From Fangia hongkongensis FSC776 = DSM 21703 (lineage in GTDB: Bacteria; Pseudomonadota; Gammaproteobacteria; Francisellales; Francisellaceae): a stretch of 64,000 bases of DNA. The stretch covers positions 24,781 to 88,780 of the forward strand of contig NZ_KB902251.1 in assembly GCF_000379445.1 (NCBI RefSeq), given 5' to 3'. Position 1 is the first letter of the stretch; each line of letters opens with the position of its first letter. The notes under the pieces are model-generated. The model did no database searches. It saw only the letters and a program-made list of their open reading frames with translations, and had not been told where the DNA came from. Positions 1-64,000 of the stretch are shown piece after piece. A program made the translations under genes and the position numbers.

Positions 1-524
1 AGGTACAAAATAGCAATTATTAAAATTGATATCTGATTCCCGACTAAAGCAATAGTTCCGCCTCCGACTAATGCACCAATAATGGTTTGCAAGGAAGCAA
101 GGGTTGCCCAAAACCCTGTAAATTTACTCAGTCTTTCTTTCTCAACAATAAAGGGGATAATTGTATTAGGGGATGACAGGAGAACTGAGTCTGCGACGCT
201 AAGTATGATTGTTATAAGCACAACAATCATTATATTGTAAGCATAATATACTAAATTGATGTAGAATACTAAAATCAGTATCAATGAAATTAGGTTTGCA
301 AGAAAAACTACTACCCCCTTTTTATATCGATCTAGGAAATAGCCAGAAAATGGTAAACATATGATATTCGCTACCCACGATATAGTTACAATTACTCCTA
401 AGGTATAGCCTGAATGTGTTTCTGACAGCGTTACCCAAGCTAACAGAAGCTGGAAAAATCTAAATGCAATAACTGAAAAGTTTTGAGCGCACAAGAAAAT
501 AATAAAATTAGTCAGTGATTTCAT
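1..524 (-). CDS. MFS transporter, N-terminal part (cut by window edge)
   Basis: The reverse strand reads open from an ATG at 524 to the window edge, giving about 174 residues. It begins MKSLTNFIIFLCAQNFSVIA and consists of hydrophobic helices separated by short charged loops. The loop after the second helix carries SGYFLDRYKKG, the position of the MFS signature between helices 2 and 3 (usually G-x-L-x-D-R-x-G-R-R). The residue pattern resembles the EntS-like/MFS_3 exporter group, but substrate cannot be told. About half of a typical 400-residue protein is visible, so roughly six helices. The family call rests on pattern; I saw no neighbouring biosynthetic genes to suggest a cargo. Confidence 0.7.
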   Translation of the reverse strand, partial: MKSLTNFIIFLCAQNFSVIAFRFFQLLLAWVTLSETHSGYTLGVIVTISWVANIICLPFSGYFLDRYKKGVVVFLANLISLILILVFYINLVYYAYNIMIVVLITIILSVADSVLLSSPNTIIPFIVEKERLSKFTGFWATLASLQTIIGALVGGGTIALVGNQISILIIAILY

Positions 525-868
525 CTTGTATTTCTTTAACGTGATCTAAGTATAATAGATACTGCCCACCTAACTGTGTCACCCTAAAGCTCTAAATTCA
601 ATCTTTTAGGGAATCTTCACAGATTTTACATTTAATTTTTTTATTATTCATTATCATCTTCCTCCTCCCGATCACTATCACTTAATATAAACTGGAACAA
701 TATTGTCTACATTCCCAATTACTGATGGAACCATAAACAATATAATTAATCAAGAGAGTTGTTTACATGAAAAACTTTAATTCTTTGACTGCTGTATATG
801 TCTAGAAACATTTTTGATAGTTTAAATAATAACAATCTTAAAAAAGATGGCCATAACATAAATAAGAG
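525..868. other. Intergenic region, 344 bp, with two tiny ORFs
   Basis: This AT-rich gap lies upstream of the partial MFS gene and downstream of the exported protein at 869-1945. Only two tiny plus-strand reading frames stand out: 767-805 (12 codons, MKNFNSLTAVYV, preceded by AAGAGAG) and 798-893 (31 codons, no ribosome binding site seen), which overlap out of frame. TATAAT occurs at 741-746, 20 bases before the first ORF, without a good -35. Nothing else was recognised; the region may simply hold promoters. Confidence 0.4.
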
Positions 869-1945
869 TTACTCGAGACAATCCTCTCGGTGAATAGTTG
901 TTTCCATTATTATCTCCCCCTTTTGGTTTTTAAAAACCGCATCGACCCGCTCTAAAGCGTATATCTCATTTTTCCACTTAGGCATAGCACAAAAATGCTT
1001 TTGTACCATAGCATCATCCAATATCAGCCCTTTTTGCACCACCAACTCAAAGAACATTGTATTATAGGTAATGTTACTGTGCTGAACGGATATTGCTTTA
1101 GAGTCATCTCGATCTTTTTGATAATACGCATATAGCGCATTTTGAATTTTTGCGTAATAAGGCTTACCTATCTCAACAATGGCATTGGTTTCTTTCTCTA
1201 AAAACTCCAAGTATAGCTGAACACTTTTTCTCATAATAGGTGTCTTAAGAAGCTGAATAAACTCAGATAAATCTTGATCACTCCATACTCGATATGTATA
1301 AATGCGACTTTCTTTACCTATCAGCCATTGTGCTTTCATCTGAGCTTTATCTAGCACAACAGGCCCTTCATTTGTGATGCTTTTTAGTTTTAATATTAGC
1401 AACCAAGTTTTCGAAAACACCCCACTATATCCAGTTAACCCAAAAGCCTCTTCCAGCATTGCCTTTCGCATTTTTGATAGTTTTGGATAAACCTTTTGAA
1501 AATACACGCTCACCTTTTCATTGGCAAATGATGTCTCTAAAGAAGCTATTTTTTTATTAAATTTAAGCAGCGCTTGTTTGAGCAATTTTAGTTCTGCCAC
1601 ACTCATCTGTTTAGATAAAAATACAGCATAGCCCACGACTGAAGCCTTAATATAAGACTTCACCTCTTTAAAATACTCAAGTTTTATTTTATTCATCTTT
1701 CGCACTAACTTGCCATAATCTCCGGCAATATTGCTCATACGAAGCTTTATTGCTTGCTCTGTTAAACTATCTATCGTCTTTAGAATTTGACTAGAGCCAA
1801 TGTGATGATCTTGCAAAATTGCAATTTCATACCCCAGCAGAAGCTTCTGATCAATATTACCAGGTGCTTCTTTTTTGAGTGCTTGTGCATTAAGGTTGAT
1901 TAAAATTCCCAATATGACAAAAACTAAAATCCTTCCATATTTCAT
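869..1945 (-). CDS. Hypothetical exported protein, 358 aa
   Basis: I do not recognise this family. The first 22 residues (MKYGRILVFVILGILINLNA then QA) form a typical signal peptide with a positively charged start, hydrophobic core and Ala-containing cleavage region, so the product is probably periplasmic or outer-membrane associated. The rest is rich in Lys, Leu and Glu with long amphipathic stretches, suggesting a mostly helical fold. No lipobox cysteine or catalytic motif was seen; Cys occurs only near the C-terminus (HFCAMP and EDCLE). It stands alone, divergent from the malic enzyme gene at 2161. The start at 1945 is supported by the signal peptide. Confidence 0.65.
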   Translation of the reverse strand: MKYGRILVFVILGILINLNAQALKKEAPGNIDQKLLLGYEIAILQDHHIGSSQILKTIDSLTEQAIKLRMSNIAGDYGKLVRKMNKIKLEYFKEVKSYIKASVVGYAVFLSKQMSVAELKLLKQALLKFNKKIASLETSFANEKVSVYFQKVYPKLSKMRKAMLEEAFGLTGYSGVFSKTWLLILKLKSITNEGPVVLDKAQMKAQWLIGKESRIYTYRVWSDQDLSEFIQLLKTPIMRKSVQLYLEFLEKETNAIVEIGKPYYAKIQNALYAYYQKDRDDSKAISVQHSNITYNTMFFELVVQKGLILDDAMVQKHFCAMPKWKNEIYALERVDAVFKNQKGEIIMETTIHREDCLE

Positions 1946-2160
1946 AAGCTTATTCCACCGTTAAGTTCAGATCTAACTTATTTAATTGCTATGTTTGATA
2001 TGCCTATAGCAAAGCATTTTTAGCTTATTTAAGCCTAGCATGTTTTTTAGACAAAAAAATAACGATACAACTTGCATGCCCATTCTTTTGTTTTATCCAA
2101 AGAGCTGCCATACTTAAGTTTTATGTCGATAAATATATTACAATCAAAGAGGAAATACCG

Positions 2161-3387
2161 ATGAATGACCTTGCTAAAGAAGCATTGGAATATCATGAAT
2201 TCCCAAAACCTGGAAAACTTGCCGTTGAAGTAACTAAACCAACTGAGAGTCAAAAAGATTTAGCGCTCGCTTATACCCCAGGGGTTGCCGTTCCAGTTAG
2301 AGAAATTGCTAAAGATGAAATTAACGCCTACCGCTATACCAATAAGGGGAATCTTGTTGGTGTGATTAGTAATGGCACAGCGATCTTAGGGCTTGGTAAC
2401 CTTGGCGCACTTGCCAGTAAGCCTGTTATGGAAGGAAAAGCGGTTTTATTCAAAAAATTTGCTGATATCGATGTGTTTGATATTGAAGTCAATACGGAGT
2501 CTGTCAGCCAATTTATTCGCACTGTTGAGAATATTGCACCTACTTTTGGCGGGATTAACCTTGAAGATATTAAAGCGCCTGAGTGTTTTCAAATTGAATA
2601 TGAACTTAAAAAATCTTTAAACATCCCTGTTTTTCATGATGATCAACACGGCACTGCTATTGTGGTGGCCGCAGGCTTATTAAATGCGCTTGAGATCCAA
2701 GGGAAAGACCTTGAAAGCGCTAAAATTGTCTGCCTTGGCGCGGGCGCAGCAGGTCTTGCAACCTTACACCTTTTAATTCGTATGGGCGCGCGCAAGGAAA
2801 ACATTACGGTGGTTGATTCACGAGGGGTAATTCATGTAGAGCGCGAGGCGCTTGGTCCTTACAAATTTGCATTTGCCAGACGCACCGAAATGCGCACACT
2901 TGATGATGCTATTGATGGCGCAGATGTGTTCATTGGTGTGTCAGGACCAGATTTATTCACCGCTAATCAATTGAAAAAAATGGCAGCTAAACCCATTGTC
3001 TTTGCTTTATCTAATCCAGATCCTGAAATTAAGCGCGAACTTGCCCTTCAAACCCGTGATGATTTAATTATGGCAACAGGCCGCTCAGACTATCCAAATC
3101 AGGTGAATAATGTTATTTGCTTCCCTTATATCTTCAGGGGAGCTTTGGATGTAAAAGCAACCAAAATATCAATGAGCATGTGCATTGCTGCGGTGAAAGC
3201 CATTCAAGCGCTTGCCAAAGAGCCTGTTCCACAGCATATTGTTGATCTATACCCAGATGTTGACGCTTTACAATTCGGCCCTGAGTATATTATTCCAAAA
3301 CCTATGGACCCAAGGCTAAGAGAATGTGTCTCCAAAGCGGTTAGTAATACCGCTATTAAGCAAGGCATTGCGCAGGCTGCTAACTAA
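2161..3387 (+). CDS. maeB: NADP-dependent malic enzyme, short form
   Basis: Oxidative decarboxylation of malate to pyruvate and CO2 with NAD(P)H production, in the cytoplasm. The 408-residue protein has the malic-enzyme N-terminal domain (AYTPGVAVPVREI near residue 38, LGLGNLGALASKPVMEGK with the catalytic lysine near 92-94, FHDDQHGTAIV near 157) followed by a Rossmann NAD(P) domain (CLGAGAAGLATLHLL near 191-206). E. coli MaeB is about 759 residues because it carries a C-terminal phosphotransacetylase-like domain; that domain is absent here, as in the compact bacterial and archaeal forms. AGAGGAAA just upstream is a good ribosome binding site for the ATG at 2161. Cofactor preference (NAD or NADP) is not certain from the sequence. 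Confidence 0.93.
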   Translation: MNDLAKEALEYHEFPKPGKLAVEVTKPTESQKDLALAYTPGVAVPVREIAKDEINAYRYTNKGNLVGVISNGTAILGLGNLGALASKPVMEGKAVLFKKFADIDVFDIEVNTESVSQFIRTVENIAPTFGGINLEDIKAPECFQIEYELKKSLNIPVFHDDQHGTAIVVAAGLLNALEIQGKDLESAKIVCLGAGAAGLATLHLLIRMGARKENITVVDSRGVIHVEREALGPYKFAFARRTEMRTLDDAIDGADVFIGVSGPDLFTANQLKKMAAKPIVFALSNPDPEIKRELALQTRDDLIMATGRSDYPNQVNNVICFPYIFRGALDVKATKISMSMCIAAVKAIQALAKEPVPQHIVDLYPDVDALQFGPEYIIPKPMDPRLRECVSKAVSNTAIKQGIAQAAN

Positions 3388-3423
3388 TACTAGTTGAATA
3401 CTCTTCTGCCTTTTAAGCGTCAA

Positions 3424-4179
3424 TTAATAAAAATCTGAAGGCTTTTTCCCACCACTTAGGCGTTTAAACATGTGTATAAATGCGCTGTCACTATCATAAC
3501 CAAGCTCTCTTGCAACAACCGATGTCATTTTCACGACTGCTAAGCGCTTAATTGCAATGAGCAATTTATAATTTTGCAGCCACAAAGAAAACGACATTCC
3601 TGTTTCTTGTTTAAAAATTCGCGAGAGATGGCGCGTACTTAGATGAACATAATCTGCAACACATTGAAGCTGTATTGGCTGGTTGAGATGCTCATTAATA
3701 TACTCTAGCACCTTTTGAAGCCTTGGATGGCTAGGAACAGAAAGTCTATAGACATCTTCAGATTGTAAAGACAAAAGCTCAAGCCTCAGCACCGAAAGAT
3801 ACGCTCTATCAATATCCGGGTTATGGAGGCTCATTTGTGTTAACTTGATGATAAGCTCTTTTAATAACCCACTTGCAAACAACATCAATGCAGTATTTGT
3901 CAGTTCATGGGTATAGTCTGTTTCTAAATATAAATGATGCGCTGTTGTTTGACTTTGTACCTCAGCACTATGCACCAACTTACTGGGAATATAAATTAAA
4001 AACCCAGAAGGAATAAGATAGATATCCTGACCTACAACAATTTTCATCAAGCCCTTTTCAACATAAGTGATTTGCGCCTTACTATGACAATGTGCATCAA
4101 GCGCTGCACCTTGATTCTCTTCTGTAATAGCAAATAGTGGCAGCCTACTATCATCGATAAACTGGATCGGCTCTTTCAT
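3424..4179 (-). CDS. AraC-family transcriptional regulator
   Basis: A 251-residue regulator with an N-terminal cupin-like sensing region (the Asp-Ala-His-Cys-His segment near residue 28 starts the barrel) and a C-terminal double helix-turn-helix. The HTH region runs from about residue 150: LQKVLEYINEHLNQPIQL, then VADYVHLSTRHLSRIFKQET, then VARELGYDSDSAFIHMFKR. This is the arrangement of YdeO/NimR-like AraC proteins with a cupin domain. It is transcribed away from the Bcr/CflA exporter gene at 4321 with about 140 bp between them. By analogy with nimR-nimT pairs it probably controls that exporter; this is inference from arrangement. The ligand is unknown. Confidence 0.88.
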   Translation of the reverse strand: MKEPIQFIDDSRLPLFAITEENQGAALDAHCHSKAQITYVEKGLMKIVVGQDIYLIPSGFLIYIPSKLVHSAEVQSQTTAHHLYLETDYTHELTNTALMLFASGLLKELIIKLTQMSLHNPDIDRAYLSVLRLELLSLQSEDVYRLSVPSHPRLQKVLEYINEHLNQPIQLQCVADYVHLSTRHLSRIFKQETGMSFSLWLQNYKLLIAIKRLAVVKMTSVVARELGYDSDSAFIHMFKRLSGGKKPSDFY

Positions 4180-4320
4180 TTACTTATCCTCTCTCCGTAT
4201 CAGTTGTTTCCAGAGCAACAGATGTTACATTCAAACAAAAATTAGTCCTTATTATTATAATAGGTTATTTAAGGATTGTATAAACTTATCCACACTTTCC
4301 ATTATCACGAAGTGAACAAC

Positions 4321-5529
4321 ATGCAAACAATCGGCATCTTAAAAATTGCGATCTTATTAAGCTATATATGCATTGCATCATTATCTGCTGCCATTATCAC
4401 ACCTGGGCTGCATGATATTCAGATACAGTTTCAGCTCTCAAGTGGCGCACTAAACTGGGTTGTCTCAATATTTTTATTAGGTTATGTTTTAGGGCAACTA
4501 ATCTATGGACCATTATCTAATCGCTATGGCCGGTTAAGTGCACTAAGAGGTGGGTTAACGCTTAATCTTATCGGAATTATCATCTCTCTTTATGCCGCTT
4601 ATAATAACCTATATGCGCTACTTCTTATTGGACGAGTGGTTACTGCACTTGGCGCTTCCGCTGGCCTTTCGATTACTTATACACTGATTCATGAGTTATT
4701 ACCAGAGAGTAAAGCAAAGCACGCTCTTTCATTTTCTACTCTTGCCTTTACGATTGGCATTGCCATTTCAGTCACACTTGGTGGGGTGATTACACAGTAT
4801 CTTATCTGGTATGACTGTTTTTACCTTCTTTTGCTCCATGGGATGATTATGCTGGGTTTGACTTGGCAATTTAAAGAAACGCTTGAGGATAAACAACCTC
4901 TTAGCTTGTCTCGTATTACTTACAATTACACCCAAGCATTGAAATCGCCAAAGCTAATCATCTTCTCCTTATTAATTAGCCTTTTATCCATATTTTCCTA
5001 TGGCTATGCAGCAATTGCACCTTTGTATGCAGAGAATGTGCTACATCTAAGCCCAGATAGCTATGGCTATTGGAATATCATTAACACCATAGGCATGTTT
5101 GTCAGTAGTTTTCTGGCTTCTTTTTTACTGAAAAGATACTCAACAGCAAAAACTCTGCTAATTTTAATGACATTATCGATACCTTTTATTTTAGGACTGC
5201 TACTTCTCTCAGTAAGTCATTTGGCAAGCGCAGGCGTATTTTTTGGCATTACCATGTTTCTATATTTAATCATGGGCGCAATAATGGGTCCTGGCAGTCA
5301 TTTAGCAATACAAAATGCTACTGATAAAGCCAGTAGCAGCGGCATGATGTCCTTTATTAATATGGGAATGGCCACACTTGTCGTGACTATCATGGGGTAT
5401 TTACCCTTAGAAAGTATTAAACAACTCTCCTATACGCTAAGCTTTGTGTTTATCATTATTGCACTTTTAACCTGTGGCTATTTTATCACTCAAAGAGCGC
5501 ATCATACACTTAGCATCTCCAAGCAGTAG
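4321..5529 (+). CDS. MFS drug exporter, Bcr/CflA type
   Basis: A 402-residue, 12-helix inner-membrane antiporter. The motif GYVLGQLIYGPLSNRYGR near residues 54-71 is the hallmark of the Bcr/CflA (DHA1) branch, and further family features are SAAIITPGLHDIQIQF in helix 1 and IGRVVTALGASAG in helix 4. An in-frame TTG upstream at 4276 would add 15 residues, but the ATG at 4321 gives the usual family start (M-x-x-I-x-I-L-K). The divergent AraC gene at 3424-4179 is the likely regulator. Substrate cannot be inferred; nimT-like 2-nitroimidazole export is one possibility by arrangement only. Confidence 0.88.
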   Translation: MQTIGILKIAILLSYICIASLSAAIITPGLHDIQIQFQLSSGALNWVVSIFLLGYVLGQLIYGPLSNRYGRLSALRGGLTLNLIGIIISLYAAYNNLYALLLIGRVVTALGASAGLSITYTLIHELLPESKAKHALSFSTLAFTIGIAISVTLGGVITQYLIWYDCFYLLLLHGMIMLGLTWQFKETLEDKQPLSLSRITYNYTQALKSPKLIIFSLLISLLSIFSYGYAAIAPLYAENVLHLSPDSYGYWNIINTIGMFVSSFLASFLLKRYSTAKTLLILMTLSIPFILGLLLLSVSHLASAGVFFGITMFLYLIMGAIMGPGSHLAIQNATDKASSSGMMSFINMGMATLVVTIMGYLPLESIKQLSYTLSFVFIIIALLTCGYFITQRAHHTLSISKQ

Positions 5530-5613
5530 AAATTTAAAAAATAATCATATTCTCTGATAAGCATATTCGTTACAATAGCCCTCATTACTACTTTATATTA
5601 ACCTAATCTTACC

Positions 5614-6105
5614 ATGCTCTCTATTATCGTTGCTTATGATCAAAACCTAGGGATTGGCATCAAAAACACCCTCCCTTGGAAACTTTCAGATGATTTAAAA
5701 AACTTTAAACAAGTCACTGAGCATAATTACATTGTGATGGGTAGAAAAACCTATGAATCAATTGGGCGCCCATTGCCTAATCGAAAAAATATCATTTTAA
5801 CGCGCAATAGCAGCTTCAAACAAGAGAAGTGCATCATTATTGATAGCATTGATAAAGTCCTTAATCTTGCAAAAGAAAAGCCACATATGGAGATATTTAT
5901 TATCGGTGGCGCAGAAATATATGAGCTATTTTTGCCTCACGTTCATCGGCTCTATATCACAAAGGTAAATGCGAAAATAAAAGCTGATGCTTTTTTCCCT
6001 AAATGGCAGGAAAGTGAGTTTAAACGCATTGGTCAGCGTCATTATGCTAAAGATCAAAACAATGAGTTTGATTTTGATTTTGAAGTCTGGGAGAAGCAGG
6101 TTTAA
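5614..6105 (+). CDS. folA: Dihydrofolate reductase
   Basis: Reduces dihydrofolate to tetrahydrofolate with NADPH; target of trimethoprim. The 163-residue length matches chromosomal FolA. Visible motifs are MLSIIVAYDQNLGIG at the start, LPWKLSDDLKNFK with the catalytic acidic residue at about Asp27, YIVMGRKTYESIGRPLPNR for cofactor binding, and FIIGGAEIYELFLP near residue 95. It ends 2 bases before the convergent arnA-type gene. No clear ribosome binding site precedes the ATG (ATCTTACC), but the start matches the family exactly. A short shared motif lies upstream near 5536-5567 (see findings). Confidence 0.97.
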   Translation: MLSIIVAYDQNLGIGIKNTLPWKLSDDLKNFKQVTEHNYIVMGRKTYESIGRPLPNRKNIILTRNSSFKQEKCIIIDSIDKVLNLAKEKPHMEIFIIGGAEIYELFLPHVHRLYITKVNAKIKADAFFPKWQESEFKRIGQRHYAKDQNNEFDFDFEVWEKQV

Positions 6106-6107
6106 CT

Positions 6108-7124
6108 TTACACTAAATGATAATCAAATGTCTTTTTAAGCGCCTCTTTCATTGAGTATTTTGGCGCCCAGCTAAGTGCTTGTTTTGCATTCTCAATAGA
6201 AGGCACACGTCTTTGCACATCTTGATAGCCCTCACCATAATATTGATCTGAATTGGTTACAATGATCTTAGCATTTTCTGCCTTCTTTTTAAGGGATGGA
6301 TAGCGCTTTAAAGCATCGATTGTCATCTCAGCCAACTCTTTAATAGAGTGCTCATTATCAGGATTACCAAGGTTGAATATACGCTGATAAGCACTGGTAT
6401 CACGCTTTTTAATAATTTCAATTAACGCATCAATACCATCATCAATATAAGTAAAGCAGCGGCGCTGCAAACCACCATCGACAAGCTGCAAATCTTTTCC
6501 ATCTAAAATATTGGAGATAAACTGCGCAAGCACACGTGCACTCCCTGCTTTAGAGGATTTAATTTCATCTTGCTTTGGACCAATCCAGTTAAACGGTCTA
6601 AATAGCGTATAGCTTAACCCCTCTTGCATGCCATAAGCATGAATCACACGATCTAGAAGCTGTTTAGAGCACGAATAAATCCATCTTGGTTTATTAATTG
6701 GTCCTGTTACAAGTGCACTTGTTTCCTCATTAAAAGGAACATCTTCACTCATTCCATAAACCTCAGAGGTAGAAGGGAATATCAGGTGTTTTTTATGTTT
6801 CACACATAGCTTGATAATATCCATATTTGATTCAAAATCAAGCTTGTAAACAAATAGCGGATCTGAGACATAAAGCGCAGGGTTAGCCACTGCCACAAGC
6901 GGGAAGATAACATCACATTTTTGAATGTGTTCTTCAACCCACTTTGTATTTTCAAGTACATTATCTTTAACAAAATGCAAACGTGGGTGATCAAGAAACG
7001 CTTGGATTTTATGATCAGAGAGATCCATACCATAGATTTCCCAATCTGTTTCAGCCAAAATTTTCTCAACCATGCTACTGCCAATAAAGCCATTAACACC
7101 AAGAACCAATAATTTTGTGGACAT
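6108..7124 (-). CDS. arnA: UDP-glucuronate decarboxylase, standalone ArnA C-terminal domain
   Basis: Oxidative decarboxylation of UDP-glucuronate to the UDP-4-keto-pentose used by ArnB. The 338 residues correspond only to the C-terminal dehydrogenase half of E. coli ArnA (about 660 residues). The Rossmann motif is GVNGFIGSSM near residue 9, followed by the SDR active site SEVYG near 120 and YSCSKQLLDR near 150, and FRPFNWIGPKQD, a stretch strongly typical of ArnA and the Ralstonia-type UDP-4-keto-pentose/UDP-xylose synthase. The formyltransferase half is not present here or in the neighbours. Last gene of the arn operon; its ATG overlaps the arnC stop by one base. UDP-xylose synthesis is a possible side activity. 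Confidence 0.92.
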   Translation of the reverse strand: MSTKLLVLGVNGFIGSSMVEKILAETDWEIYGMDLSDHKIQAFLDHPRLHFVKDNVLENTKWVEEHIQKCDVIFPLVAVANPALYVSDPLFVYKLDFESNMDIIKLCVKHKKHLIFPSTSEVYGMSEDVPFNEETSALVTGPINKPRWIYSCSKQLLDRVIHAYGMQEGLSYTLFRPFNWIGPKQDEIKSSKAGSARVLAQFISNILDGKDLQLVDGGLQRRCFTYIDDGIDALIEIIKKRDTSAYQRIFNLGNPDNEHSIKELAEMTIDALKRYPSLKKKAENAKIIVTNSDQYYGEGYQDVQRRVPSIENAKQALSWAPKYSMKEALKKTFDYHLV

Positions 7125-8218
7125 TATTCTTTATCCTTCTTTTTTGTATTTTCTTCTTTTTCTTTACTATCTTTATCTTTTATTGTTGTTTTTTGCGCTG
7201 TTTTATCAGCAGCCTCTTCAGTATCTAAGCTATCCTCTAAGTCTTTTATATACTTTGCGGGCTTAGGTTTTTTCTGCTGATCAGTATCAAGATACTCTCT
7301 AACAATAAACCTTGGGCGCTTTCTAACCTCTTCATAAATGCGTCCAATATACTCTCCAACGATACCAAGCCCCATCAAAAGCATTCCAATGAGAAAATAC
7401 GCCACAGCAAAAAGTGTAAACACACCATCTGCATCTGGACCAAAAATCACGCGCTTCACAATAAGGTACACAAAGAGCAAGATACTAATAAAGGCAACAA
7501 TAAACCCACTCATTGTGAAAAACTCTAAAGGCGCCTTGGAAAAATTAGCAAAAAAATCAAAGTTATAGCGTATCAGTTTATACAAATTATAACTCGAGGT
7601 TCCCTCTTCTCTTGCTGCATGTCTGACACCCACATCTGTCGGATTGGAAGAAAAACTATGCGCTAGCGCTGGCAAGAATGTAGAGTTTTCCCCTGTTGCA
7701 ACGACTCGATCAATCACTTCACGGGTATAGGCTCGTAGCATACAACCCTCATCAACCATATCAACCCCTGTCAGTTTTAATCGCAATGAGTTATGCAGTT
7801 TTGATACAAACAAGCGCCATTTTTTATCTTGACGATCCATTCGATAGCCACCCACAACATCATGACCTGCCTCTATTTTTTCTAATAACAGTGGAATATC
7901 CTCTGGATAGTTCTGCAAATCTGCATCCATCGTGACAATCACATCACCAGAGACATGCTCAAAGCCTGCCATAATCGCCATATGCTGACCAAAGTTTCGG
8001 TTAAAATCGATGATTTTGACCTCTGCTGGCCTTTCATCTTGCATTTCTTTTAACAGTTCAATAGATTTATCTTTACTACCATCATTGGTAAAAATAACTT
8101 CATAGCTTTTCCCTGTCTTATCAAGCGCTGGAAATAAGCGTTTAAACAAAGTTGGCAGCACTTCCTCTTCATTATAAATTGGAATCACCACACTTAAATA
8201 AGGCTTATGATCACTCAT
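7124..8218 (-). CDS. arnC: Undecaprenyl-phosphate 4-amino-4-deoxy-L-arabinose transferase
   Basis: A GT2 glycosyltransferase transferring the Ara4N (in E. coli the formylated Ara4FN) unit to undecaprenyl phosphate at the inner membrane. The N-terminal GT-A domain shows LSVVIPIYNEEEVLP, FTNDGSKD and MDADLQNYPED (DxD motif near residue 98); GCMLRAY and EEGTSSYNLYKL follow. Two transmembrane helices lie near residues 235-260 and 271-290, then the typical GEYIGRIYEEVRKRPRF. E. coli ArnC is about 322 residues; this one has an extra tail of roughly 45 residues that is highly charged, mostly Lys, Glu, Asp and Thr. It sits 24 bp after arnB. Confidence 0.92.
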   Translation of the reverse strand: MSDHKPYLSVVIPIYNEEEVLPTLFKRLFPALDKTGKSYEVIFTNDGSKDKSIELLKEMQDERPAEVKIIDFNRNFGQHMAIMAGFEHVSGDVIVTMDADLQNYPEDIPLLLEKIEAGHDVVGGYRMDRQDKKWRLFVSKLHNSLRLKLTGVDMVDEGCMLRAYTREVIDRVVATGENSTFLPALAHSFSSNPTDVGVRHAAREEGTSSYNLYKLIRYNFDFFANFSKAPLEFFTMSGFIVAFISILLFVYLIVKRVIFGPDADGVFTLFAVAYFLIGMLLMGLGIVGEYIGRIYEEVRKRPRFIVREYLDTDQQKKPKPAKYIKDLEDSLDTEEAADKTAQKTTIKDKDSKEKEENTKKKDKE

Positions 8219-8242
8219 TACTACTCGTCTCTTTATAGCTTG

Positions 8243-9409
8243 TTAATTTGTTATACTTGTATTAAATATTTGCTCAAGCGCATCTAGAACATCATCTTGC
8301 TCACTTATTGTCATATCTGGAAATAATGGCAAACTAATCACATTCTTTCCAATGGCTTCGGCATTTGGAAAATCACCTAATTTAAAGCCATATTTATTGG
8401 CATAGTACGGATATAAATGTGTCGCCTCATAATGCACCGAACAGCCGATATTCATCGATTTTAACTTTGCCATCAACTCATCGCGAGAAATTTTGGCCAG
8501 CTTATCATTTAGGGTTGGCGCAAAAAGATGCCAAGCATGCTTATGTTGATAATCAGGTGACTTAGGTAAAGTCAAATACTCAAAATCTTTTAATTTTTCT
8601 AAGTAACGTTTGGCAAGAGCTGTTCTTTTTTCAATAAACTCATCCAAAAATGGCAGCTGGTGAATGCCAATAGCTGCCTGAATATCCATCATATTGTATT
8701 TAAACCCAGGATAGATAATTTTATAATGCGGACTACCATCTTTGCCAAAACGATTCCATGCTTCTCTATCCATACCATGAAAGCGCAAAAGTGAGATTTG
8801 CTCAGCAATTTTGTCACTATGGGTTGACAGGCAACCACCCTCACCTGTTGTCATATTTTTATTTGGGTGAAAACTAAATACCTGAAGATCACCAAAAGAG
8901 CCTATTTTTTTGCCTTTATACTCCGCGCCAATCGCATGAGCGGCATCTTCAAGCACAGCAAGGTTATACTTCTTTGCCAAAGCATAAATGGGATCCAAAT
9001 CCACAGGAAGCCCAGCAAAGTGTACGGGCATAATGGCTTTTGTATTTTTGGTAATTGCCGCTTCAAGTTTAGTAACATCAATATTATAAGTATCTCTTTC
9101 AACATCCACCAATTTGACTGTAGCGCCAACCATTTCAATTACATTTAACGATGCAGCAAAGGTCATTGGGGTTGTAATAACTTCATCACCTTTTTGAATA
9201 TCAAGTGCCATTAATGCAAGTTGCAGACCTGCCGTTGCTGAGCTCATACAAAGTGCATGCGGCACATGTAAATATTCTGCCAACATCTGCTCAAACTTTT
9301 TAAGCTTTGGCCCTGTAGTTAACCAGCCAGATCGCATGCTATCTGTTACTTCATTAATTGCAGCCTCAGAAATACTTGGCTTTGAAAAAGGTAAAAACGA
9401 ATCTCTCAT
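8243..9409 (-). CDS. arnB: UDP-4-amino-4-deoxy-L-arabinose aminotransferase
   Basis: PLP enzyme of the DegT/DnrJ/EryC1 family that transaminates UDP-4-keto-pentose with glutamate. The 388-residue length is typical of ArnB. Visible are FLPFSKPSISEAAINEV at the start, SSATAGLQLAL for the phosphate cup near residue 57, DAAHAIGAEYKGKKIG with the PLP-pairing Asp, and SFHPNKNMTTGEGGCL with the Schiff-base lysine near residue 187. HYEATHLYPYYANKYG near the C-terminus is characteristic of ArnB/PmrH. Third gene of the arn operon, 18 bp after the small transporter-like gene. Confidence 0.94.
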   Translation of the reverse strand: MRDSFLPFSKPSISEAAINEVTDSMRSGWLTTGPKLKKFEQMLAEYLHVPHALCMSSATAGLQLALMALDIQKGDEVITTPMTFAASLNVIEMVGATVKLVDVERDTYNIDVTKLEAAITKNTKAIMPVHFAGLPVDLDPIYALAKKYNLAVLEDAAHAIGAEYKGKKIGSFGDLQVFSFHPNKNMTTGEGGCLSTHSDKIAEQISLLRFHGMDREAWNRFGKDGSPHYKIIYPGFKYNMMDIQAAIGIHQLPFLDEFIEKRTALAKRYLEKLKDFEYLTLPKSPDYQHKHAWHLFAPTLNDKLAKISRDELMAKLKSMNIGCSVHYEATHLYPYYANKYGFKLGDFPNAEAIGKNVISLPLFPDMTISEQDDVLDALEQIFNTSITN

Positions 9410-9427
9410 GTTTCTCTCACATTAAAA

Positions 9428-9799
9428 TTATACTCTTGCAACAAGATACACACCTATAATAATCACTAGGATACCAATAACTCTTGTTACTGTTAAGCTC
9501 TCACCTAATAAAAAATACCCAGCAATTGCGGTGATAATATAGCCAATTGATACCATTGGATAGGCGATGCCAACTGGAATTCGTGACAACACCATCAACC
9601 AGACAACAACACTTATCACATAGCAAAGAAGTCCCAAAATAACAAAATAATTGGTTGCCAGTTTCCAACCGATTGGAATTAAGTTTTGTAAGGTGAAGCT
9701 AAACTCACCAATACGATCTACACCAAATTTTAAAAACAGTTGTGCGCAGGCATTTAAAAAAACACCGAATAATAAAAGTGACCAGATTACAATTGTCAT
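9428..9799 (-). CDS. arnE: ArnE/ArnF-like undecaprenyl-P-Ara4N flippase subunit
   Basis: A 123-residue four-helix membrane protein of the EamA/small multidrug resistance fold, matching ArnE and ArnF, which flip undecaprenyl-phosphate-Ara4N to the periplasmic face. Helices run at about residues 3-20, 45-70, 75-95 and 100-121; motifs are ACAQLFLKFG in helix 1, and RIPVGIAYPMVSIGYI and LLGESLTVTRVIGI in helices 3-4, all typical of SMR proteins. Enterobacteria have separate arnE and arnF genes forming a heteropair; only one is present here, so it may work as a homodimer. It lies 9 bp after arnT and 18 bp before arnB. A general SMR exporter is possible, but the operon position argues for ArnE/F. 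Confidence 0.8.
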   Translation of the reverse strand: MTIVIWSLLLFGVFLNACAQLFLKFGVDRIGEFSFTLQNLIPIGWKLATNYFVILGLLCYVISVVVWLMVLSRIPVGIAYPMVSIGYIITAIAGYFLLGESLTVTRVIGILVIIIGVYLVARV

Positions 9800-9808
9800 T
9801 TTTCAACC

Positions 9809-11560
9809 TTAAGCGTTTAAATTAAACCCAGATGCACGAAGCTTATAGGGTAATTGGTGGTTTGTTAATAAATAGCGTTTGGGTGTGTGAGCAAGCAAAA
9901 TGCCATGCTCTTTCCCAGAAACAAAGTAGCGCTCATAATTATTTTTGTCAGTAAACATAAATACGCGCTGATCACTTTTCCATATTGGCCAAAACTGCTC
10001 AGCGGTTCTTAGCGTTTTTTCTGCGCCTGAGTTTGGCATATTAGCGGTATTCTCAAGCTCACCTGCATTAGCTACAATCCAAGTAAGTCTATCTAAATAA
10101 AACTGTGCATCATAAAAGTAGCCACCATAGTTGGCAACAATGGCATTTGGGTAGGCTTTTAACATTGGTTTAACAACTGGGATAAGCGGTTTCACTGATT
10201 TTTGAGCAAAATACTGCGCGCCCGACCAACCTAAATTTAAGATAATCATCATGGTAACAACAAAGCTTAACATCATCGCCTTGTATGCCTTTTTCCTAAG
10301 AAGCCTAAAGCCAAAGATCGAGACAATAAAACAAACGACAGCCGCTGGCCAAAAATACGCTGCAATTTCATTAAAGAACATCGAGAAATTAGGAATAAAT
10401 GGCAAGACGATAAAGGCTATCCCCATAAGAGCAAACAATATTAAAGCTGCAATGAAGCTTGCTTTTGTGGATCTGGCATCTTTTTTCTGTGAGAGTGAAA
10501 ATTCAATTCGCATCGCAATTAAAATTGAAAATGGAATCACAATTGGAATGAGATAGCCAATTAAAATTGATTTTGAAAAGGCAAAAAACAGCAAAATTGC
10601 CATTCCCCAAATAAACAAAAACCATTCATCAGCATGATGTCTTCTAACACGCCAAGTTGAAATAAGCTTATTAAACACCTGCGGCAAAAAGCCAAACCAT
10701 GGGAAAAAGCCAATAATAAAGATGCCAAAATAGACAAATTTACTCATCTGTCGACCTTGTTCATCCGTTGCATAGCGTAAAATTTGCTGCACAATAACAT
10801 AGTAATGGAAAAACTCATGATGAATGTTATTCACCATAATCACCCACGGCACAGAGATGATCGCAACAACAATTAAGCCAAGATATAAGCGAATATCTTT
10901 TAGAACATCCCATCTAGATAAGAAAATCGACCAAAGACCAATAATCATCATTGGAAAGACAATTCCGATTAGCCCTTTGGTCATCACAGCAAGGCCTGAG
11001 AATATAAAAGCAACTAGAAGCCAGAGATTACCTTGATAACTTTTTTTGCTATATTGCATCGACGCCCAAAAAGAAAGCATTGTTGCATTTAAGAAAAAGG
11101 CGACACCCGCATCAAGGTTTAAGTAACGTGCGCCCCCTAAATACAAAAGTGAGGTCCCACTTATAATCGCACCCCAAAGCGCTAATGAACGCTTTTGAAA
11201 AACAATTCTACAAACCACATAACTCATCCAGATACCGATTAACGATAAAACCGGATTTGGCAGCCTTGCAGCCCAATCATTCAAGCCAAAGAGTTTTAGC
11301 GAAAGTGCCGTTAACCAATAGATCATTGGCGGTTTTTCAAAATAAATAATTCCATCTAAATGCGGCACAATATATTGATGTGTTACCAGCATTTCTCTTG
11401 CGATTTCAGCATAGCGCCCTTCATCTGGCGTAAAAAGAACCGGTATTCCATAAAGACAAAGTCCTATTGCCATTACGATCGTTAGTATCAGTAAATCACA
11501 CCAAAAAACCCTATCAACTTGAGGTCTTAATCGGCTGGTGACCATAGCACATTTTTCCAT
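9809..11560 (-). CDS. arnT: Lipid A 4-amino-4-deoxy-L-arabinose transferase, GT83 family
   Basis: Integral membrane glycosyltransferase that moves Ara4N from undecaprenyl phosphate to lipid A phosphates on the periplasmic face, lowering negative charge and giving polymyxin tolerance. The 583 residues show the GT83/PMT pattern: after helix 1 comes the loop FTPDEGRYAEIAREML with the catalytic acidic residues, then YFEKPPMIYWLTALSLKLFG, both close to ArnT; about 12 helices follow and a soluble C-terminal domain from roughly residue 440. First gene of the leftward operon. The ATG at 11560 follows a weak GAG; an internal ATG at residue 6 is an alternative. A related transferase for another sugar (galactosamine, as FlmK in Francisella) cannot be excluded, but arnB/C/A partners favour Ara4N. 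Confidence 0.88.
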   Translation of the reverse strand: MEKCAMVTSRLRPQVDRVFWCDLLILTIVMAIGLCLYGIPVLFTPDEGRYAEIAREMLVTHQYIVPHLDGIIYFEKPPMIYWLTALSLKLFGLNDWAARLPNPVLSLIGIWMSYVVCRIVFQKRSLALWGAIISGTSLLYLGGARYLNLDAGVAFFLNATMLSFWASMQYSKKSYQGNLWLLVAFIFSGLAVMTKGLIGIVFPMMIIGLWSIFLSRWDVLKDIRLYLGLIVVAIISVPWVIMVNNIHHEFFHYYVIVQQILRYATDEQGRQMSKFVYFGIFIIGFFPWFGFLPQVFNKLISTWRVRRHHADEWFLFIWGMAILLFFAFSKSILIGYLIPIVIPFSILIAMRIEFSLSQKKDARSTKASFIAALILFALMGIAFIVLPFIPNFSMFFNEIAAYFWPAAVVCFIVSIFGFRLLRKKAYKAMMLSFVVTMMIILNLGWSGAQYFAQKSVKPLIPVVKPMLKAYPNAIVANYGGYFYDAQFYLDRLTWIVANAGELENTANMPNSGAEKTLRTAEQFWPIWKSDQRVFMFTDKNNYERYFVSGKEHGILLAHTPKRYLLTNHQLPYKLRASGFNLNA

Positions 11561-11582
11561 TATGTAAATCTCAACTTTGGCG

Positions 11583-11591
11583 ATTATACCA
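11583..11591 (-). promoter_or_regulatory. Extended -10 promoter of the arn operon (predicted)
   Basis: The reverse strand reads TGGTATAAT here, an extended -10 element (TGn plus a perfect TATAAT), about 22 bases before the arnT ATG. No good -35 hexamer is seen 16-18 bases further upstream, as expected for extended -10 promoters. The predicted transcript start gives a leader of about 15 nt. Confidence 0.5.
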
Positions 11592-11802
11592 CAAGGCCCC
11601 TAGAAAAAAACCGACTAATATTCACAATAGTTATACTGATTATTTTAAAATGATATTTGCCATACAAAGAGTTGAAAAATAATCATATAGCGCCATATTG
11701 ATACATAAGCATATTTGAGATAATGAGGCAAACTCAAGCTTGAGGCCACACCAACTCTCATCATGCAGAAATTAAAGTTGTAATTAAAGGAAAATAAATT
11801 AA

Positions 11803-12024
11803 ATGAAAAAACTCAACCCTATCCAATTTCTATTCTTACTGATTGTTGGCATTTTACTTTTGCCGCTTCTTGTATTTTTAACATTATGTTTTTTTGTCTA
11901 CGCATGGATTACTAAACGAAAAATTAATGAAATGCTGAAAAAACGCATGAATCAAACAGCTGAGAATACAGATGGCTCAACTCCATCAAAAGGAAGAACC
12001 ATCGATCATGATGAAGCGTCTTAA
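11803..12024 (+). CDS. Small single-pass membrane protein, 73 aa
   Basis: AAGGAAAAT precedes the ATG at suitable distance. Residues 7-35 (QFLFLLIVGILLLPLLVFLT and onward) form one long hydrophobic helix, followed by a Lys/Arg-rich stretch (TKRKINEMLKKRMNQ) and a polar tail. The positive-inside rule predicts the C-terminus in the cytoplasm. I recognise no family. It is divergent from arnT (243 bp between starts) and convergent with dgcN, with one base between the two stop codons. Size and composition recall small inner-membrane stress or regulator peptides, but function is unknown. Confidence 0.6.
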   Translation: MKKLNPIQFLFLLIVGILLLPLLVFLTLCFFVYAWITKRKINEMLKKRMNQTAENTDGSTPSKGRTIDHDEAS

Positions 12025-12025
12025 T

Positions 12026-13069
12026 TTATGCCAAAGATGGCTCCTTTAAGCTAATTAGTATTGATTCAAGCTTATCATACTCACTCACCGGATCAACAAC
12101 TGGCAGTGAGGTCGCTGCACTTAAATCTTGAAGATATTTAGCCCTTTTTTCCTTTGGAATGCGTGAGGTATTGACACAAATACCAATGGTTTTGGCAGAT
12201 GCATAAAGCCCACATGCCGAGCTGATATTCTCATATAATTCAATAACCTCTAACAAGTTTGGAATTTTAATATCTGGATAGTCTTTGAGCGTCTCTAATG
12301 ATGCATCATGACACAAAATAAAGTGCGTTGGCGCAGAGCCTCTAATCAGTGGTAAAGTTGCCGCACTTGCTGGATTTAAGATAGAACCCTGTCCTTCTAC
12401 AAAGACAATATCTGCATCAGAGTCCTCTACCAACACCTCAACTGCACCTCCTGTGAAATCAAGCGCCACAGCATCAAGTGGAACCCCTGAACCAGAAATA
12501 GCAATGCCTGTTTGTCCCGTTGCTAAAAACTCAGCATTCATTTCAAGCGCACAGGCTTTCTCCGTGAGCTTTAATGCCGCAGTCATCTTACCAACTGCCA
12601 TATCGGTGCCAACCAAAAGAACACGTTTATTATTAAGTTTTCTTGCAGAGGCCTTTGCCTTACATAAATATTTAGCCTCAGGCTTTCTTAAATTCACTAC
12701 CTGATTTGGGTATTGACTCTCGCGCTCTAAAAGCTCACTTGATTGATGAAAACCATGAACCACCTGCATGTCATAAGAAATGGCAATATCAATGCTATCA
12801 ATAATTTCATCGCTTATCTTCCCACCATTTGGCGCCATACCATAAAGCACACTGGTTGCACCTAGTTTTTTTGCTTCAATCACATCAGAGACAATCTCAA
12901 CAGAAGGTAAATATTCAACATAGTCACTAACATGCGTACCTGCTTTGCCTTTCGCAATCACACAAAGCACCTTCTCAGGAGCAAAAAGGATCACTGAAAT
13001 CCCAAGTTTATTTAATTTAGCGCCAATATCATCATCCAAATAAATGGCAACCTTATTCATTTCCAACAT
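12026..13069 (-). CDS. dgcN: DgcN-type N-acetyltransferase (DUF1611), D-glutamate metabolism
   Basis: Belongs to the DUF1611 family. DgcN of marine bacteria N-acetylates D-glutamate, after which DgcA epimerises the product; this is known of the family and inferred here. The 347-residue protein has an N-terminal alpha/beta domain and a C-terminal P-loop-like nucleotide domain with LLVGTDMAVGKMTAALKL near residue 152, TGQTGIAISGSGVPLDAV near 188 and EGQGSILNPASAATLPLIRG near 224. The ORF can extend to 13081, but GGAGTGGAAT sits exactly 6 bases before the ATG at 13069, so I chose that. It overlaps the end of dgcA by 17 bp, indicating coupled translation. Confidence 0.85.
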   Translation of the reverse strand: MLEMNKVAIYLDDDIGAKLNKLGISVILFAPEKVLCVIAKGKAGTHVSDYVEYLPSVEIVSDVIEAKKLGATSVLYGMAPNGGKISDEIIDSIDIAISYDMQVVHGFHQSSELLERESQYPNQVVNLRKPEAKYLCKAKASARKLNNKRVLLVGTDMAVGKMTAALKLTEKACALEMNAEFLATGQTGIAISGSGVPLDAVALDFTGGAVEVLVEDSDADIVFVEGQGSILNPASAATLPLIRGSAPTHFILCHDASLETLKDYPDIKIPNLLEVIELYENISSACGLYASAKTIGICVNTSRIPKEKRAKYLQDLSAATSLPVVDPVSEYDKLESILISLKEPSLA

Positions 13070-14105
13070 ATTCCACTCCATGTCCGGTGCACACCGGGGT
13101 ATAGTTTAACTCACCATCTTTGTAATATAACTGACTATTAAATCCATGTAATGAACTCTTATCTAAATTCATAAACGAATCGAGATCAACATAATCAAGG
13201 AGTGGCGTCAAACTCGCCGCGCCACTGATGGATATTTCCGTCTCACCAAAACAACCAATCATGGTTTTAAGGCCATGCGCTTTAGCACAGTGGATAATTC
13301 TCAGCCCCTCGGTAATGCCGCCACATTTTAAAAGCTTAATGTTCACACCATCTATACATTGATGAAGTCTTGCCACATCCGATGCAAACTTACATGACTC
13401 ATCAATGAAAATGGGCAGCACACGATCTTGATATAATAAAGGCAACTGATGTTCATCTTTTTCTGCCAGTGGCTGTTCAACGTAGGCTATATCATATTGT
13501 TTAAGCCAGCTCATCATCTCTTTTGCATTTTCAAGCGACCAGCCACCATTGGCATCAACAAACACTTCTATTTGATCTGACTTTGCACTGTCCTTAATCG
13601 CCGAGATCACGCTTTGAAAACTGAGCTTATCAGCTTTAATGCCTTCTTTAGCACCTAATTTAACTTTAATTAACTTCGGGTTATACTGCACAATCAAATC
13701 CAGCGTGCGCTGATAGACCCACTCTGGCTTACCAATAGAAACAGTAATAGATGTATCAACTGCTTTATACTCTAAGCCCAATAGCTCATAAAGTGGCTTT
13801 TTTGCTTCTTTTGCTAATAAATCCCAGAGCGCAAGATCAACCAAAGCAATCTCTCTTGCATTCAACCCAAATGCCTTCGCTTTCTCATAGGCAGGCACAG
13901 GCATGTAACTATCAAGTGTCATAAGAAATTGAGAAATACGTGCCTTAGATTCATCCATATCGCCCAGTATCACACTCTCACCAATACCAACATGCTTTCC
14001 CTTTTTTATTTTTACAAATAAGTTATTTTGTCCCTTAATAACTTCTCTGCTAATCACCAACGGCGTAATTTTTGCCAAATAATGTTCTTCTAGCACAAAG
14101 TCCAT
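13053..14105 (-). CDS. dgcA: Dipeptide epimerase-family enzyme DgcA (enolase superfamily)
   Basis: Enolase-superfamily enzyme of the muconate-lactonizing/dipeptide epimerase branch, 350 residues. The N-terminal capping domain is followed by a barrel with IKVKLGAK (catalytic Lys pair near residue 158), FVDANGGWS (metal Asp near 190), VEQPLAEKDE (metal Glu near 215), FIDESCKF (metal Asp near 240) and NIKLLKCGGIT (second catalytic Lys near 262). GCFGETEISISGAA follows. The adjacent overlapping dgcN gene identifies it as DgcA, which epimerises N-acetyl-D-glutamate to the L form for entry into central metabolism. Without dgcN it would be called an Ala-Glu dipeptide epimerase, so that remains the alternative. 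Confidence 0.87.
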   Translation of the reverse strand: MDFVLEEHYLAKITPLVISREVIKGQNNLFVKIKKGKHVGIGESVILGDMDESKARISQFLMTLDSYMPVPAYEKAKAFGLNAREIALVDLALWDLLAKEAKKPLYELLGLEYKAVDTSITVSIGKPEWVYQRTLDLIVQYNPKLIKVKLGAKEGIKADKLSFQSVISAIKDSAKSDQIEVFVDANGGWSLENAKEMMSWLKQYDIAYVEQPLAEKDEHQLPLLYQDRVLPIFIDESCKFASDVARLHQCIDGVNIKLLKCGGITEGLRIIHCAKAHGLKTMIGCFGETEISISGAASLTPLLDYVDLDSFMNLDKSSLHGFNSQLYYKDGELNYTPVCTGHGVEYVGNE

Positions 14106-14243
14106 CTACAAACCTCCCGATAAACGTTTAAAGTATCTACTTGATAGAGCTATATTAATTCAGTTATCGGTATTTGGAAATATCAATTGATGCACTAATT
14201 TAAAAGATTTATTACAAAGTATTTTAGATAAATAAACGTGAGA

Positions 14244-15611
14244 CTAGACAGGCTTAAAGATAGTTTGCGGGGTATCTGATTTAAATCGGCTATAAAGCTC
14301 AATAGCATAACGATCTGTCATGCTGGCAATAAAATCACAAATAACCCGCGCCCTATTTGCCTGATCATCTTTTGAGAAAGAGTAAAAAACTTCACCAACA
14401 TCTTCTGGGATAAGCGAAGTTTCTTCTTCTGTATCAATCAAAATATCAAATAGCGCTGAAATAATATCACGCCCGCGATAGCGAATAATGTTCATTTTAG
14501 GTGAGTTAATCACTGAGGCATAAATAAAATATTTCAACACCTCCACTTGCTTTTGCACCTCTTGTGTTAAAGAGACTTTTGATAAAACAGGGCACGCTGC
14601 ATCCAACGTAAATTGAACATTCGATATGTAATAATGCACCAAATTTGAAGTAAAGCGTGTGCGCAAATAGCTTGAATTTGCCAAAGACTGAGAGCGCTGA
14701 TAGATATCACTCATTGGCGCATTAAAGTTAATAATGCCATTAAATATAGATTTTAAAATCTCACGAATCTCACTAAGGCTTACTTTAAGCCCACCTAGAT
14801 GCGCTTCCTCCTGCACCTTCATTAAAAGATCATCACCAGCATTCACTATAGACAACGGATCAAGGAAACCACCTTTAAACGCATCCTCAATATCATAGGT
14901 TGAATATGCAATATCATCGGCAAGGTCCATAATATCACACTCGATCGTTTTAAATGCTTTTCCTTTATAATCCTCTGGCGAATAGGGGCTTAAGACATGC
15001 TTTTTGATATTGTGAACAAGTTGTTTTTCACTTGCATAATAGCCTTTTATCGGCGTATCAGATAAATTCACAATATAGGCAGGAATCGCATGATCATATT
15101 TTAAAAGTGATGCCAATGTACGATACGTTAAATTAAGCCCATAACGATTGTCCACTCCATCATAGACAGGCACATCACCCAAAAGAACTTTTTTTTCTGT
15201 TTTTGTGACCACTCGAAGCGTTTGTGCATTCCCTTCAAACCCACCATATTCACGCATTTTAGCATGAAGCGCCTTTTCACCATTATGCCCAAAAGGAGGA
15301 TGCCCAATGTCATGACAAAGCGCTGCTGTTTCAACTAAATCTGTGTCAATTTGCACTCCTGCATGAGCATCATTAACCATTGAAGCGATAGATTTGGCCA
15401 CCTGTGCAACTTCTAAAGAGTGTGTTAAACGATTACGAAAAAAATCACTCTCAACACAAGGGAAAATTTGCGTTTTACCCTGAAGCCTTCGAAATGATGC
15501 GCTATGGATCACGCGCGCATAGTCTCGTCTAAAAGGAGAGGCATGTGTTTTTTGCTCCGGTTCTTCAAGTGCCCGGTAATAGTCTTTTTTATGATATAGT
15601 ATACAGCTCAT
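14244..15611 (-). CDS. dgt: Deoxyguanosinetriphosphate triphosphohydrolase
   Basis: HD-domain dNTPase that hydrolyses dGTP (and in relatives other dNTPs) to the nucleoside and triphosphate, balancing dNTP pools. The 455 residues show SPFRRDYARVIHSASFRRLQ, then RNRLTHSLEVAQ with the first metal His, CHDIGHPPFGHNGE with the HD pair near residue 120, and MDLADDIAYSTYDIEDAF near residue 230, the fourth metal Asp. E. coli Dgt is about 505 residues; this is slightly shorter, closer to the dGTPase-like group. A long, structured region of 500 bp lies upstream. dinG precedes it on the same strand, so both genes act in nucleotide and DNA upkeep. Confidence 0.93.
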   Translation of the reverse strand: MSCILYHKKDYYRALEEPEQKTHASPFRRDYARVIHSASFRRLQGKTQIFPCVESDFFRNRLTHSLEVAQVAKSIASMVNDAHAGVQIDTDLVETAALCHDIGHPPFGHNGEKALHAKMREYGGFEGNAQTLRVVTKTEKKVLLGDVPVYDGVDNRYGLNLTYRTLASLLKYDHAIPAYIVNLSDTPIKGYYASEKQLVHNIKKHVLSPYSPEDYKGKAFKTIECDIMDLADDIAYSTYDIEDAFKGGFLDPLSIVNAGDDLLMKVQEEAHLGGLKVSLSEIREILKSIFNGIINFNAPMSDIYQRSQSLANSSYLRTRFTSNLVHYYISNVQFTLDAACPVLSKVSLTQEVQKQVEVLKYFIYASVINSPKMNIIRYRGRDIISALFDILIDTEEETSLIPEDVGEVFYSFSKDDQANRARVICDFIASMTDRYAIELYSRFKSDTPQTIFKPV

Positions 15612-15694
15612 TGATCAATAATATGTTTATGTGATTCAAAATATATAGGCAGTATACCTGAAAGTATTCTTTTTTCGAAAAAATTAGCAGTTTT

Positions 15695-15730
15695 TAGGTT
15701 TTTTTAAGTTTTCTTAAGTTTATCTTAAGT
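15695..15730 (+). repeat. Four direct repeats TTARGT at exact 10-bp spacing
   Basis: TTAGGT at 15695, then TTAAGT at 15705, 15715 and 15725: four near-identical hexamers each starting 10 bases after the last, so all face the same side of the helix. The last two read CTTAAGT. Direct half-sites at about one helical turn are typical of OmpR/PhoB-family response regulators; phased T-rich blocks also bend DNA. A weak -10 (TAGATT, 15732-15737) follows directly. Seen in sequence; binding is inference. Confidence 0.55.
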
Positions 15731-15744
15731 TTAGATTGAGATGA

Positions 15745-15927
15745 TGAACTCACTCAAGGAGAGTTGGTCTTACAGAGAACGCTTTTCTCTCTCCCTTCTC
15801 TTTCGGTATATCTGTGATATCGACCTCCTTGAAGCAAGTTTCAAAGTTTAAGACTATCTGACGGGGATTTCCCCCCTCCCTTCTCATCATCTAAACTCCC
15901 GTTGATAGTCTTATACCACTTTTTTTT
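15745..15927 (+). ncRNA. Candidate structured small RNA with two C/U-rich single-stranded loops
   Basis: Several complementary segments are present. TCAAGGAG (15754-15761) pairs with CTCCTTGA (15825-15832), enclosing AGAGAA/TTCTCT around 15775-15790 and a GGTATATC-TGT-GATATC hairpin near 15805-15820. A long stem pairs 15849-15865 with 15898-15913 (AAGACTATCTGACGGG against CCCGTTGATAGTCTT, one bulge), and eight T follow at 15920-15927, six bases after the stem. The decamer CTCCCTTCTC appears twice (15791-15800, 15876-15885), both predicted unpaired, one in the loop of the last stem. It is complementary to purine-rich ribosome binding sites. Upstream are the 10-bp repeats. Strand is uncertain, since stems fold either way and a TGGTATAAG on the reverse strand could make this a dgt leader. 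No match to 6S, tmRNA, SRP RNA or RNase P motifs was seen. Confidence 0.4.
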
Positions 15928-15947
15928 CACACCCAATACCCAATGAA

Positions 15948-16114
15948 TATACCACTCGCAAATCATTTTTCGGTGTTTAATGCTGAAGAAGTTTTTGATA
16001 GTTTTGAGTCATTGGATTGCAGGTAATAGCTGGGACTATTAGCAATATCCGATGACTCAAAAGAACAATAAATTCAATGGCAGAAATAGGGTAAAATGGT
16101 TTGCGAGTGGTATA
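15948..16114. mobile_element. MITE-like palindromic element, 167 bp
   Basis: The ends are inverted repeats of 22 bp with one mismatch (15948-15969 against 16093-16114). Inside, a second inverted repeat pairs 16002-16020 (TTTTGAGTCATTGGATTGC) with 16042-16062, and a small stem TAATAG/CTATTA lies at the centre. Flanks read TA on both sides if the repeat is taken as TACCACTCGC, consistent with the TA duplication of IS630/mariner-type transposases. No coding sequence is inside. It sits 4 bp beyond the dinG stop codon. The structure could instead be a large extragenic hairpin; finding more copies in the genome would decide. Confidence 0.5.
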
Positions 16115-16118
16115 AACA

Positions 16119-18194
16119 TCATTTTTTGATAGCAAAAGGCGGCAGCCCTGCTAAGAGCGCTTTGCCGTAGAATTTCTGCTTCAACCTTGAATCTAAAATA
16201 ATAATCTCGCCCACATCTGTTTCTTGGCGCACCAATCGTCCAACCATTTGCGTGAGTTTTAATGATGCTTGTGGCAATGAAATATCCATAAAAGGTTTTC
16301 GCCCTATTGATTCCAGCCATTCAGAGCGCGTCTTATCAATTGGATTGGTTGGGACTTGAAAGGGCAGCTTATGAATAATCAGTCTTGTTAAATAGGCTCC
16401 TGCCAAGTCTACCCCTTCAGAAAAACTATCGACACCAAAAATAACCGATGGTTTAAAACTATCAATTTTCTTTTTATGCAGTGCAATCATCATCTGCTTG
16501 GAGCGATCACCCTGCACCAACACACAACGTTTAATTTCAGCTGATAAAAGAGAGTAGACCCGCTCCATTGCGTAGATGCTTGTGAATAAAACAAGCGCGC
16601 CATCTGGATGACCTTTTAAATACTGCTCATTTAAAAGTGCTGCTGTCTCCTTGATATGATCTTCTTGTGCTTGTGGCATAAAACGCATATCTGGAATGGA
16701 CAATGTAGAGTTATGATAAGGAAGCGGCGAGGGTAAAAGGAGCGTCTTCGCATTATTCTTAAGTCCCGTTGCGTTTAAAAAGCGATCGAATTTGCCTAAG
16801 GAGCGAACCGTTGCTGAGCACAGAATTACACCATGTTGAACTTCTCCCCAAAACATTTTTTTTAGTAATGAGGCAGCCTCAACAGGGGAAGCATGAAGGT
16901 CATAATCTTCAAATTGATGGTGAGCCAGCAAATCATCTGGGCGTTTTTGCTGTCCTTTATCGGTTTCTTTTCCCTCTAATGATGCATGAGGCTGAAGCCA
17001 TTTAGCAACTGGAGGGACACTATTTGTATTTAACAAAAGCGTATAAAGTGATTGCAAATTTTGCGATCTTTCTAACAGAAAACCAAGTTGTGTGAAGGTT
17101 TTCTCAAGTGAGTCTTTCTTATGTATATCACTTGTTTCAGCAAAGTCCTCAAGCTTTCGCTTCAAACTCTCACATTCTTTTACATAATAATCAGCAGCTT
17201 TTTTGATACTCCCAGCCACTTCCAGCATTTCATCTGACATCGATTTGATGCGCCAGATAGCATCCTCTTTAGTTGCACTTTGATACAATGGGTGGAGCAT
17301 TTGTTGAAATGCAGTTAACGATTCAATTAATGATTTTTTAATAAGCTGCCAATTCTCACGCATATTCTTTTCAACAAGCTTTTGAGGCAGCGCATTTAAT
17401 AACTTATCAACATCATTTACCCATTTTTGTGACCCGATTAATGAGCTATAGGCCGAGAAAGCATCGAGCGCCTTATCTGGCAGATGGTGACATTCATCAA
17501 TGATATAAATGCTCTTTTCAAAAGCTGGCAAAATCGCCCCATCGCCTAAATTAAGATGCGCTAATAACAAACTATGGTTTACAACAATAATATCTTGATT
17601 TCTAAGCCCTGCTCTTTCAGTTAAAAAGGGGCAGGTTTTGTAGTATTCACAGCGCGAAAAAGAACAAGCATTGCTGCTATTGTAAATCTCCTGATTCAAT
17701 GCCTTTGAAATCGGCACCTCTAAATCATCAAAATCCCCACTCCAGTCTTTTTGATACAATCTATCAAGTTTCTCTGCCTCTTCGGTTAGTGCTGAATCAC
17801 TAGAATCAAAACTATGAAGCTTTCGCGGACACAGATAGCGTGATCGCCCTTTTGCCAAGGTATAAGAGAGACTGGGAGCATCTTTTTTATCCTCACCAAT
17901 AAGCGATTGGATAAAAGGCAAATCTTTATGAATCAGCTGTTCTTGAAGCGCAACTGTTGCCGTTGAAACGATTATATTTAGCTTCTCTTTTCCTTTAGAT
18001 TCACGATATTGGTTATATAAAATAGCGCCAAGTAAGTAGGCAAAACTTTTTCCTGTTGCTGTCGGGGCCTCAATGACTAGATTCTCAGCATTTATAAGCG
18101 CTGATTTCACGGCATTGACCATATTCAGCTGTGATTCACGAACGCTAAGTCCCGCTGATTGAAAAAGCGCTTTTAACTCTTTTTCATTCATCAT
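16119..18194 (-). CDS. dinG: ATP-dependent DNA helicase, DinG family
   Basis: Superfamily 2 iron-sulfur helicase (XPD/DinG) unwinding 5'-3', linked to R-loop and damage handling. About 691 residues. Walker A is EAPTATGKSFAYL near residue 42; the four iron-sulfur cysteines are visible as YLCPRKL, then NACSFSRCEYYKTCPF; the Walker B box is IIDECHH (DEAH-like) near 237; later motifs are VLFTSIYAMERV, FGVDSFSEGVDL and QMVGRLVRQETDVG. Starts are ambiguous: ATG codons occur at 18206, 18203, 18194 and 18191. AGGTG lies about 9 bases before 18194, which I chose. The start overlaps the msrC stop by 11 bp, so the two are co-transcribed. E. coli-type YoaA is the alternative name for this branch. Confidence 0.88.
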   Translation of the reverse strand: MMNEKELKALFQSAGLSVRESQLNMVNAVKSALINAENLVIEAPTATGKSFAYLLGAILYNQYRESKGKEKLNIIVSTATVALQEQLIHKDLPFIQSLIGEDKKDAPSLSYTLAKGRSRYLCPRKLHSFDSSDSALTEEAEKLDRLYQKDWSGDFDDLEVPISKALNQEIYNSSNACSFSRCEYYKTCPFLTERAGLRNQDIIVVNHSLLLAHLNLGDGAILPAFEKSIYIIDECHHLPDKALDAFSAYSSLIGSQKWVNDVDKLLNALPQKLVEKNMRENWQLIKKSLIESLTAFQQMLHPLYQSATKEDAIWRIKSMSDEMLEVAGSIKKAADYYVKECESLKRKLEDFAETSDIHKKDSLEKTFTQLGFLLERSQNLQSLYTLLLNTNSVPPVAKWLQPHASLEGKETDKGQQKRPDDLLAHHQFEDYDLHASPVEAASLLKKMFWGEVQHGVILCSATVRSLGKFDRFLNATGLKNNAKTLLLPSPLPYHNSTLSIPDMRFMPQAQEDHIKETAALLNEQYLKGHPDGALVLFTSIYAMERVYSLLSAEIKRCVLVQGDRSKQMMIALHKKKIDSFKPSVIFGVDSFSEGVDLAGAYLTRLIIHKLPFQVPTNPIDKTRSEWLESIGRKPFMDISLPQASLKLTQMVGRLVRQETDVGEIIILDSRLKQKFYGKALLAGLPPFAIKK

Positions 18195-18672
18195 TAATTG
18201 CATCACCTAATATGCTCAGAAGCCGCTCAAGATACTCTTTATCCAACTGATCAAAACAAGCCTTATCATCAGAGTCAATATCAAGTACAGCAATTAGTCT
18301 GTTACCAACCACCCACGGCACAACAATTTCAGAGACAGTGCTACTTGAGCAGGCGATATGATAAGGCAGAAGATTCACATCATCAACGATTTGTGTTTTT
18401 CTTTCACTCGCAGCTTTTCCACAAACCCCTCTATCAAATTGAATACTTAAACAGCCGTGCCCGCCTTGATAAGGCCCAACTTTCAGTAAACTATTACCAC
18501 TATGGCGATAAAAGCCCACCCAGTCAAAGTAGCTAAATGCAGCTTTAAGCTCACAACAAACCGTTGACATAATGCTAATCAGATCCTTCTCTTGATCTAA
18601 GATAAGCGGCACATTTTGCAGCAACGCTTGATATATAGAGTGTTTTTTTTCAGTTGAATACACACGGGACAT
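18184..18672 (-). CDS. msrC: Free methionine-(R)-sulfoxide reductase (GAF domain)
   Basis: A 162-residue single GAF domain protein of the fRMsr (YebR) family, which reduces free methionine-R-sulfoxide in the cytoplasm. Family residues are visible: FDWVGFYR, LLKVGPYQGGHGCLSI with one catalytic Cys near residue 79, RGVCGKAA with the second near 89, and PYHIACSSSTVSEIVVPW with the third near 113. SEIVVP and VLDIDSDD complete the substrate pocket. Start at 18672 agrees with family length. It precedes dinG with an 11-bp overlap, suggesting joint expression under oxidative or DNA stress. An extended -10 element lies 35 bases upstream. Confidence 0.9.
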   Translation of the reverse strand: MSRVYSTEKKHSIYQALLQNVPLILDQEKDLISIMSTVCCELKAAFSYFDWVGFYRHSGNSLLKVGPYQGGHGCLSIQFDRGVCGKAASERKTQIVDDVNLLPYHIACSSSTVSEIVVPWVVGNRLIAVLDIDSDDKACFDQLDKEYLERLLSILGDAINDE

Positions 18673-18704
18673 AAAATAAAAGCTCTTTGCAATAAACTCT
18701 TTTT

Positions 18705-18713
18705 AGTATACCA
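18705..18713 (-). promoter_or_regulatory. Extended -10 promoter of msrC-dinG (predicted)
   Basis: Reverse strand reads TGGTATACT, an extended -10 element, about 33 bases upstream of the msrC ATG. It has the same TGGTATA core as the predicted arnT and glpK promoters. No convincing -35 was found. Confidence 0.4.
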
Positions 18714-18845
18714 CTTGACAGCTGGTTTTCAGATGTTAATTCTGAATTATTCCACATCTCTCTAGGCACAAATACAGCTATTTTACTTCCGTTTATTACA
18801 TTACAAGTTGACATTTACCTAAAAAATACAACAATGGAGGCTTAA

Positions 18846-18875
18846 GTGATTGAATCGCATTTACCTTATCAATGA
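18846..18875 (+). CDS. Possible 9-residue leader peptide before the MHS transporter
   Basis: GGAGG (18836-18840) lies 5 bases before a GTG at 18846, which opens a nine-codon frame (VIESHLPYQ) whose TGA at 18873-18875 overlaps the ATG of the transporter (ATGA). This is the layout of a translationally coupled leader. The strong ribosome binding site would otherwise have no good partner, because it is 31 bases from the transporter start. No known leader family was recognised. Confidence 0.3.
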   Translation: MIESHLPYQ

Positions 18876-20098
18876 AAATCAAAACTGCTATGTTAGCTGG
18901 CATGGGTGCCGGCATTGAGTATTATGACTTTGCCATTTTTGCGCTATTTGCACCAATGATTGGCACAAGCTTCTTTCCCAACTCACATCCAATAATCGCA
19001 ACGCTATACACTTTTTTAATATTCGCCCTAGGCTATATTATCCGCCCGATCGGGGGGCTTTTATTTGGCTTTATTGGAGATCGATATGGAAGAAAAACAG
19101 GCTTTTTCTATACTATGCTATCTTTAATGATTTCCACAGTGCTTATGGCAGTTTTGCCTGATAGTGACAGTATTGGCATTGCTGCAACGGTGATATTTAT
19201 TATTCTGAGATTAATTCAAGGACTTGCCATTGGCGGAGAAATTCCAACGGCAATTGCCTTTAGCACTGAACATTACCCTAAAAAACAAGGCCTTGCTGTT
19301 AGCATCGTATTTGCATTTCTCAGTGTCGGCATTTTACTTTCTTCATTTGTTTACATGATGCTAAGCTCATTCACAAAGGGCAGCTTTGTATTTGATCATG
19401 CATGGCGTATTGCCTTTTTAATTGGTGGGATATTAACACTTGTTATCTATATTCTGCGTAAAACACTCTATGAGACACCAGAGTTTCTTGACTATCAAAA
19501 GAACATGCAGTCAAAAGGCGCAGTGAAAGAACCAAAGGGACGCAATATCATTGCATCCATGTTAATTGTGGCTGCCCCAGCAATGCTTACCACTCAGTTT
19601 TTTTTGTTTTTGCCGAGCTACCTTAATAGCTACTTTTCCTATTCAAATAAACTCATTGGCGATATGTTGTTCTCTGGCTCAATTATCATGATTCTAGGCT
19701 GCATTATTGGCGGTTTTATGAGTGATTATGTCAAAAAGCGCATGCTATATACAACCTCCATTTTAATGATTGCTATTCTAGCCATTGTATTTTACCAGCG
19801 CGCCAATGAAGGGCATTTATCTATCGCGCTATTTATGACCATCAGTTTTCTTTTTGGCATACTCGCTTCAACCTATACAGTGATTATTGCAAATAGTTTT
19901 AGTACTGGATTTCGCTGTCGTGGCATTGGGCTTTCTTATAACCTAAGCTACTCTGTATTTAGCGCACCAATACCCGCGCTATCGATCTATCTAATTGATA
20001 TGTTCAAAATGACCACCTTACCGATTATATTCATTCTTGCCGGCATCGCTATCAGCTTGATTGGATTTGTTATCTTAAAAGTAGATCGAATTTTATAG
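18872..20098 (+). CDS. MFS transporter, metabolite:H+ symporter (MHS) family
   Basis: A 408-residue protein with 12 predicted helices. The MHS family signature is clear: GAGIEYYDFAIFALFAPMIG in helix 1, then RPIGGLLFGFIGDRYGRK near residue 57-75 and RLIQGLAIGGEIPTA near residue 111. Relatives (ShiA, KgtP, ProP, CitA) import organic acids, shikimate or osmolytes with protons. Substrate cannot be assigned. The ATG at 18872 lacks its own Shine-Dalgarno; a coupled leader frame ends on it. A TTGACA hexamer is present at 18808-18813 but no matching -10 was found. It is convergent with the papain-like gene at 20140. Confidence 0.87.
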   Translation: MKIKTAMLAGMGAGIEYYDFAIFALFAPMIGTSFFPNSHPIIATLYTFLIFALGYIIRPIGGLLFGFIGDRYGRKTGFFYTMLSLMISTVLMAVLPDSDSIGIAATVIFIILRLIQGLAIGGEIPTAIAFSTEHYPKKQGLAVSIVFAFLSVGILLSSFVYMMLSSFTKGSFVFDHAWRIAFLIGGILTLVIYILRKTLYETPEFLDYQKNMQSKGAVKEPKGRNIIASMLIVAAPAMLTTQFFLFLPSYLNSYFSYSNKLIGDMLFSGSIIMILGCIIGGFMSDYVKKRMLYTTSILMIAILAIVFYQRANEGHLSIALFMTISFLFGILASTYTVIIANSFSTGFRCRGIGLSYNLSYSVFSAPIPALSIYLIDMFKMTTLPIIFILAGIAISLIGFVILKVDRIL

Positions 20099-20139
20099 CC
20101 GATAAGAGATTGAAGAAAATAAAACAATATATTGACCCC

Positions 20140-20664
20140 TTAGCTTGCAATACCGAAAAAATTCAAAATCTTCTTCCAAATAGACTTATGATGAATGTTT
20201 TTTTTGATACTTATACGCTTTAATCTAACTGAAGTGCGTAGATCATTGGGTGTTAGGCGATAGGAGGCAAAGTACTTATTGGTAAGCGGATGCTCAGCAT
20301 GCTTAAATGCCGCATCAATAATCTCAGAGCAAAACCATCTATTTTCATTGTGATACCAATCACGTCGCCAAAGCCCAAGTCCTAAAGCTGCAAAATAATC
20401 ATACTTTTTTCCAAGTTGAGCTTTTAGGAAACCAATGAGTTTATCCTTTTGTGTGTCATCAAGTTTGCTCTCCCAAATCTCGAGCATATCTTGAGAATGA
20501 TAAAGCGCCTTTGTATCTCGCTCATATACACCCTTTGATCCATTTGAACTGTAACAGCATCCATCCACTTCCACCTCAACATGTGAAAAGTGAGACCAAG
20601 AAAGCAAGCGAATAAAATAACTTGAGAAATGATAACGTCTTGTAAAATACACTCTAACAACCAT
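20140..20664 (-). CDS. Permuted papain-like (NlpC/P60-fold) enzyme, YiiX-type
   Basis: A 174-residue cytoplasmic-looking protein with the circularly permuted NlpC/P60 arrangement: a His in WSHFSHVEVEVDG near residue 28 and a later Cys in NRWFCSEIIDAAF near residue 117, with a KYDYFAALGLGLW stretch before it. In permuted members the His motif precedes the Cys, as here. Such enzymes act as amidases, acyltransferases or peptidases on cell-wall or lipid substrates. No signal peptide is seen; the C-terminal tail is Lys-rich (about residues 148-170). Family known as YiiX/YebB-like; the substrate is unknown. It lies between the convergent MHS transporter and yidC. Confidence 0.65.
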   Translation of the reverse strand: MVVRVYFTRRYHFSSYFIRLLSWSHFSHVEVEVDGCCYSSNGSKGVYERDTKALYHSQDMLEIWESKLDDTQKDKLIGFLKAQLGKKYDYFAALGLGLWRRDWYHNENRWFCSEIIDAAFKHAEHPLTNKYFASYRLTPNDLRTSVRLKRISIKKNIHHKSIWKKILNFFGIAS

Positions 20665-20733
20665 ATAGATTCATCCATTGAATTGCGTCAACTAGAGTGT
20701 AGTTAAATTAAAATATTTTGCAGATTAAGCAGA

Positions 20734-22434
20734 CTATGTGCGCTTTGCTTTTTGCTCTTGTGTGTATTTTCTTGTGATATACCATTGTTGCAAAATACTA
20801 ATACAGTTATTTGTTAACCAATAAAGCACAAGCCCTGCTGGGAATGATGCAAAGAACACAGTGAAAATCACCGGCATAAACATCATAATTTTTGCCTGTG
20901 TTGGGTCAGCTGAAGTTGGGCTTATCTTCTGCTGCACAAACATTGATATACCCATTAAAATTGGCAATACAAAATAAGGGTCTTTTGATGCTAAATCATG
21001 AATCCAGAAAATAAATGGTGCTTGGCGAAGCTGCACACTTTCCAAAAGCACCCAATAAAGTGCGATAAATACCGGAATCTGAATAAGAATAGGCAAACAA
21101 CCACTTGCTGGGTTAACCTTTTCTTCTTTATACATTTCCATCATTTTGCGACCAAGCTTTTGCCTATCGCCTTTATAGATTTCTTGGAGTTTTTTCATTC
21201 TTGGCTGTAGCATACGCATTTTTGCCATGGAACGGTAACTCTTTGCTGAAAGTGGGTAAAATAGAATTTTGATCAACACAGTAACAAGGATAATCGAAAG
21301 ACCCCAGTTTGCTACAACACTATGAATAATCCCCATTAACCAGAAAATAATCACCGAAATAAAAGACAACAAACCATAGTCGACAAGCTTGTCTAAACCT
21401 TGAGGTGTCGCTGCACCAAAGTCACTGACCATTGCCTCTAAGTTTTTGGTAATAGTCGGCCCTGTATAAAGCACATTACTATTAGTCATCGTTGCATTTT
21501 CATTTAAAACAACCGGCAGGGTTTCAATACCCGCTTGATAGATATTTGTATCAACTTTATCTGCATAGACTTTATAGCTTGCTTGTGGGTTATTAGGCAC
21601 CCAAAGGCTTACAAAGTAATGCTGTATCATTGCAGCCCAACCTGTCTTGGTTGAAACTTCAGTTGGTGCTACGCTACTTGCTAAATCTTTAAAGGCTTCT
21701 TTTTGGAAAGGCTTTTGAGTAGAAGAAAGACCTACTCCTGTAAAGGAATATGAATGCGCATCTAATAGGCTAAAGCTATGACTTTCAGGATTGACTTTGC
21801 GTGTAATCTCACTATCAAATGCAATACTAACCGGCTTACCTGTGTTATTTTTAACTGACTGATTAACCGTAATTGCATAGGTGTTTTCATCGATGTGGTA
21901 ATTTCGTGTAATCGCAAGGTTATTAACATTTGCAGTTAAAGTGACAACAACACCATCAGAAACCTTCTTTGTTGACTCGTGATTAAAGAGAATGTTCTCT
22001 CTTTTACCATTAACGACAAGTACAGACTCCGCAATATAACGAGATGCCTTGTCATTATTCAATAGTGGCATCGGGTTTTTATTATCAAGGCTAATGTTGT
22101 AGTCAATCAGTGCTGCATTAATAATAGCACCATTAACTGGAGAGATTTGCAAATTCTTAAATACATTTGTATTAATAGTGATTGGCTTATGGTCAGCAAC
22201 ATTATAACTCTGCGTACTTACAGGGGCATTATCAGCACTTTGAGAGAGCGTTGTTTGAGATGTGTTTTTATTTGTCGTTGTAGCCGCATTATTTGCAGTC
22301 TTTTGAGACAGCTCAGATGCTTGCGCTTTAGGTGCTGGCTTTGGGGCAAACATTTCCTGCCATTTTGAGGTCAGTGATAGAAAAATCACCACTATAATTG
22401 CCAACAAAAATATTCTGATATAATTAGATTTCAT
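20734..22434 (-). CDS. yidC: Membrane protein insertase YidC
   Basis: Inserts and folds inner-membrane proteins with or without SecYEG. The 566 residues show the proteobacterial form: N-terminal helix (IRIFLLAIIVVIFLSL), a low-complexity Thr/Asn/Ala linker near residues 40-75, a large periplasmic domain (about 80-340), then five helices with LSIILVTVLIKILFYPLSAK near 385, the cytoplasmic hairpin MRMLQPRMKKLQEIYKGDRQ, and NPASGCLPILIQIPVFIALYW. The conserved positive residue of the groove lies in the segment before the hairpin (VLIKIL, with Lys where Arg is common). Fifth in the order rpmH, rnpA, yidD, yidC; 5 bp after yidD. Confidence 0.97.
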   Translation of the reverse strand: MKSNYIRIFLLAIIVVIFLSLTSKWQEMFAPKPAPKAQASELSQKTANNAATTTNKNTSQTTLSQSADNAPVSTQSYNVADHKPITINTNVFKNLQISPVNGAIINAALIDYNISLDNKNPMPLLNNDKASRYIAESVLVVNGKRENILFNHESTKKVSDGVVVTLTANVNNLAITRNYHIDENTYAITVNQSVKNNTGKPVSIAFDSEITRKVNPESHSFSLLDAHSYSFTGVGLSSTQKPFQKEAFKDLASSVAPTEVSTKTGWAAMIQHYFVSLWVPNNPQASYKVYADKVDTNIYQAGIETLPVVLNENATMTNSNVLYTGPTITKNLEAMVSDFGAATPQGLDKLVDYGLLSFISVIIFWLMGIIHSVVANWGLSIILVTVLIKILFYPLSAKSYRSMAKMRMLQPRMKKLQEIYKGDRQKLGRKMMEMYKEEKVNPASGCLPILIQIPVFIALYWVLLESVQLRQAPFIFWIHDLASKDPYFVLPILMGISMFVQQKISPTSADPTQAKIMMFMPVIFTVFFASFPAGLVLYWLTNNCISILQQWYITRKYTQEQKAKRT

Positions 22435-22439
22435 TTAAC

Positions 22440-22784
22440 TTAAACCTTTTCTCTACTCTCTTTTACGCACGTTTCGTTTGTTGTTTTTTCAACTTTTTTC
22501 TTATCGCAGCAAGAGGTTTTATGCGCCTTTTTTACAGGCACAGGATCAAACCCACCTTCTGAGCCTGGATGGCATTTTACCAGTCTTTTGCTCATTAGCC
22601 AAAGACCAATCAGGATTCCATGCAATTTAATTGCTTCCAGCGCATATTGTGAACAGCTTGGATAAAATCGACAGCGAGTACCAAGCATTGGACTAATCGC
22701 CAGCTGATAAAAACGAATGATTAGGATAAACGGTAAAGCTATAACACTTCTGAGGCGCTTATAAACTGCTCGAGCGATTGCCAT
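22440..22784 (-). CDS. yidD: Membrane protein insertion efficiency factor YidD
   Basis: A 114-residue peripheral membrane protein aiding YidC. The hallmark [20 protein letters not shown] followed by [13 protein letters not shown] is present near residues 24-55, then [13 protein letters not shown] near 72-84. The basic N-terminal amphipathic helix ([11 protein letters not shown]) fits membrane association. The C-terminal 30 residues are an extra Lys/Glu/Cys-rich tail ([14 protein letters not shown]). It overlaps the 3' end of rnpA by 46 bp; alternatively an internal start without much overlap is possible, but none restores the family N-terminus. Confidence 0.93.
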
Positions 22785-23107
22785 AGTTCACCTTTTTGCG
22801 CAGATTTAGCTGATTTTGTAGCAATAGCAACAACTGCTTTGCCGACAAATAAGTGCTTATGTCTGCGAAATGACTCTTTGATTAAACGGCGACATAAATT
22901 GCGTTTCACCGCGGATTTTACTTTTTTTTTTGCAATAATAACGCCCACAGCTGGAATCTCATCGCTCTTTTCAGCAATCAGAAAGCTAAAATGTGGGGTG
23001 TAGATTTTATGAAAGATATGATCAAAGGCAGCTGAAATTTCATTGCCTCGAAGGATATTCTCTTTTGCCAGCGTGTTACGCAGCAAGCTTATGTCTGCCT
23101 TTTGCAC
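22739..23107 (-). CDS. rnpA: Ribonuclease P protein component
   Basis: Protein subunit of RNase P, which matures tRNA 5' ends. The 122-residue frame has the RNR signature as [21 protein letters not shown] near residues 64-84, and FSFLIAEK and VGVIIAKKK before it. The GTG at 23107 lies inside rpmH and gives a 32-bp overlap; the next candidate is the TTG at residue 8 ([14 protein letters not shown]), closer to the usual RnpA start. I kept the longer frame, since several gammaproteobacteria have an rpmH-rnpA overlap, but the start is unsure. Followed by yidD with overlap, so the four genes form a compressed operon. Confidence 0.9.
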
Positions 23108-23210
23108 GTCTGTTACGAATCACTTTTTGGCCTCTTAATGTGCTCATTCTTGCACGAAAACCATGTGTTCTTTTTCTTTTAAGGTTACTTGGCTGAAATG
23201 TTCTTTTCAT
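23076..23210 (-). CDS. rpmH: 50S ribosomal protein L34
   Basis: A 44-residue, highly basic ribosomal protein. Translation starts [20 protein letters not shown] and continues [20 protein letters not shown] to KLAA, a full match to the L34 family across its length. GGATAGAGTA upstream includes a reasonable ribosome binding site. It heads the cluster rpmH-rnpA-yidD-yidC. In many gammaproteobacteria dnaA and oriC lie just upstream; here the upstream neighbour is a divergent SnoaL/LuxR regulator and no DnaA boxes were seen. Confidence 0.97.
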
Positions 23211-23358
23211 TACTCTATCCTCATTTACTATATATATTACTAACTTAGTTTTAAAAGCGCCTCACACTTGCAGCATCACACCCAACTGACAAGTCAAGCT
23301 CATATAAAGTCTTTGCAAACTTATCTAGCTTCTATCTTCATTTTAAAAAGATATGCTG

Positions 23359-23382
23359 CTCACAGGCGTGTGAGTCTATAAT
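23359..23382. promoter_or_regulatory. Inverted repeat CTCACA-GGCG-TGTGAG followed by TATAAT
   Basis: A perfect 6-bp inverted repeat with a 4-base centre (23359-23374) lies 2 bases before TATAAT (23377-23382), in the gap between rpmH and the SnoaL/LuxR gene. The placement just upstream of a -10-like box suggests an operator, or a hairpin in an RNA read from either side. The remaining gap (23211-23511) shows nothing else certain. Confidence 0.35.
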
Positions 23383-23511
23383 ATTTTCTCTAGCTTGTCG
23401 ATATTTTTCTCTTTAAAGGCAAAAGAATCTTATATCATTTTGTGAACAATACCATAATTTTATTTGTCGTGATATTATACATATGTGTGATTAGCAACAA
23501 GGAGTGTAGAG

Positions 23512-24246
23512 TTGTCAAGTGAACGTATTGACGCATGCGTCGCCTATATTCATCGTGTTTTAATAGATAAAGACTACTCCGCTGTCGCTAAGTTTATCCC
23601 GGAAAACAGCTTGAATATTTCATTATTTGACTTTTCAAAGGGTCCTAATGAAATCATTAATGATCTTAAGATGTATCATAGCATGTTTGAGATACTCGAG
23701 ATTAATTACTTACAAAAAAGCTATGATAATGATATCGTTTATCTGGAAGTGGAACAAAAGCTCCGACACATTGGAAATTTTTTAGGCATTCAAGCTACAA
23801 ATAACACCATTACGCTTAAGTGTAAGTTTAACTTTTTCTATATTAACGACCATGTTCAACAATATAATATACTGACGACAAACTTCGATGAAATGGTTAG
23901 TGCATTAACCACTGAACAAAAAGCACAAAAGATTATTAACAAAGCTTATGAATCAAAAGCACTTAAAGAGCAGATTTTTCTACACAAGCTATTGCAAGCA
24001 TTCAAAGCTGGAGATTTTCGACTATCGCCACAGGAAATACGCTGCTGGATGCTGAATACAGAAGGCTATGGCACTGTACATATTGCCAAAATCTTAAACT
24101 GCTCCCATGAAACCGTAAGAACACATATCAAACTTGCACGCAAAAAATTTCGTGATGCCAACCCCTATGGAAACATTGCACAGTGGATTAAAGATAAGGA
24201 CCTAGAGGCACATGTTAGACATTATGTTGCCTATCTTGTTCGCTGA
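23512..24246 (+). CDS. Fusion of SnoaL-like sensor domain and LuxR-type HTH regulator
   Basis: A 244-residue protein. Residues 1-130 resemble the SnoaL/NTF2-like fold, chiefly through the HIGNFLGIQATNNTITL segment near residue 87, which parallels the H-x-G-x-F-x-G-I-x-x-T core of SnoaL ester cyclases, and an Asp soon after (TTNFD). Residues about 170-215 are a LuxR/GerE helix-turn-helix: LSPQEIRCWMLNTEGYG, then IAKILNCSHETVRTHIKLAR. There is no autoinducer domain or receiver domain. Start is TTG at 23512, preceded by AAGGAG at 7 bases. It is divergent from rpmH and convergent with the methyltransferase. The sensor ligand is unknown. Confidence 0.7.
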   Translation: MSSERIDACVAYIHRVLIDKDYSAVAKFIPENSLNISLFDFSKGPNEIINDLKMYHSMFEILEINYLQKSYDNDIVYLEVEQKLRHIGNFLGIQATNNTITLKCKFNFFYINDHVQQYNILTTNFDEMVSALTTEQKAQKIINKAYESKALKEQIFLHKLLQAFKAGDFRLSPQEIRCWMLNTEGYGTVHIAKILNCSHETVRTHIKLARKKFRDANPYGNIAQWIKDKDLEAHVRHYVAYLVR

Positions 24247-24256
24247 CCAACTAAGC

Positions 24257-25015
24257 TTACAACCCTTGTGACTTGGTAATAGTAACATAGGCAGGTGCTC
24301 TTTTCATGACATATAGTCCATCGTTGATTTTTTTACTCTTTGCATATTCAAGACAAAGCGCTTCTGCTTTTTCTACACCAAAGCTATCTATTGTTTTCTC
24401 AGCATATTGATTAAAGCAATTCTCTAAAATACAAAATTTACTCAAGGATAACATGTCTCTAAATGAATCTGTTTGATAGCTATCCTCTATAATTTCCTCT
24501 GAAAACGCCATCCCTTTTTGGGTTAAAATTTCTCTTAAAATTGCCGAACTTGCATAGTTATCATTATGCTTTTTATACTGCTCAAAATTATCCCCTCGAT
24601 CGCCACCTAAGATAAACAGCATTTTTCCATTTGTATTTAAATGCGCATAAGCCTTGTCAACAAACCGAGTCCAATCCTTAGGGTCAACATGATAAAGCAC
24701 ATGCGAACAGAGAATAAAATCATACTTCCCCGTCAGTGTTACTTGTAAAAAATCAGCTTCTATACACTTTGCATCTTTTGTGCCTCTAAGACCTTCAAAA
24801 AATACAGGATTTGGCTCAATTGCCATTATTTCTTTAAAATAAGGCGCAATTTGACATGTAATTTTGCCATCACCTGCGCCAATATCTAAATATGCCGTAT
24901 TATTTGACAAATCTGATAATACATTATCTTTTATATAGCGAACCACTCTTTCATGATTTCTATTGTTATCAATAATTTTATAGATACCGGCATAGTCTTG
25001 ATCCGATAATACCAC
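24257..25015 (-). CDS. Class I SAM-dependent methyltransferase
   Basis: A 252-residue protein with the Rossmann methyltransferase core: motif I AYLDIGAGDGKITCQI near residues 41-56, IMAIEPNPVFFEGL for motif II (acidic residue binding the ribose), CIEADFLQ for motif III and FILCSHVLYHVDPKDW near residue 100. The C-terminal third is helical and may form the substrate cap. Substrate is not identifiable; the layout resembles small-molecule methyltransferases rather than RNA or protein ones. The start is a GTG at 25015. It is convergent with the SnoaL/LuxR gene with 10 bp between stops. Confidence 0.8.
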   Translation of the reverse strand: MVLSDQDYAGIYKIIDNNRNHERVVRYIKDNVLSDLSNNTAYLDIGAGDGKITCQIAPYFKEIMAIEPNPVFFEGLRGTKDAKCIEADFLQVTLTGKYDFILCSHVLYHVDPKDWTRFVDKAYAHLNTNGKMLFILGGDRGDNFEQYKKHNDNYASSAILREILTQKGMAFSEEIIEDSYQTDSFRDMLSLSKFCILENCFNQYAEKTIDSFGVEKAEALCLEYAKSKKINDGLYVMKRAPAYVTITKSQGL

Positions 25016-25231
25016 CTATTCAATCCTCTCTTTATATTTAAAAAGAAAACCATATCAAGGGATTTATTGATTCATACAACACTACAGATCATATACTTAA
25101 AGCCAATACCCCATACTAGCTCTATCTTCTACAATATATAGCGCCATCCCCTTTATATCATTCTCTTTTTAACATACCCCATTAAAAATTAAGTTTCATA
25201 TAGTTGGTCAGCCTCATCAATAAGGCCCTCG

Positions 25232-25717
25232 TTAGCTCGCTTGGTAATAATCCCCAACTTTAGCCTTTTCAGCCCAGAGAAGAAAATGCTTTACTTCTGG
25301 TTCATTTTCTTTTGGCGCCCAAGGCGCAAAGTCACTCTCACAGGCTGGTTTAAACGGACCTGGCTTCACCTCAAAAAAAGCACCTTCTTCAGATACCACA
25401 TACATAGAATGCCATGTATTTGGTTTTATTTCAAACAGTTTTATGTCATCAGATGCTAAGATAAATTTATCTACCACCCGCCCACTGTCATCATAAATAA
25501 GCACTGTAATCTTACCAAAAAGCGAAATAATCATCTCCCACTTATGTAGCTCTGAGTGACGATGTGGCCTGATATAAGTCCCTTTTGTTAAGGTAATACA
25601 CAGCCGGTTAACCGGATCTGATAACTCATCATGAAAGTTATGGTGACTACGCTTTCTTGGTGATTCATGCGCAGCTTTAGTAAGCGCACAAATTTTTGCT
25701 TGATCAAGTTTTTTCAT
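25232..25717 (-). CDS. WbuC-family cupin-fold metalloprotein
   Basis: A 161-residue cupin. Family features are SPRKRSHHNFHDELSDPVNR near residues 19-38, the metal site YIRPHRHSELHKWEMI near 48-63 (His, His, Glu) and NTWHSMYVVSEEGAFFEVK near 99-117 with the third His. WbuC proteins often sit in O-antigen clusters but also elsewhere, and their reaction is not established. Here it follows hemC by 9 bp on the same strand, so it is part of an esterase-hemC-wbuC run. Function is unclear; no polysaccharide genes are adjacent. Confidence 0.85.
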   Translation of the reverse strand: MKKLDQAKICALTKAAHESPRKRSHHNFHDELSDPVNRLCITLTKGTYIRPHRHSELHKWEMIISLFGKITVLIYDDSGRVVDKFILASDDIKLFEIKPNTWHSMYVVSEEGAFFEVKPGPFKPACESDFAPWAPKENEPEVKHFLLWAEKAKVGDYYQAS

Positions 25718-25726
25718 CTATTGCAG

Positions 25727-26662
25727 CTATCCCTTATTATCTAAAATTTCTCTTGCACCACGCGCAATCATCTTCTTAGCGGCTCTTCGCCCAAGCTCAT
25801 CTGGCTTTTCATCCTTTAATGCCTTCACATTCATCTTGAGAAGCCTTTGCCCATCTTCACTTGCAACCATTGTAGAGAGTTGTAATAGATCGCCTTTAAA
25901 TGATGCATGCGCAGCAATTGGCGCATGACAGCCCCCTTCAAGCGCTTCATTAAAAGCACGTTCAGCGTTTGCACAAAGCATGCTTTCAGTGTGATTAATT
26001 GCCGATAAGCTCTCAATCAATGTTTGATCTTTATTTAAACATTCAACCACAACAACCCCTTGACCAACAGCTGGAAGAGAAATAGAAAAAGGGATAAGCA
26101 TCTGAATTCTTTGCTCAAATCCAAGGCGAATCAAGCCTGCTGCGGCAAGGATAATGGCATCATACTCTCCATTATCAAGCTTATTGAGCCGAGTATTGAC
26201 ATTTCCTCTTAACTCTTTGATAATCAAATCATCTCGATAGGCTAAAATCTGTGCTTTTCTTCTTAGACTCGATGTTCCCACTACCGCACCTTTTGGCAGT
26301 GCATCCAACGAATGGTAATGGTTACTGACAAAAGCATCATGTGGATTCTCCCTTTTAGTATAAACCACTAAAGAAAACCCCTTTGGGAGCTCATAAGGCA
26401 CATCCTTCAATGAGTGAACAGCAATATCAGCCTTACCTTCTTCCATCGCAATCTCAAGCTCTTTCATAAAAAGCGCCTTGCCACCAATTTCATTTAATGC
26501 ACGATCTAAAATCTTATCGCCCTTGGTCTTCATTTTTAATAAAGTACACTTCGTTTCCGGCGCACTTTTTTCAATCAGCGACAATACATATTGACTTTGC
26601 CATAGCGCAAGGGCACTTTCTCTGGTTGCGATCACAAGCTGCTTTGGCGCTAGATTTTCCAT
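25727..26662 (-). CDS. hemC: Hydroxymethylbilane synthase (porphobilinogen deaminase)
   Basis: Joins four porphobilinogen units into hydroxymethylbilane for heme. The 311-residue protein has LVIATRESALALWQSQYV at the start, MKTKGDKILD, GKALFMKELE, the substrate loop AVHSLKDVPYELP near residue 81-93, VGTSSLRRKAQIL near 128, RGNVNTRLNKLDNGEYDAII near 152, and the dipyrromethane-carrying Cys in ALEGGCHAPIAAH near 243. All catalytic residues are visible. It follows the esterase gene by 8 bp. The usual partner hemD is not adjacent. Confidence 0.97.
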   Translation of the reverse strand: MENLAPKQLVIATRESALALWQSQYVLSLIEKSAPETKCTLLKMKTKGDKILDRALNEIGGKALFMKELEIAMEEGKADIAVHSLKDVPYELPKGFSLVVYTKRENPHDAFVSNHYHSLDALPKGAVVGTSSLRRKAQILAYRDDLIIKELRGNVNTRLNKLDNGEYDAIILAAAGLIRLGFEQRIQMLIPFSISLPAVGQGVVVVECLNKDQTLIESLSAINHTESMLCANAERAFNEALEGGCHAPIAAHASFKGDLLQLSTMVASEDGQRLLKMNVKALKDEKPDELGRRAAKKMIARGAREILDNKG

Positions 26663-26670
26663 GTGAATCC

Positions 26671-27339
26671 TTATTGAATCTTTAGCTGCGTCTGAATAAA
26701 CTGACTTAATACTTTAATCTCCTCCAAACACAATGAGTGCTCGATAGGATAGTAATGTGCAGTTACATTTAAACCCAGCTCTTCTAGTGTTCTCAGCATT
26801 ATTTTTGCTGCTTGAATTGGCACAATAGGATCATTCTCACCGTGCGCAATAAGAAACTCTGTCGCTCTATTTGCGCTTGTTAGCTTCTCTTTAAAGTATG
26901 CCCAATCCGGTAAGTAGGTTGACAAAAGCATCACGCCTGCAAATTGATATGCTAGCGTTAATGCTGACAATAAAGCCACTGCCCCGCCTTGTGAAAAGCC
27001 AGCTATAAGGATTCTCTCATGTGAAATCCCTGATTGTATTACACTTTCCACCAATGCCTGAATACGCGCGATAGAATCCTCAATACCTTTAAGATCTACT
27101 TCTCTATCAATATCATCAATTCTCTTAATATCATACCATGCTCGCATTTCATAACCCATATTCACCGTAACAGGCTGAATTGGGGCATGTGGGAATATAA
27201 ATCGTACCCTATGATTCTCTGGCAGGTTCAACTCTGGAATAACACTTTCAAAATCATGACCATCAGCACCTAGGCCATGCAGCCAAATTACCGCACTATC
27301 TGCTGGCATATTTGGCTCAATTACAACACTATCTTGCAT
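26671..27339 (-). CDS. Carboxylesterase/acyl-protein thioesterase, alpha/beta hydrolase
   Basis: A 222-residue hydrolase of the phospholipase/carboxylesterase (EstB, APT1) family. The nucleophile elbow is GFSQGG near residue 114; the oxyanion region is IWLHGLGADGHDF near 18; the Asp is in GENDPIVP and the His in YYPIEHSL near 200. The MRAWYDIKR segment matches Francisella FTT258-like serine hydrolases. An upstream GTG at 27357 extends the frame by six residues, but the ATG at 27339 gives the family-like start MQDSVVIEPN. First gene of the run esterase-hemC-wbuC. Confidence 0.88.
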   Translation of the reverse strand: MQDSVVIEPNMPADSAVIWLHGLGADGHDFESVIPELNLPENHRVRFIFPHAPIQPVTVNMGYEMRAWYDIKRIDDIDREVDLKGIEDSIARIQALVESVIQSGISHERILIAGFSQGGAVALLSALTLAYQFAGVMLLSTYLPDWAYFKEKLTSANRATEFLIAHGENDPIVPIQAAKIMLRTLEELGLNVTAHYYPIEHSLCLEEIKVLSQFIQTQLKIQ

Positions 27340-27457
27340 ATTTAAGCAATATCTCACTGAAAATAATCGACATTATGAATGACAATATGCTTGAATGCCA
27401 GCATCATCCGTGGCAAATTGATATGTGTCTATTAGTAAACCAACGGGGAATACCTTT

Positions 27458-28039
27458 ATGATCACACTAATCATTATTATCGTGATCGTTGTCATCATCA
27501 TCGCGTATGTGATTAAAACATATAATAGTCTTATTGCTGAAATTGAGGCTGTAGATAACTCTGAGCGCCAGATTGATGTGCAACTTGATCGCCGCGCCAA
27601 AGTCTTTGACTCATTGATCAATACCGTTAGAAAGTATATGGATTATGAGAAAACCGTCCTTAAAGATGTCACTGATCTTCGAACACAGGCGAATAATGCT
27701 AAATCTGAGGGTGATGTACAAACCCGTATGGCCGCTGAAAATGAGATCTCTAAAATTGCCGGCAGCCTTAATGTGCAATTTGAAAATTATCCTGATTTAA
27801 AAGCCAATCAAAATGTACTGCAATTACAAGAGGAAATCACCTCCACCGAAAATAAGCTTGCGTTCTCTAAACAGGCTTTTAATGATGGAATAGAAAAATA
27901 TAATGCGCACAAAAAATCCATGATTGCAGGCATTGTTGTTAATATGTTCAAATCAAAGCTTGATAAAGAATTTATCTACTGGAATGTTGGCAGTGATGAG
28001 AAGCGTGCAGAGCTTGAAAATACACGCGTAGAGTTATAA
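27458..28039 (+). CDS. lemA: LemA family protein
   Basis: A 193-residue membrane-anchored protein with one N-terminal helix (residues 2-20, mostly Ile and Val) and a long coiled helical body. The LemA core is plain: YNSLIAEIEAVDNSERQIDV, QLDRRAKVFDSLINTVRKY with the conserved R-x-x-L-x-x-x-L pattern, and ENYPDLKANQNVLQLQEEI near 120. The ORF can begin at a GTG at 27425, but ATG at 27458 after GGGGAAT puts the start right at the helix. htpX follows 11 bp later; the lemA-htpX pair is recurrent and suggests a role in membrane protein quality control. Confidence 0.93.
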   Translation: MITLIIIIVIVVIIIAYVIKTYNSLIAEIEAVDNSERQIDVQLDRRAKVFDSLINTVRKYMDYEKTVLKDVTDLRTQANNAKSEGDVQTRMAAENEISKIAGSLNVQFENYPDLKANQNVLQLQEEITSTENKLAFSKQAFNDGIEKYNAHKKSMIAGIVVNMFKSKLDKEFIYWNVGSDEKRAELENTRVEL

Positions 28040-28050
28040 AGGAATTATAG

Positions 28051-29103
28051 ATGCTTGATATACAAAGCATGGATTGGCGTGAAGTTGTTCGCAAAAACAC
28101 ACGTAAATCCTACATTGTCATCGCACTTTTTTTAATTATCTTCTTTGCGCTTGGCCTTTTAATTGATGTTATTTGGCGCTACACACAAATCACAAGCTAT
28201 TATCCAAATTACACGATTCCATTTTCTGCTGTATTTTGTGCACTTATCACACTTAAAATTGTGCCTTGGGCAACGATTATTTCAAGTGCCATTGCCCTTA
28301 TTTGGCTGCTTGTCACGTTCAGCTATTATGACAAAATCATGCTCGCTGGCACCGAGTACCATGAAATCCACCCCGGCGATCCCGATCCACTTTGTCAGAG
28401 AATCTACAATGTGACAGAGGAGATGAAAATTGCCGCGAATATGCCTTTTATACCCAAAGTGTATATTATTGAAGCGAATTATATGAATGCCTTTGCATCT
28501 GGTTTTTCTGAAAAGTCCTCAATGGTCGCTGTAACAAGAGCATTGGCGCAAAAGCTCAACCGAGAAGAGCTACAAGCTGTTATGGCGCATGAGCTAACCC
28601 ATATCCGCAACCAAGATATCAAGCTTAATTTGTTCACAATTGTACTATCCAATATGCTGATGTTTATGATTGAGTTTTTATTTTGGTCACTATTATTTGG
28701 CGGTAATCGCTCAAACAGGCGTGATAATAACAATGGCAATAATGTTATGGCGATTATTTTCATGGTTGTCATGATCTTACGCTTTATCTTGCCTATCATC
28801 ACCTCAATGTTAATGCTCTTTTTATCTCGCACACGTGAATATATGGCTGATGCTGGCGCTGTTGAGTTAATGCGTGATAATAGACCTATGGCCAATGCCT
28901 TAATAAAAATAAGTGAAAATCATGCTGAGCCACAAACCGCTCAAAGCTATAAGCAAACGGCAAATGAGCGCATGCGCCGTGCTTCTTATTTATATGATCC
29001 AGCAAGTGCAAAATTTGCAGCAGGCAACATGGAAGATATGTTCTCAACACATCCAAGCTTGAAAAAGCGCTTGGCATCCATTGGTGCCATATTAAAGAAA
29101 TAG
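28051..29103 (+). CDS. htpX: M48 family zinc metalloprotease HtpX
   Basis: Inner-membrane protease degrading misfolded membrane proteins. The 350 residues show two N-terminal helices (about residues 20-45 and 70-95), the zinc motif MAHELTHIRNQD near residue 178-189, two further helices with a Asn-rich linker near 220-235 (NRRDNNNGNN), and REYMADAGAVELM near 262 with the third zinc ligand. Slightly longer than E. coli HtpX (293). AAAGGAATTATAG precedes the ATG. Convergent with the CHRD gene. Confidence 0.93.
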   Translation: MLDIQSMDWREVVRKNTRKSYIVIALFLIIFFALGLLIDVIWRYTQITSYYPNYTIPFSAVFCALITLKIVPWATIISSAIALIWLLVTFSYYDKIMLAGTEYHEIHPGDPDPLCQRIYNVTEEMKIAANMPFIPKVYIIEANYMNAFASGFSEKSSMVAVTRALAQKLNREELQAVMAHELTHIRNQDIKLNLFTIVLSNMLMFMIEFLFWSLLFGGNRSNRRDNNNGNNVMAIIFMVVMILRFILPIITSMLMLFLSRTREYMADAGAVELMRDNRPMANALIKISENHAEPQTAQSYKQTANERMRRASYLYDPASAKFAAGNMEDMFSTHPSLKKRLASIGAILKK

Positions 29104-29105
29104 AA

Positions 29106-29603
29106 TTAAGCCGGCAAAAGTTGTCCTCTAATTTCACCGCCAGGATTCAATTTCGTATGAAGGTTTACATAAATTCTACCGTGCAGTAGATCTTGAACTT
29201 CATCTTTAGGTACAATCCATTTCCCTGTGAGCACACCATAGTCTTGCTTTTGAGAGTCCTTAATCAAAGGCATAGCAGGCTTATCTGGCTTACCAAAAAT
29301 AGTTTGCAAAATCGGTCCATTGGTTGTCGCTGAACCTAAGTGAAAGTGCGCCATAAAAGGAGCACTACTTAAGCCTGCATAATCGATTGTGAAATCTAAC
29401 TCTCTTGTCTTGGGGTTAAACAAATAAGAGCTTGTACCACGAGCGACTGCAGGTGTTTTCACACTTGTTTGTGAAGCTTCTTGCGGCACAGAGAGATTCG
29501 CTGTTAGTATAATCGGCTTTGTTACAGGAACCGCTTCTGGCATTGCAAACGAAACGCCCATAGTAAGTACCGAAAGTCCAATAATAGCAAGTGACTTATT
29601 CAT
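29106..29603 (-). CDS. Exported CHRD-domain protein
   Basis: A 165-residue protein with a signal peptide (MNKSLAIIGLSVLTMGVSFA, cleavage after about residue 20) and one CHRD domain: YLFNPKTRELDFTIDYAGLS near 65, AHFHLGSATTNGPI near 93, and RIYVNLHTKLNPGGEIRGQL near the C-terminus, the typical terminal motif. The domain is named for chordin; bacterial roles are not established. The ORF extends to 29654, but the ATG at 29603 follows AAGGACAACGTT and begins the signal peptide. It lies downstream of fadL on the same strand (166 bp gap). Confidence 0.87.
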   Translation of the reverse strand: MNKSLAIIGLSVLTMGVSFAMPEAVPVTKPIILTANLSVPQEASQTSVKTPAVARGTSSYLFNPKTRELDFTIDYAGLSSAPFMAHFHLGSATTNGPILQTIFGKPDKPAMPLIKDSQKQDYGVLTGKWIVPKDEVQDLLHGRIYVNLHTKLNPGGEIRGQLLPA

Positions 29604-29769
29604 AACGTTGTCCTTAATCAATTTAATTTCTCCTTTCCTTGAAACAACTAACAACGTAACAAATTAAGTTCATTTAGTCTATGACTGCCACAGAAAAAAC
29701 CATCTACTCTTCAATAGAAAGATGTAAAGTACCGAGAATATTTGAGATCATTAACACTTTTCAGCTAGC

Positions 29770-31038
29770 TTATAAATTCCATTTTAGCTGCAAGCCAATT
29801 AGGTCTGCTGAGGACTCCACTGTACCATTTGTTGTTTGGTCTACGCCATTAATTTTAACTGTATTATTAATGCTCGCGTTCTGCACAAAGAAATGCGCAT
29901 AACTTAAAGCGATAGAAAGCGACTTTAACAACTGATACTCAATTCCAGTTGATATAATCCACCTATTTTGATCTGGCACCTGTATATTCCTATCTTGATC
30001 ATTTGTAGGTGTCATATCATAGCCAAATCCTAATTTCAGTTTCAAACTATGAGTTAACCAATAACTCGACCCTAGCGAAAAATTCCAAGTATTGCTATAG
30101 TTTTGAGGAATATCAACGCTGATTAATGAGGAGTTTACTCCCACAACATTTTTCAGCGTAATATCACCAACAGCATCCCATTCGGTATACATAACAGAAG
30201 CCATTAATGCTAACTTTTGTGTTGCTTGAAAGTAATAGCTGGCATTCCACCATGCGGGTAAAATAATTTGTGTCTCAAAGGAATCACTGTGGCTTGACGT
30301 TACAAAGGTTCCCATAGGGTCTCCTAAGTCACTAGTCCCATGCAAATTTGCAACCATCTTAGAGTGGTACGCCAAACCAAAACGATTATTCTTATTAAAA
30401 TTAATTAAAAATCCAGCATGATACCCATAGGTAACGTCATGGCCTTTATTGGTGGAAGTTGAATCAAAAGCACTCCCACTCATTGTTGCTACATTATCGA
30501 ATTCACCTGTGACATAAGCGATATCCGCACCAATACCTAAAGATAAGAACTGCCATGGTTTAAAAGCGATTGCAGGGGTGATATCTATTGCTTGAAGCTG
30601 GGTTTTTGTTCCAGTATATTTCAGCTGTGTTCCATCCCCATAATTTGTCTCAGCACCAAAAGGTGCTACAACACCAATACCAAATGCCCAGTTGTTAACG
30701 GGAAGAACGTAGTGAATATTCGGCACAGGTGTCCAGCCTCCACCATTAACAGTAAAAGGTGATGATGGAGTTATAGGTGAAATATATCCTGTGGTTTGTG
30801 TCCCTGAATACATAATTCTGGTATAAACCATTTCTCCGCCCACACTTAGCTGTTGTTGCTTTAACTCTGTCATCCCCGCAGGATTATACCACTCAGTTGA
30901 TGCATCATTGGCAGCAGCTGCAGAGCCTGCATGATTTGTCCCAAGGCTTGCAGCATCTTGCTCAAAAATTTGATAGGCACTTGCAAAGCATGTGCCATAG
31001 CCAACCACCATTAAACCAAACGCAAGTAAATTACGCAC
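29770..31038 (-). CDS. FadL-family outer-membrane transport protein
   Basis: A 422-residue outer-membrane beta-barrel transporter for long-chain fatty acids or other hydrophobic compounds. It has a signal peptide (MRNLLAFGLMVVGYGTCFA, about 19 residues) and the FadL N-terminal hatch motif AYQIFEQDAASLGTNHAGSA followed by DASTEWYNPAGM near residues 46-57, with the NPA motif. The C-terminus ends in a beta strand with a hydrophobic/aromatic run closing LQLKWNL. A GGGAGGGGAATG sequence gives a strong ribosome binding site. Substrate cannot be told; CHRD gene follows. Confidence 0.92.
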   Translation of the reverse strand: MRNLLAFGLMVVGYGTCFASAYQIFEQDAASLGTNHAGSAAAANDASTEWYNPAGMTELKQQQLSVGGEMVYTRIMYSGTQTTGYISPITPSSPFTVNGGGWTPVPNIHYVLPVNNWAFGIGVVAPFGAETNYGDGTQLKYTGTKTQLQAIDITPAIAFKPWQFLSLGIGADIAYVTGEFDNVATMSGSAFDSTSTNKGHDVTYGYHAGFLINFNKNNRFGLAYHSKMVANLHGTSDLGDPMGTFVTSSHSDSFETQIILPAWWNASYYFQATQKLALMASVMYTEWDAVGDITLKNVVGVNSSLISVDIPQNYSNTWNFSLGSSYWLTHSLKLKLGFGYDMTPTNDQDRNIQVPDQNRWIISTGIEYQLLKSLSIALSYAHFFVQNASINNTVKINGVDQTTNGTVESSADLIGLQLKWNL

Positions 31039-31184
31039 ATTCCCCTCCCTTTCTTTAAAAGCTCCCGCTTGCTATAACCACAAAAAATATAGCTATAACA
31101 TATATAAGTTTGTTTTGTACTTCATCCTTGAAGCAGATTTCCTTAGTTTTTCCAGAGCATACTCAAGCCTAAGCGTTAGCTCTT

Positions 31185-31568
31185 TTATTTACTGCTTAAT
31201 GTCAAATTAACATTTTCAGTGCCGTTACCAGAAACATCAACCTTATAGTTTGCTCCTGATGTGATATTTGTTACAGTTCCAGAATGTAAATCATTTGCAA
31301 TAGTCAGCATTCCTGTACCAATCACTGTATTACTCGGGGTATATGTAAATGTACAGGTTGCAGAAGATTTCCCACCCAGAAAAATCATTTTGACCACACC
31401 CCACTGAACATTTTGATTGAAGATCGCTGGAATTGGATTCCCTCCCCCACAGCTAACGACAGTTGTTTTTGCATTAATTGAACTTACATTACTAATCAAT
31501 TGAAATCCTGCAAATGCTGAACTCGAGATTAATAAACCTGCCAAACCAAGGATAATTTTCTTTTTCAT
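31185..31568 (-). CDS. Small exported protein of unknown function, 127 aa
   Basis: Signal peptide MKKKIILGLAGLLISSSAFA is clear (cleavage after residue 20), then a roughly 107-residue beta-rich domain with Ser, Thr, Asn and Gly repeats (TCTFTYTPSNTVIGTG, TVTNITSGANYKVDVS). Two cysteines (VVSCGGG and SATCTF) could form one disulfide. I recognise no family. The ORF extends to 31589, but the ATG at 31568 begins the signal peptide; GGAG lies 12 bases upstream, somewhat far. The gene is alone, upstream of fadL on the same strand. Confidence 0.6.
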   Translation of the reverse strand: MKKKIILGLAGLLISSSAFAGFQLISNVSSINAKTTVVSCGGGNPIPAIFNQNVQWGVVKMIFLGGKSSATCTFTYTPSNTVIGTGMLTIANDLHSGTVTNITSGANYKVDVSGNGTENVNLTLSSK

Positions 31569-31585
31569 AATGATCTTATACTCCA

Positions 31586-31663
31586 TCATCTTTTATTGAT
31601 TTCCCACGCCCTTATCACAAGAGCACGCTCATCATGCCGACGATCCCAAAGCATGTCCAGCAT
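31586..31663 (-). CDS. Possible 25-codon ORF or gene remnant in a GC-rich island
   Basis: ATG at 31663 opens MLDMLWDRRHDERALVIRAW, then EINKR and a stop that overlaps the first ATG of the downstream frame (31589). The 67 bases around it are about 57% G+C (38 of 67 counted), well above the neighbourhood, and the residue mix (Asp, Arg, Glu, Trp) looks protein-like rather than random AT-rich translation. No clear ribosome binding site. It may be a real small protein, a decayed gene end or an imported fragment; the plus-strand reading of the same island is also partly open. Confidence 0.3.
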   Translation of the reverse strand: MLDMLWDRRHDERALVIRAWEINKR

Positions 31664-31998
31664 GGTCACAATAAAAAATTTAAAATAAATTACATTTTTA
31701 TAAAAAATATACAAAACTTGAGTGTAAACATCACTAAACACAAGATTAAAACTATTGATAAGTCCATATTTTGTAAATAATAAAACAAATATAACCTGTT
31801 ATTGATATCGATAGCGCTTCTGCCAACCTTCCCACTAATAAAATAAAGCGCATTGTTATAATGCATATTAATTAGCTTTATGAAGACAAAGGTATCATTA
31901 AATCGTCATGACTGCATCATAAGATATGACAGGGTTATACTGAATCAAATTAAAACATCAGAAACAAAAAAGGCCGCAAAATTGCGACCTTCAATGCT
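31590..31998. other. Intergenic region, 409 bp
   Basis: Between the small exported protein and tRNA-Glu. The left 75 bp is the GC-rich island described separately; the rest is AT-rich with long A/T runs near 31670-31715 and no ORF with support. The right end holds the tRNA terminator hairpin. A plus-strand frame at 31880-32095 runs straight through the tRNA and was not accepted. Confidence 0.5.
31966..31992 (-). terminator. Rho-independent terminator of tRNA-Glu
   Basis: Read on the reverse strand: AAGGTCGCAA, 2-base loop TT, TTGCGGCCTT, then a T run. The 10-bp stem has one G-U pair; the T run (six on the reverse strand) follows directly. It begins 7 bases beyond the tRNA CCA end. Confidence 0.85.
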
Positions 31999-32074
31999 TG
32001 GCGTCCCCAAGGGGATTCGAACCCCTGTTACCGCCGTGAAAGGGCGATGTCCTAGGCCTCTAGACGATGGGGAC
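31999..32074 (-). tRNA. tRNA-Glu (anticodon TTC)
   Basis: 76 nt including an encoded CCA. The reverse strand begins GTCCCCATCGTCTAG, the anticodon arm reads TCGCCCTTTCACGGCGG-type with TTC at the centre, and the T arm contains GGTTCGAATCCCC, closing with GGGGAC that pairs with the 5' GTCCCC. Acceptor, D, anticodon and T stems all form. It has its own promoter and terminator, so it is a single-gene unit; it does not sit in an rRNA operon here. Confidence 0.98.
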
Positions 32075-32123
32075 ACAAAAACTGTATCTGCCTAGGTGGA
32101 GCATTGCTCCGAAAACAGGATGC

Positions 32124-32152
32124 ATTCTAGAGCGCTTTAGTCTGACTGTCAA
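32124..32152 (-). promoter_or_regulatory. Sigma-70 promoter of tRNA-Glu
   Basis: Reverse strand shows TTGACA (32147-32152), a 17-base spacer and TAGAAT (32124-32129): a near-perfect consensus promoter about 50 bases upstream of the tRNA. Strong promoters are expected for stable RNAs. Confidence 0.85.
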
Positions 32153-32183
32153 GGCATAAAGACAAGTTTTTATGAAATAAGTA

Positions 32184-32935
32184 TTAACTCAAAAAAACAA
32201 GCTTCACCATAAGCCCAATTAGCACGACTGTGACTACTTTTTTCACCCATCTAAGGTCAGCCTTAAGCACAAAATGCGCGCCAAGCTGATAGCCCAATAT
32301 TGAGGCTGGAAGCGCAATTAAAACAATATTCCAGTCAATTCTTCCAGCAAATAAGAAATACAGCAATGCACTAAAATTAGCGACAAAATTGATAATTTTA
32401 GCATTAGTGACAGACTCTTTTGCTGACATTGATAACAAATACATAAATGCCAGAAATAAAAATGTTCCAGTCCCCGGCCCAAAAAAACCATCATAACCAC
32501 CAATAATAAAACTTATCAGCGCAAGTTTGACAAAAAAACAACCATTCAGTGTATATTCACTTTGCTCTCGATAGCTTTTAAAAAGTCCAATAATCAATAT
32601 TGTAGGGATCACAATAATAAGTAAAATCGTCATAGTATTATGACTAAGATAAGCGCTTAATTTCGCCCCCAAAAGTGATCCAAAAAAGCAAAGAAAATGC
32701 CTAAAAGAATATTGCGCCAATAAACTTTTACCGAACGCACAAGCCGCATTACAGCAGTTAAAGTCCCAACTGAAGCCACCATTTTATTTGTTCCTAACAC
32801 CAAATTAGGTGGCACGCCTGCTCCTAAGTAAGTTGGAATGGTGATCATACCGCCGCCGCCTGCAACACAATCAACAAAGCCTGCAAAGAAGACCATGGCA
32901 AAAATAAAAGTGCCTGAGAGAAAACTGATCTCCAT
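32184..32935 (-). pseudogene. TauE/SafE (TSUP) permease gene interrupted by a frameshift
   Basis: Two overlapping frames together encode one sulfite-exporter TauE/SafE family protein of about 250 residues. The first frame starts at 32935 (MEISFLSGTFIFAMVFFAGF, with VDCVAGGGGMITIP) and ends in YWRNILLGIFFAF; the second continues FFGSLLGAKLSAYLSHNT to the end at 32184 with GGYDGFFGPGTGTF, the TSUP repeat motif. The switch falls at a run of six T (reverse strand; 32682-32687). One more T would restore a single frame. Options are a real inactivating deletion, slippage that turns the gene on and off, or a read error. The start overlaps the DyP stop (TAATG). TSUP permeases move sulfite, sulfonates or organic acids. 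Confidence 0.8.
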
Positions 32936-33852
32936 TAGGACAGATTTAAACTTGACAAATCAAGCTTTCCCTTCACAAAGGGTGGACACCATAAGAAGGT
33001 TGTGTAATGAATTTTAGAAAAGCGAAACAAACCATCCACAATACCATCTTCATTGCCACACATCCGATTCAACTGTACTTTAAAAGCACGAAAACTCGTT
33101 GCAAAGCAAGAAAACATCAAACCACCTTCCAGCGCATCATTATACCATGGCATTGATTTTCGCCACATAAATGCCTCTGGATCAAAGCTCTCCTGCTCCG
33201 TCCTTTCAATATGTGAAAAGGCTGCTTTATGCTCAAACTCATGATTATCAGTTAAGCTTCTGCCAATAATTTCCTCTTTAGCTTGCTGTGAGGCTTTATC
33301 CAGCCAGTTGAAGTTATGTCGCCATTTCTGTAGCGCCCAAAAGCTGCTTCCAACAAGTTTATCATCCCCTGTTTGCACAATAGCTGTCGCTAATCTTTCC
33401 TCTCCTTTTGGATTTGCCGTACCATCAACAAAGCCAGAAAGATCATGATTCACAAAATCATCCTCCTCCTTTCTTGCCAGATAAGTACATCCTCTGACAA
33501 TATCCATCACCTCAAAGGCTGCGCTTAACACTTGTACATACTGGCGCGCTTTATGCAAAAGCACACCTTCATCCTCATCTCTTAGCCAAAGCGCAAGGTC
33601 ACAATCTCCTTTTGGCGAGAGTTTTTCTTCTTTTCCTTCTGGTGTATAGACTTCATAAGTTGAGTTTGTTGCCTCTTTCATCACTTTCTCACCGAGCCCA
33701 AGAACTGCTTCTTGACCATCAACGAGCTTTTGAAGTGACATCAAGGTTTCTTTCAAATGCCCTTTTTTCTTTTCATTCAGCGAAAACAATAAATAAATTG
33801 CTGATCTTGGAATTACATCCATAATGCCTTGCTGGTACTTAATTATCTGCAT
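32935..33852 (-). CDS. Dye-decolorizing (DyP-type) heme peroxidase
   Basis: A 305-residue cytoplasmic DyP peroxidase of the YfeX/YfeX-like class B group. Diagnostic residues: GFVDGTANP (the G-x-x-D-G motif with the distal Asp near residue 142), HIERT with the proximal heme His near residue 214, and LMFSCFATSFRAFKVQL with the distal Arg further on. Substrate range of the family is wide and the physiological role unclear; iron release from heme was proposed for YfeX. No signal peptide. It starts 2 bp after glpK and runs into the TSUP gene with a one-base overlap. Confidence 0.92.
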   Translation of the reverse strand: MQIIKYQQGIMDVIPRSAIYLLFSLNEKKKGHLKETLMSLQKLVDGQEAVLGLGEKVMKEATNSTYEVYTPEGKEEKLSPKGDCDLALWLRDEDEGVLLHKARQYVQVLSAAFEVMDIVRGCTYLARKEEDDFVNHDLSGFVDGTANPKGEERLATAIVQTGDDKLVGSSFWALQKWRHNFNWLDKASQQAKEEIIGRSLTDNHEFEHKAAFSHIERTEQESFDPEAFMWRKSMPWYNDALEGGLMFSCFATSFRAFKVQLNRMCGNEDGIVDGLFRFSKIHYTTFLWCPPFVKGKLDLSSLNLS

Positions 33853-33854
33853 TT

Positions 33855-35342
33855 TTATTCACTCCATCCTTTTGCTCTTTCCACGGCCTGATGCCATTTT
33901 TTACTATAGGCTAATCGTATATCCTCAGACATATCTGCATTAAATTCTCTCTCTGCTTGCCAAAGCGCCTTAATTGAATCTAGATCATCCCAATATCCAA
34001 CTGCTAATCCTGCCAAGTACGCTGCACCAAGCGCTGTTGTCTCCAACACTTGAGGTCGAATAACCTTTGCATTTAAAATATCCGCTTGATACTGCATCAA
34101 AAAGTTATTGGCAACCGCTCCACCATCAACACGCATCTCATTGACATGAATACCCGTATCTGCAATTTTAGCCGCGACAATATCACCTACTTGATAGGCA
34201 ATGCTCTCTAGTGCAGCACGTACAATGTGTGCTCTTGAGCTTCCGCGGGTTAAACCAACAATACACCCTCTGGCTGATTGATCCCAATAAGGCGCACCCA
34301 AGCCAACCATGGCTGGCACCATATAAACATCACCATTATCTTTCACTGACTGAGCAAGTGATTCGCTCTGGGAGGCATCTGAGATAATGCCAAGCTCATC
34401 TCTTAACCACTGAATCGTTGCCCCGCCCATAAACACACTGCCTTCAAGCGCATAAGTTGTTTTATTCCCTATTTTCCAAGCAATCGTAGTTAGAAGATTA
34501 TTTTGTGACATTGCAGGGCTTTCCCCTGTATTCATCACCATAAAACAACCGGTTCCATAAGTTGTTTTCAGCATCCCAGGCTCTGTACACATCTGACCAA
34601 AAAGTGCCGCTTGCTGATCCCCTGCCACACCGGCGATAGGAATTTTGGAAGCAAATAAAGTTGTTGCGGTTTGTGAGTAAATTTCACTTGATGCTTTCAC
34701 CTCTGGCAACATTGATTTGGGAATATCAAAAAGTGCTAACAAATCATCATCCCAGCTTTGTGTATGTATATTAAAAAGCATTGTCCGACTTGCGTTAGAA
34801 ACATCCGTTGCATGCAATCGCAGGTTGGTAAATTTCGCCATAAGCCAGCTATCAACCGTGCCAAAACATAACTCACCTCGTTTAGCTCGCTCTCTAGCAC
34901 CGTCAACATTATCCAAAATCCATTTAATTTTCGATGCACTAAAATAGGCATCCAAAACAAGTCCTGTTTTCTGTTGAATAAGTCCACTGTATTTCTCTTT
35001 TAGACTATTACAGTACTCTGCGGTTCTGCGATCTTGCCAGACAATTGCATTGTATAATGGCTCACCTGTTTTTCTGTCCCACACAATGGTTGTTTCTCTT
35101 TGATTAGTAATACCAATCGCGGCAATATTGCGGCCATTAATACCAGCTTTGCTGATTGCACTTGCCGCAACGGATGCCTGAGAAGAGAAAATCTCCATTG
35201 GATCATGTTCAACCCAAGCAGGCTTTGGGTAAATTTGCTGAAATTCCTGCTGCGCCATTTGTACGATCTGGCCTTTTTTATTAAAGATAATTGCTCGTGA
35301 GCTTGTTGTCCCTTGATCTAGGGTTAGAATATACTCTGACAT
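33855..35342 (-). CDS. glpK: Glycerol kinase
   Basis: FGGY-family kinase phosphorylating glycerol to sn-glycerol 3-phosphate. The 495 residues match Glp[20 protein letters not shown] at the start, [20 protein letters not shown] near 80, [30 protein letters not shown] near 195, the phosphate loop TYGTGCFMV near 266, and [16 protein letters not shown] and [16 protein letters not shown] near 410. An open frame extends upstream to 35546, but ATG at 35342 preceded by AAAAGG starts the family N-terminus. No glpF or glpD is adjacent. First gene of glpK-DyP-TSUP. Confidence 0.96.
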
Positions 35343-35376
35343 ATCAAAACCTTTTAATGGAATAAAACCAATCATT

Positions 35377-35385
35377 AATATACCA
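35377..35385 (-). promoter_or_regulatory. Extended -10 promoter of glpK operon (predicted)
   Basis: Reverse strand reads TGGTATATT about 35 bases before the glpK ATG. Same TGGTATA core as the arnT and msrC elements. No convincing -35. Region 35343-35515 is the divergent gap between glpK and the universal stress protein. Confidence 0.4.
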
Positions 35386-35515
35386 CTTCCATAAAAATGA
35401 CTGCAAAGTGATTCGTGCAGAAAATATCGCTTATGATTGCTATGATGCACTTTTCGGTATCTTTTAATAGCAAACTTACTTAAAATAAGGCCAAATGCAA
35501 AGGAGGAAATTAAAG

Positions 35516-35953
35516 ATGAAAAACTATAAACATATTTTGCTGGCAACTGACTTACACTCTGACAATCAACCTGTTATTGAACAGGCAGTGGCACTTGCTA
35601 AGCGTAATGATGCAAAATTAAGTGTTATTAACGTTCTGCCTCACATCCCTTATTACATGGCTTCAGGCGTCCCTTCCATCTCTGATTTGGAAGATTACCT
35701 TGAAGAGGAGAATATGAAACATTTAAAAGCACTTGAGGCGCAAATTAACTTGGAGGCAGACTTTCACCTGCTGCATGGTTCACCAAAGCGCAAAATTGTC
35801 AAACTTGCCGAAGAGCTAAACTGTGACATTATTGTCATTGGTAGTCATGGTAGATATGGTGTTGAGCGGTTCATTGGATCAACAGCCAATGGCGTATTGC
35901 AACGCGCGCACTGTGATGTATTAATTATTCGTATAGGAAAACCTGCTAAGTAA
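35516..35953 (+). CDS. Universal stress protein, UspA family
   Basis: A 145-residue single Usp domain: [20 protein letters not shown] at the start with the nucleotide-binding Asp, then the ATP-binding signature [20 protein letters not shown] near residues 108-127 and HCDVLIIR at the end, which suggests ATP binding (the G-2X-G-9X-G-S/T type). The ORF extends to 35495, but AAGGAGG sits 8-9 bases before the ATG at 35516. hemW follows after one base. Divergent from glpK. Confidence 0.92.
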
Positions 35954-35954
35954 C

Positions 35955-37094
35955 ATGTTGAAGTTACCGCCTTTATCTTTATATATTCATATCCCATGGT
36001 GTGTACGAAAATGCCCTTATTGTGACTTTAACTCACATAAACTCACTCAAAATATGCCGGCAACTGAGTATGCTAAAACATTAATCACAGATTTAAAAAG
36101 CCATCAGAAAGACATGCAAGGCAGAGTATTTCAGTCTGTTTTTGTCGGCGGTGGCACTCCATCTTTATTTCCAACAGATGCGCTTGAGCGTATATTTAAT
36201 TATCTCTTTACCAATAATCTTATTGCCAGAGATGCTGAAATCACTTTAGAGGCAAATCCAGGTACTATTGAACATGGCTTATTTAGTGATTATTATAAAA
36301 TGGGCATTAATCGTATTTCATTGGGCGTGCAGAGCTTTCAAAATGATAAATTAAAATCCCTTGGCCGAATTCATGATAGTAAGCAAATCTTCCAAGCGGT
36401 TGACTCATTGAAAAGCGCAAAGTTTGATAACTTTAACATTGACATCATGCATGGTTTACCCAATCAAAGCGTTAGTGATGCACTTTTTGATTTACAATCT
36501 GCTATCGATCTTAAACCTACACATATCTCTTGGTATCAGTTAACCATTGAACCAAATACTGCCTTTTTTGTCCGCCCACCATCTTTGCCGGATGAAGATA
36601 ACTTATATAACATTGAGCAACAGGGAAAAGCGCTCCTGCTGCAACATGGTTTTGATCAATACGAAGTGTCAGCCTACAGCAAAACTGAAAACACCCAGTC
36701 TCAGCATAACTTAAATTACTGGCGCTTTGGCGATTATATCGGCATTGGTGCTGGCGCTCATGGAAAGATAACACACCCTGATCAATCCCTTATCACAAGG
36801 CATCGAAAACGCAAACACCCAAGTTTATATTTAAAAGAAAAGACATTTCCTTTTCATAGCGAAGCTATTCACCCGAAGGAGCTTCCATACGAGTTTATGC
36901 TCAACACACTTCGCCTATATGGCGGTTTTGACCCAAGGTTATTTGAAAGCGCTACAGGTCTTTCAATTGAAACGATTCGCACAACACTAAATAATGCTCA
37001 AAAAAAAGGATTGCTTGACATTACGGATCATAAAATAGCGCCAACGGCATTTGGCAAACAGTACTTAAATGAGCTGATTCAACTGTTTATCTAA
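35955..37094 (+). CDS. hemW: Radical SAM heme chaperone HemW
   Basis: A 379-residue radical SAM protein. The cluster motif is CVRKCPYCDFNSH near residue 16 (C-x3-C-x2-C, plus the family's extra F/Cys region), then VGGGTPSLF, LEANPGT, NRISLGVQSFQ and DIMHGLPNQ. The C-terminal HemN domain has LNYWRFGDYIGIGAGAHGK. HemN's extra N-terminal segment is missing, so this is HemW (heme delivery), not coproporphyrinogen dehydrogenase, although the older name persists. The gene begins one base after the usp stop and overlaps the nagA stop by 8 bp in convergent orientation. Confidence 0.93.
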   Translation: MLKLPPLSLYIHIPWCVRKCPYCDFNSHKLTQNMPATEYAKTLITDLKSHQKDMQGRVFQSVFVGGGTPSLFPTDALERIFNYLFTNNLIARDAEITLEANPGTIEHGLFSDYYKMGINRISLGVQSFQNDKLKSLGRIHDSKQIFQAVDSLKSAKFDNFNIDIMHGLPNQSVSDALFDLQSAIDLKPTHISWYQLTIEPNTAFFVRPPSLPDEDNLYNIEQQGKALLLQHGFDQYEVSAYSKTENTQSQHNLNYWRFGDYIGIGAGAHGKITHPDQSLITRHRKRKHPSLYLKEKTFPFHSEAIHPKELPYEFMLNTLRLYGGFDPRLFESATGLSIETIRTTLNNAQKKGLLDITDHKIAPTAFGKQYLNELIQLFI

Positions 37095-38238
37095 AAAAAC
37101 ATTTTTTAATTTGATAGTCATGACCTAAGACAACCAAATCTGCCCGCATACCGACTTGAATATCACCTCGATCTGTAAGCCCCAGAGAATGCGCTGCATT
37201 AGTACTTGTCATTTTAACCAGCTCAGAGAAAGAACACTTACTAATAAGATGCATATTTTCCAAGGCTTTATTCATCGTTAAGACACTACCTGCCAGCGTG
37301 CCATTTTCAAGGCGAGCCTCATTGCCTTTAACCACTACCTTCTGCCCGCCCAAATCAAAAATACCCTCTCCTTTGGCTTGAGCTGACATGGCATCTGTAA
37401 TCAAAAGGATATTATCTTGCCCCTTGATCTCATAAACCATTTTCACTGTCTCATCAGCAAGATGCACGCGATCAACAATTAGCTCTGCTAGCACCTTTTT
37501 GCTGGCTAAAAGCGCCGTTGCCGCGCCAGGGTTTCTGTGATGTATTCCGCTCATTGCATTAAATAAATGGGTTGCTTGAGAAGCCCCTAGATCGAGCATT
37601 GTTTGCGCCTGTGAGGCAGTGCAGTTCGTATGTCCAATTGAGCTTATAATACGCCTTTTAGTACACCATTTCACAAGCTCAATTGCACCGGCAATTTCAG
37701 GAGCAAAAGTTACCTTCTTAAGCGCCCCTTGAGAGATGGATTGCCATTTCTCAAGCTTTTCAAAGGAAATCTCCTGAAGATAATTTGGATTTTGCGCACC
37801 AATTTTGTTGGGTGAAATAAAAGGTCCCTCTAAATGTACCCCTAAAATTTCAGCGCCCTTTTTGCTCTTATCAAAACCACAATCAGCGTCAACATACTGC
37901 CTAACAGCATGTAATGCTTTTGAGATACTCTCGTCACTTTGCGTCATCGTTGTGGCCAGAAAACCACTCACCCCCTGCTTTCTTAAAGAACACCCAATAG
38001 TATTCAATGCTTCAATATCACCATCCATCACATCAGCACCATCTGAACCATGAATATGTGTGTCAATAAAACCAGGAAGTAGCTTATCAGAGGCATTAAA
38101 CTCAAACACAGGCAGGTGTTTATATTGTTTCCTTACATCACCTATGGCAACAATCATATTATCCTCGACTGCCACATCCGCCTCAGCCATATTTGTCGCA
38201 CTACAAATGCTCGCCCCTGTGATTAAATAACTATTCAT
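37087..38238 (-). CDS. nagA: N-acetylglucosamine-6-phosphate deacetylase
   Basis: Amidohydrolase removing acetate from GlcNAc-6-P, in the cytoplasm. The 383 residues show PGFIDTHIHGSDGADVMDG near residue 54, HLEGPFISPNKIGAQNP near 130 (metal Glu), SSIGHTNCTASQ near 195 (metal His), THLFNAMSGIHHRNPGAA near 218, and LLITDAMSAQAKGEG near 278 (catalytic Asp). The ATG overlaps the stop of nagB-II (TAATG), so translation is probably coupled. Together they convert GlcNAc-6-P to fructose-6-P. Confidence 0.95.
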   Translation of the reverse strand: MNSYLITGASICSATNMAEADVAVEDNMIVAIGDVRKQYKHLPVFEFNASDKLLPGFIDTHIHGSDGADVMDGDIEALNTIGCSLRKQGVSGFLATTMTQSDESISKALHAVRQYVDADCGFDKSKKGAEILGVHLEGPFISPNKIGAQNPNYLQEISFEKLEKWQSISQGALKKVTFAPEIAGAIELVKWCTKRRIISSIGHTNCTASQAQTMLDLGASQATHLFNAMSGIHHRNPGAATALLASKKVLAELIVDRVHLADETVKMVYEIKGQDNILLITDAMSAQAKGEGIFDLGGQKVVVKGNEARLENGTLAGSVLTMNKALENMHLISKCSFSELVKMTSTNAAHSLGLTDRGDIQVGMRADLVVLGHDYQIKKCFFR

Positions 38239-39272
38239 TACACTGTCTCGGTAACTTTATTTAAATTATCTGGCTGATCTGGATTAAACCCGCGCGTTAC
38301 TGCAAGCTCAGAAGCCATAAGATAGAAACTCTGAATGAGTAAAATAGGATCAAGTAAGGGGTGCAAACTTGCTGTAACAGGCAAATTGTGTGAAACATTT
38401 ATCGCTTTACTTCCCGGCATTGCAAACATCACATTGGCACCCAGTTTTGCCATTTTTTCAGCAACTTCAATGCTCCCTTTAGCACTTTGATCATTTTGTG
38501 CAAATACTAGGGCTGGGAAATTGTTTTTGATGAGCGCAAAGGGGCCATGCAATACCTCAGCGCTACTAAAAGGCTCTGAATGCAAACATGACGTTTCTTT
38601 AAACTTAAGTGCCGCCTCTTGCGCGATCGCATAACCATACCCTCTTGCAATCACATACGCATCTTTTGCCTCTTCTAATGCACCAATGGCATATGACCAA
38701 TCAAGGCTACTTGCTTTTTCTAGATACTCAGGCAACTTTTCAAGCGCCTCGTTAAGCGCTTTGTCTTTTGTATAAATAGCAGTAAATTGTGCAATACCAG
38801 TGAGTGCAGCAATATAACTTTTCGTTGCCGCAACAGCTTTTTCTTCTCCTGCTAACAAGGGAATGACAAAATCTGCCGCATGAGCTAACGGTGAGTTTTC
38901 AACATTGACAAGTGCTATCTTCGTTGCCTGAGCACTTGCACGTTTAAAAGATTCAACTAAATCAGGGCTTTTCCCTGATTGTGAAATGCCTAAAAACAAA
39001 GCATTATCTGTTTTTAATGGACTTTGATACACAGAGTATACCGATGGGGCAATAGAGGCTGTCACCAGACCCAAATGCGTCTCGATTAAATACTTAGCAA
39101 AGGTGGCTGCATGATCTGAACTCCCACGAGCAATTGTCGCTGCAAAATTCACTTTCTTTGCACTTAGCGCCTTAGCAATATCACCCCATAACGGTGCATT
39201 TTTTTGTAGCTGTACTGCCACTTTTTTTGGCGCTTCCAGCGCTTCTTCTCTCATCAATGTCTTCGTTACCAT
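38238..39272 (-). CDS. SIS-domain glucosamine-6-phosphate deaminase, NagB-II type
   Basis: A 344-residue protein with two SIS domains resembling the isomerase half of GlmS but without the glutaminase domain. Visible are ARGSSDHAATFAKYLIE near residue 48, LGISQSGKSPDLVESFKRA near 92, EKAVAATKSYIAALTGI near 143, ALKFKETSCLHSEPFSSAE near 220 and VLHGPFALI. NagB-II enzymes deaminate GlcN-6-P, and the coupled nagA supports that role over a synthase. The frame extends to 39371; I chose the ATG at 39272 because MVTKTLMREEALEAPKKV matches the family start. AgaS-type deaminase is the alternative. Confidence 0.87.
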   Translation of the reverse strand: MVTKTLMREEALEAPKKVAVQLQKNAPLWGDIAKALSAKKVNFAATIARGSSDHAATFAKYLIETHLGLVTASIAPSVYSVYQSPLKTDNALFLGISQSGKSPDLVESFKRASAQATKIALVNVENSPLAHAADFVIPLLAGEEKAVAATKSYIAALTGIAQFTAIYTKDKALNEALEKLPEYLEKASSLDWSYAIGALEEAKDAYVIARGYGYAIAQEAALKFKETSCLHSEPFSSAEVLHGPFALIKNNFPALVFAQNDQSAKGSIEVAEKMAKLGANVMFAMPGSKAINVSHNLPVTASLHPLLDPILLIQSFYLMASELAVTRGFNPDQPDNLNKVTETV

Positions 39273-39423
39273 TTGTGCACCACTAGCAAGCTTTTTCGTT
39301 AGTTTACCAATTTTGTTTGGTATTGTCTTAAAGTGAAATAGCAAAACTTTTACATCGAAATAAAATATCATTCAGGTACAATAAGCAGTATATAAAAACA
39401 CTGTTACGGCCATATTAAACGAG

Positions 39424-40278
39424 ATGATTCACTGGTTTCCAGGGCATATGCACAAAGCGACAAAAGAGCTTAAAAAAATCATGCCCAAGATTGATATTGC
39501 GATTGAGGTCGTTGATGCCCGTGCACCTGAGGCAAGCGCAAACCCAACTTTACAAGAGGTTGCTGAGGGAAAGCCTATTATTAAAATACTGTCAAAGACT
39601 GATTTCGCTGACCCAAGTATTACGAAAAGCTGGCTTCAATTTTATCATGGTAAAGCATTAGCGCTTGATATCATTAAAGATAAAAAAAGCGCCCAAAAAA
39701 TCATCCAACTTTGTAAAAAGTCACTACCTAATCGCGGTACTGTTTTAAAGCCAATTCGCGCAATTATTTTTGGGGTGCCTAATGTTGGCAAATCAACACT
39801 CATTAATACGCTGGCAAAACGCAAAATTGCCAAAACAGGCAACGAACCTGCCGTTACCAAACAACAGCAAAAAATAGAAATTGAAAAACATTTCTATCTA
39901 AGCGATACACCGGGAATCATGTTTCCAAGCCCAAAAGATGAGGCCGCGGGGTTTAAGCTTGGGGTGATTGGTTCAATACGTGACACCGCAATGGATTACC
40001 CCTCCACAGCATACTATCTTATTGAATACTTAAACACCTACTATCCTGGTGTGTTACAAAAGCGCTACCAAGTTAGTTTTGATGAAAGCACTCAAGAGGA
40101 TGTAGAGACAATGTTCCTTCAAATTGGTGATCATATTGGACAACAAAACATCCATCACATAGCTGAGAAAATCATTCAAGACTGTCGACATGGTCGCTTG
40201 GGACGTGTGTCATTAGAAACACCTGATAATTATTACACTCCTGAAGCAGAGGAAACAAATCAAGGATTGCAAATATGA
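39424..40278 (+). CDS. ylqF: Ribosome biogenesis GTPase YlqF (RbgA)
   Basis: Circularly permuted GTPase that assists late 50S assembly. The 284 residues begin [20 protein letters not shown], the family start, then [13 protein letters not shown], the G4 motif SKTD near residue 58, G1 [12 protein letters not shown] near 119, G2 region KQQQ and G3 DTPGIMFP near 163, in the permuted order G4-G1-G3. The C-terminal RNA-binding domain is short. It overlaps folD by 4 bp (ATGA). ylqF is common in Gram-positives but also present in some gammaproteobacteria. Confidence 0.93.
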
Positions 40279-41132
40279 GTAAAATCATCGATGGCAAAGC
40301 TATCGCAAAAGATATCCGCATGGATATTAAACAAAAAGTAGATAAAAGAGAACAAAAAGGCCTTAGAATCCCCGGGCTTGCTGTGATCATCGTTGGCGAG
40401 AATCCCGCCTCTAAAATCTATGTGCAAAACAAAAGAAAAGCTTGTAAAGAAGTTGGCTTTATTTCATATGACTATGATTTAGATGCAAGTGTCAGCAACG
40501 AGACACTTTTTAACTTAATTGACAAGTTAAACCATGATGATGCAGTTGATGGCATCTTGGTTCAATTGCCTTTGCCTTCACACATTGATAGTGACCGTGT
40601 TCTTGAGGCAATCGTTCCACACAAAGATGTCGATGGATTCCATCCTTATAACATTGGCAAACTCATGCAGAGAAACCCACTACTTCGCCCTTGCACACCA
40701 AAAGGCATCATGACACTACTGGAATCTACAAAGGAAACATTTAAAGGAAAACATGCTGTTATTGTTGGTGCTTCTAATATTGTTGGCAGACCCATGTTAA
40801 TGGAGCTACTGCTTGCAGGGGCAACTGTGACCACCTGCCATAGATTTACAGATGATTTGCCTTCACATCTTAAAAGAGCAGATATTGTTGTTGCTGCGGT
40901 AGGAAAAGCAAAATTTATCCAAGGGGAATGGTTAAAAGAAGGCGCAACAGTAATCGATGTTGGCATTAATCGCCTAGATGACGGCAGCCTTTCCGGGGAT
41001 GTTGATTTTGATAGTGCCGTCAAAAAAGCAAAATACATCACCCCTGTGCCAGGTGGCGTTGGCCCTATGACTATTGCAACTTTATTGCAAAATACGTTAT
41101 TTGCTTGTGAGTACCTACATAACAAGGCATAA
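40275..41132 (+). CDS. folD: Methylenetetrahydrofolate dehydrogenase/cyclohydrolase
   Basis: Bifunctional FolD interconverting methylene-, methenyl- and 10-formyl-tetrahydrofolate. The 285 residues show [20 protein letters not shown] near 33 and [10 protein letters not shown] with the catalytic Lys near 54, [13 protein letters not shown] near 93, [13 protein letters not shown] near 119, PCTPKGIM near 139, [18 protein letters not shown] near 159 (NADP site), and [15 protein letters not shown] near 257. Coupled to ylqF by an ATGA overlap. Confidence 0.97.
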
Positions 41133-41173
41133 TAACGAGATACCGTTACAGAGAACAGTGAGCGCATTAGCCT

Positions 41174-41746
41174 ATGAGATCAAAATTCTTGCCGTATTTT
41201 CTCATTATTATTGCTATCATTATCGTATCTGTCGGCATTTCTGTCACCGCTCACAAAACACCTCCTAGTGATCAAGGTATAAAAGATCAAACCACTCACC
41301 AAGCAAATACACAAAGCACAACTAATGCACAAAATTGTAGCGGCAATAATTGCGAACCTGCAAACACCCCTCCTGCAAATGAATTAACCCCCAAGCAAGC
41401 TTATGCTGCAGGAATTGTTTTTTCACAAAATGCATCTAATAGTAAAGATTTAAATCGCGCGGTAGATTATATTCAATACTCTGCTGCCACGGGTTACGCT
41501 GAAGCACAATTTAAACTTGGGATCATGTATTTTCAGGGCATTGGTGTACATGCCGATGCAACTATTGGCTTTTACTGGATACAAAAAGCTGCGCTTAATA
41601 ACTACCCAGAAGCGCAGATTTATCTTGCCTATATGTATAAAAATGGCGTCGGCACACAGGTTGATATGTTTAAATCACAGTATTGGTTAAAGCAGGCGCG
41701 CAAAAATGGAATTGAAATGAATCTTGATTCAATTGGCTTTATGTAA
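41174..41746 (+). CDS. Sel1-repeat protein with N-terminal membrane anchor
   Basis: A 190-residue protein. Residues 5-25 (FLPYFLIIIAIIIVSVGISV) form a signal anchor; then a Gln/Thr/Asn-rich linker to about residue 75; then two to three Sel1-like repeats: YAEAQFKLGIMYFQGIGVHA near 115 and YPEAQIYLAYMYKNGVGTQV near 150. Sel1 repeats mediate protein contacts in the periplasm or envelope. It follows folD by 41 bp. The partner is unknown. Confidence 0.85.
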   Translation: MRSKFLPYFLIIIAIIIVSVGISVTAHKTPPSDQGIKDQTTHQANTQSTTNAQNCSGNNCEPANTPPANELTPKQAYAAGIVFSQNASNSKDLNRAVDYIQYSAATGYAEAQFKLGIMYFQGIGVHADATIGFYWIQKAALNNYPEAQIYLAYMYKNGVGTQVDMFKSQYWLKQARKNGIEMNLDSIGFM

Positions 41747-41759
41747 AATAAAACCCTTA

Positions 41760-42095
41760 CTAATCAATCCTTTCATAGATCACTGTTGATTTTTGTTTCA
41801 TTTTTATCATGTTAAGCGCCAAGTCTTTATTCACACCAAAGCATGTTTCGAGTTTCTCTAAAAATCCCTCATCGTTAATAGCAGTTCTAAATGCTTGGTT
41901 GAAATGCTGTTTTGAATACCACTCAATTACAATGACAAGCTCAATAGTTTTATCATCAATCACACGCCTACCAAGCCTGCTAGATAGCCAACCTGGTTGC
42001 TTCTGTATAATATCATTTCGATAGCGCCATAAATCGACATAGTCTTTTTCTCTGACAATCGGAACAGATAAACTATCAACAATTAAAATACTCAT
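41760..42095 (-). CDS. Antibiotic biosynthesis monooxygenase-like (ABM) protein
   Basis: A 111-residue protein of the dimeric alpha/beta barrel type: ILIVDSLSVPIVREKDYVDL at the start, then IIQKQPGWLSSRLGRRVIDD and ELVIVIEWYSKQHFNQAFRT. This is the ABM/ferredoxin-like sheet with a C-terminal extension (FGVNKDLALNMIKM). The ORF extends to 42152, but the ATG at 42095 gives the family start. It is divergent from the LysR gene at 42342 with about 245 bp between. Function unknown; ABM members act as monooxygenases or heme-degrading enzymes, but no such residues are decisive here. Confidence 0.6.
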   Translation of the reverse strand: MSILIVDSLSVPIVREKDYVDLWRYRNDIIQKQPGWLSSRLGRRVIDDKTIELVIVIEWYSKQHFNQAFRTAINDEGFLEKLETCFGVNKDLALNMIKMKQKSTVIYERID

Positions 42096-42341
42096 AATCT
42101 CAACAAAACAACATTTTGCGCCTAGCTTAATTGATTCTATGCTCAGCATCAATCTACTGTTGATATTTTTACCATAGCCTCAAGATTTTTTGTTTTATAT
42201 TCATAGCTCAATGCTGCTGCTCTATAACGCATTTTTCAGTGTTTCTGACTTTATGACATTACTGCGTTATAATGACATCCATGACAAAGCATTTTGCCAT
42301 CTTTCTATTATTTTGAATAAGCTCATAACAGGAAATCATGG

Positions 42342-43232
42342 ATGAAATTAAACACCCTTGAAATCTTTGCATTGGTTGCAAAGTACCAAAGCATTACTGA
42401 AACAGCACAAGTGCTGAAAGTATCAAAAGGCCATGTTAGCCAACAAGTTAAGTTTCTTGAACAGGAGCTCAACCTAACGCTATTTAAGCGCCATAAAAAC
42501 AAGCTGATGCTCACTTATGAAGCTGAATATATACTCAAACATACACTTAAATTACTTGAGCAAAAGAATCTCATCAGCTCATTTGCAAAAAGCCTAAGGC
42601 ACTCCCCTCAAGGAATCCTTAATATCATCAGTCATTATAAGGCTGCAACAGAGTACCTTTTCCCTCATCTTGAAAAGTTTTCACAGATTTATCCTAATAT
42701 AAACTTAAACTTTACTTTTATTGACAGCAATGCACCAAAAGCACTAGAAGCTAATGATATTGTCTTTGCACTTGCCGGACACATCAACGCACCTGAAAAT
42801 TGGAAACGAAAACGCCTGACACAATCACCAATGATTTTTTGTGGTTCAGTCAGTTACTTTCAAACACATCCCATTCCACGAAAATTGGAGGATCTTCACA
42901 ATCATCATTTTATTGCACAAAGCGCATTACTTGATGCAAACAAGGAACAGCATATCATTACAAATTCAGAGGAAATAAAACTCAAAGCACATATTGAATC
43001 GAACAGCGCTTTGGCGTGTATTGAGCTAGCAAAATGCCACATGGGGGTTGTCATGACATCTCTCTTTGAGGTTAAGAAAGAGCTTGATCAAGGAGCATTG
43101 ATCGAAGTGCTGCCCAATACACTGGGGGGGAACTATAACGATCTTTTTCTATACTACCACGCGACGGAATACACACACCCTAACATCCGCCACTTCATTG
43201 ACTTTATCACAACCTTTCAAAAGAATATATGA
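42342..43232 (+). CDS. LysR-family transcriptional regulator
   Basis: A 296-residue LysR protein. The N-terminal winged HTH is KLNTLEIFALVAKYQSITET, AQVLKVSKGHVSQQVKFLEQ and ELNLTLFKRHKNKLMLT, with the substrate-binding domain from about residue 90 (ILNIISHYKAATEYLFP, SNSALACIELAKCHMGVV). Divergent from the ABM-like gene, its probable target by the usual LysR layout; this is inference. It ends 8 bp from the convergent Wzc-like gene. Confidence 0.9.
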   Translation: MKLNTLEIFALVAKYQSITETAQVLKVSKGHVSQQVKFLEQELNLTLFKRHKNKLMLTYEAEYILKHTLKLLEQKNLISSFAKSLRHSPQGILNIISHYKAATEYLFPHLEKFSQIYPNINLNFTFIDSNAPKALEANDIVFALAGHINAPENWKRKRLTQSPMIFCGSVSYFQTHPIPRKLEDLHNHHFIAQSALLDANKEQHIITNSEEIKLKAHIESNSALACIELAKCHMGVVMTSLFEVKKELDQGALIEVLPNTLGGNYNDLFLYYHATEYTHPNIRHFIDFITTFQKNI

Positions 43233-43239
43233 TTTCACA

Positions 43240-45423
43240 CTAAACATATTTATACCCCTTATCAAAATAACTACGGACATTTGTTGCCATATTAAAAATA
43301 AACCCCTCTACTTTCACTCCCACTAGTGAAAGCTTTGCCATAGTATATTGCACCTGTTTAGGACTATGTTTACCTTCTGCCAACACAAGCATATTCATCA
43401 CAGCAGATTGCATTATTTCTATTGCATCATTCACTGCAAGAATGGCTGGTGTATCGATTATAATCACATCATATAACAAAGAAAGCTCTTCCATCCATTT
43501 CTCAAAGAGTCCTTCTTTGAGTAGATATTCACTTTCAGCAATCACCTCTGAAGGAATATAATCTAAGCACTTATAGTTTGTCTGATAAACATCAATTTTG
43601 CTAGCATTATCACAACTTTTCTTTAAATTATTTTTTTCAAAGTAATTTGCAATACCGCCTGTTTTACTATCGCCATCAATCAGCAAAACCTTCATTTCTT
43701 TTTGTGATAATGCTTTGGCAACATTTGCAGCAATAAATGATTTCCCAACACCTGAAGTAGGACCAGAGATTGTAATGACTTTATTTTTTTGCGCTTTTAA
43801 CTGATGGACTATCTGTAAGGCCAAAGCCTTGAAGCTCTCTTTTTTCATGTTCTTAACGGCTATCGCCTTTAAATTTTTGCCATAGCCAAATTTCAATGAA
43901 GGGAGTTTCCAATACTTCCTTTTTATTGGTTTTGCCAGAGGTAAAACTGCTAGATTTTTCAGCCCCAATAGCTGCTCTACTTCTTCAAATGTGTTTATTC
44001 CATGGAAAATAAAACGCCAAACAAACAATATCCCAGAGGCTAAAAATGCACCTAAAAACAAACCCAGCGCCAAAAAAAGAGTCGTTGGTTTTTTGTGTGA
44101 CTGCACAATAAAAGGGACATCGATGATCTGTAGTTTTGGCAGCGCCCCAGCTTTAAGTACCGTATAATTTTGAATCAACTCCTGAATGTTTTGATAAATT
44201 TTGGTTTGCACATCAACATCACGCTGCAATTGAATCGCATTTTTTTGCGTATCTGGCAGGTTTTTCACCTCCGTTTGCAGATGATTTCTGAGTGATTTCA
44301 TCTCTTTAAGCGTTGATTGAAGCTGTAATAGCTCAGGGTTTGTTTTAGTAAACACCTGCTCTAATTGCTCAATCTTTAATTGCATATTAGCAATGTTAAT
44401 ATCTGTTTGATTTAAGCGCTGCAACAAGAGCTTGCTGCTATCTGAAAAAGAGATATTCCCACTTTCTTTTTGATATGCATTATATTTTTTTTGCGCTGTT
44501 TCTAGCGCTCTTTTTGTAATGGGTAATTGCCCAAGTAAAAACGTTAAAATCTTTGATGCCTGCTTTTGCTGCTCTACAAGGCTAAAATGAATGGCGCTTT
44601 GCGCAATGTTTTGCAGTATGATTAACGCCTCTTTTGCTGTTGCTGCACGATAGCTTAAAGACAGAAAATCGCTATTTTTATCTACACTGGATACTGAAAG
44701 TCCACCTTGCAGCTGATTAATTGCCTCGTTTAATGATGCCTTTTGCAAGTTAAACATAGCACCAGCATTGGCATTGATTGACTTAATATTAAGGTGTAAA
44801 TATTGATACTTATCTTTAAAAAAGCCTGCATTCTCGCCGAGCTTCGCCGTTAACACTGTTCTTCCATTATCTTGAATCATATAGCGATCATTGCCAAGAT
44901 ATTCAAGCTCAAAGCGTTTGCCAACCCATGCAGGCCCTACTTCAAACTGTATAATATTAACTTTTGCTCCACCCCAGTTATAATGATCCAAGCCTAAAGG
45001 TGCACTATTAGGGATATCTTGATAATTTCCTGCTTGATAACTATTGGCAATATGACGCCCTATAACAGGGAAATAATGAGCACTGACAACATTGTCTAAT
45101 TGCAATTTTTTCACAACCTCTCCAAGCACGGTATTGGATTTTAGCACCTGAATTTGATTCGCAACTGACTTATCCATTGTATTAACCGCTACACTATTGT
45201 TTTTAAGACTATTCGTAATAGCATCAATTTCACTTTGATTATCTGTTTTTACCGCCAAGGTCATTTTTGCTGTAACCGCACTGGTACGAACAAACTTTGC
45301 ATAAAATACAAATGTCGCACCAAAGACAAGCATTGATATAATAATCAATACCTTATATTTCCACAGAACCCCAAGCACCTCAGAAATATTAATAACATCA
45401 TTAGCGTTATCAGTATAAGACAT
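43240..45423 (-). CDS. Wzc-like tyrosine autokinase / polysaccharide co-polymerase
   Basis: A 727-residue protein with a Wzz domain: helix VLIISMLVFGATFVFYAKFV near residue 32, a long periplasmic coiled-coil region (about 60-430, repeated Gln/Leu heptads near 300-400), a GNVR-like segment, the second helix LFLALGLFLGAFLASGILFV near 450, then the BY-kinase domain with Walker A SGPTSGVGKSFIAANVAKAL near 545, Walker A' LLIDGDSKTG and Walker B DVIIIDTPAI near 645. The C-terminal tyrosine cluster is short, YFDKGYKYV. No wza, wzb or capsule genes flank it, so it is an orphan; its targets are unknown. Confidence 0.9.
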   Translation of the reverse strand: MSYTDNANDVINISEVLGVLWKYKVLIIISMLVFGATFVFYAKFVRTSAVTAKMTLAVKTDNQSEIDAITNSLKNNSVAVNTMDKSVANQIQVLKSNTVLGEVVKKLQLDNVVSAHYFPVIGRHIANSYQAGNYQDIPNSAPLGLDHYNWGGAKVNIIQFEVGPAWVGKRFELEYLGNDRYMIQDNGRTVLTAKLGENAGFFKDKYQYLHLNIKSINANAGAMFNLQKASLNEAINQLQGGLSVSSVDKNSDFLSLSYRAATAKEALIILQNIAQSAIHFSLVEQQKQASKILTFLLGQLPITKRALETAQKKYNAYQKESGNISFSDSSKLLLQRLNQTDINIANMQLKIEQLEQVFTKTNPELLQLQSTLKEMKSLRNHLQTEVKNLPDTQKNAIQLQRDVDVQTKIYQNIQELIQNYTVLKAGALPKLQIIDVPFIVQSHKKPTTLFLALGLFLGAFLASGILFVWRFIFHGINTFEEVEQLLGLKNLAVLPLAKPIKRKYWKLPSLKFGYGKNLKAIAVKNMKKESFKALALQIVHQLKAQKNKVITISGPTSGVGKSFIAANVAKALSQKEMKVLLIDGDSKTGGIANYFEKNNLKKSCDNASKIDVYQTNYKCLDYIPSEVIAESEYLLKEGLFEKWMEELSLLYDVIIIDTPAILAVNDAIEIMQSAVMNMLVLAEGKHSPKQVQYTMAKLSLVGVKVEGFIFNMATNVRSYFDKGYKYV

Positions 45424-45477
45424 CTATAAGAATCCCCATTCTACTTTTATTGATGTGATTAAATAACAACTTTTTCG

Positions 45478-45500
45478 GCATGATTTTAGTTCAATCATGC
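45478..45500. promoter_or_regulatory. Inverted repeat GCATGATT-N7-AATCATGC before the Wzc-like gene
   Basis: Perfect 8-bp inverted repeat with a 7-base centre, 55-77 bases before the Wzc-like start. It could be an operator or a leader hairpin. Upstream (45525-45555, reverse strand) are TTGATT and TATATT boxes. Confidence 0.35.
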
Positions 45501-45720
45501 AAATATGCTATATCGAATTTCCCCAAGTTTTAATATATAGCAATATATTGAAATCAAGCTGTATTGTTACATAATTGACATGATACAGGTTGTTATTGAC
45601 GATCACTATTTAATCACATTTTTAATGGGAAAATGAGAGGTAAAATAAAAACCACTGTTTATGATTTGTAAACTTTCTTATTTCTGACTAAATAAAAAGT
45701 CCAACCCCATAAATTGAAGG

Positions 45721-45750
45721 CAAAAAAAAGCGACATAAACGCCGCTTCAG
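45721..45750 (-). terminator. Rho-independent terminator of rpsA
   Basis: Reverse strand: AGCGGC, loop GTTTAT, GTCGCT, then at least seven T. Stem of six pairs with one G-U, extendable by A-T pairs. Lies 45 bases beyond the rpsA stop codon. Confidence 0.8.
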
Positions 45751-45794
45751 TTTTTGTTTTATATTATAAAGATAGTTAAATAAGTAAACTCAAT

Positions 45795-47456
45795 TTACTT
45801 GTTTAGTTTCTCTTTAATAAGATCACCAATTGTTGTTGGTGCCATTTGCTCTGCCTTATAGTTAGACTTCGCTGATTTTTCAACATCTTCATCAAGTGCT
45901 TTAATAGAAAGATTGATGCTACGACGTTTTGTATCAATGTTGCTAACACGCGCCTCAAGCTCCTGACCTACTTTAAGCTCATGGCGTGCATCTTCAACGT
46001 GTTCACGAGAAATATCTGCCACACGAATAAAGGCTTCAACTTCAGGTGCCAACTCAACAGTAGCACCATTTTGTTGTACCGAAGTTACAACACCTTTTAC
46101 TTTAGCGCCTTTCTCATTGGCAGCAGTAAATTGTGTGAATGGGTCTTCAGAAAGCTGTTTGATACCAAGTGCGATACGCTCACGCTCAATATCGACAGAA
46201 AGCATAACTGCTTCAACATCTTCACCTTTCTTGAACTGCTTAACAACATCTTCAGGTTTGCTCCAAGCAGCATCAGAAATATGCACTAGACCATCGATGT
46301 TACCTTCCAATCCAATAAAGATACCAAAGTCTGTGATTGAACGGATTTTACCTTGAACCTTATCACCAGGTTTATGCGCATCAGCAAATGCTTGCCAAGG
46401 GTTTACTTTACATTGCTTCATACCAAGAGAAATACGGTGACGAGAAGCATCTACTTCTAGAACCATCACTTCAACTTCTTGACCTAAAGTCACCAACTTA
46501 TGTGGGTTGGCATTTTTGTTTGTCCAATCCATTTCAGAAGTGTGAACCAAACCTTCAATACCTTCTTTAAGCTTAACAAAGCAACCATAATCAGTAATAT
46601 TCGTGATTTTACCCATAAGCTTTGTGCCGATAGCAAGTTCTTCAGCAACATTTGACCATGGATCTTCACCCAACTGCTTAATACCAAGAGAGATACGACC
46701 TTTTTCATTATCAAATTTGATAACTTTCACATCAATCTCATCACCTAATGCAAGCATATCACTTGGATGCTTAATGCGGCTCCAAGACATATCAGTAATG
46801 TGTAATAGACCATCAACACCACCAAGGTCAATAAACGCACCGAAGTCTGTGATATTTTTAACAATACCTTTAACCACTGCACCTTCACTCAACTTCTCAA
46901 ATAATGCTTCACGATCTTCTTGTGTTTCAGCTTCAATAACAGCACGACGTGATACAACGATATTGTTGCGCTTAGTGTCTAATTTAACAATCTTAAGCTC
47001 AATATCTTTATCTTCTAAGTGAGACACATCGCGAAGTGGACGAACATCTACCAAAGAACCTGGTAAGAATGCACGCAAGCCTTTAACTTCAACTGTGTAA
47101 CCACCACGAACGTGATTTGTGATGCGTCCTAATACTGTATCTTGATTATCACATGCACTTTCCAAGGCATTCCAAACTTCTATACGTTTTGCCTTCTCAC
47201 GTGATAAGCGTGTTTCCCCGAAGCTATTATCTAAAGCATCAAGGACTACATCCACCTCATCTCCAACAGCAACGGCAACTTGGCCACTGTCATCTCTAAA
47301 CTGATCAAGCGGGACGATAGACTCAGATTTAAGCCCAGCATCAATCCAAGCAAACTCACGATCAATCGCAACAACATTTGCTTTAATGATTTTGCCCACA
47401 CGCATTTCAGTTTGCTTTAACGAGGCTTCAAATAGTTCCTTAAAATTTTCTGTCAT
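45795..47456 (-). CDS. rpsA: 30S ribosomal protein S1
   Basis: A 553-residue protein with six S1 RNA-binding domains, bringing mRNA to the 30S subunit. The repeats begin near residues 22, 105, 190, 277, 364 and 451; characteristic lines are [40 protein letters not shown] and [20 protein letters not shown], each followed by ISLGIKQ or ISLGMKQ. The frame stays open to 47552, but ATG at 47456 gives [19 protein letters not shown], the family start. The ribosome binding site is weak, as for many rpsA genes, which are autoregulated. cmk is not upstream; ihfB is not downstream. Confidence 0.95.
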
Positions 47457-47695
47457 TTGTATTGTTTCCAATTCTTTTTCACCCAGTGTTTGGTTATACA
47501 TCGGTTTAAGATATTCACTGGTAGACTCGCTAGTTGCAAGCACATATCTCAAATACCGTCCTAAAAGGTGGCGCTATTCTACCCGATTTAGCCCATAATT
47601 TCAATGCGATTGTTTCTGTTTTATACAATTTCGCATATCACAATTGAGCTTTACAGCAAAACGCCAGATACTAAGCTTTAACCACAATAAGCTAT

Positions 47696-48604
47696 TTGCA
47701 CTTCACATTGAAAGACTATTTATGTTTTGATCTTGGCGGCACCAATATAAAATATGGCATTGTAACAAGCCATGGCGATATTAAACTTTCCAACAAGATG
47801 CCAACAGGTAAAATAACAGATGGTGATTTAATCTATCAGCGATTTCTTGCACTATATAACGAGCTATCGATAACACATGAAATTAGAGGCATTGGCATTT
47901 CGAGTCACGGTGTTGTTGATCTTGAAAGACAACTCATCTCCTCTGGTTCAAATTATGTTAAGGCTCTAATCGACTACCCTTTAGCTGAAAAGCTTTCCTG
48001 TGATACAAAACTACCTGTCATCCTTGAAAATGATGTTAATGCTGCCGCCTTAGGCGAGCTATGGCAAGGCGAGGGGAAAAACCACCAAAACATTGTTTTT
48101 TTAACCCTTGGCACAAGCATTGGTGGGGCAATTATTATTAATGGCTCACTCTATCGAGGGAGAAATAATCGCGCCGGTGAGATTGGTTATATGATCACAC
48201 AAAGCCAAGATACTACAAACCCGCTTATTCCAGGGGCATGGGAGGGGTTTGCCTCAAGCTCAGCACTCATACGAAATTATCAATCTGCAATGAATGATAC
48301 TACACTCAATCATATCGACTTATTGCACTGCATCAAAAATAATCACACCCCAGCAGTCAAAATATTAAATCAATATATCCATGAACTTGGCGCCGGTCTT
48401 GTCTCTTTAGCCCATATATTCGCACCAGATGCGATCATTCTTGGCGGCGCCATTTCAGAAGAGAAAATGCTCTTCCCACAAATTCAAACAAACTTTGCAC
48501 AAAGGGTTTTAAGCGGCTATGAACACACACCCATTTTACCAGCATGCTGCCAAAATCATGCCGGGATACTCGGCGTCGCTTCACTTTTAAATAAGTGCTC
48601 ATAG
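47696..48604 (+). CDS. ROK-family sugar kinase
   Basis: A 302-residue ROK protein: YLCFDLGGTNIKYGIVTSHG at the start (ATP phosphate loop), GIGISSHGVVD near 65, LPVILENDVNAAALGELWQG near 103 with the catalytic Asp, FLTLGTSIGGAIIINGSLY and GEIGYM near 162. The zinc-binding Cys cluster seen in glucokinases and NagK is missing. Start is a TTG at 47696 or 47708 (MKDYLCFDLGG); neither has a clear ribosome binding site. Substrate unknown. Stands alone, divergent from rpsA. Confidence 0.85.
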   Translation: MHFTLKDYLCFDLGGTNIKYGIVTSHGDIKLSNKMPTGKITDGDLIYQRFLALYNELSITHEIRGIGISSHGVVDLERQLISSGSNYVKALIDYPLAEKLSCDTKLPVILENDVNAAALGELWQGEGKNHQNIVFLTLGTSIGGAIIINGSLYRGRNNRAGEIGYMITQSQDTTNPLIPGAWEGFASSSALIRNYQSAMNDTTLNHIDLLHCIKNNHTPAVKILNQYIHELGAGLVSLAHIFAPDAIILGGAISEEKMLFPQIQTNFAQRVLSGYEHTPILPACCQNHAGILGVASLLNKCS

Positions 48605-48738
48605 CAGAAGTGTATGAAATGTAAAAGATTGTAAAAACACCCCCAACACTTGCACCAAGTTACAAAGTGCGCTATTAATGATCTTATGTGTTTAAAATTT
48701 ACAACATGAATCACGACATTGGCAAGGGGGGTATCACT

Positions 48739-49071
48739 ATGGCTAATCAGTATTCACAAAGTTTTGAAATAATCTTGCAGCGAAAATATGGCAAACCGAC
48801 ACACGAGGTCCTACAAATGTATTGTGACGAAGGGCTGAGTTATGAAGATGTTGCCAGCAAATTTGGTTTTAAAAGCACCACCGTTAGAAAATGGTGCAGA
48901 AAATATAATGTTGAGCTTCTTGGGCCCACTGAAATTAACTCAGCCAAAGCATATGAAACCCTTTATCAGTCAAGTTTATCTGCCGTAACAGTTAACACTT
49001 ACAATGTGCTTTATCGCTCATGGGCTATCAATCATAAATACTTTACAACATTTAAACGAGAATCCAGCTGA
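48739..49071 (+). CDS. Small helix-turn-helix protein, 110 aa
   Basis: The HTH is plain: LSYEDVASKFGFKSTTVRKW (about residues 33-52), with CRKYNVELLGP after it; before it comes QYSQSFEIILQRKYGKPTHE. The C-terminal half (AYETLYQSSLSAVTVNTYNV and on) is unrecognised. AAGGGGGG precedes the ATG at 48739 at good distance; the open frame extends to 48688. Homeodomain-like or sigma-type HTH; may be a transcription factor, or a translated remnant of a transposase, but the length and clean ribosome binding site favour a real small regulator. Convergent with the LysR gene (2 bp between stops). Confidence 0.6.
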   Translation: MANQYSQSFEIILQRKYGKPTHEVLQMYCDEGLSYEDVASKFGFKSTTVRKWCRKYNVELLGPTEINSAKAYETLYQSSLSAVTVNTYNVLYRSWAINHKYFTTFKRESS

Positions 49072-49073
49072 CC

Positions 49074-50027
49074 TTAGTATGTGATTTCTTTTAAAATTTC
49101 CCGAAATTGCTGTGCAAATACATTCATACTAGCACAGTTAGAAGATGTATTTCTTAAACAGTAAACCTGATATTGTTGAGCATGAAAATTTGGTAACACT
49201 CTTATCAGTGGCGTATTAAGGCTAGAGTTAACATAAAAATCTGGCAATAACCCAACCCCCATCCCATGACAAGTTAATAGCATCAAATGCTCAATAACAT
49301 CAGATGTCACACTTCCCTTGAGATGAACCAAGTGCTTTTCTTGTTCTCCTTTATTTTTCATCTCCTCAAAGACCTCTATATATGCAGAGCTATCTGAATT
49401 TAGTATGAGACAATTATGCCGCTCTAAGTCCTCAGGAACATCAACTTGACCATGTTTTTTTAAATATTCTTCTGTCGCATAGAACTGGAAAGCCCCCGAT
49501 CTCGCACTGAGAATACTCCAATGCGACTGCGATATGATATGTTGACAATCTCCCTCAATAAAAATGCAATCATACTCATCAATAAAGCTTTTCATTCTAT
49601 CGGCATTCAGCTCGAGCAGTTTTGCTGTATACGTGGTAATCGAAATTTGCACCTCATTCTTTTTTTGTATTTTTGGATAGAGTTGCTCAAGAAAAAAATA
49701 GGACATTCCAGCCGAGGCTAATATTTTTATTACACTACCACCTAGCCCTTCTTCTTTTGAATTAACATTAACGTGTGTTAACGATTTTTTAATAGCGCTA
49801 TATTGGTTTCTCACATCAAGCATCAACTGCAAGGCAAACTCTGTCTTTATCACACCTGTTGTCGTACGAATAAACAGCTTCTTCCCAAATTGTCTCTCTA
49901 GCGCACTAATTCGTCTTTGTAGCGTTACATGACTAACTTGTGAATATGCAGACGCGCGCAGAAACGAGCCTTTCTCAGCTACTAGGAAAAAAAGCCCTAA
50001 ATCATCTAAGGATATACCATTATTCAT
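49074..50027 (-). CDS. LysR-family regulator divergent from PACE exporter
   Basis: A 317-residue LysR protein: ISLDDLGLFFLVAEKGSFLR, ASAYSQVSHVTLQRRISALE and RQFGKKLFIRTTTGVIKTEF form the HTH; the effector domain begins near residue 90 (IKILASAGMSYFFLEQLYP). The AT-rich 135-bp gap to the PACE gene at 50163 holds likely shared promoters. The LysR/PACE divergent pair is the layout of aceR-aceI in Acinetobacter; the link here is inference from that arrangement. Confidence 0.9.
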   Translation of the reverse strand: MNNGISLDDLGLFFLVAEKGSFLRASAYSQVSHVTLQRRISALERQFGKKLFIRTTTGVIKTEFALQLMLDVRNQYSAIKKSLTHVNVNSKEEGLGGSVIKILASAGMSYFFLEQLYPKIQKKNEVQISITTYTAKLLELNADRMKSFIDEYDCIFIEGDCQHIISQSHWSILSARSGAFQFYATEEYLKKHGQVDVPEDLERHNCLILNSDSSAYIEVFEEMKNKGEQEKHLVHLKGSVTSDVIEHLMLLTCHGMGVGLLPDFYVNSSLNTPLIRVLPNFHAQQYQVYCLRNTSSNCASMNVFAQQFREILKEITY

Positions 50028-50162
50028 CTAATTATGTTACTCCTTTTTTCACACTTGATTTACATTATTGTAAATCACTTTGCACTTTTTTATATATACT
50101 CCATTTTGCTTTTCTTTACAATAAAACGGATGAAACACACCACTATCTGAAGGATGCACAAA

Positions 50163-50606
50163 ATGACCCACCCCCACGTTAAATTGTCTATAAAACAGCG
50201 ATTTTTACATATCTTTTTCTATGAGAGCATAGCATTATTTATTTTAACACCCCTTATTTCCTCTCTCCTCAATGAATCTCTTGAACATATGTTATCTATG
50301 ACAGTTACAGCCTCATTACTTGCCGCATTATGGAATTTTATCTATAACTATTTATTTGATTATGTGGAAAGACAGCTGCACAAAGATAGAAGAAAACGTA
50401 CTTTATTATGCCGCTCTGTCCATACAGTATTATTTCAAGGAACGCTTGCAACCATTATCATTCCCACCATTGCTGCCTTCCTTCACATCAATTTTCTTCA
50501 AGCTCTTATGCTTGATATCGGGTTTCTGTCTTTTTTTATGCTCTATACGGGTATATACAACTTCGTATTTGATTTCATAATATTCAATCTTACCAAACCA
50601 TTATAA
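50163..50606 (+). CDS. PACE-family efflux transporter
   Basis: A 147-residue four-helix inner-membrane protein of the proteobacterial antimicrobial compound efflux family (two tandem bacterial transmembrane pairs). First repeat: KQRFLHIFFYESIALFI, then WNFIYNYLFDYVER; second repeat: RSVHTVLFQGTLATIII, then YTGIYNFVFDFI. The usual conserved Glu of helix 1 (R-x-x-H-x-x-x-F-E) is present as FYE, while the repeat-2 position is Gln. The ATG at 50163 follows GAAGG; ATG at 50154 is too close to it. Relatives export chlorhexidine, acriflavine or short polyamines. The divergent LysR gene is the probable regulator. Confidence 0.88.
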   Translation: MTHPHVKLSIKQRFLHIFFYESIALFILTPLISSLLNESLEHMLSMTVTASLLAALWNFIYNYLFDYVERQLHKDRRKRTLLCRSVHTVLFQGTLATIIIPTIAAFLHINFLQALMLDIGFLSFFMLYTGIYNFVFDFIIFNLTKPL

Positions 50607-50607
50607 T

Positions 50608-51609
50608 TCAATTGTCAAAATACGCCTGAATTGAGATATATTTATTCTCAGGAAATGCCTGACAGTATTGGATTGTACTTTCCTGAAGCACATGATTTTG
50701 AAGCTTTGCATAACAAGCTTTCGAAGGGGCAACAACACTTTGAAGTGGCGTTATTTTTGTCGGATCATTATGGTTATTGCCAACAATTGCGCTATCAAAC
50801 ATTTGATTTGGATACCAAACTTTCAATCCAGAGTGCGGGCCAAACCAATCTGTCATCTGATCCCCAATAGACATCAACCAATACACCTGCCTTTTTTCAC
50901 TTAAAGCTTCTCTTAGTACATCCTTATACGCCACTTTTTCATTTGCTTTTGTACTGCAAGCATTATCGGGAATAGATCCTGATAGAAATACATAATTTTG
51001 AATTTGACTTTTAGATAACCCAAGGTGTTTTTGTAGCCAGCTTTTAGTTGCAACAGCTTCATTGTGATTACAACTTCTAGCTGTAATGAAATAGCATTCG
51101 ACACCATCTTTAAAGCATACTTCCTTAATAAACTCAGAAGTAGCAGGGTCACTTAATTTGGACTTTGTCCAGTAATCATCATCAAATGAGGTGAGCTGAA
51201 TAGTATTATCAATGTCAAACATAATAGCGGGGGTTTTGCCCTCAGCCTTAATTGCTTGAATAAAGCCAATCTCTTTGAACTTCGATAATAGCACTTCCAA
51301 GGCACTCATCATTGCATGGGCATCTTTGGCAAACTGTGAGTCTTTTTTATAATCATTATAACTTTCTGTGCCCATATATGCTTTGGTATCTGAATTTTTG
51401 AGAATCACACCAACAGCATCTTTGGCATTAACAGGCATTGCAAACTTTTTACCATATTTTTCATTAAATGCCATGGTAAGCGAGGTCACTTCTGTATAGA
51501 GTTTTAGCGCATCCACATGCACCGGTGCTTTGACCTCCGCCTGAGCAATCTGCATACATGCGCCTAAAGCCATGCACCCAAGTAAAACTTTCTTGTATTT
51601 TGTGATCAT
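50608..51609 (-). CDS. Exported HAD-superfamily acid phosphatase
   Basis: A 333-residue protein with a signal peptide (ITKYKKVLLGCMALGACMQI then AQA, cleavage near residue 24). The HAD motifs are: motif I IMFDIDNTIQL near residue 127 (nucleophile Asp and general acid Asp), motif II FITARS near 174, Lys near 226 and motif IV SIGDQMTDWFG near 246. This is the HAD-IIIB (plant VSP/NAGD-like, Legionella MapA-like) acid phosphatase group; periplasmic or secreted. Substrate is unknown. Convergent with the PACE gene with one base between stops. Confidence 0.85.
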   Translation of the reverse strand: MITKYKKVLLGCMALGACMQIAQAEVKAPVHVDALKLYTEVTSLTMAFNEKYGKKFAMPVNAKDAVGVILKNSDTKAYMGTESYNDYKKDSQFAKDAHAMMSALEVLLSKFKEIGFIQAIKAEGKTPAIMFDIDNTIQLTSFDDDYWTKSKLSDPATSEFIKEVCFKDGVECYFITARSCNHNEAVATKSWLQKHLGLSKSQIQNYVFLSGSIPDNACSTKANEKVAYKDVLREALSEKRQVYWLMSIGDQMTDWFGPHSGLKVWYPNQMFDSAIVGNNHNDPTKITPLQSVVAPSKACYAKLQNHVLQESTIQYCQAFPENKYISIQAYFDN

Positions 51610-51743
51610 TACATTCCCCTTGTAATTGTTATCTAGTCAAAACCACAAAACTCATCTTACAAGAGATATGTTACATAATTGTTACAAATCACTGTTAAAT
51701 ATGCTTTTAAAAAATCGCGGTGAATTTTACAACAAGCAGTTTA

Positions 51744-52760
51744 TCAAGATTGCGACAACGGTGCTCTTGGTTTGACATGAATTTCATTGCCCTTATCACG
51801 CTCACCATGAGCCAAACGATACGCACCAGCAATCGCAATCATCGCACCATTATCTGTGCAATATTCAAGTGGTGGGTAAAAGACTTCAAATCCGTTTTTT
51901 TGTGCTAGAGCTTCAAGACTTTCCCTTAAATGCTTGTTTGCACTCACCCCTCCGGCTACAACAAGGCGCTTTATATTTGTCTCTTTTAACGCGCGTTTGC
52001 ATTTAATCACAATCGTATCAATCACAGCTTCTTGAAATGCAAAAGCAACATCAGCCTTAACCGCTAAGCTCTTCTCTTGTTGATCCTCCCAAGCATTCAA
52101 AACCGCCGTCTTTAAACCGCTAAAGCTAAAATCAAGTCCCGGTCGATCACACATGGGTCTTGGAAAGTGAAACACTCCCTTTCGACCAGTTTCAGCTAAT
52201 TTTGCCAAATGCGGTCCACCTGGATAGGGTAAGCCTAACATCTTCGCGGTTTTATCAAATGCCTCACCTGCTGCATCATCAATCGATTCACCCAAAAGGG
52301 TATACTCAGCAAAAGCATCCACTTGAATTAACTGAGTATGTCCACCAGAGACCAAAAGTGCAATATATGGATATTCAGGAGCATTATCATTACTAAGTAG
52401 TGGCGCCAATAAATGTCCCTCAAGATGGTGAATTGCCACCGCTGGAATCTCCAACATAAATGCTAAAGACTTAGCAAAAGCCGCGCCCACCATTAAAGCG
52501 CCAACAAGCCCCGGCATCGCAGTATAGGCAACTGCTTCTATATCTGATAATGAAAGATTTGCCTCAAAAAGCGCCTCTTTGACAAGCGGAATTAACTTTG
52601 CCACATGATCTCTTGAGGCAAGCTCCGGCACTACTCCGCCATATTCAGCGTGCAGTGCTATTTGACTATATAACGCATTTGCTAAAAGTTTATTATTGTG
52701 GCCATCATAAATGGCAATACCTGTCTCATCACAGGATGTCTCAATACCAAGGACAATCAT
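51744..52760 (-). CDS. tsaD: tRNA N6-threonylcarbamoyladenosine transferase TsaD
   Basis: Catalyses the last step of t6A at position 37 of tRNAs reading ANN codons, with TsaB and TsaE. The 338 residues show [17 protein letters not shown] at the start, [18 protein letters not shown] near 35, [14 protein letters not shown] near 109 with the two iron-binding His, [10 protein letters not shown] near 133, [20 protein letters not shown] near 151, [12 protein letters not shown] near 214, [13 protein letters not shown] near 265 and [12 protein letters not shown] near 295. Length and motifs are standard. Confidence 0.97.
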
Positions 52761-52800
52761 ATTATTTTTTACTTTACTGTGTTTCTATATGCTATAAATC

Positions 52801-53022
52801 TTATTGATGCGCCTTGATCTTTTTGCGCTTTTTACGCGAAAAAAGCATTAGCAGTGCACCAATAATTAAACCGATAATAAAGCATAAAAGTGCCAACACG
52901 ATAATGGGAAGCGTGACAATGCCAAAGATGTAATTAAACGGTATCAGTGTTGTGTTCAACACCGCCAATATACATACTAAAATGAAGATAATCAAAAGTA
53001 ATATGTAGCCAATATACTTCAT
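52801..53022 (-). CDS. LapA-domain membrane protein (DUF1049)
   Basis: A 73-residue two-helix membrane protein: KYIGYILLLIIFILVCILAV at the N-terminus and LALLCFIIGLIIGALLMLFS near residue 45, then a Lys-rich tail (RKKRKKIKAHQ). The NTTLIPFNYIFG loop between helices and the tail match LapA/YciS, which with LapB controls LPS synthesis through LpxC turnover. lapB is not adjacent. ATG at 53022 follows AAGGGTTG; a TTG two codons upstream is less likely. In E. coli lapA precedes lapB; here it lies downstream of the small Fis-like gene. Confidence 0.8.
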   Translation of the reverse strand: MKYIGYILLLIIFILVCILAVLNTTLIPFNYIFGIVTLPIIVLALLCFIIGLIIGALLMLFSRKKRKKIKAHQ

Positions 53023-53085
53023 GGACAACCCTTATGCTCTTAAACAGAAAAAGTATAGCATGAAGCGAATTACAAACACATCGTT

Positions 53086-53343
53086 TTATTTTGGCTGCGA
53101 GAAATTTAAAATAAAAATATCGTATTTTTTAATCTTTTTATTTAACGTTGAAGGACTCATCCCCAGCACTTCTGCTGTATTTTTCAAATGAAAGCCTGTG
53201 AACTCTAAAGTCGCACATATCAAGCCTTTTTCCACCTCTTCACTGATAAAATCATGCATAAATTCAGGCTTGATTTTTTTTGACTTGAGTTCTTGATAAT
53301 GCCATTCCATGGAGTGATAAATGAAATCTTTAATATAGGTCAT
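53086..53343 (-). CDS. Fis-like DNA-binding protein
   Basis: An 85-residue protein whose C-terminal half matches the Fis-type HTH: LICATLEFTGFHLKNTAEVL, then MSPSTLNKKIKKYDI, where the G-x-x-x-x-x-A-A-x-x-L-G pattern is partly kept. N-terminal 30 residues resemble Fis. Compared with E. coli Fis (98 residues) the usual LLDxVLxYxRGNQTRAA stretch is divergent (EFTGFHLKNTA). It is not next to dusB, the usual partner. It could be a global regulator or an NtrC-C-terminal-like domain. The upstream region (53344-53573) has an 8-bp inverted repeat at 53430-53437/53454-53461. Confidence 0.7.
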   Translation of the reverse strand: MTYIKDFIYHSMEWHYQELKSKKIKPEFMHDFISEEVEKGLICATLEFTGFHLKNTAEVLGMSPSTLNKKIKKYDIFILNFSQPK

Positions 53344-53573
53344 GGCTAGACTCCCCTATTTATTGTTGTCATTGTAAGACTAGTCTGCCCACAGGGAAAT
53401 ACATAAGGATAAAAGCGGAAATTTATTCAGAGAATGTTAGAAAAATTACGCATACATTCTCCATGTATAAAATTTAATCACACAAGAGCATGGCATCGCT
53501 TTTCAATACAGATCTGTTGATTAATTATTCAAATTACATTTATTAACTATACACTTAAAGCGGATTGTAGCAC

Positions 53574-54476
53574 CTAGACACATGCCTGTACTTTTTGGTG
53601 AAGAGCAAGTGCTATTGAGCCTTTAAGCCCAGCATTCCCACCAAGCGCTGCTGGCACAATATACTGATTGATATTCTCTTCAATTAACGGATGCGAAATA
53701 TAGCCATTTAAAAGCGCTTGCACACGTTTGTGGATTTTAGGAAATAATTGTGACTGCTTCATCACGCCACCACCAAAAATAATCTTTTGTGGTGATACAA
53801 TTAAAATATAATTTACCAGAGCCTGTGCAAGATAGTCTGCCTCAATCTCCCAAGCAATATGATTCTCAGGAAAGCTGCTACAGCTTGGAACCTGCCAACG
53901 TGAATTAAGTGCAGGACCAGAGGCCATTCCCTCTAAACAATTTTTATGTGATGGACAAATCCCTGTAAATCCGTCAATTTCATGCTCACTTCTCATCACA
54001 CGAATATGTCCTGCCTCAGGGTGGGTTAAGCCATGCACCATTTTATTATTACTAATGATACCTGTTCCAATCCCCGTGCCAACTGTAATATAGACAACAT
54101 CACTTAAACCTTTGGCAGCGCCCCATGTTTTCTCACCAAGCGCGGCAGCATTAACATCTGTATCAAATCCAACAGGTAAATCTGGAAAATACTGCTGTAA
54201 ATAGTGAACAACATCAAAATATTGCCATGCAAGTTTAGGCGTTTTCATTATTTTGCCATAGTCTTTAGCTGATTTATCTAGACAGATTGGACCAAACGAG
54301 CCAAAACCAATGGCAACAATATCAGGGTGTTGCTGCAAGAATTGAATCACTTGAGGCATCGTCTCATCTGGCGTTGTCGTTGGAAACTGTATTTGATCAA
54401 TAATGTTTCCCTCACTGTCACCAACTCCACAGATAAACTTTGTGCCGCCAGCTTCAATACCTGCATATAGACTCAT
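53574..54476 (-). CDS. ROK-family fructokinase
   Basis: A 300-residue ROK kinase: LYAGIEAGGTKFICGVGDSE at the start, GSFGPICLD near 60, VGFDTDVNAAALGEKTWGAA near 101 with the catalytic Asp, VYITVGTGIGTGII near 128, and the zinc site HPEAGHIRVMRSEHEIDGF with CPSHKNCLEG (His, Cys, His, Cys) near 152-182. The GGTKF and C-P-x-H-x-x-C-L-E pattern is typical of fructokinases (ScrK, GmuE, Mak). It may supply fructose-6-P. No PTS or sugar transporter lies beside it. Confidence 0.9.
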   Translation of the reverse strand: MSLYAGIEAGGTKFICGVGDSEGNIIDQIQFPTTTPDETMPQVIQFLQQHPDIVAIGFGSFGPICLDKSAKDYGKIMKTPKLAWQYFDVVHYLQQYFPDLPVGFDTDVNAAALGEKTWGAAKGLSDVVYITVGTGIGTGIISNNKMVHGLTHPEAGHIRVMRSEHEIDGFTGICPSHKNCLEGMASGPALNSRWQVPSCSSFPENHIAWEIEADYLAQALVNYILIVSPQKIIFGGGVMKQSQLFPKIHKRVQALLNGYISHPLIEENINQYIVPAALGGNAGLKGSIALALHQKVQACV

Positions 54477-54727
54477 CTAATTTACACTCCTATTTAAATC
54501 CACGATTTCACACCTGTTGTCATTTTGTGGAAGTTGTATAGCAACAGATCGCTCAACATCATAATCATTAGGAAATTAAATTACAAGCCCAAAAGCGCAT
54601 AGAATTTACACAAATACCCCCTATTGTATCAATACCTCAACTGACCTTCTGTTATTGTGTAGCGCCCTAAAATACTTTACGATTGATTTACTTTTACATT
54701 ACTCTTCAGATTCTTTGATCGTTTAAA

Positions 54728-57700
54728 ATGGATATAGTACTACCTAATGATTATACTGAACGTGAACAGGCGCTTGATATTCGCCAATCATTTATCGTCC
54801 AAGCACCTGCTGGATCTGGAAAAACAGAAATTCTGACACAAAGGTATCTTAATCTATTATCACATAGCACAACTGCACCTGAGTCAATTATTGCACTGAC
54901 ATTTACCAATAAAGCTGCCAATGAAATGCACCATCGTATTTACTCGGCACTTTTATCCGTAGCAAATCCGCCACCAGGAGAAGCACATAAGCAGAAAACC
55001 TATACCCTTGCAAAAAAAGCACTCAAAAATAGTGATAAGCATCATTGGAACTTGTTAAAAAACCCAAGGCGACTTCGCATTATGACAATTGATGCTTTTT
55101 GTCAGCTTTTATCTAACAGACTTATCTATGAAGCGGAAGATGCTTTAAATGCTGAGGTAACTGATAAACCAGAGCGTTTATATCAAGATACTATTGATAA
55201 GTTTATCAGCTCAACATATTCCACAAGCCCATGGAAGGCATCACTTGAAACAGTTCTACTGCACCTTGATAACAATTTAGAGCGCTTTAAAGCGCTATTT
55301 AGTAGCATGCTTGCTAAGCGTGAGCAATGGCTTGGCATTCTCTTTGAGCTCGATTTAACACAAAAACCACACTCCAAGCATGCCAAAGAAAAACTAGAAG
55401 CAGGCTTTCAGTCGATTATTAACTCACTACTATCCTCACTTTATCCTGTGCTTGTTGAAATGAATGAACACATACTTTGTGAAATTTTGCGCTATTGCCA
55501 CCCTAAAGCCACCTTTCAACTCTCAAGCCATTATGACACTTTAGATAGTTGGCAGGCGCTGATTAAACTGTTATTTACCGACAAAGGACAATTTAGAAGT
55601 GTATTTAATAAATCAATCGGTTTACCTGCTACAGATCCACAGGCAAAAAGCTATGCCACATGGTTGAAAAATTTCACAAAAAACTTTAGTGATTCAGAAA
55701 AAGCGTATATTGAGGAATATATAAAAGAAATCTCTAATTTTAAATGCCATAGTTTCACAGAAAACCAATGGGAGGTACTACAGGCAATCTCTGAAGTTGC
55801 TTTATATCTGGCACAATTTTTGCGACTTTGTTTTAAAGAGAAAAGCACGATTGATTTTAATGAAGTTTCACTTCAAGCACTCTCTGCACTTGGACAAAGT
55901 GAATCCCCAACAGATTTGGCATTATATCTTGATCATCAAATTCAGCATCTTCTTATCGATGAGTTTCAAGACACCTCCATTATCCAGTTTAAACTATTAG
56001 AGCTACTTACCTGTCAATGGCAGAGAAATGATGGGAAAACGCTTTTTATTGTCGGCGATCCAATGCAATCCATTTACCGTTTCCGACAAGCAGAAGTGAA
56101 TTTATTTTTAGATGTCAAAGAATATGGCATTGGATTGATTAAACCGACCTTCATCTCACTTAGTTGTAACTTTCGCTCCAGCCAAATTATGGTCGAGTGG
56201 TTTAACCGTACGTTTTCTGTGATATTGCCCGCAAAAGACATTAAAACATATGGCGCTATTGCCTATAGTACCTCAGACACATTGAGTTCCGCACATGAAA
56301 AAAACAGTATCTCCCTTGCTTATTTTGACTCTGCTGAAGCGGAAGCCTATGGCATTGCAAAGGCTATCAAAGACTTCCAACAAACAAACCCAGCTGGCAG
56401 TATTGCCATTTTGGTTCGCTCTCGCTCACACCTTAAAACACTGATCCCGATTTTAAAATCACAGAAGATTGAGCTCACGGAAAGTGAGATTGAACCATTA
56501 TATTATCAAGAGCAAATACAAGATTTGATTGCTTTGAGTTTTATTCTTATTAACTATGAGGATATTTTTCATTGGCTCAGCCTTTTGCAATCAAAGCTCT
56601 TTGGTTTCACACTGGAAGAAATAGATAACATACAAACACAATCGGGCGATTTTTTTCTTGAAAGAGCTCATGACTACCTTGACTCGCTTATTGAGCCGCA
56701 AGCACATCAAATCAAGCTGAGGTACTTTTTGGACTACCTAAATAACGCTCTTTATCATCCAAAGCGTACCGCCATAGATAAAAAACTGTCATTTTTTTGG
56801 CAAAAGCTTGATGGCTGTTCAATCCATCCAGAAAAAGAAGCTTATCACAACTTCATTGATATATTGGATCAGCATTTAAATCAAGACCGAACAGATATTC
56901 TGGATCATACACTTTTTCTAAGCGCACTAGAGTCAAGCTTTTACTCTACTGACAAAGAGACCCCCATCAAAGTAATGACCATTCATAAATCCAAAGGGCT
57001 AGAGTTCGATTTTGTTATTATGCCTGATTTAAATAAAGCCAGTCGTAGCGATGATCCTGAGGTGTTTTTATATGACAACTATCATCTCTCACCCACTGAA
57101 AACCACCTTCTTGTCAGTCCCATCCGACATGCTTTAGAAAGCGAGGTTTCCTCTTTATATAAAGTCATTCAATCACTACAAAAAAAACGTGCTCTTTATG
57201 AATCTCAGCGGCTTTTGTATGTGGGCGCAACGCGAGCAAAATCAAAGCTTTTTCTAACATTTAATCACAAAGAAGATGGCAAAACACTTAAAGCAAAATC
57301 TGGCAGCTTCTACGCACTTTTAGAGCCTGCTACAGTAGATTGGGAAAAAATAAACGACGAACAAAAAGATCAATGTAAACACACATCGGAAGCAGCAACT
57401 GATTGCATCATGCCAACTGTCGATCAAGTGCAAACATTCTCCCTTTCACCATTTGCTATAAATGAACCAGAAGAAGATGCGCAAATAGATAAAGAAAACC
57501 CGCTTAATCAACCCAACCCAGATGATGTTTTACTTAATACTGACAAGCAGATTGGCTCTATCTTACATGCTTGTTTTGAGTATCTCTGCTATAACAAATA
57601 TGACCAGCATGCACTTAACACCTTTTTGAATAAAATGTGTTATCAATTTCACCTGCCAAGAGTGCTTTACGATAAAGCACACTCACTTTGCCATCAAGCG

Positions 57701-58057
57701 ATTACAAATACCATCAAAGAGTTTCCATGGATTTTCACCGCCAAAGGCAAAGCCGAGCAGAATATGTATCAAAAACGCTTTGGCAAGGTCAATAAAAAAA
57801 CAGCTGATCGCATCATTGAAAAGGATGGTGAATATAGCATTATCGATTATAAATTCTCTACTCCTTTAAAAGATGAGTCATTAGATCAATTTATTGCTGA
57901 GCATAATATGCTTTATCAGGGTCAGCTACGTGAGTATCAATACCTACTTGCAGCCAAACAGCGCATCGCTAAAAAGAGCATCAAACTTTTTTTATACTAC
58001 CCGCTTATTCCTCATCTCGCTCAGCTACCCAATCATGCGGGGGAAGAAGAAAGATAA
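54728..58057 (+). CDS. UvrD-type helicase fused to PD-(D/E)XK nuclease (AddA/RecB-like)
   Basis: A 1109-residue helicase-nuclease. Walker A is VQAPAGSGKTEILTQRYLNL near residue 27; ALTFTNKAANEM follows; the DExx box is LLIDEFQDTS near 408; GDPMQSIYRFRQAE near 440; VMTIHKSKGLEFDFV near 755; YVGATRAKSKL near 830. The C-terminal nuclease shows IIEKDGEYSIIDYKFS (the D-x-K triad) near residue 1030. This combination is AddA/RecB-like and acts in double-strand break repair. No AddB or RecC/RecD partner is adjacent, which is unusual. The 3' end overlaps the antiporter gene on the other strand by 53 bp. Confidence 0.88.
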   Translation: MDIVLPNDYTEREQALDIRQSFIVQAPAGSGKTEILTQRYLNLLSHSTTAPESIIALTFTNKAANEMHHRIYSALLSVANPPPGEAHKQKTYTLAKKALKNSDKHHWNLLKNPRRLRIMTIDAFCQLLSNRLIYEAEDALNAEVTDKPERLYQDTIDKFISSTYSTSPWKASLETVLLHLDNNLERFKALFSSMLAKREQWLGILFELDLTQKPHSKHAKEKLEAGFQSIINSLLSSLYPVLVEMNEHILCEILRYCHPKATFQLSSHYDTLDSWQALIKLLFTDKGQFRSVFNKSIGLPATDPQAKSYATWLKNFTKNFSDSEKAYIEEYIKEISNFKCHSFTENQWEVLQAISEVALYLAQFLRLCFKEKSTIDFNEVSLQALSALGQSESPTDLALYLDHQIQHLLIDEFQDTSIIQFKLLELLTCQWQRNDGKTLFIVGDPMQSIYRFRQAEVNLFLDVKEYGIGLIKPTFISLSCNFRSSQIMVEWFNRTFSVILPAKDIKTYGAIAYSTSDTLSSAHEKNSISLAYFDSAEAEAYGIAKAIKDFQQTNPAGSIAILVRSRSHLKTLIPILKSQKIELTESEIEPLYYQEQIQDLIALSFILINYEDIFHWLSLLQSKLFGFTLEEIDNIQTQSGDFFLERAHDYLDSLIEPQAHQIKLRYFLDYLNNALYHPKRTAIDKKLSFFWQKLDGCSIHPEKEAYHNFIDILDQHLNQDRTDILDHTLFLSALESSFYSTDKETPIKVMTIHKSKGLEFDFVIMPDLNKASRSDDPEVFLYDNYHLSPTENHLLVSPIRHALESEVSSLYKVIQSLQKKRALYESQRLLYVGATRAKSKLFLTFNHKEDGKTLKAKSGSFYALLEPATVDWEKINDEQKDQCKHTSEAATDCIMPTVDQVQTFSLSPFAINEPEEDAQIDKENPLNQPNPDDVLLNTDKQIGSILHACFEYLCYNKYDQHALNTFLNKMCYQFHLPRVLYDKAHSLCHQAITNTIKEFPWIFTAKGKAEQNMYQKRFGKVNKKTADRIIEKDGEYSIIDYKFSTPLKDESLDQFIAEHNMLYQGQLREYQYLLAAKQRIAKKSIKLFLYYPLIPHLAQLPNHAGEEER

Positions 58058-59879
58058 CTTTCCAGCCACTTTGTGGATTAAAATCACTATCTGGTGAAAC
58101 AACGTGAATTTGTTCTTTAGGGGTAATAAAGAAAAGCTCAATTGCCGATTCATTCAAAGATTGAAATTTCTCCCAGCTATATTCATCTGTTAATGTGGTG
58201 CTTTTAATTTCACCACCTTGTTTGACTGCGGATCGAAGCATATGGTAGGACAAATCTCGACTGAAAAGACGTTTTGCATATTTTTTAGTAAGATAGGTCA
58301 ACTTAGAGTTTGCTCGATTTTGTGAGGTTGGCAGTGTAAATACTGAAGAGCGTCCATCAAATTCACGGTAATATTTAACCGCAGAGAGCACATTCATTTG
58401 CTCACTACTAGAGCACCCTAACATACGACCTATTCCAACCAAATTTAAATGCCAATCAGCATGCTCTGAAACTGAGCTGCCATAATAACAAGTCAGTCCC
58501 TGAAGGCGACAAGCCTGCACGCTTCTCCAACTGGTATCCGTCAAAACAACATTAAAGCCATTTTTTTGTAATATTAGTGCAATGCTGCGTGCCAAAGTGT
58601 TGCCACCTATAATTAAAAATCCTCTGGGCTCAGGCGCTGAAGCATGTAGTACTTTTGCCAAGAAAGGCGCGGTTAAACTTTGGATAATCACTGTCCCTAA
58701 AATAATAATAAAGACCAATAACACCAAAAGCTCACCCTCTCTTGGCAGTCCCATCGTTTCAATCACTTTGATAGAGAAAAGCGCAGCAACGGCAGCGGCA
58801 ACAATTCCTCGTGGTGAAATCCAACAAAAGAGCATCCGCTCTCGCCAATTAAGCTCACTACCAATAGTTGAAATACCCGCTGCAATGGGCCTGACGATAC
58901 ATTGCAAAATTAGCACTAAAACAATCCCCTTCCACCATACTTCTGATAGATAGGCAAAACTAACATTCGCACCGAGCAAAATAAACAAACTTGAAATCAA
59001 AATCAAACTCAATGACTCTTTAAAATCAAGAATTTCCTCAATATGCGCATTAGGCATATTGCCAACTATAATACCCATAATTGTGACAATTAATAGCCCA
59101 CCGCCTTCAACGATATGCTCAGCAATCACAAATGATGTAATGACAAAAGACAGTACAAACATGTTATTAAGATAACTTGGCACCCACTGCTTTTTTAAAA
59201 TGTAGCCAAGCAAAAATCCCATAAGGACACCACCGCCACCGCCAACAATAACGACCAAAAACACATGAATAACGATGCTCCATAGGGCGACATATTGTGA
59301 CGCGGTAATCGCGGTATAGACAATCACAGCCAAAATTGCACCTATCGGATCAACCAGCATCCCCTCCCAGCGAATAATGTTGGCAAGTTTAGTGGTTGGG
59401 CGCACACTTCTTAAAATTGGCACCACAACGGTTGGACCACTCACAGAGGATATAGCACCAATTAAAGCTGCAATTTCCCATGCCAGCCCAAAGATATAAT
59501 GTACAGCAATGGTCGTTAGCACTGCGGTAATTAAAAGCCCAATAGAAACAATATTGCGAACCGTTTTCCCAAGACCTCTTATCTCTCTGAACTTAAGCCC
59601 AAGACAGCCTTCAAAAAGAATGATTGAAACACAAATGGAAACAATGGGATATAGTGCATCTTGAAACAGCCCAGAAGGGTTTAAAAATGCATATTCTTTG
59701 CCAAATACAATGGAGGATATAGGGCCTAATAACACACCTGCAATCAGTAAAAACAAAATAGCAGGAAGTTTTAGCCGCCAAGCAAGCCACTGACAAATAA
59801 AACCAATAAGCAACACGGCCATAAGAACAATGGGAATATACGCACTTGAAAGAAAAATATCAGTGGGCATTACATTCAT
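58005..59879 (-). CDS. Cation:proton antiporter (CPA1/NhaP type) with TrkA-N domain
   Basis: A 624-residue protein. Residues 1-400 form about 12-13 helices with LAWRLKLPAILFLLIAGVLL near the start, AALIGAISSVSGPTVVVPIL near residue 143, MLVDPIGAILAVIVYTAI and CWISPRGIVAAAVAALFSIK near 350, all CPA1/NhaP positions. Then a Rossmann TrkA-N domain GFLIIGGNTLARSIALILQK near 420 (NAD-type fold) and a C-terminal region. The frame extends to 60065, but the start at 59879 (MNVMPTDIF) gives a normal first helix; a later ATG at 59870 is possible. Divergent from cydA. Cation specificity is not clear. Confidence 0.85.
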   Translation of the reverse strand: MNVMPTDIFLSSAYIPIVLMAVLLIGFICQWLAWRLKLPAILFLLIAGVLLGPISSIVFGKEYAFLNPSGLFQDALYPIVSICVSIILFEGCLGLKFREIRGLGKTVRNIVSIGLLITAVLTTIAVHYIFGLAWEIAALIGAISSVSGPTVVVPILRSVRPTTKLANIIRWEGMLVDPIGAILAVIVYTAITASQYVALWSIVIHVFLVVIVGGGGGVLMGFLLGYILKKQWVPSYLNNMFVLSFVITSFVIAEHIVEGGGLLIVTIMGIIVGNMPNAHIEEILDFKESLSLILISSLFILLGANVSFAYLSEVWWKGIVLVLILQCIVRPIAAGISTIGSELNWRERMLFCWISPRGIVAAAVAALFSIKVIETMGLPREGELLVLLVFIIILGTVIIQSLTAPFLAKVLHASAPEPRGFLIIGGNTLARSIALILQKNGFNVVLTDTSWRSVQACRLQGLTCYYGSSVSEHADWHLNLVGIGRMLGCSSSEQMNVLSAVKYYREFDGRSSVFTLPTSQNRANSKLTYLTKKYAKRLFSRDLSYHMLRSAVKQGGEIKSTTLTDEYSWEKFQSLNESAIELFFITPKEQIHVVSPDSDFNPQSGWKVIFLLPPHDWVAERDEE

Positions 59880-60137
59880 ATAAAAACTTATCCAGATCAA
59901 AGAGTATGTCAATATTGTAGCAAACCAACTCAATTGTAAAAGATTTTTTGTCTCTATAAATAGTCTTGCAAAATACGTGATCATACGCTGGCAATCTACT
60001 AAAAACCGTCTATGATTGACACAACATGAAGGATAATTAATTAAATTGCTTGATATGGTTTTCAATTCAGCTTGAATGGCGTAGACTCTGTCAGCAATTT
60101 TACAGCACCAAAATGATAAGTTTTTGGAGAGTATTGG

Positions 60138-61715
60138 ATGGATATGTCGCAGCTTCTTGTCGATTTGTCACGATCACAGTTTGCCTTTACCGCACTTTTT
60201 CACTTTATCTTTGTCCCCTTAACCCTTGGGCTTTCATGGATTTTATTTATTATGGAAGCAGCCTACATCAAAACAGGCAAGGTTGTTTATCGAGATATGG
60301 TCAAGTTTTGGGGTAAGCTTTTTGCCATCAATTTTGCGATGGGCGTGGTCACCGGAATTACCATGGAATTTGAGTTTGGGCTGAATTGGGCCTATTTTTC
60401 ACGCTTTATTGGCGAGAGTTTCGGCACGATTCTAGCGATTGAAGGACTCACTGCCTTTATGACGGAGGCAACACTCTTTGGTTTATTCTTTTTTACTTGG
60501 AATAAAGTCAGCAAAAAAACACACCTTTTAATTACATTTTTCCTTGCACTTGGAACCAATTTATCTATTGTTAATATCCTTGTTGCCAATAGCTGGATGC
60601 AACACCCAGTTGCTTCGTTCTTAAACCCTGATACGATGCAAATGCAACTGACAAGCTTTGTTGATATCTACCTTCAAGAACTTGCTCAAATTCGAATTGG
60701 ACATGTTGCCTTTGGCGGTTATGTTATCTCTGCTATGTTTGTTGTCGGCATTAGCTCATGGTATCTTCTTCGCAAACGTAACACAGGCTTTGCGATCCGC
60801 TCGCTTGCCGTTGGCCTTGGTTTTGGCGTCTCAAGCGCAATTTTCATCTTCTTTTTAGGTGATGCGAATGGACTTGCAGTTGATAAATACCAACCTGCTA
60901 AAATGGCCGCCATTGAAGGGCAATGGGAAACACAAAAACCACCAGCTGCTTGGACAGTTGTCGCCATCCCATCTCAAGAAAAAGAGAAAAACTATTTAGA
61001 AATCAATATTCCTTGGGCGTTAAGTCTCATTGCAGGGCATAATCTAAGTGCAACTGTAGAAGGCTTAAAGCCTATTATGAAAGAGAATGAAACCAGAATA
61101 CGTGATGGCGCTATCGCACTTAAGGCATTAAGCCATATTCGAAGCGGGAATGGAACCAAGGCAGATTATGCTATTTTCGATCCCACTAATCAGGCAACTA
61201 AAAAATACCGTGATAATATTGGCTATGGCTTTATTCTACAGGAACATGCAAAAGACCCTTTCAACCCAACAGAGAAAGAAGTTCAAGCAGCTGCTAAGGA
61301 CTCGATTCCTGAAATGTGGCCTGCCTTTTTTGGCTTTAGAGTCATGATTTTCTGCTGGTTTATCACTTTCTTGATTATGGTATTAGGCTCTGTATTTCTC
61401 CTTCATAGAACACTGTTAAAACACAGGTGGTTTATGTGGGCTGCACTGTTTGCTATTCCTTTGCCTTATATCGCAGCTGAAGCTGGCTGGGTTATTGCAG
61501 AGATGGGCCGGCAACCTTGGGTTGTCCATGGCATATTACCAACCTCCCTCGGTGTGTCATCATTGGAGTCTTGGAATATTGTTATTAGTCTATTTTTCTT
61601 TGCCTTGCTATATGTCGCACTTTTTGTGGTTGAATTGATTATCATGGTGAAAATTGCACGAAAAGGTCCAGGCTCTCTAGGAACAGGAAGGTACGACTTA
61701 GAGGAGAAACACTAA
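60138..61715 (+). CDS. cydA: Cytochrome bd ubiquinol oxidase subunit I
   Basis: Quinol oxidase with high oxygen affinity, inner membrane. The 525 residues begin QLLVDLSRSQFAFTALFHFI, where the heme b595 His near residue 22 is visible. FWGKLFAINFAMGVVTGITM and EFEFGLNWAYFSRFIGESF follow; the second heme His lies in GHVAFGGYV near 184, and GWVIAEMGRQPWVVHG near 447 is the conserved end motif. Long Q-loop form by length (E. coli CydA 522). The ATG at 60138 has GGAG upstream. Confidence 0.96.
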   Translation: MDMSQLLVDLSRSQFAFTALFHFIFVPLTLGLSWILFIMEAAYIKTGKVVYRDMVKFWGKLFAINFAMGVVTGITMEFEFGLNWAYFSRFIGESFGTILAIEGLTAFMTEATLFGLFFFTWNKVSKKTHLLITFFLALGTNLSIVNILVANSWMQHPVASFLNPDTMQMQLTSFVDIYLQELAQIRIGHVAFGGYVISAMFVVGISSWYLLRKRNTGFAIRSLAVGLGFGVSSAIFIFFLGDANGLAVDKYQPAKMAAIEGQWETQKPPAAWTVVAIPSQEKEKNYLEINIPWALSLIAGHNLSATVEGLKPIMKENETRIRDGAIALKALSHIRSGNGTKADYAIFDPTNQATKKYRDNIGYGFILQEHAKDPFNPTEKEVQAAAKDSIPEMWPAFFGFRVMIFCWFITFLIMVLGSVFLLHRTLLKHRWFMWAALFAIPLPYIAAEAGWVIAEMGRQPWVVHGILPTSLGVSSLESWNIVISLFFFALLYVALFVVELIIMVKIARKGPGSLGTGRYDLEEKH

Positions 61716-62890
61716 TGCTGTTTGATTATACAACACTTCAAGTTATCTGGTGGGTCTTGATTATTGCTGTTTTAGTCTTATATGCCACCACATCAGGCTG
61801 TGACTCAGGGGTCACCATTATGATGCCGTTTTTATCTAAGCATAAAAACTTTAATGAAAATGATGATGAAAGACGCCTTGCATTAAATACAATTGCACCT
61901 ACTTGGGATGGAAACCAGACATGGCTTGTTATTGCTGGTGGTGCACTTTTTGGCATTTGGCCTGCGGTTTATGGCACGATATTCTCAGGGCTTTATCCTG
62001 CACTGTTACTTGTTCTTTTCACCTTATTTTTACGTCCCCCTGGTTTTGACTACAGAAGCAAAATAGACAGTGATAAATGGCGTAAGTTTTGGGATTGGGG
62101 ACTTTTTATTAGTAGCTTCTTTCCAATGCTTGTCTTTGGACTTGTCCTTGGCTCTTTATTTATAGGACTTCCTTTTTACCATGATGATTTTATGATGCGC
62201 TCTGAATATCAACAAAGCGCCTTTTTAAGTGTTATTTCACCTTTTAGTATTTTGGTTGCAGTTCTTGTCATTATTATGTCTTTGATGCATGGCTCTTTCC
62301 ATCTTAACCGACGACTGACTGGCGAGCTAAAAAGACGCTTTTCAAAACTTGCTTATCTCTTCTCAGTTTTAGCGCTTATTCTTATCACAATTGGTTTAGT
62401 TGCACTTATCTATTGGCTGCCGGGCATGAATATCAGCGCGACACCCAAAACCCTATCCTATCACACTGATGTGGTGATACAAATGGGTGGCTGGATGCAG
62501 AACTACACTCTTCACCCTTGGATGTGGATTGCCCCTGTTTTAACCTATGCAGGCATTGTCCTTGCGATGCTTTTTCAACGTGTTTCAGGCACATTTGCTT
62601 ACTGGTGCAGCGCCATTAGTATCAGCGCACTTTTATGCTCTGGCGCCTTTGCACTTTTCCCTTTTATTGTGCCATCATCTTTACATATTGCCGGCGGCAT
62701 TGGGACACAAAGCTTAACCATCTGGAATGCCTCTTCTGCACCTTATAGTTTAATGGGCATGTTTTATATTACTATCGTTATGTTTATCATCATTATCGCT
62801 TATAAATTCTGGGCGTTTAATGCAGCGTGGCGCGGAAAAAGCGCAATTGGTAAACAAGATTTAGATGAAAACAAACATACGTTCTACTAA
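61715..62890 (+). CDS. cydB: Cytochrome bd ubiquinol oxidase subunit II
   Basis: A 391-residue, about nine-helix partner of CydA. The family pattern is clear: LQVIWWVLIIAVLVLYATTS, then APTWDGNQTWLVIAGGALFG near 63 and YNTLFSGLYPALLLVLFTLF-type (here GTIFSGLYPALLLVLF) and LRPPGFDYRSK. The ATG overlaps the cydA stop by one base (TAATG). Confidence 0.96.
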   Translation: MLFDYTTLQVIWWVLIIAVLVLYATTSGCDSGVTIMMPFLSKHKNFNENDDERRLALNTIAPTWDGNQTWLVIAGGALFGIWPAVYGTIFSGLYPALLLVLFTLFLRPPGFDYRSKIDSDKWRKFWDWGLFISSFFPMLVFGLVLGSLFIGLPFYHDDFMMRSEYQQSAFLSVISPFSILVAVLVIIMSLMHGSFHLNRRLTGELKRRFSKLAYLFSVLALILITIGLVALIYWLPGMNISATPKTLSYHTDVVIQMGGWMQNYTLHPWMWIAPVLTYAGIVLAMLFQRVSGTFAYWCSAISISALLCSGAFALFPFIVPSSLHIAGGIGTQSLTIWNASSAPYSLMGMFYITIVMFIIIIAYKFWAFNAAWRGKSAIGKQDLDENKHTFY

Positions 62891-62903
62891 GGAGAATAAA
62901 TCA

Positions 62904-63077
62904 ATGTGGTATATTGCCATTTGCCTGATGCTTGCTGTCTCGATGTATGTTGGCTATCGATTTACACTATATGTTGATAAAAAGATTGAAGATGATCGCT
63001 ATTTAGAAATCAGCGATGACCCGAACCATCCTGCTAATAATGACAGTGCAGACTCACACAATCACACACAAAAATAA
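62904..63077 (+). CDS. cydX: CydX-like small subunit of cytochrome bd
   Basis: A 57-residue single-helix protein: MWYIAICLMLAVSMYVGYRF resembles the CydX/YbgT start (M-W-Y-F-x-W-x-L), followed by a Lys/Asp region. E. coli CydX is 37 residues; here about 20 extra polar residues follow, ending SADSHNHTQK. AAGGAGA lies 7 bases before the ATG. The frame extends upstream to 62865 inside cydB, but the MWYIA start is the usual one. It follows cydB by 13 bp. Confidence 0.85.
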   Translation: MWYIAICLMLAVSMYVGYRFTLYVDKKIEDDRYLEISDDPNHPANNDSADSHNHTQK

Positions 63078-63095
63078 TTTTATATTTTCTCTTCC

Positions 63096-64000
63096 ATGCT
63101 AACAACTCCAACGCATACACAATGGCAACAAATTCGCTCTTTTGCGCTTGATACTTTAGCATTCTCTGAGATCAGCGCCACTGACTGTGATTTAAGCCAC
63201 TATATTCCTCATTATCAAAAATGGCTTAAAAATGGCTATCATGGCGATCTTGAATACATGGAAAAGCACGGTGTGAAGCGCTATATTCCCTCTGAGCTTA
63301 TTGCAGGCACTCAAAGTGTGATTGTGTTGAGGCTGAATTATTTACCAAAGCGCTATTCATATAAACAGCTTAAAAATAAGCTACAGTCAGATGATGATCA
63401 AGCTGCTATCTCTTACTATGCGCTTGGACGAGATTATCATAAAGTCATTAAACAAAAACTCAAAAGACTCAATAACTTTATCAGCACTTTATTTCCAGAG
63501 CACTATGGACGCATTTTTACTGACAGTGCTCCGGTGTTGGAAAAACCACTAGCAGAGAAGGCAGGGCTTGGCTGGATTGGCAAAAACAGTAACTTACTCT
63601 CTGATAAAGAAGGCTCCTTTTTCTTTCTTGGCACGATTTATTCCAATATTGATTTTTCCCAATATCGTCAAAGCAAAGTAAATGATGGGTGCAAATCTTG
63701 CCAAGCATGCATTAAAATATGCCCAACCAATGCCATTATTGCCAATAAAATCATTGATGCAAGGCGCTGCATCTCTTATTTAACCATTGAAAATAAAGGC
63801 GAAATTCCCCTTCAATTTCGAAAACAAATAGGAAATCGAATCTATGGCTGTGATGACTGTCAATTGATTTGCCCTGTTAATCTCAAAGCGCCTTTGACAA
63901 CTGAAAATGACTTCTTAGCAAGAGCTGCGCTTGATAACCAATCCCTCATTGAGCTTTTTTTGTGGGATGAGCAAACATTCCTTAAAAATACAGAAGGCTC
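63096..64000 (+). CDS. queG: Epoxyqueuosine reductase QueG (5' part, cut by window end)
   Basis: Open from an ATG at 63096 to the window edge, 301 codons. QueG makes queuosine from epoxyqueuosine in tRNA, using cobalamin and two [4Fe-4S] clusters. Visible are NGYHGDLEYMEKHGVKRYIP near 39 (the classic H-G-x-L-x-Y-M), YALGRDYHKVIKQKLKRL near 104, DSAPVLEKPLAEKAGLGWIG near 143, the first cluster CKSCQACIKICPTNAI near 200, then CISYLTIENKGEIP and YGCDDCQLICPVN near 250. The 3' end lies outside the window. Confidence 0.92.
   Translation, partial: MLTTPTHTQWQQIRSFALDTLAFSEISATDCDLSHYIPHYQKWLKNGYHGDLEYMEKHGVKRYIPSELIAGTQSVIVLRLNYLPKRYSYKQLKNKLQSDDDQAAISYYALGRDYHKVIKQKLKRLNNFISTLFPEHYGRIFTDSAPVLEKPLAEKAGLGWIGKNSNLLSDKEGSFFFLGTIYSNIDFSQYRQSKVNDGCKSCQACIKICPTNAIIANKIIDARRCISYLTIENKGEIPLQFRKQIGNRIYGCDDCQLICPVNLKAPLTTENDFLARAALDNQSLIELFLWDEQTFLKNTEG

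Follow-up and report, generated by a model that had tools for sequence, protein, structure and literature searches.

The window, the whole stretch of 64,000 nucleotides of DNA analysed here, very probably contains a genuine small RNA gene on its + strand (15752-15917), as judged from the fold and promoter layout that it shares with related genomes. Its RNA is a new, uncatalogued family of a known kind of trans-encoded bacterial small RNA; a comparison with Rfam 15 gave no match at gathering score. In the full explanation, which we favour with somewhat better than even confidence, a PmrA-type regulator would control this stand-alone + strand RNA, and the RNA would silence selected mRNAs by pairing with them. 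The region in question (15745-15927, + strand) is intergenic and flanked by dgt (14244-15611, - strand) and dinG (16119-18206, - strand), two gene names that are backed by Pfam and NCBIfam; by its sequence it carries a promoter of its own, and no gene follows downstream on the same strand. Its features are the following:

15703-15708, + strand: extra half-site TTTAAG, upstream of the tandem box
15713-15729, + strand: PmrA-type tandem box CTTAAG-TTTAT-CTTAAG; every homologue has CTTAAG-N5-CTTAA(G/T) in this position
15740-15745, + strand: -10-like hexamer GATGAT, 10 nt past the box; position fixed in 8/8 homologues, sequence loosely TATAAT-like
15752, + strand: predicted start of transcription, at the first base of ACTCAA
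15754-15832, + strand: hairpin 1, from the fold; the same in L002, L003 and L030, with covariation
15784-15804, + strand: apical loop 1, with CTCCCTTCTC at 15791-15800; 21/23 alignment columns invariant in four representatives
15846-15916, + strand: hairpin 2; 12/14 counted pairs changed on both sides
15867-15896, + strand: apical loop 2, which contains CTCCCTTCTC (15876-15885) and then ATCATC; all homologues retain CCTTCTCATCAT
15920-15927, + strand: eight T, a possible intrinsic terminator tail 3 nt past hairpin 2; not conserved

Just past the T run, at 15948-16114, lies a near-palindromic, MITE-like repeat of ~167 bp with copies elsewhere in the genome that are 94-96% identical (L115, L119) and with many matches to its end. 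The best NCBIfam model for the dgt product is 'anti-phage deoxyguanosine triphosphatase', with 382 bits against a cut-off of 400.

The two copies of the decamer CTCCCTTCTC that the earlier note had reported are indeed present, and both are unpaired in the minimum-energy fold, where they occupy the apical loops, as the note had expected of single-stranded segments. The segment 15752-15917 (+ strand) folds with -48.5 kcal/mol (z -4.6), a value that none of 200 shuffled sequences equalled, and the longer span 15735-15935 reaches z -3.1 on the + strand versus z -2.15 on the - strand. The loops are 21-30 nt long, rich in C/U, and both contain CUCCCUUCUC. The stem of hairpin 2 is built from GTTTAAGACTATC and GATAGTCTTATAC and reaches 15916, which shortens to 3 nt the six-base gap formerly drawn between this stem and the T run. 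The relatives possess only short T-rich tails at the corresponding place, the run of eight T being a feature of the window genome only.

The RNA gene is present in the window genome, Facilibium subflavum (L002/L019) and six genomes of the Cysteiniphilum group (L003-L007, L030), with a single copy in each. This distribution emerged consistently from a DNA search across 31 relatives, from pattern searches of 30 family genomes and of a collection of genomes from 84,980 species, and from searches with covariance models; a match of the pattern in Bacteroidales (L016) looks like a chance occurrence within a gene. The other family genomes searched yielded no homologue, nor did three genomes from a second family of the order, and the covariance model has no member in 17 genomes of the best-sampled genus (g5, inferred to be Francisella). 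A search of 368 other genomes across the class, run with stricter filters under which weak matches can be lost, likewise gave no homologue. In Facilibium, the gene lies between dinG and dgt as it does in the window, while in Cysteiniphilum its neighbours are a ytxH-like gene, hpf and ptsN and, on the opposite side, a trpD-like or a different gene. Three genera hence carry the RNA gene, at two unrelated chromosomal positions. A mobile origin was considered and rejected in view of the single copy per genome and the lack of any phage or plasmid match.

When each homologue is folded alone, without any alignment, the same two hairpins are obtained with the motif copies in their apical loops (z -4.0 to -6.8). 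In the model-based alignment from which pairs were counted (A6), 94.5% of the cells are paired, compared with 29-44% when the partners are slid by 1-3 columns; double changes are present at 15 of 30 pairs, and the covariation score amounts to 0.449 versus 0.197 +/- 0.025 for shuffled and <=0.10 for slid versions, with RNAalifold counting 21 double-changed pairs on the same alignment. These covariation values derive from about three independent lineages and from an alignment fitted to a model that was itself built from two of them, and the folds obtained without alignment deserve more trust. The secondary structure is thus conserved with compensatory changes, and the loss of the pairs in related genomes, which the earlier note had named as grounds for abandoning the RNA gene, was looked for and not observed. 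Among the four representatives, the near-invariance of loop 1 compares with 23 of 80 invariant paired columns. Since the stems were rewritten while the loops stayed fixed, it is probably through its loops that the RNA works.

All eight homologues share one promoter layout: the box, 10 nt, a -10-like hexamer (GATGAT, as in the window, GATCAT, GATACT or AATACT), 6 nt, and ACTCAA, the first bases of hairpin 1. Because this geometry is fixed in every one of them, transcription is predicted to start at A15752 on the + strand, and not at 15745 as formerly assumed, positions 15740-15745 being the -10-like hexamer. The + strand is also favoured by the composition of the stems, in which 20 G-U cells outnumber 7 A-C cells. 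The half-sites and spacing of the Salmonella PmrA box, as defined previously (PMC3973317), fit the window-type box; the form CTTAAG-N5-XTTAAT is exact in Facilibium and Cysteiniphilum, and in the window the second half reads CTTAAG. The 10-bp phased repeats seen earlier upstream of the RNA are this PmrA-type box with extra half-sites upstream of it. Taken together, homologues in three genera, covariation, near-invariant loops and the fixed promoter geometry bear out the proposal that the + strand carries an RNA gene which is autonomous and regulated; its control by a PmrA-type regulator is probable.

The genome contains 21 strict boxes versus 7 for the reversed control; the 21 represent 18 distinct sites, three of which are read on both strands. 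Another copy of the box precedes a small conserved gene (L045, G000:C1:146218), with TATAAT 10 nt past the box, and a box-like repeat is present upstream of a secreted SH3-domain gene both in the window genome (L050, G000:C4:74650) and in a Cysteiniphilum-group genome (L008, G008:C11). From their sequences, these three boxes are candidate members of one regulon. Eleven proteins of the genome possess an OmpR-type DNA-binding domain. One of them, the response regulator L080 (G000:C34:22203), is an orphan with no adjacent kinase, its neighbours being a dnaX-like gene and a gene for a transporter; it scores best against the NCBIfam models PmrA and QseB, below the equivalog cut-offs of both, and has a full-length match to Klebsiella BasR. 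An orphan PmrA/QseB arrangement has been described for Francisella (PMC7588896).

The decamer occurs six times in the 2.95 Mb genome (both strands together). One of the four copies outside the window RNA is located 64 nt past another box, in the loop of a strong single hairpin (G000:C22:7583-7700; L059, L076, L090) with the stem ATGTGACAGG/CCTGTCACAT and z -6.4. The combination of a box and a CU-loop hairpin is therefore present twice in one genome, with stems that are not shared. With so few copies, two of them within the window RNA and one in this second box-plus-hairpin locus, the pair of decamers in the window RNA is not a matter of chance. The hairpin on contig C22 is likely a second small RNA, to judge from its sequence and fold; no convincing homologue was found in the family, its occurrence being restricted to the window genome. 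As a tentative idea, to which we give somewhat less than even chances, both RNAs might form a PmrA-controlled group whose members have unrelated stems but share the C/U loop, and through which the orphan PmrA/QseB regulator would act post-transcriptionally in these relatives of Francisella.

In the mechanism that we propose, a response regulator, putatively of the PmrA/QseB type, would bind the tandem CTTAAG box and recruit RNA polymerase to the -10 hexamer; transcription would then presumably proceed from A15752 and end past hairpin 2. The two rigid hairpins of the resulting RNA would present two large single-stranded C/U loops with their common CUCCCUUCUC, and a few selected mRNAs would most likely pair with these loops through AG-rich segments, as a rule their ribosome-binding sites, and so have their translation blocked. 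Action by base pairing is proposed because of the analogy with Listeria LhrC, and we rate it as rather probable.

Pairing with ribosome-binding sites resembling GAGAAGGGAG, as suggested by the earlier note, is plausible, but the target searches lend it no statistical support. Complementarity to ribosome-binding sites did not rise above background in either the pattern or the duplex test: in the four genomes covered by the enrichment test, GAAGGGAG-N-ATG was not enriched (12 versus 12 in the reversed control), and the loop duplexes at 372 start regions were no better than those formed with shuffled loops. Target prediction covered 464 kb, made up of the window and a sample of 400 kb, and none of the individual candidates proved to be a conserved target. 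The best single candidate was a fadL-like outer membrane gene (window 31038, - strand), the ribosome-binding site of which, AAAGAAAGGGAGGGG, pairs with the loops at -22 kcal/mol and with the C22 loop at -27 kcal/mol; this gene was dismissed as a target, as the pairing is weaker in Facilibium and absent in Cysteiniphilum. Sites with GATGATGAGAAG, a 12-nt match to loop 2, were set aside as well; outside the RNA itself most of them are codons for DDEK, and the site where nuoC meets nuoD is confined to the window genome. A small set of specific targets would escape both the enrichment and the duplex tests. A text pattern for Hfq and CsrA gave no match in the retrieved sequence pieces, a result that is uninformative for the genome.

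The main rival explanation, which we regard as unlikely, accepts the same small RNA and assigns its C/U loops to the binding of a protein, as a sponge or scaffold, in place of mRNAs. It would explain why the long loops are nearly invariant, it fits the absence of target enrichment, and the occurrence of one motif in two loops, and again at a second locus, speaks for it. However, the analysis identified no protein with a CU motif of this kind, and outside the 10-mer the loops differ from each other (CTCT.. and TTTC in loop 1 versus ATCATC in loop 2), which would be needless for a single protein site. Moreover, comparable CU loops elsewhere work by base pairing (PMC4132741).

Two further alternatives dispute the nature of the transcript itself. 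The functional RNA might stem from the - strand, either as a leader of dgt, as the earlier note had contemplated, or as an RNA whose AAGGGAG loops (ANGGA motif) titrate CsrA in the manner of CsrB/RsmZ; AGGGA is a CsrA-type motif. The - strand does fold, its loops contain AGGGA, and in the window as in Facilibium it has dgt downstream. Its fold is weaker than that of the + strand, though; the excess of G-U over A-C cells and the conserved promoter both point to the + strand, and loops with ANGGA are present on the - strand only, not on the strand predicted to be expressed. The dgt-leader reading does not hold, since in Cysteiniphilum the gene is not a neighbour of dgt, and overall we judge a functional - strand transcript to be very improbable. 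A translated small ORF in place of a non-coding RNA has a negligible chance of being the answer: ORFs of 71-101 aa with a TTG start do cross the region in Cysteiniphilum, but the window locus has no ORF of at least 50 aa on its + strand, single-base gaps relative to Facilibium break any common frame, and the stems show compensatory changes.

The + strand RNA represents a clear new small RNA family in a little-studied, Francisella-related clade, and the sequence allows its regulator, start, structure and contact surface to be predicted. Should the link to PmrA be true, this group's orphan PmrA/QseB regulator gains an RNA arm. The invariant loops on rewritten stems also offer a clean system for asking what keeps a long antisense loop constant.

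Among known RNAs, FtrB and FtrC of Francisella (PMC3405028) are small RNAs of about the same size from a related genus of the family; the covariance model of the window RNA has no member in the 17 genomes inferred to be Francisella, and in the part of the source considered here no CU-loop motif is described for FtrC. RsaE, RNAIII, SprD and FsrA, CU-rich UCCC small RNAs listed in PMC4132741, resemble the window RNA in a single-stranded C-rich motif that is complementary to purine-rich ribosome-binding sites, but they are Gram-positive RNAs without a relation detectable by Rfam, and the window motif is the longer one (CUCCCUUCUC in its extended loops). LhrC1-5 of Listeria monocytogenes, which are under two-component control and bind ribosome-binding sites through UCCC loop motifs (PMC4132741), differ from the window RNA in that they have no sequence relation to it (no Rfam match), are governed by LisR and not, as is probable here, by a PmrA/QseB-type regulator, and comprise five near-copies with proven targets as opposed to one conserved gene and one unrelated second locus. 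Nevertheless, the window RNA likewise carries a redundant UCCC-type C/U motif in single-stranded loops, is predicted to answer to a two-component response regulator, and belongs to a genome with more than one locus bearing the motif; by this analogy, LhrC appears to be its closest functional counterpart.
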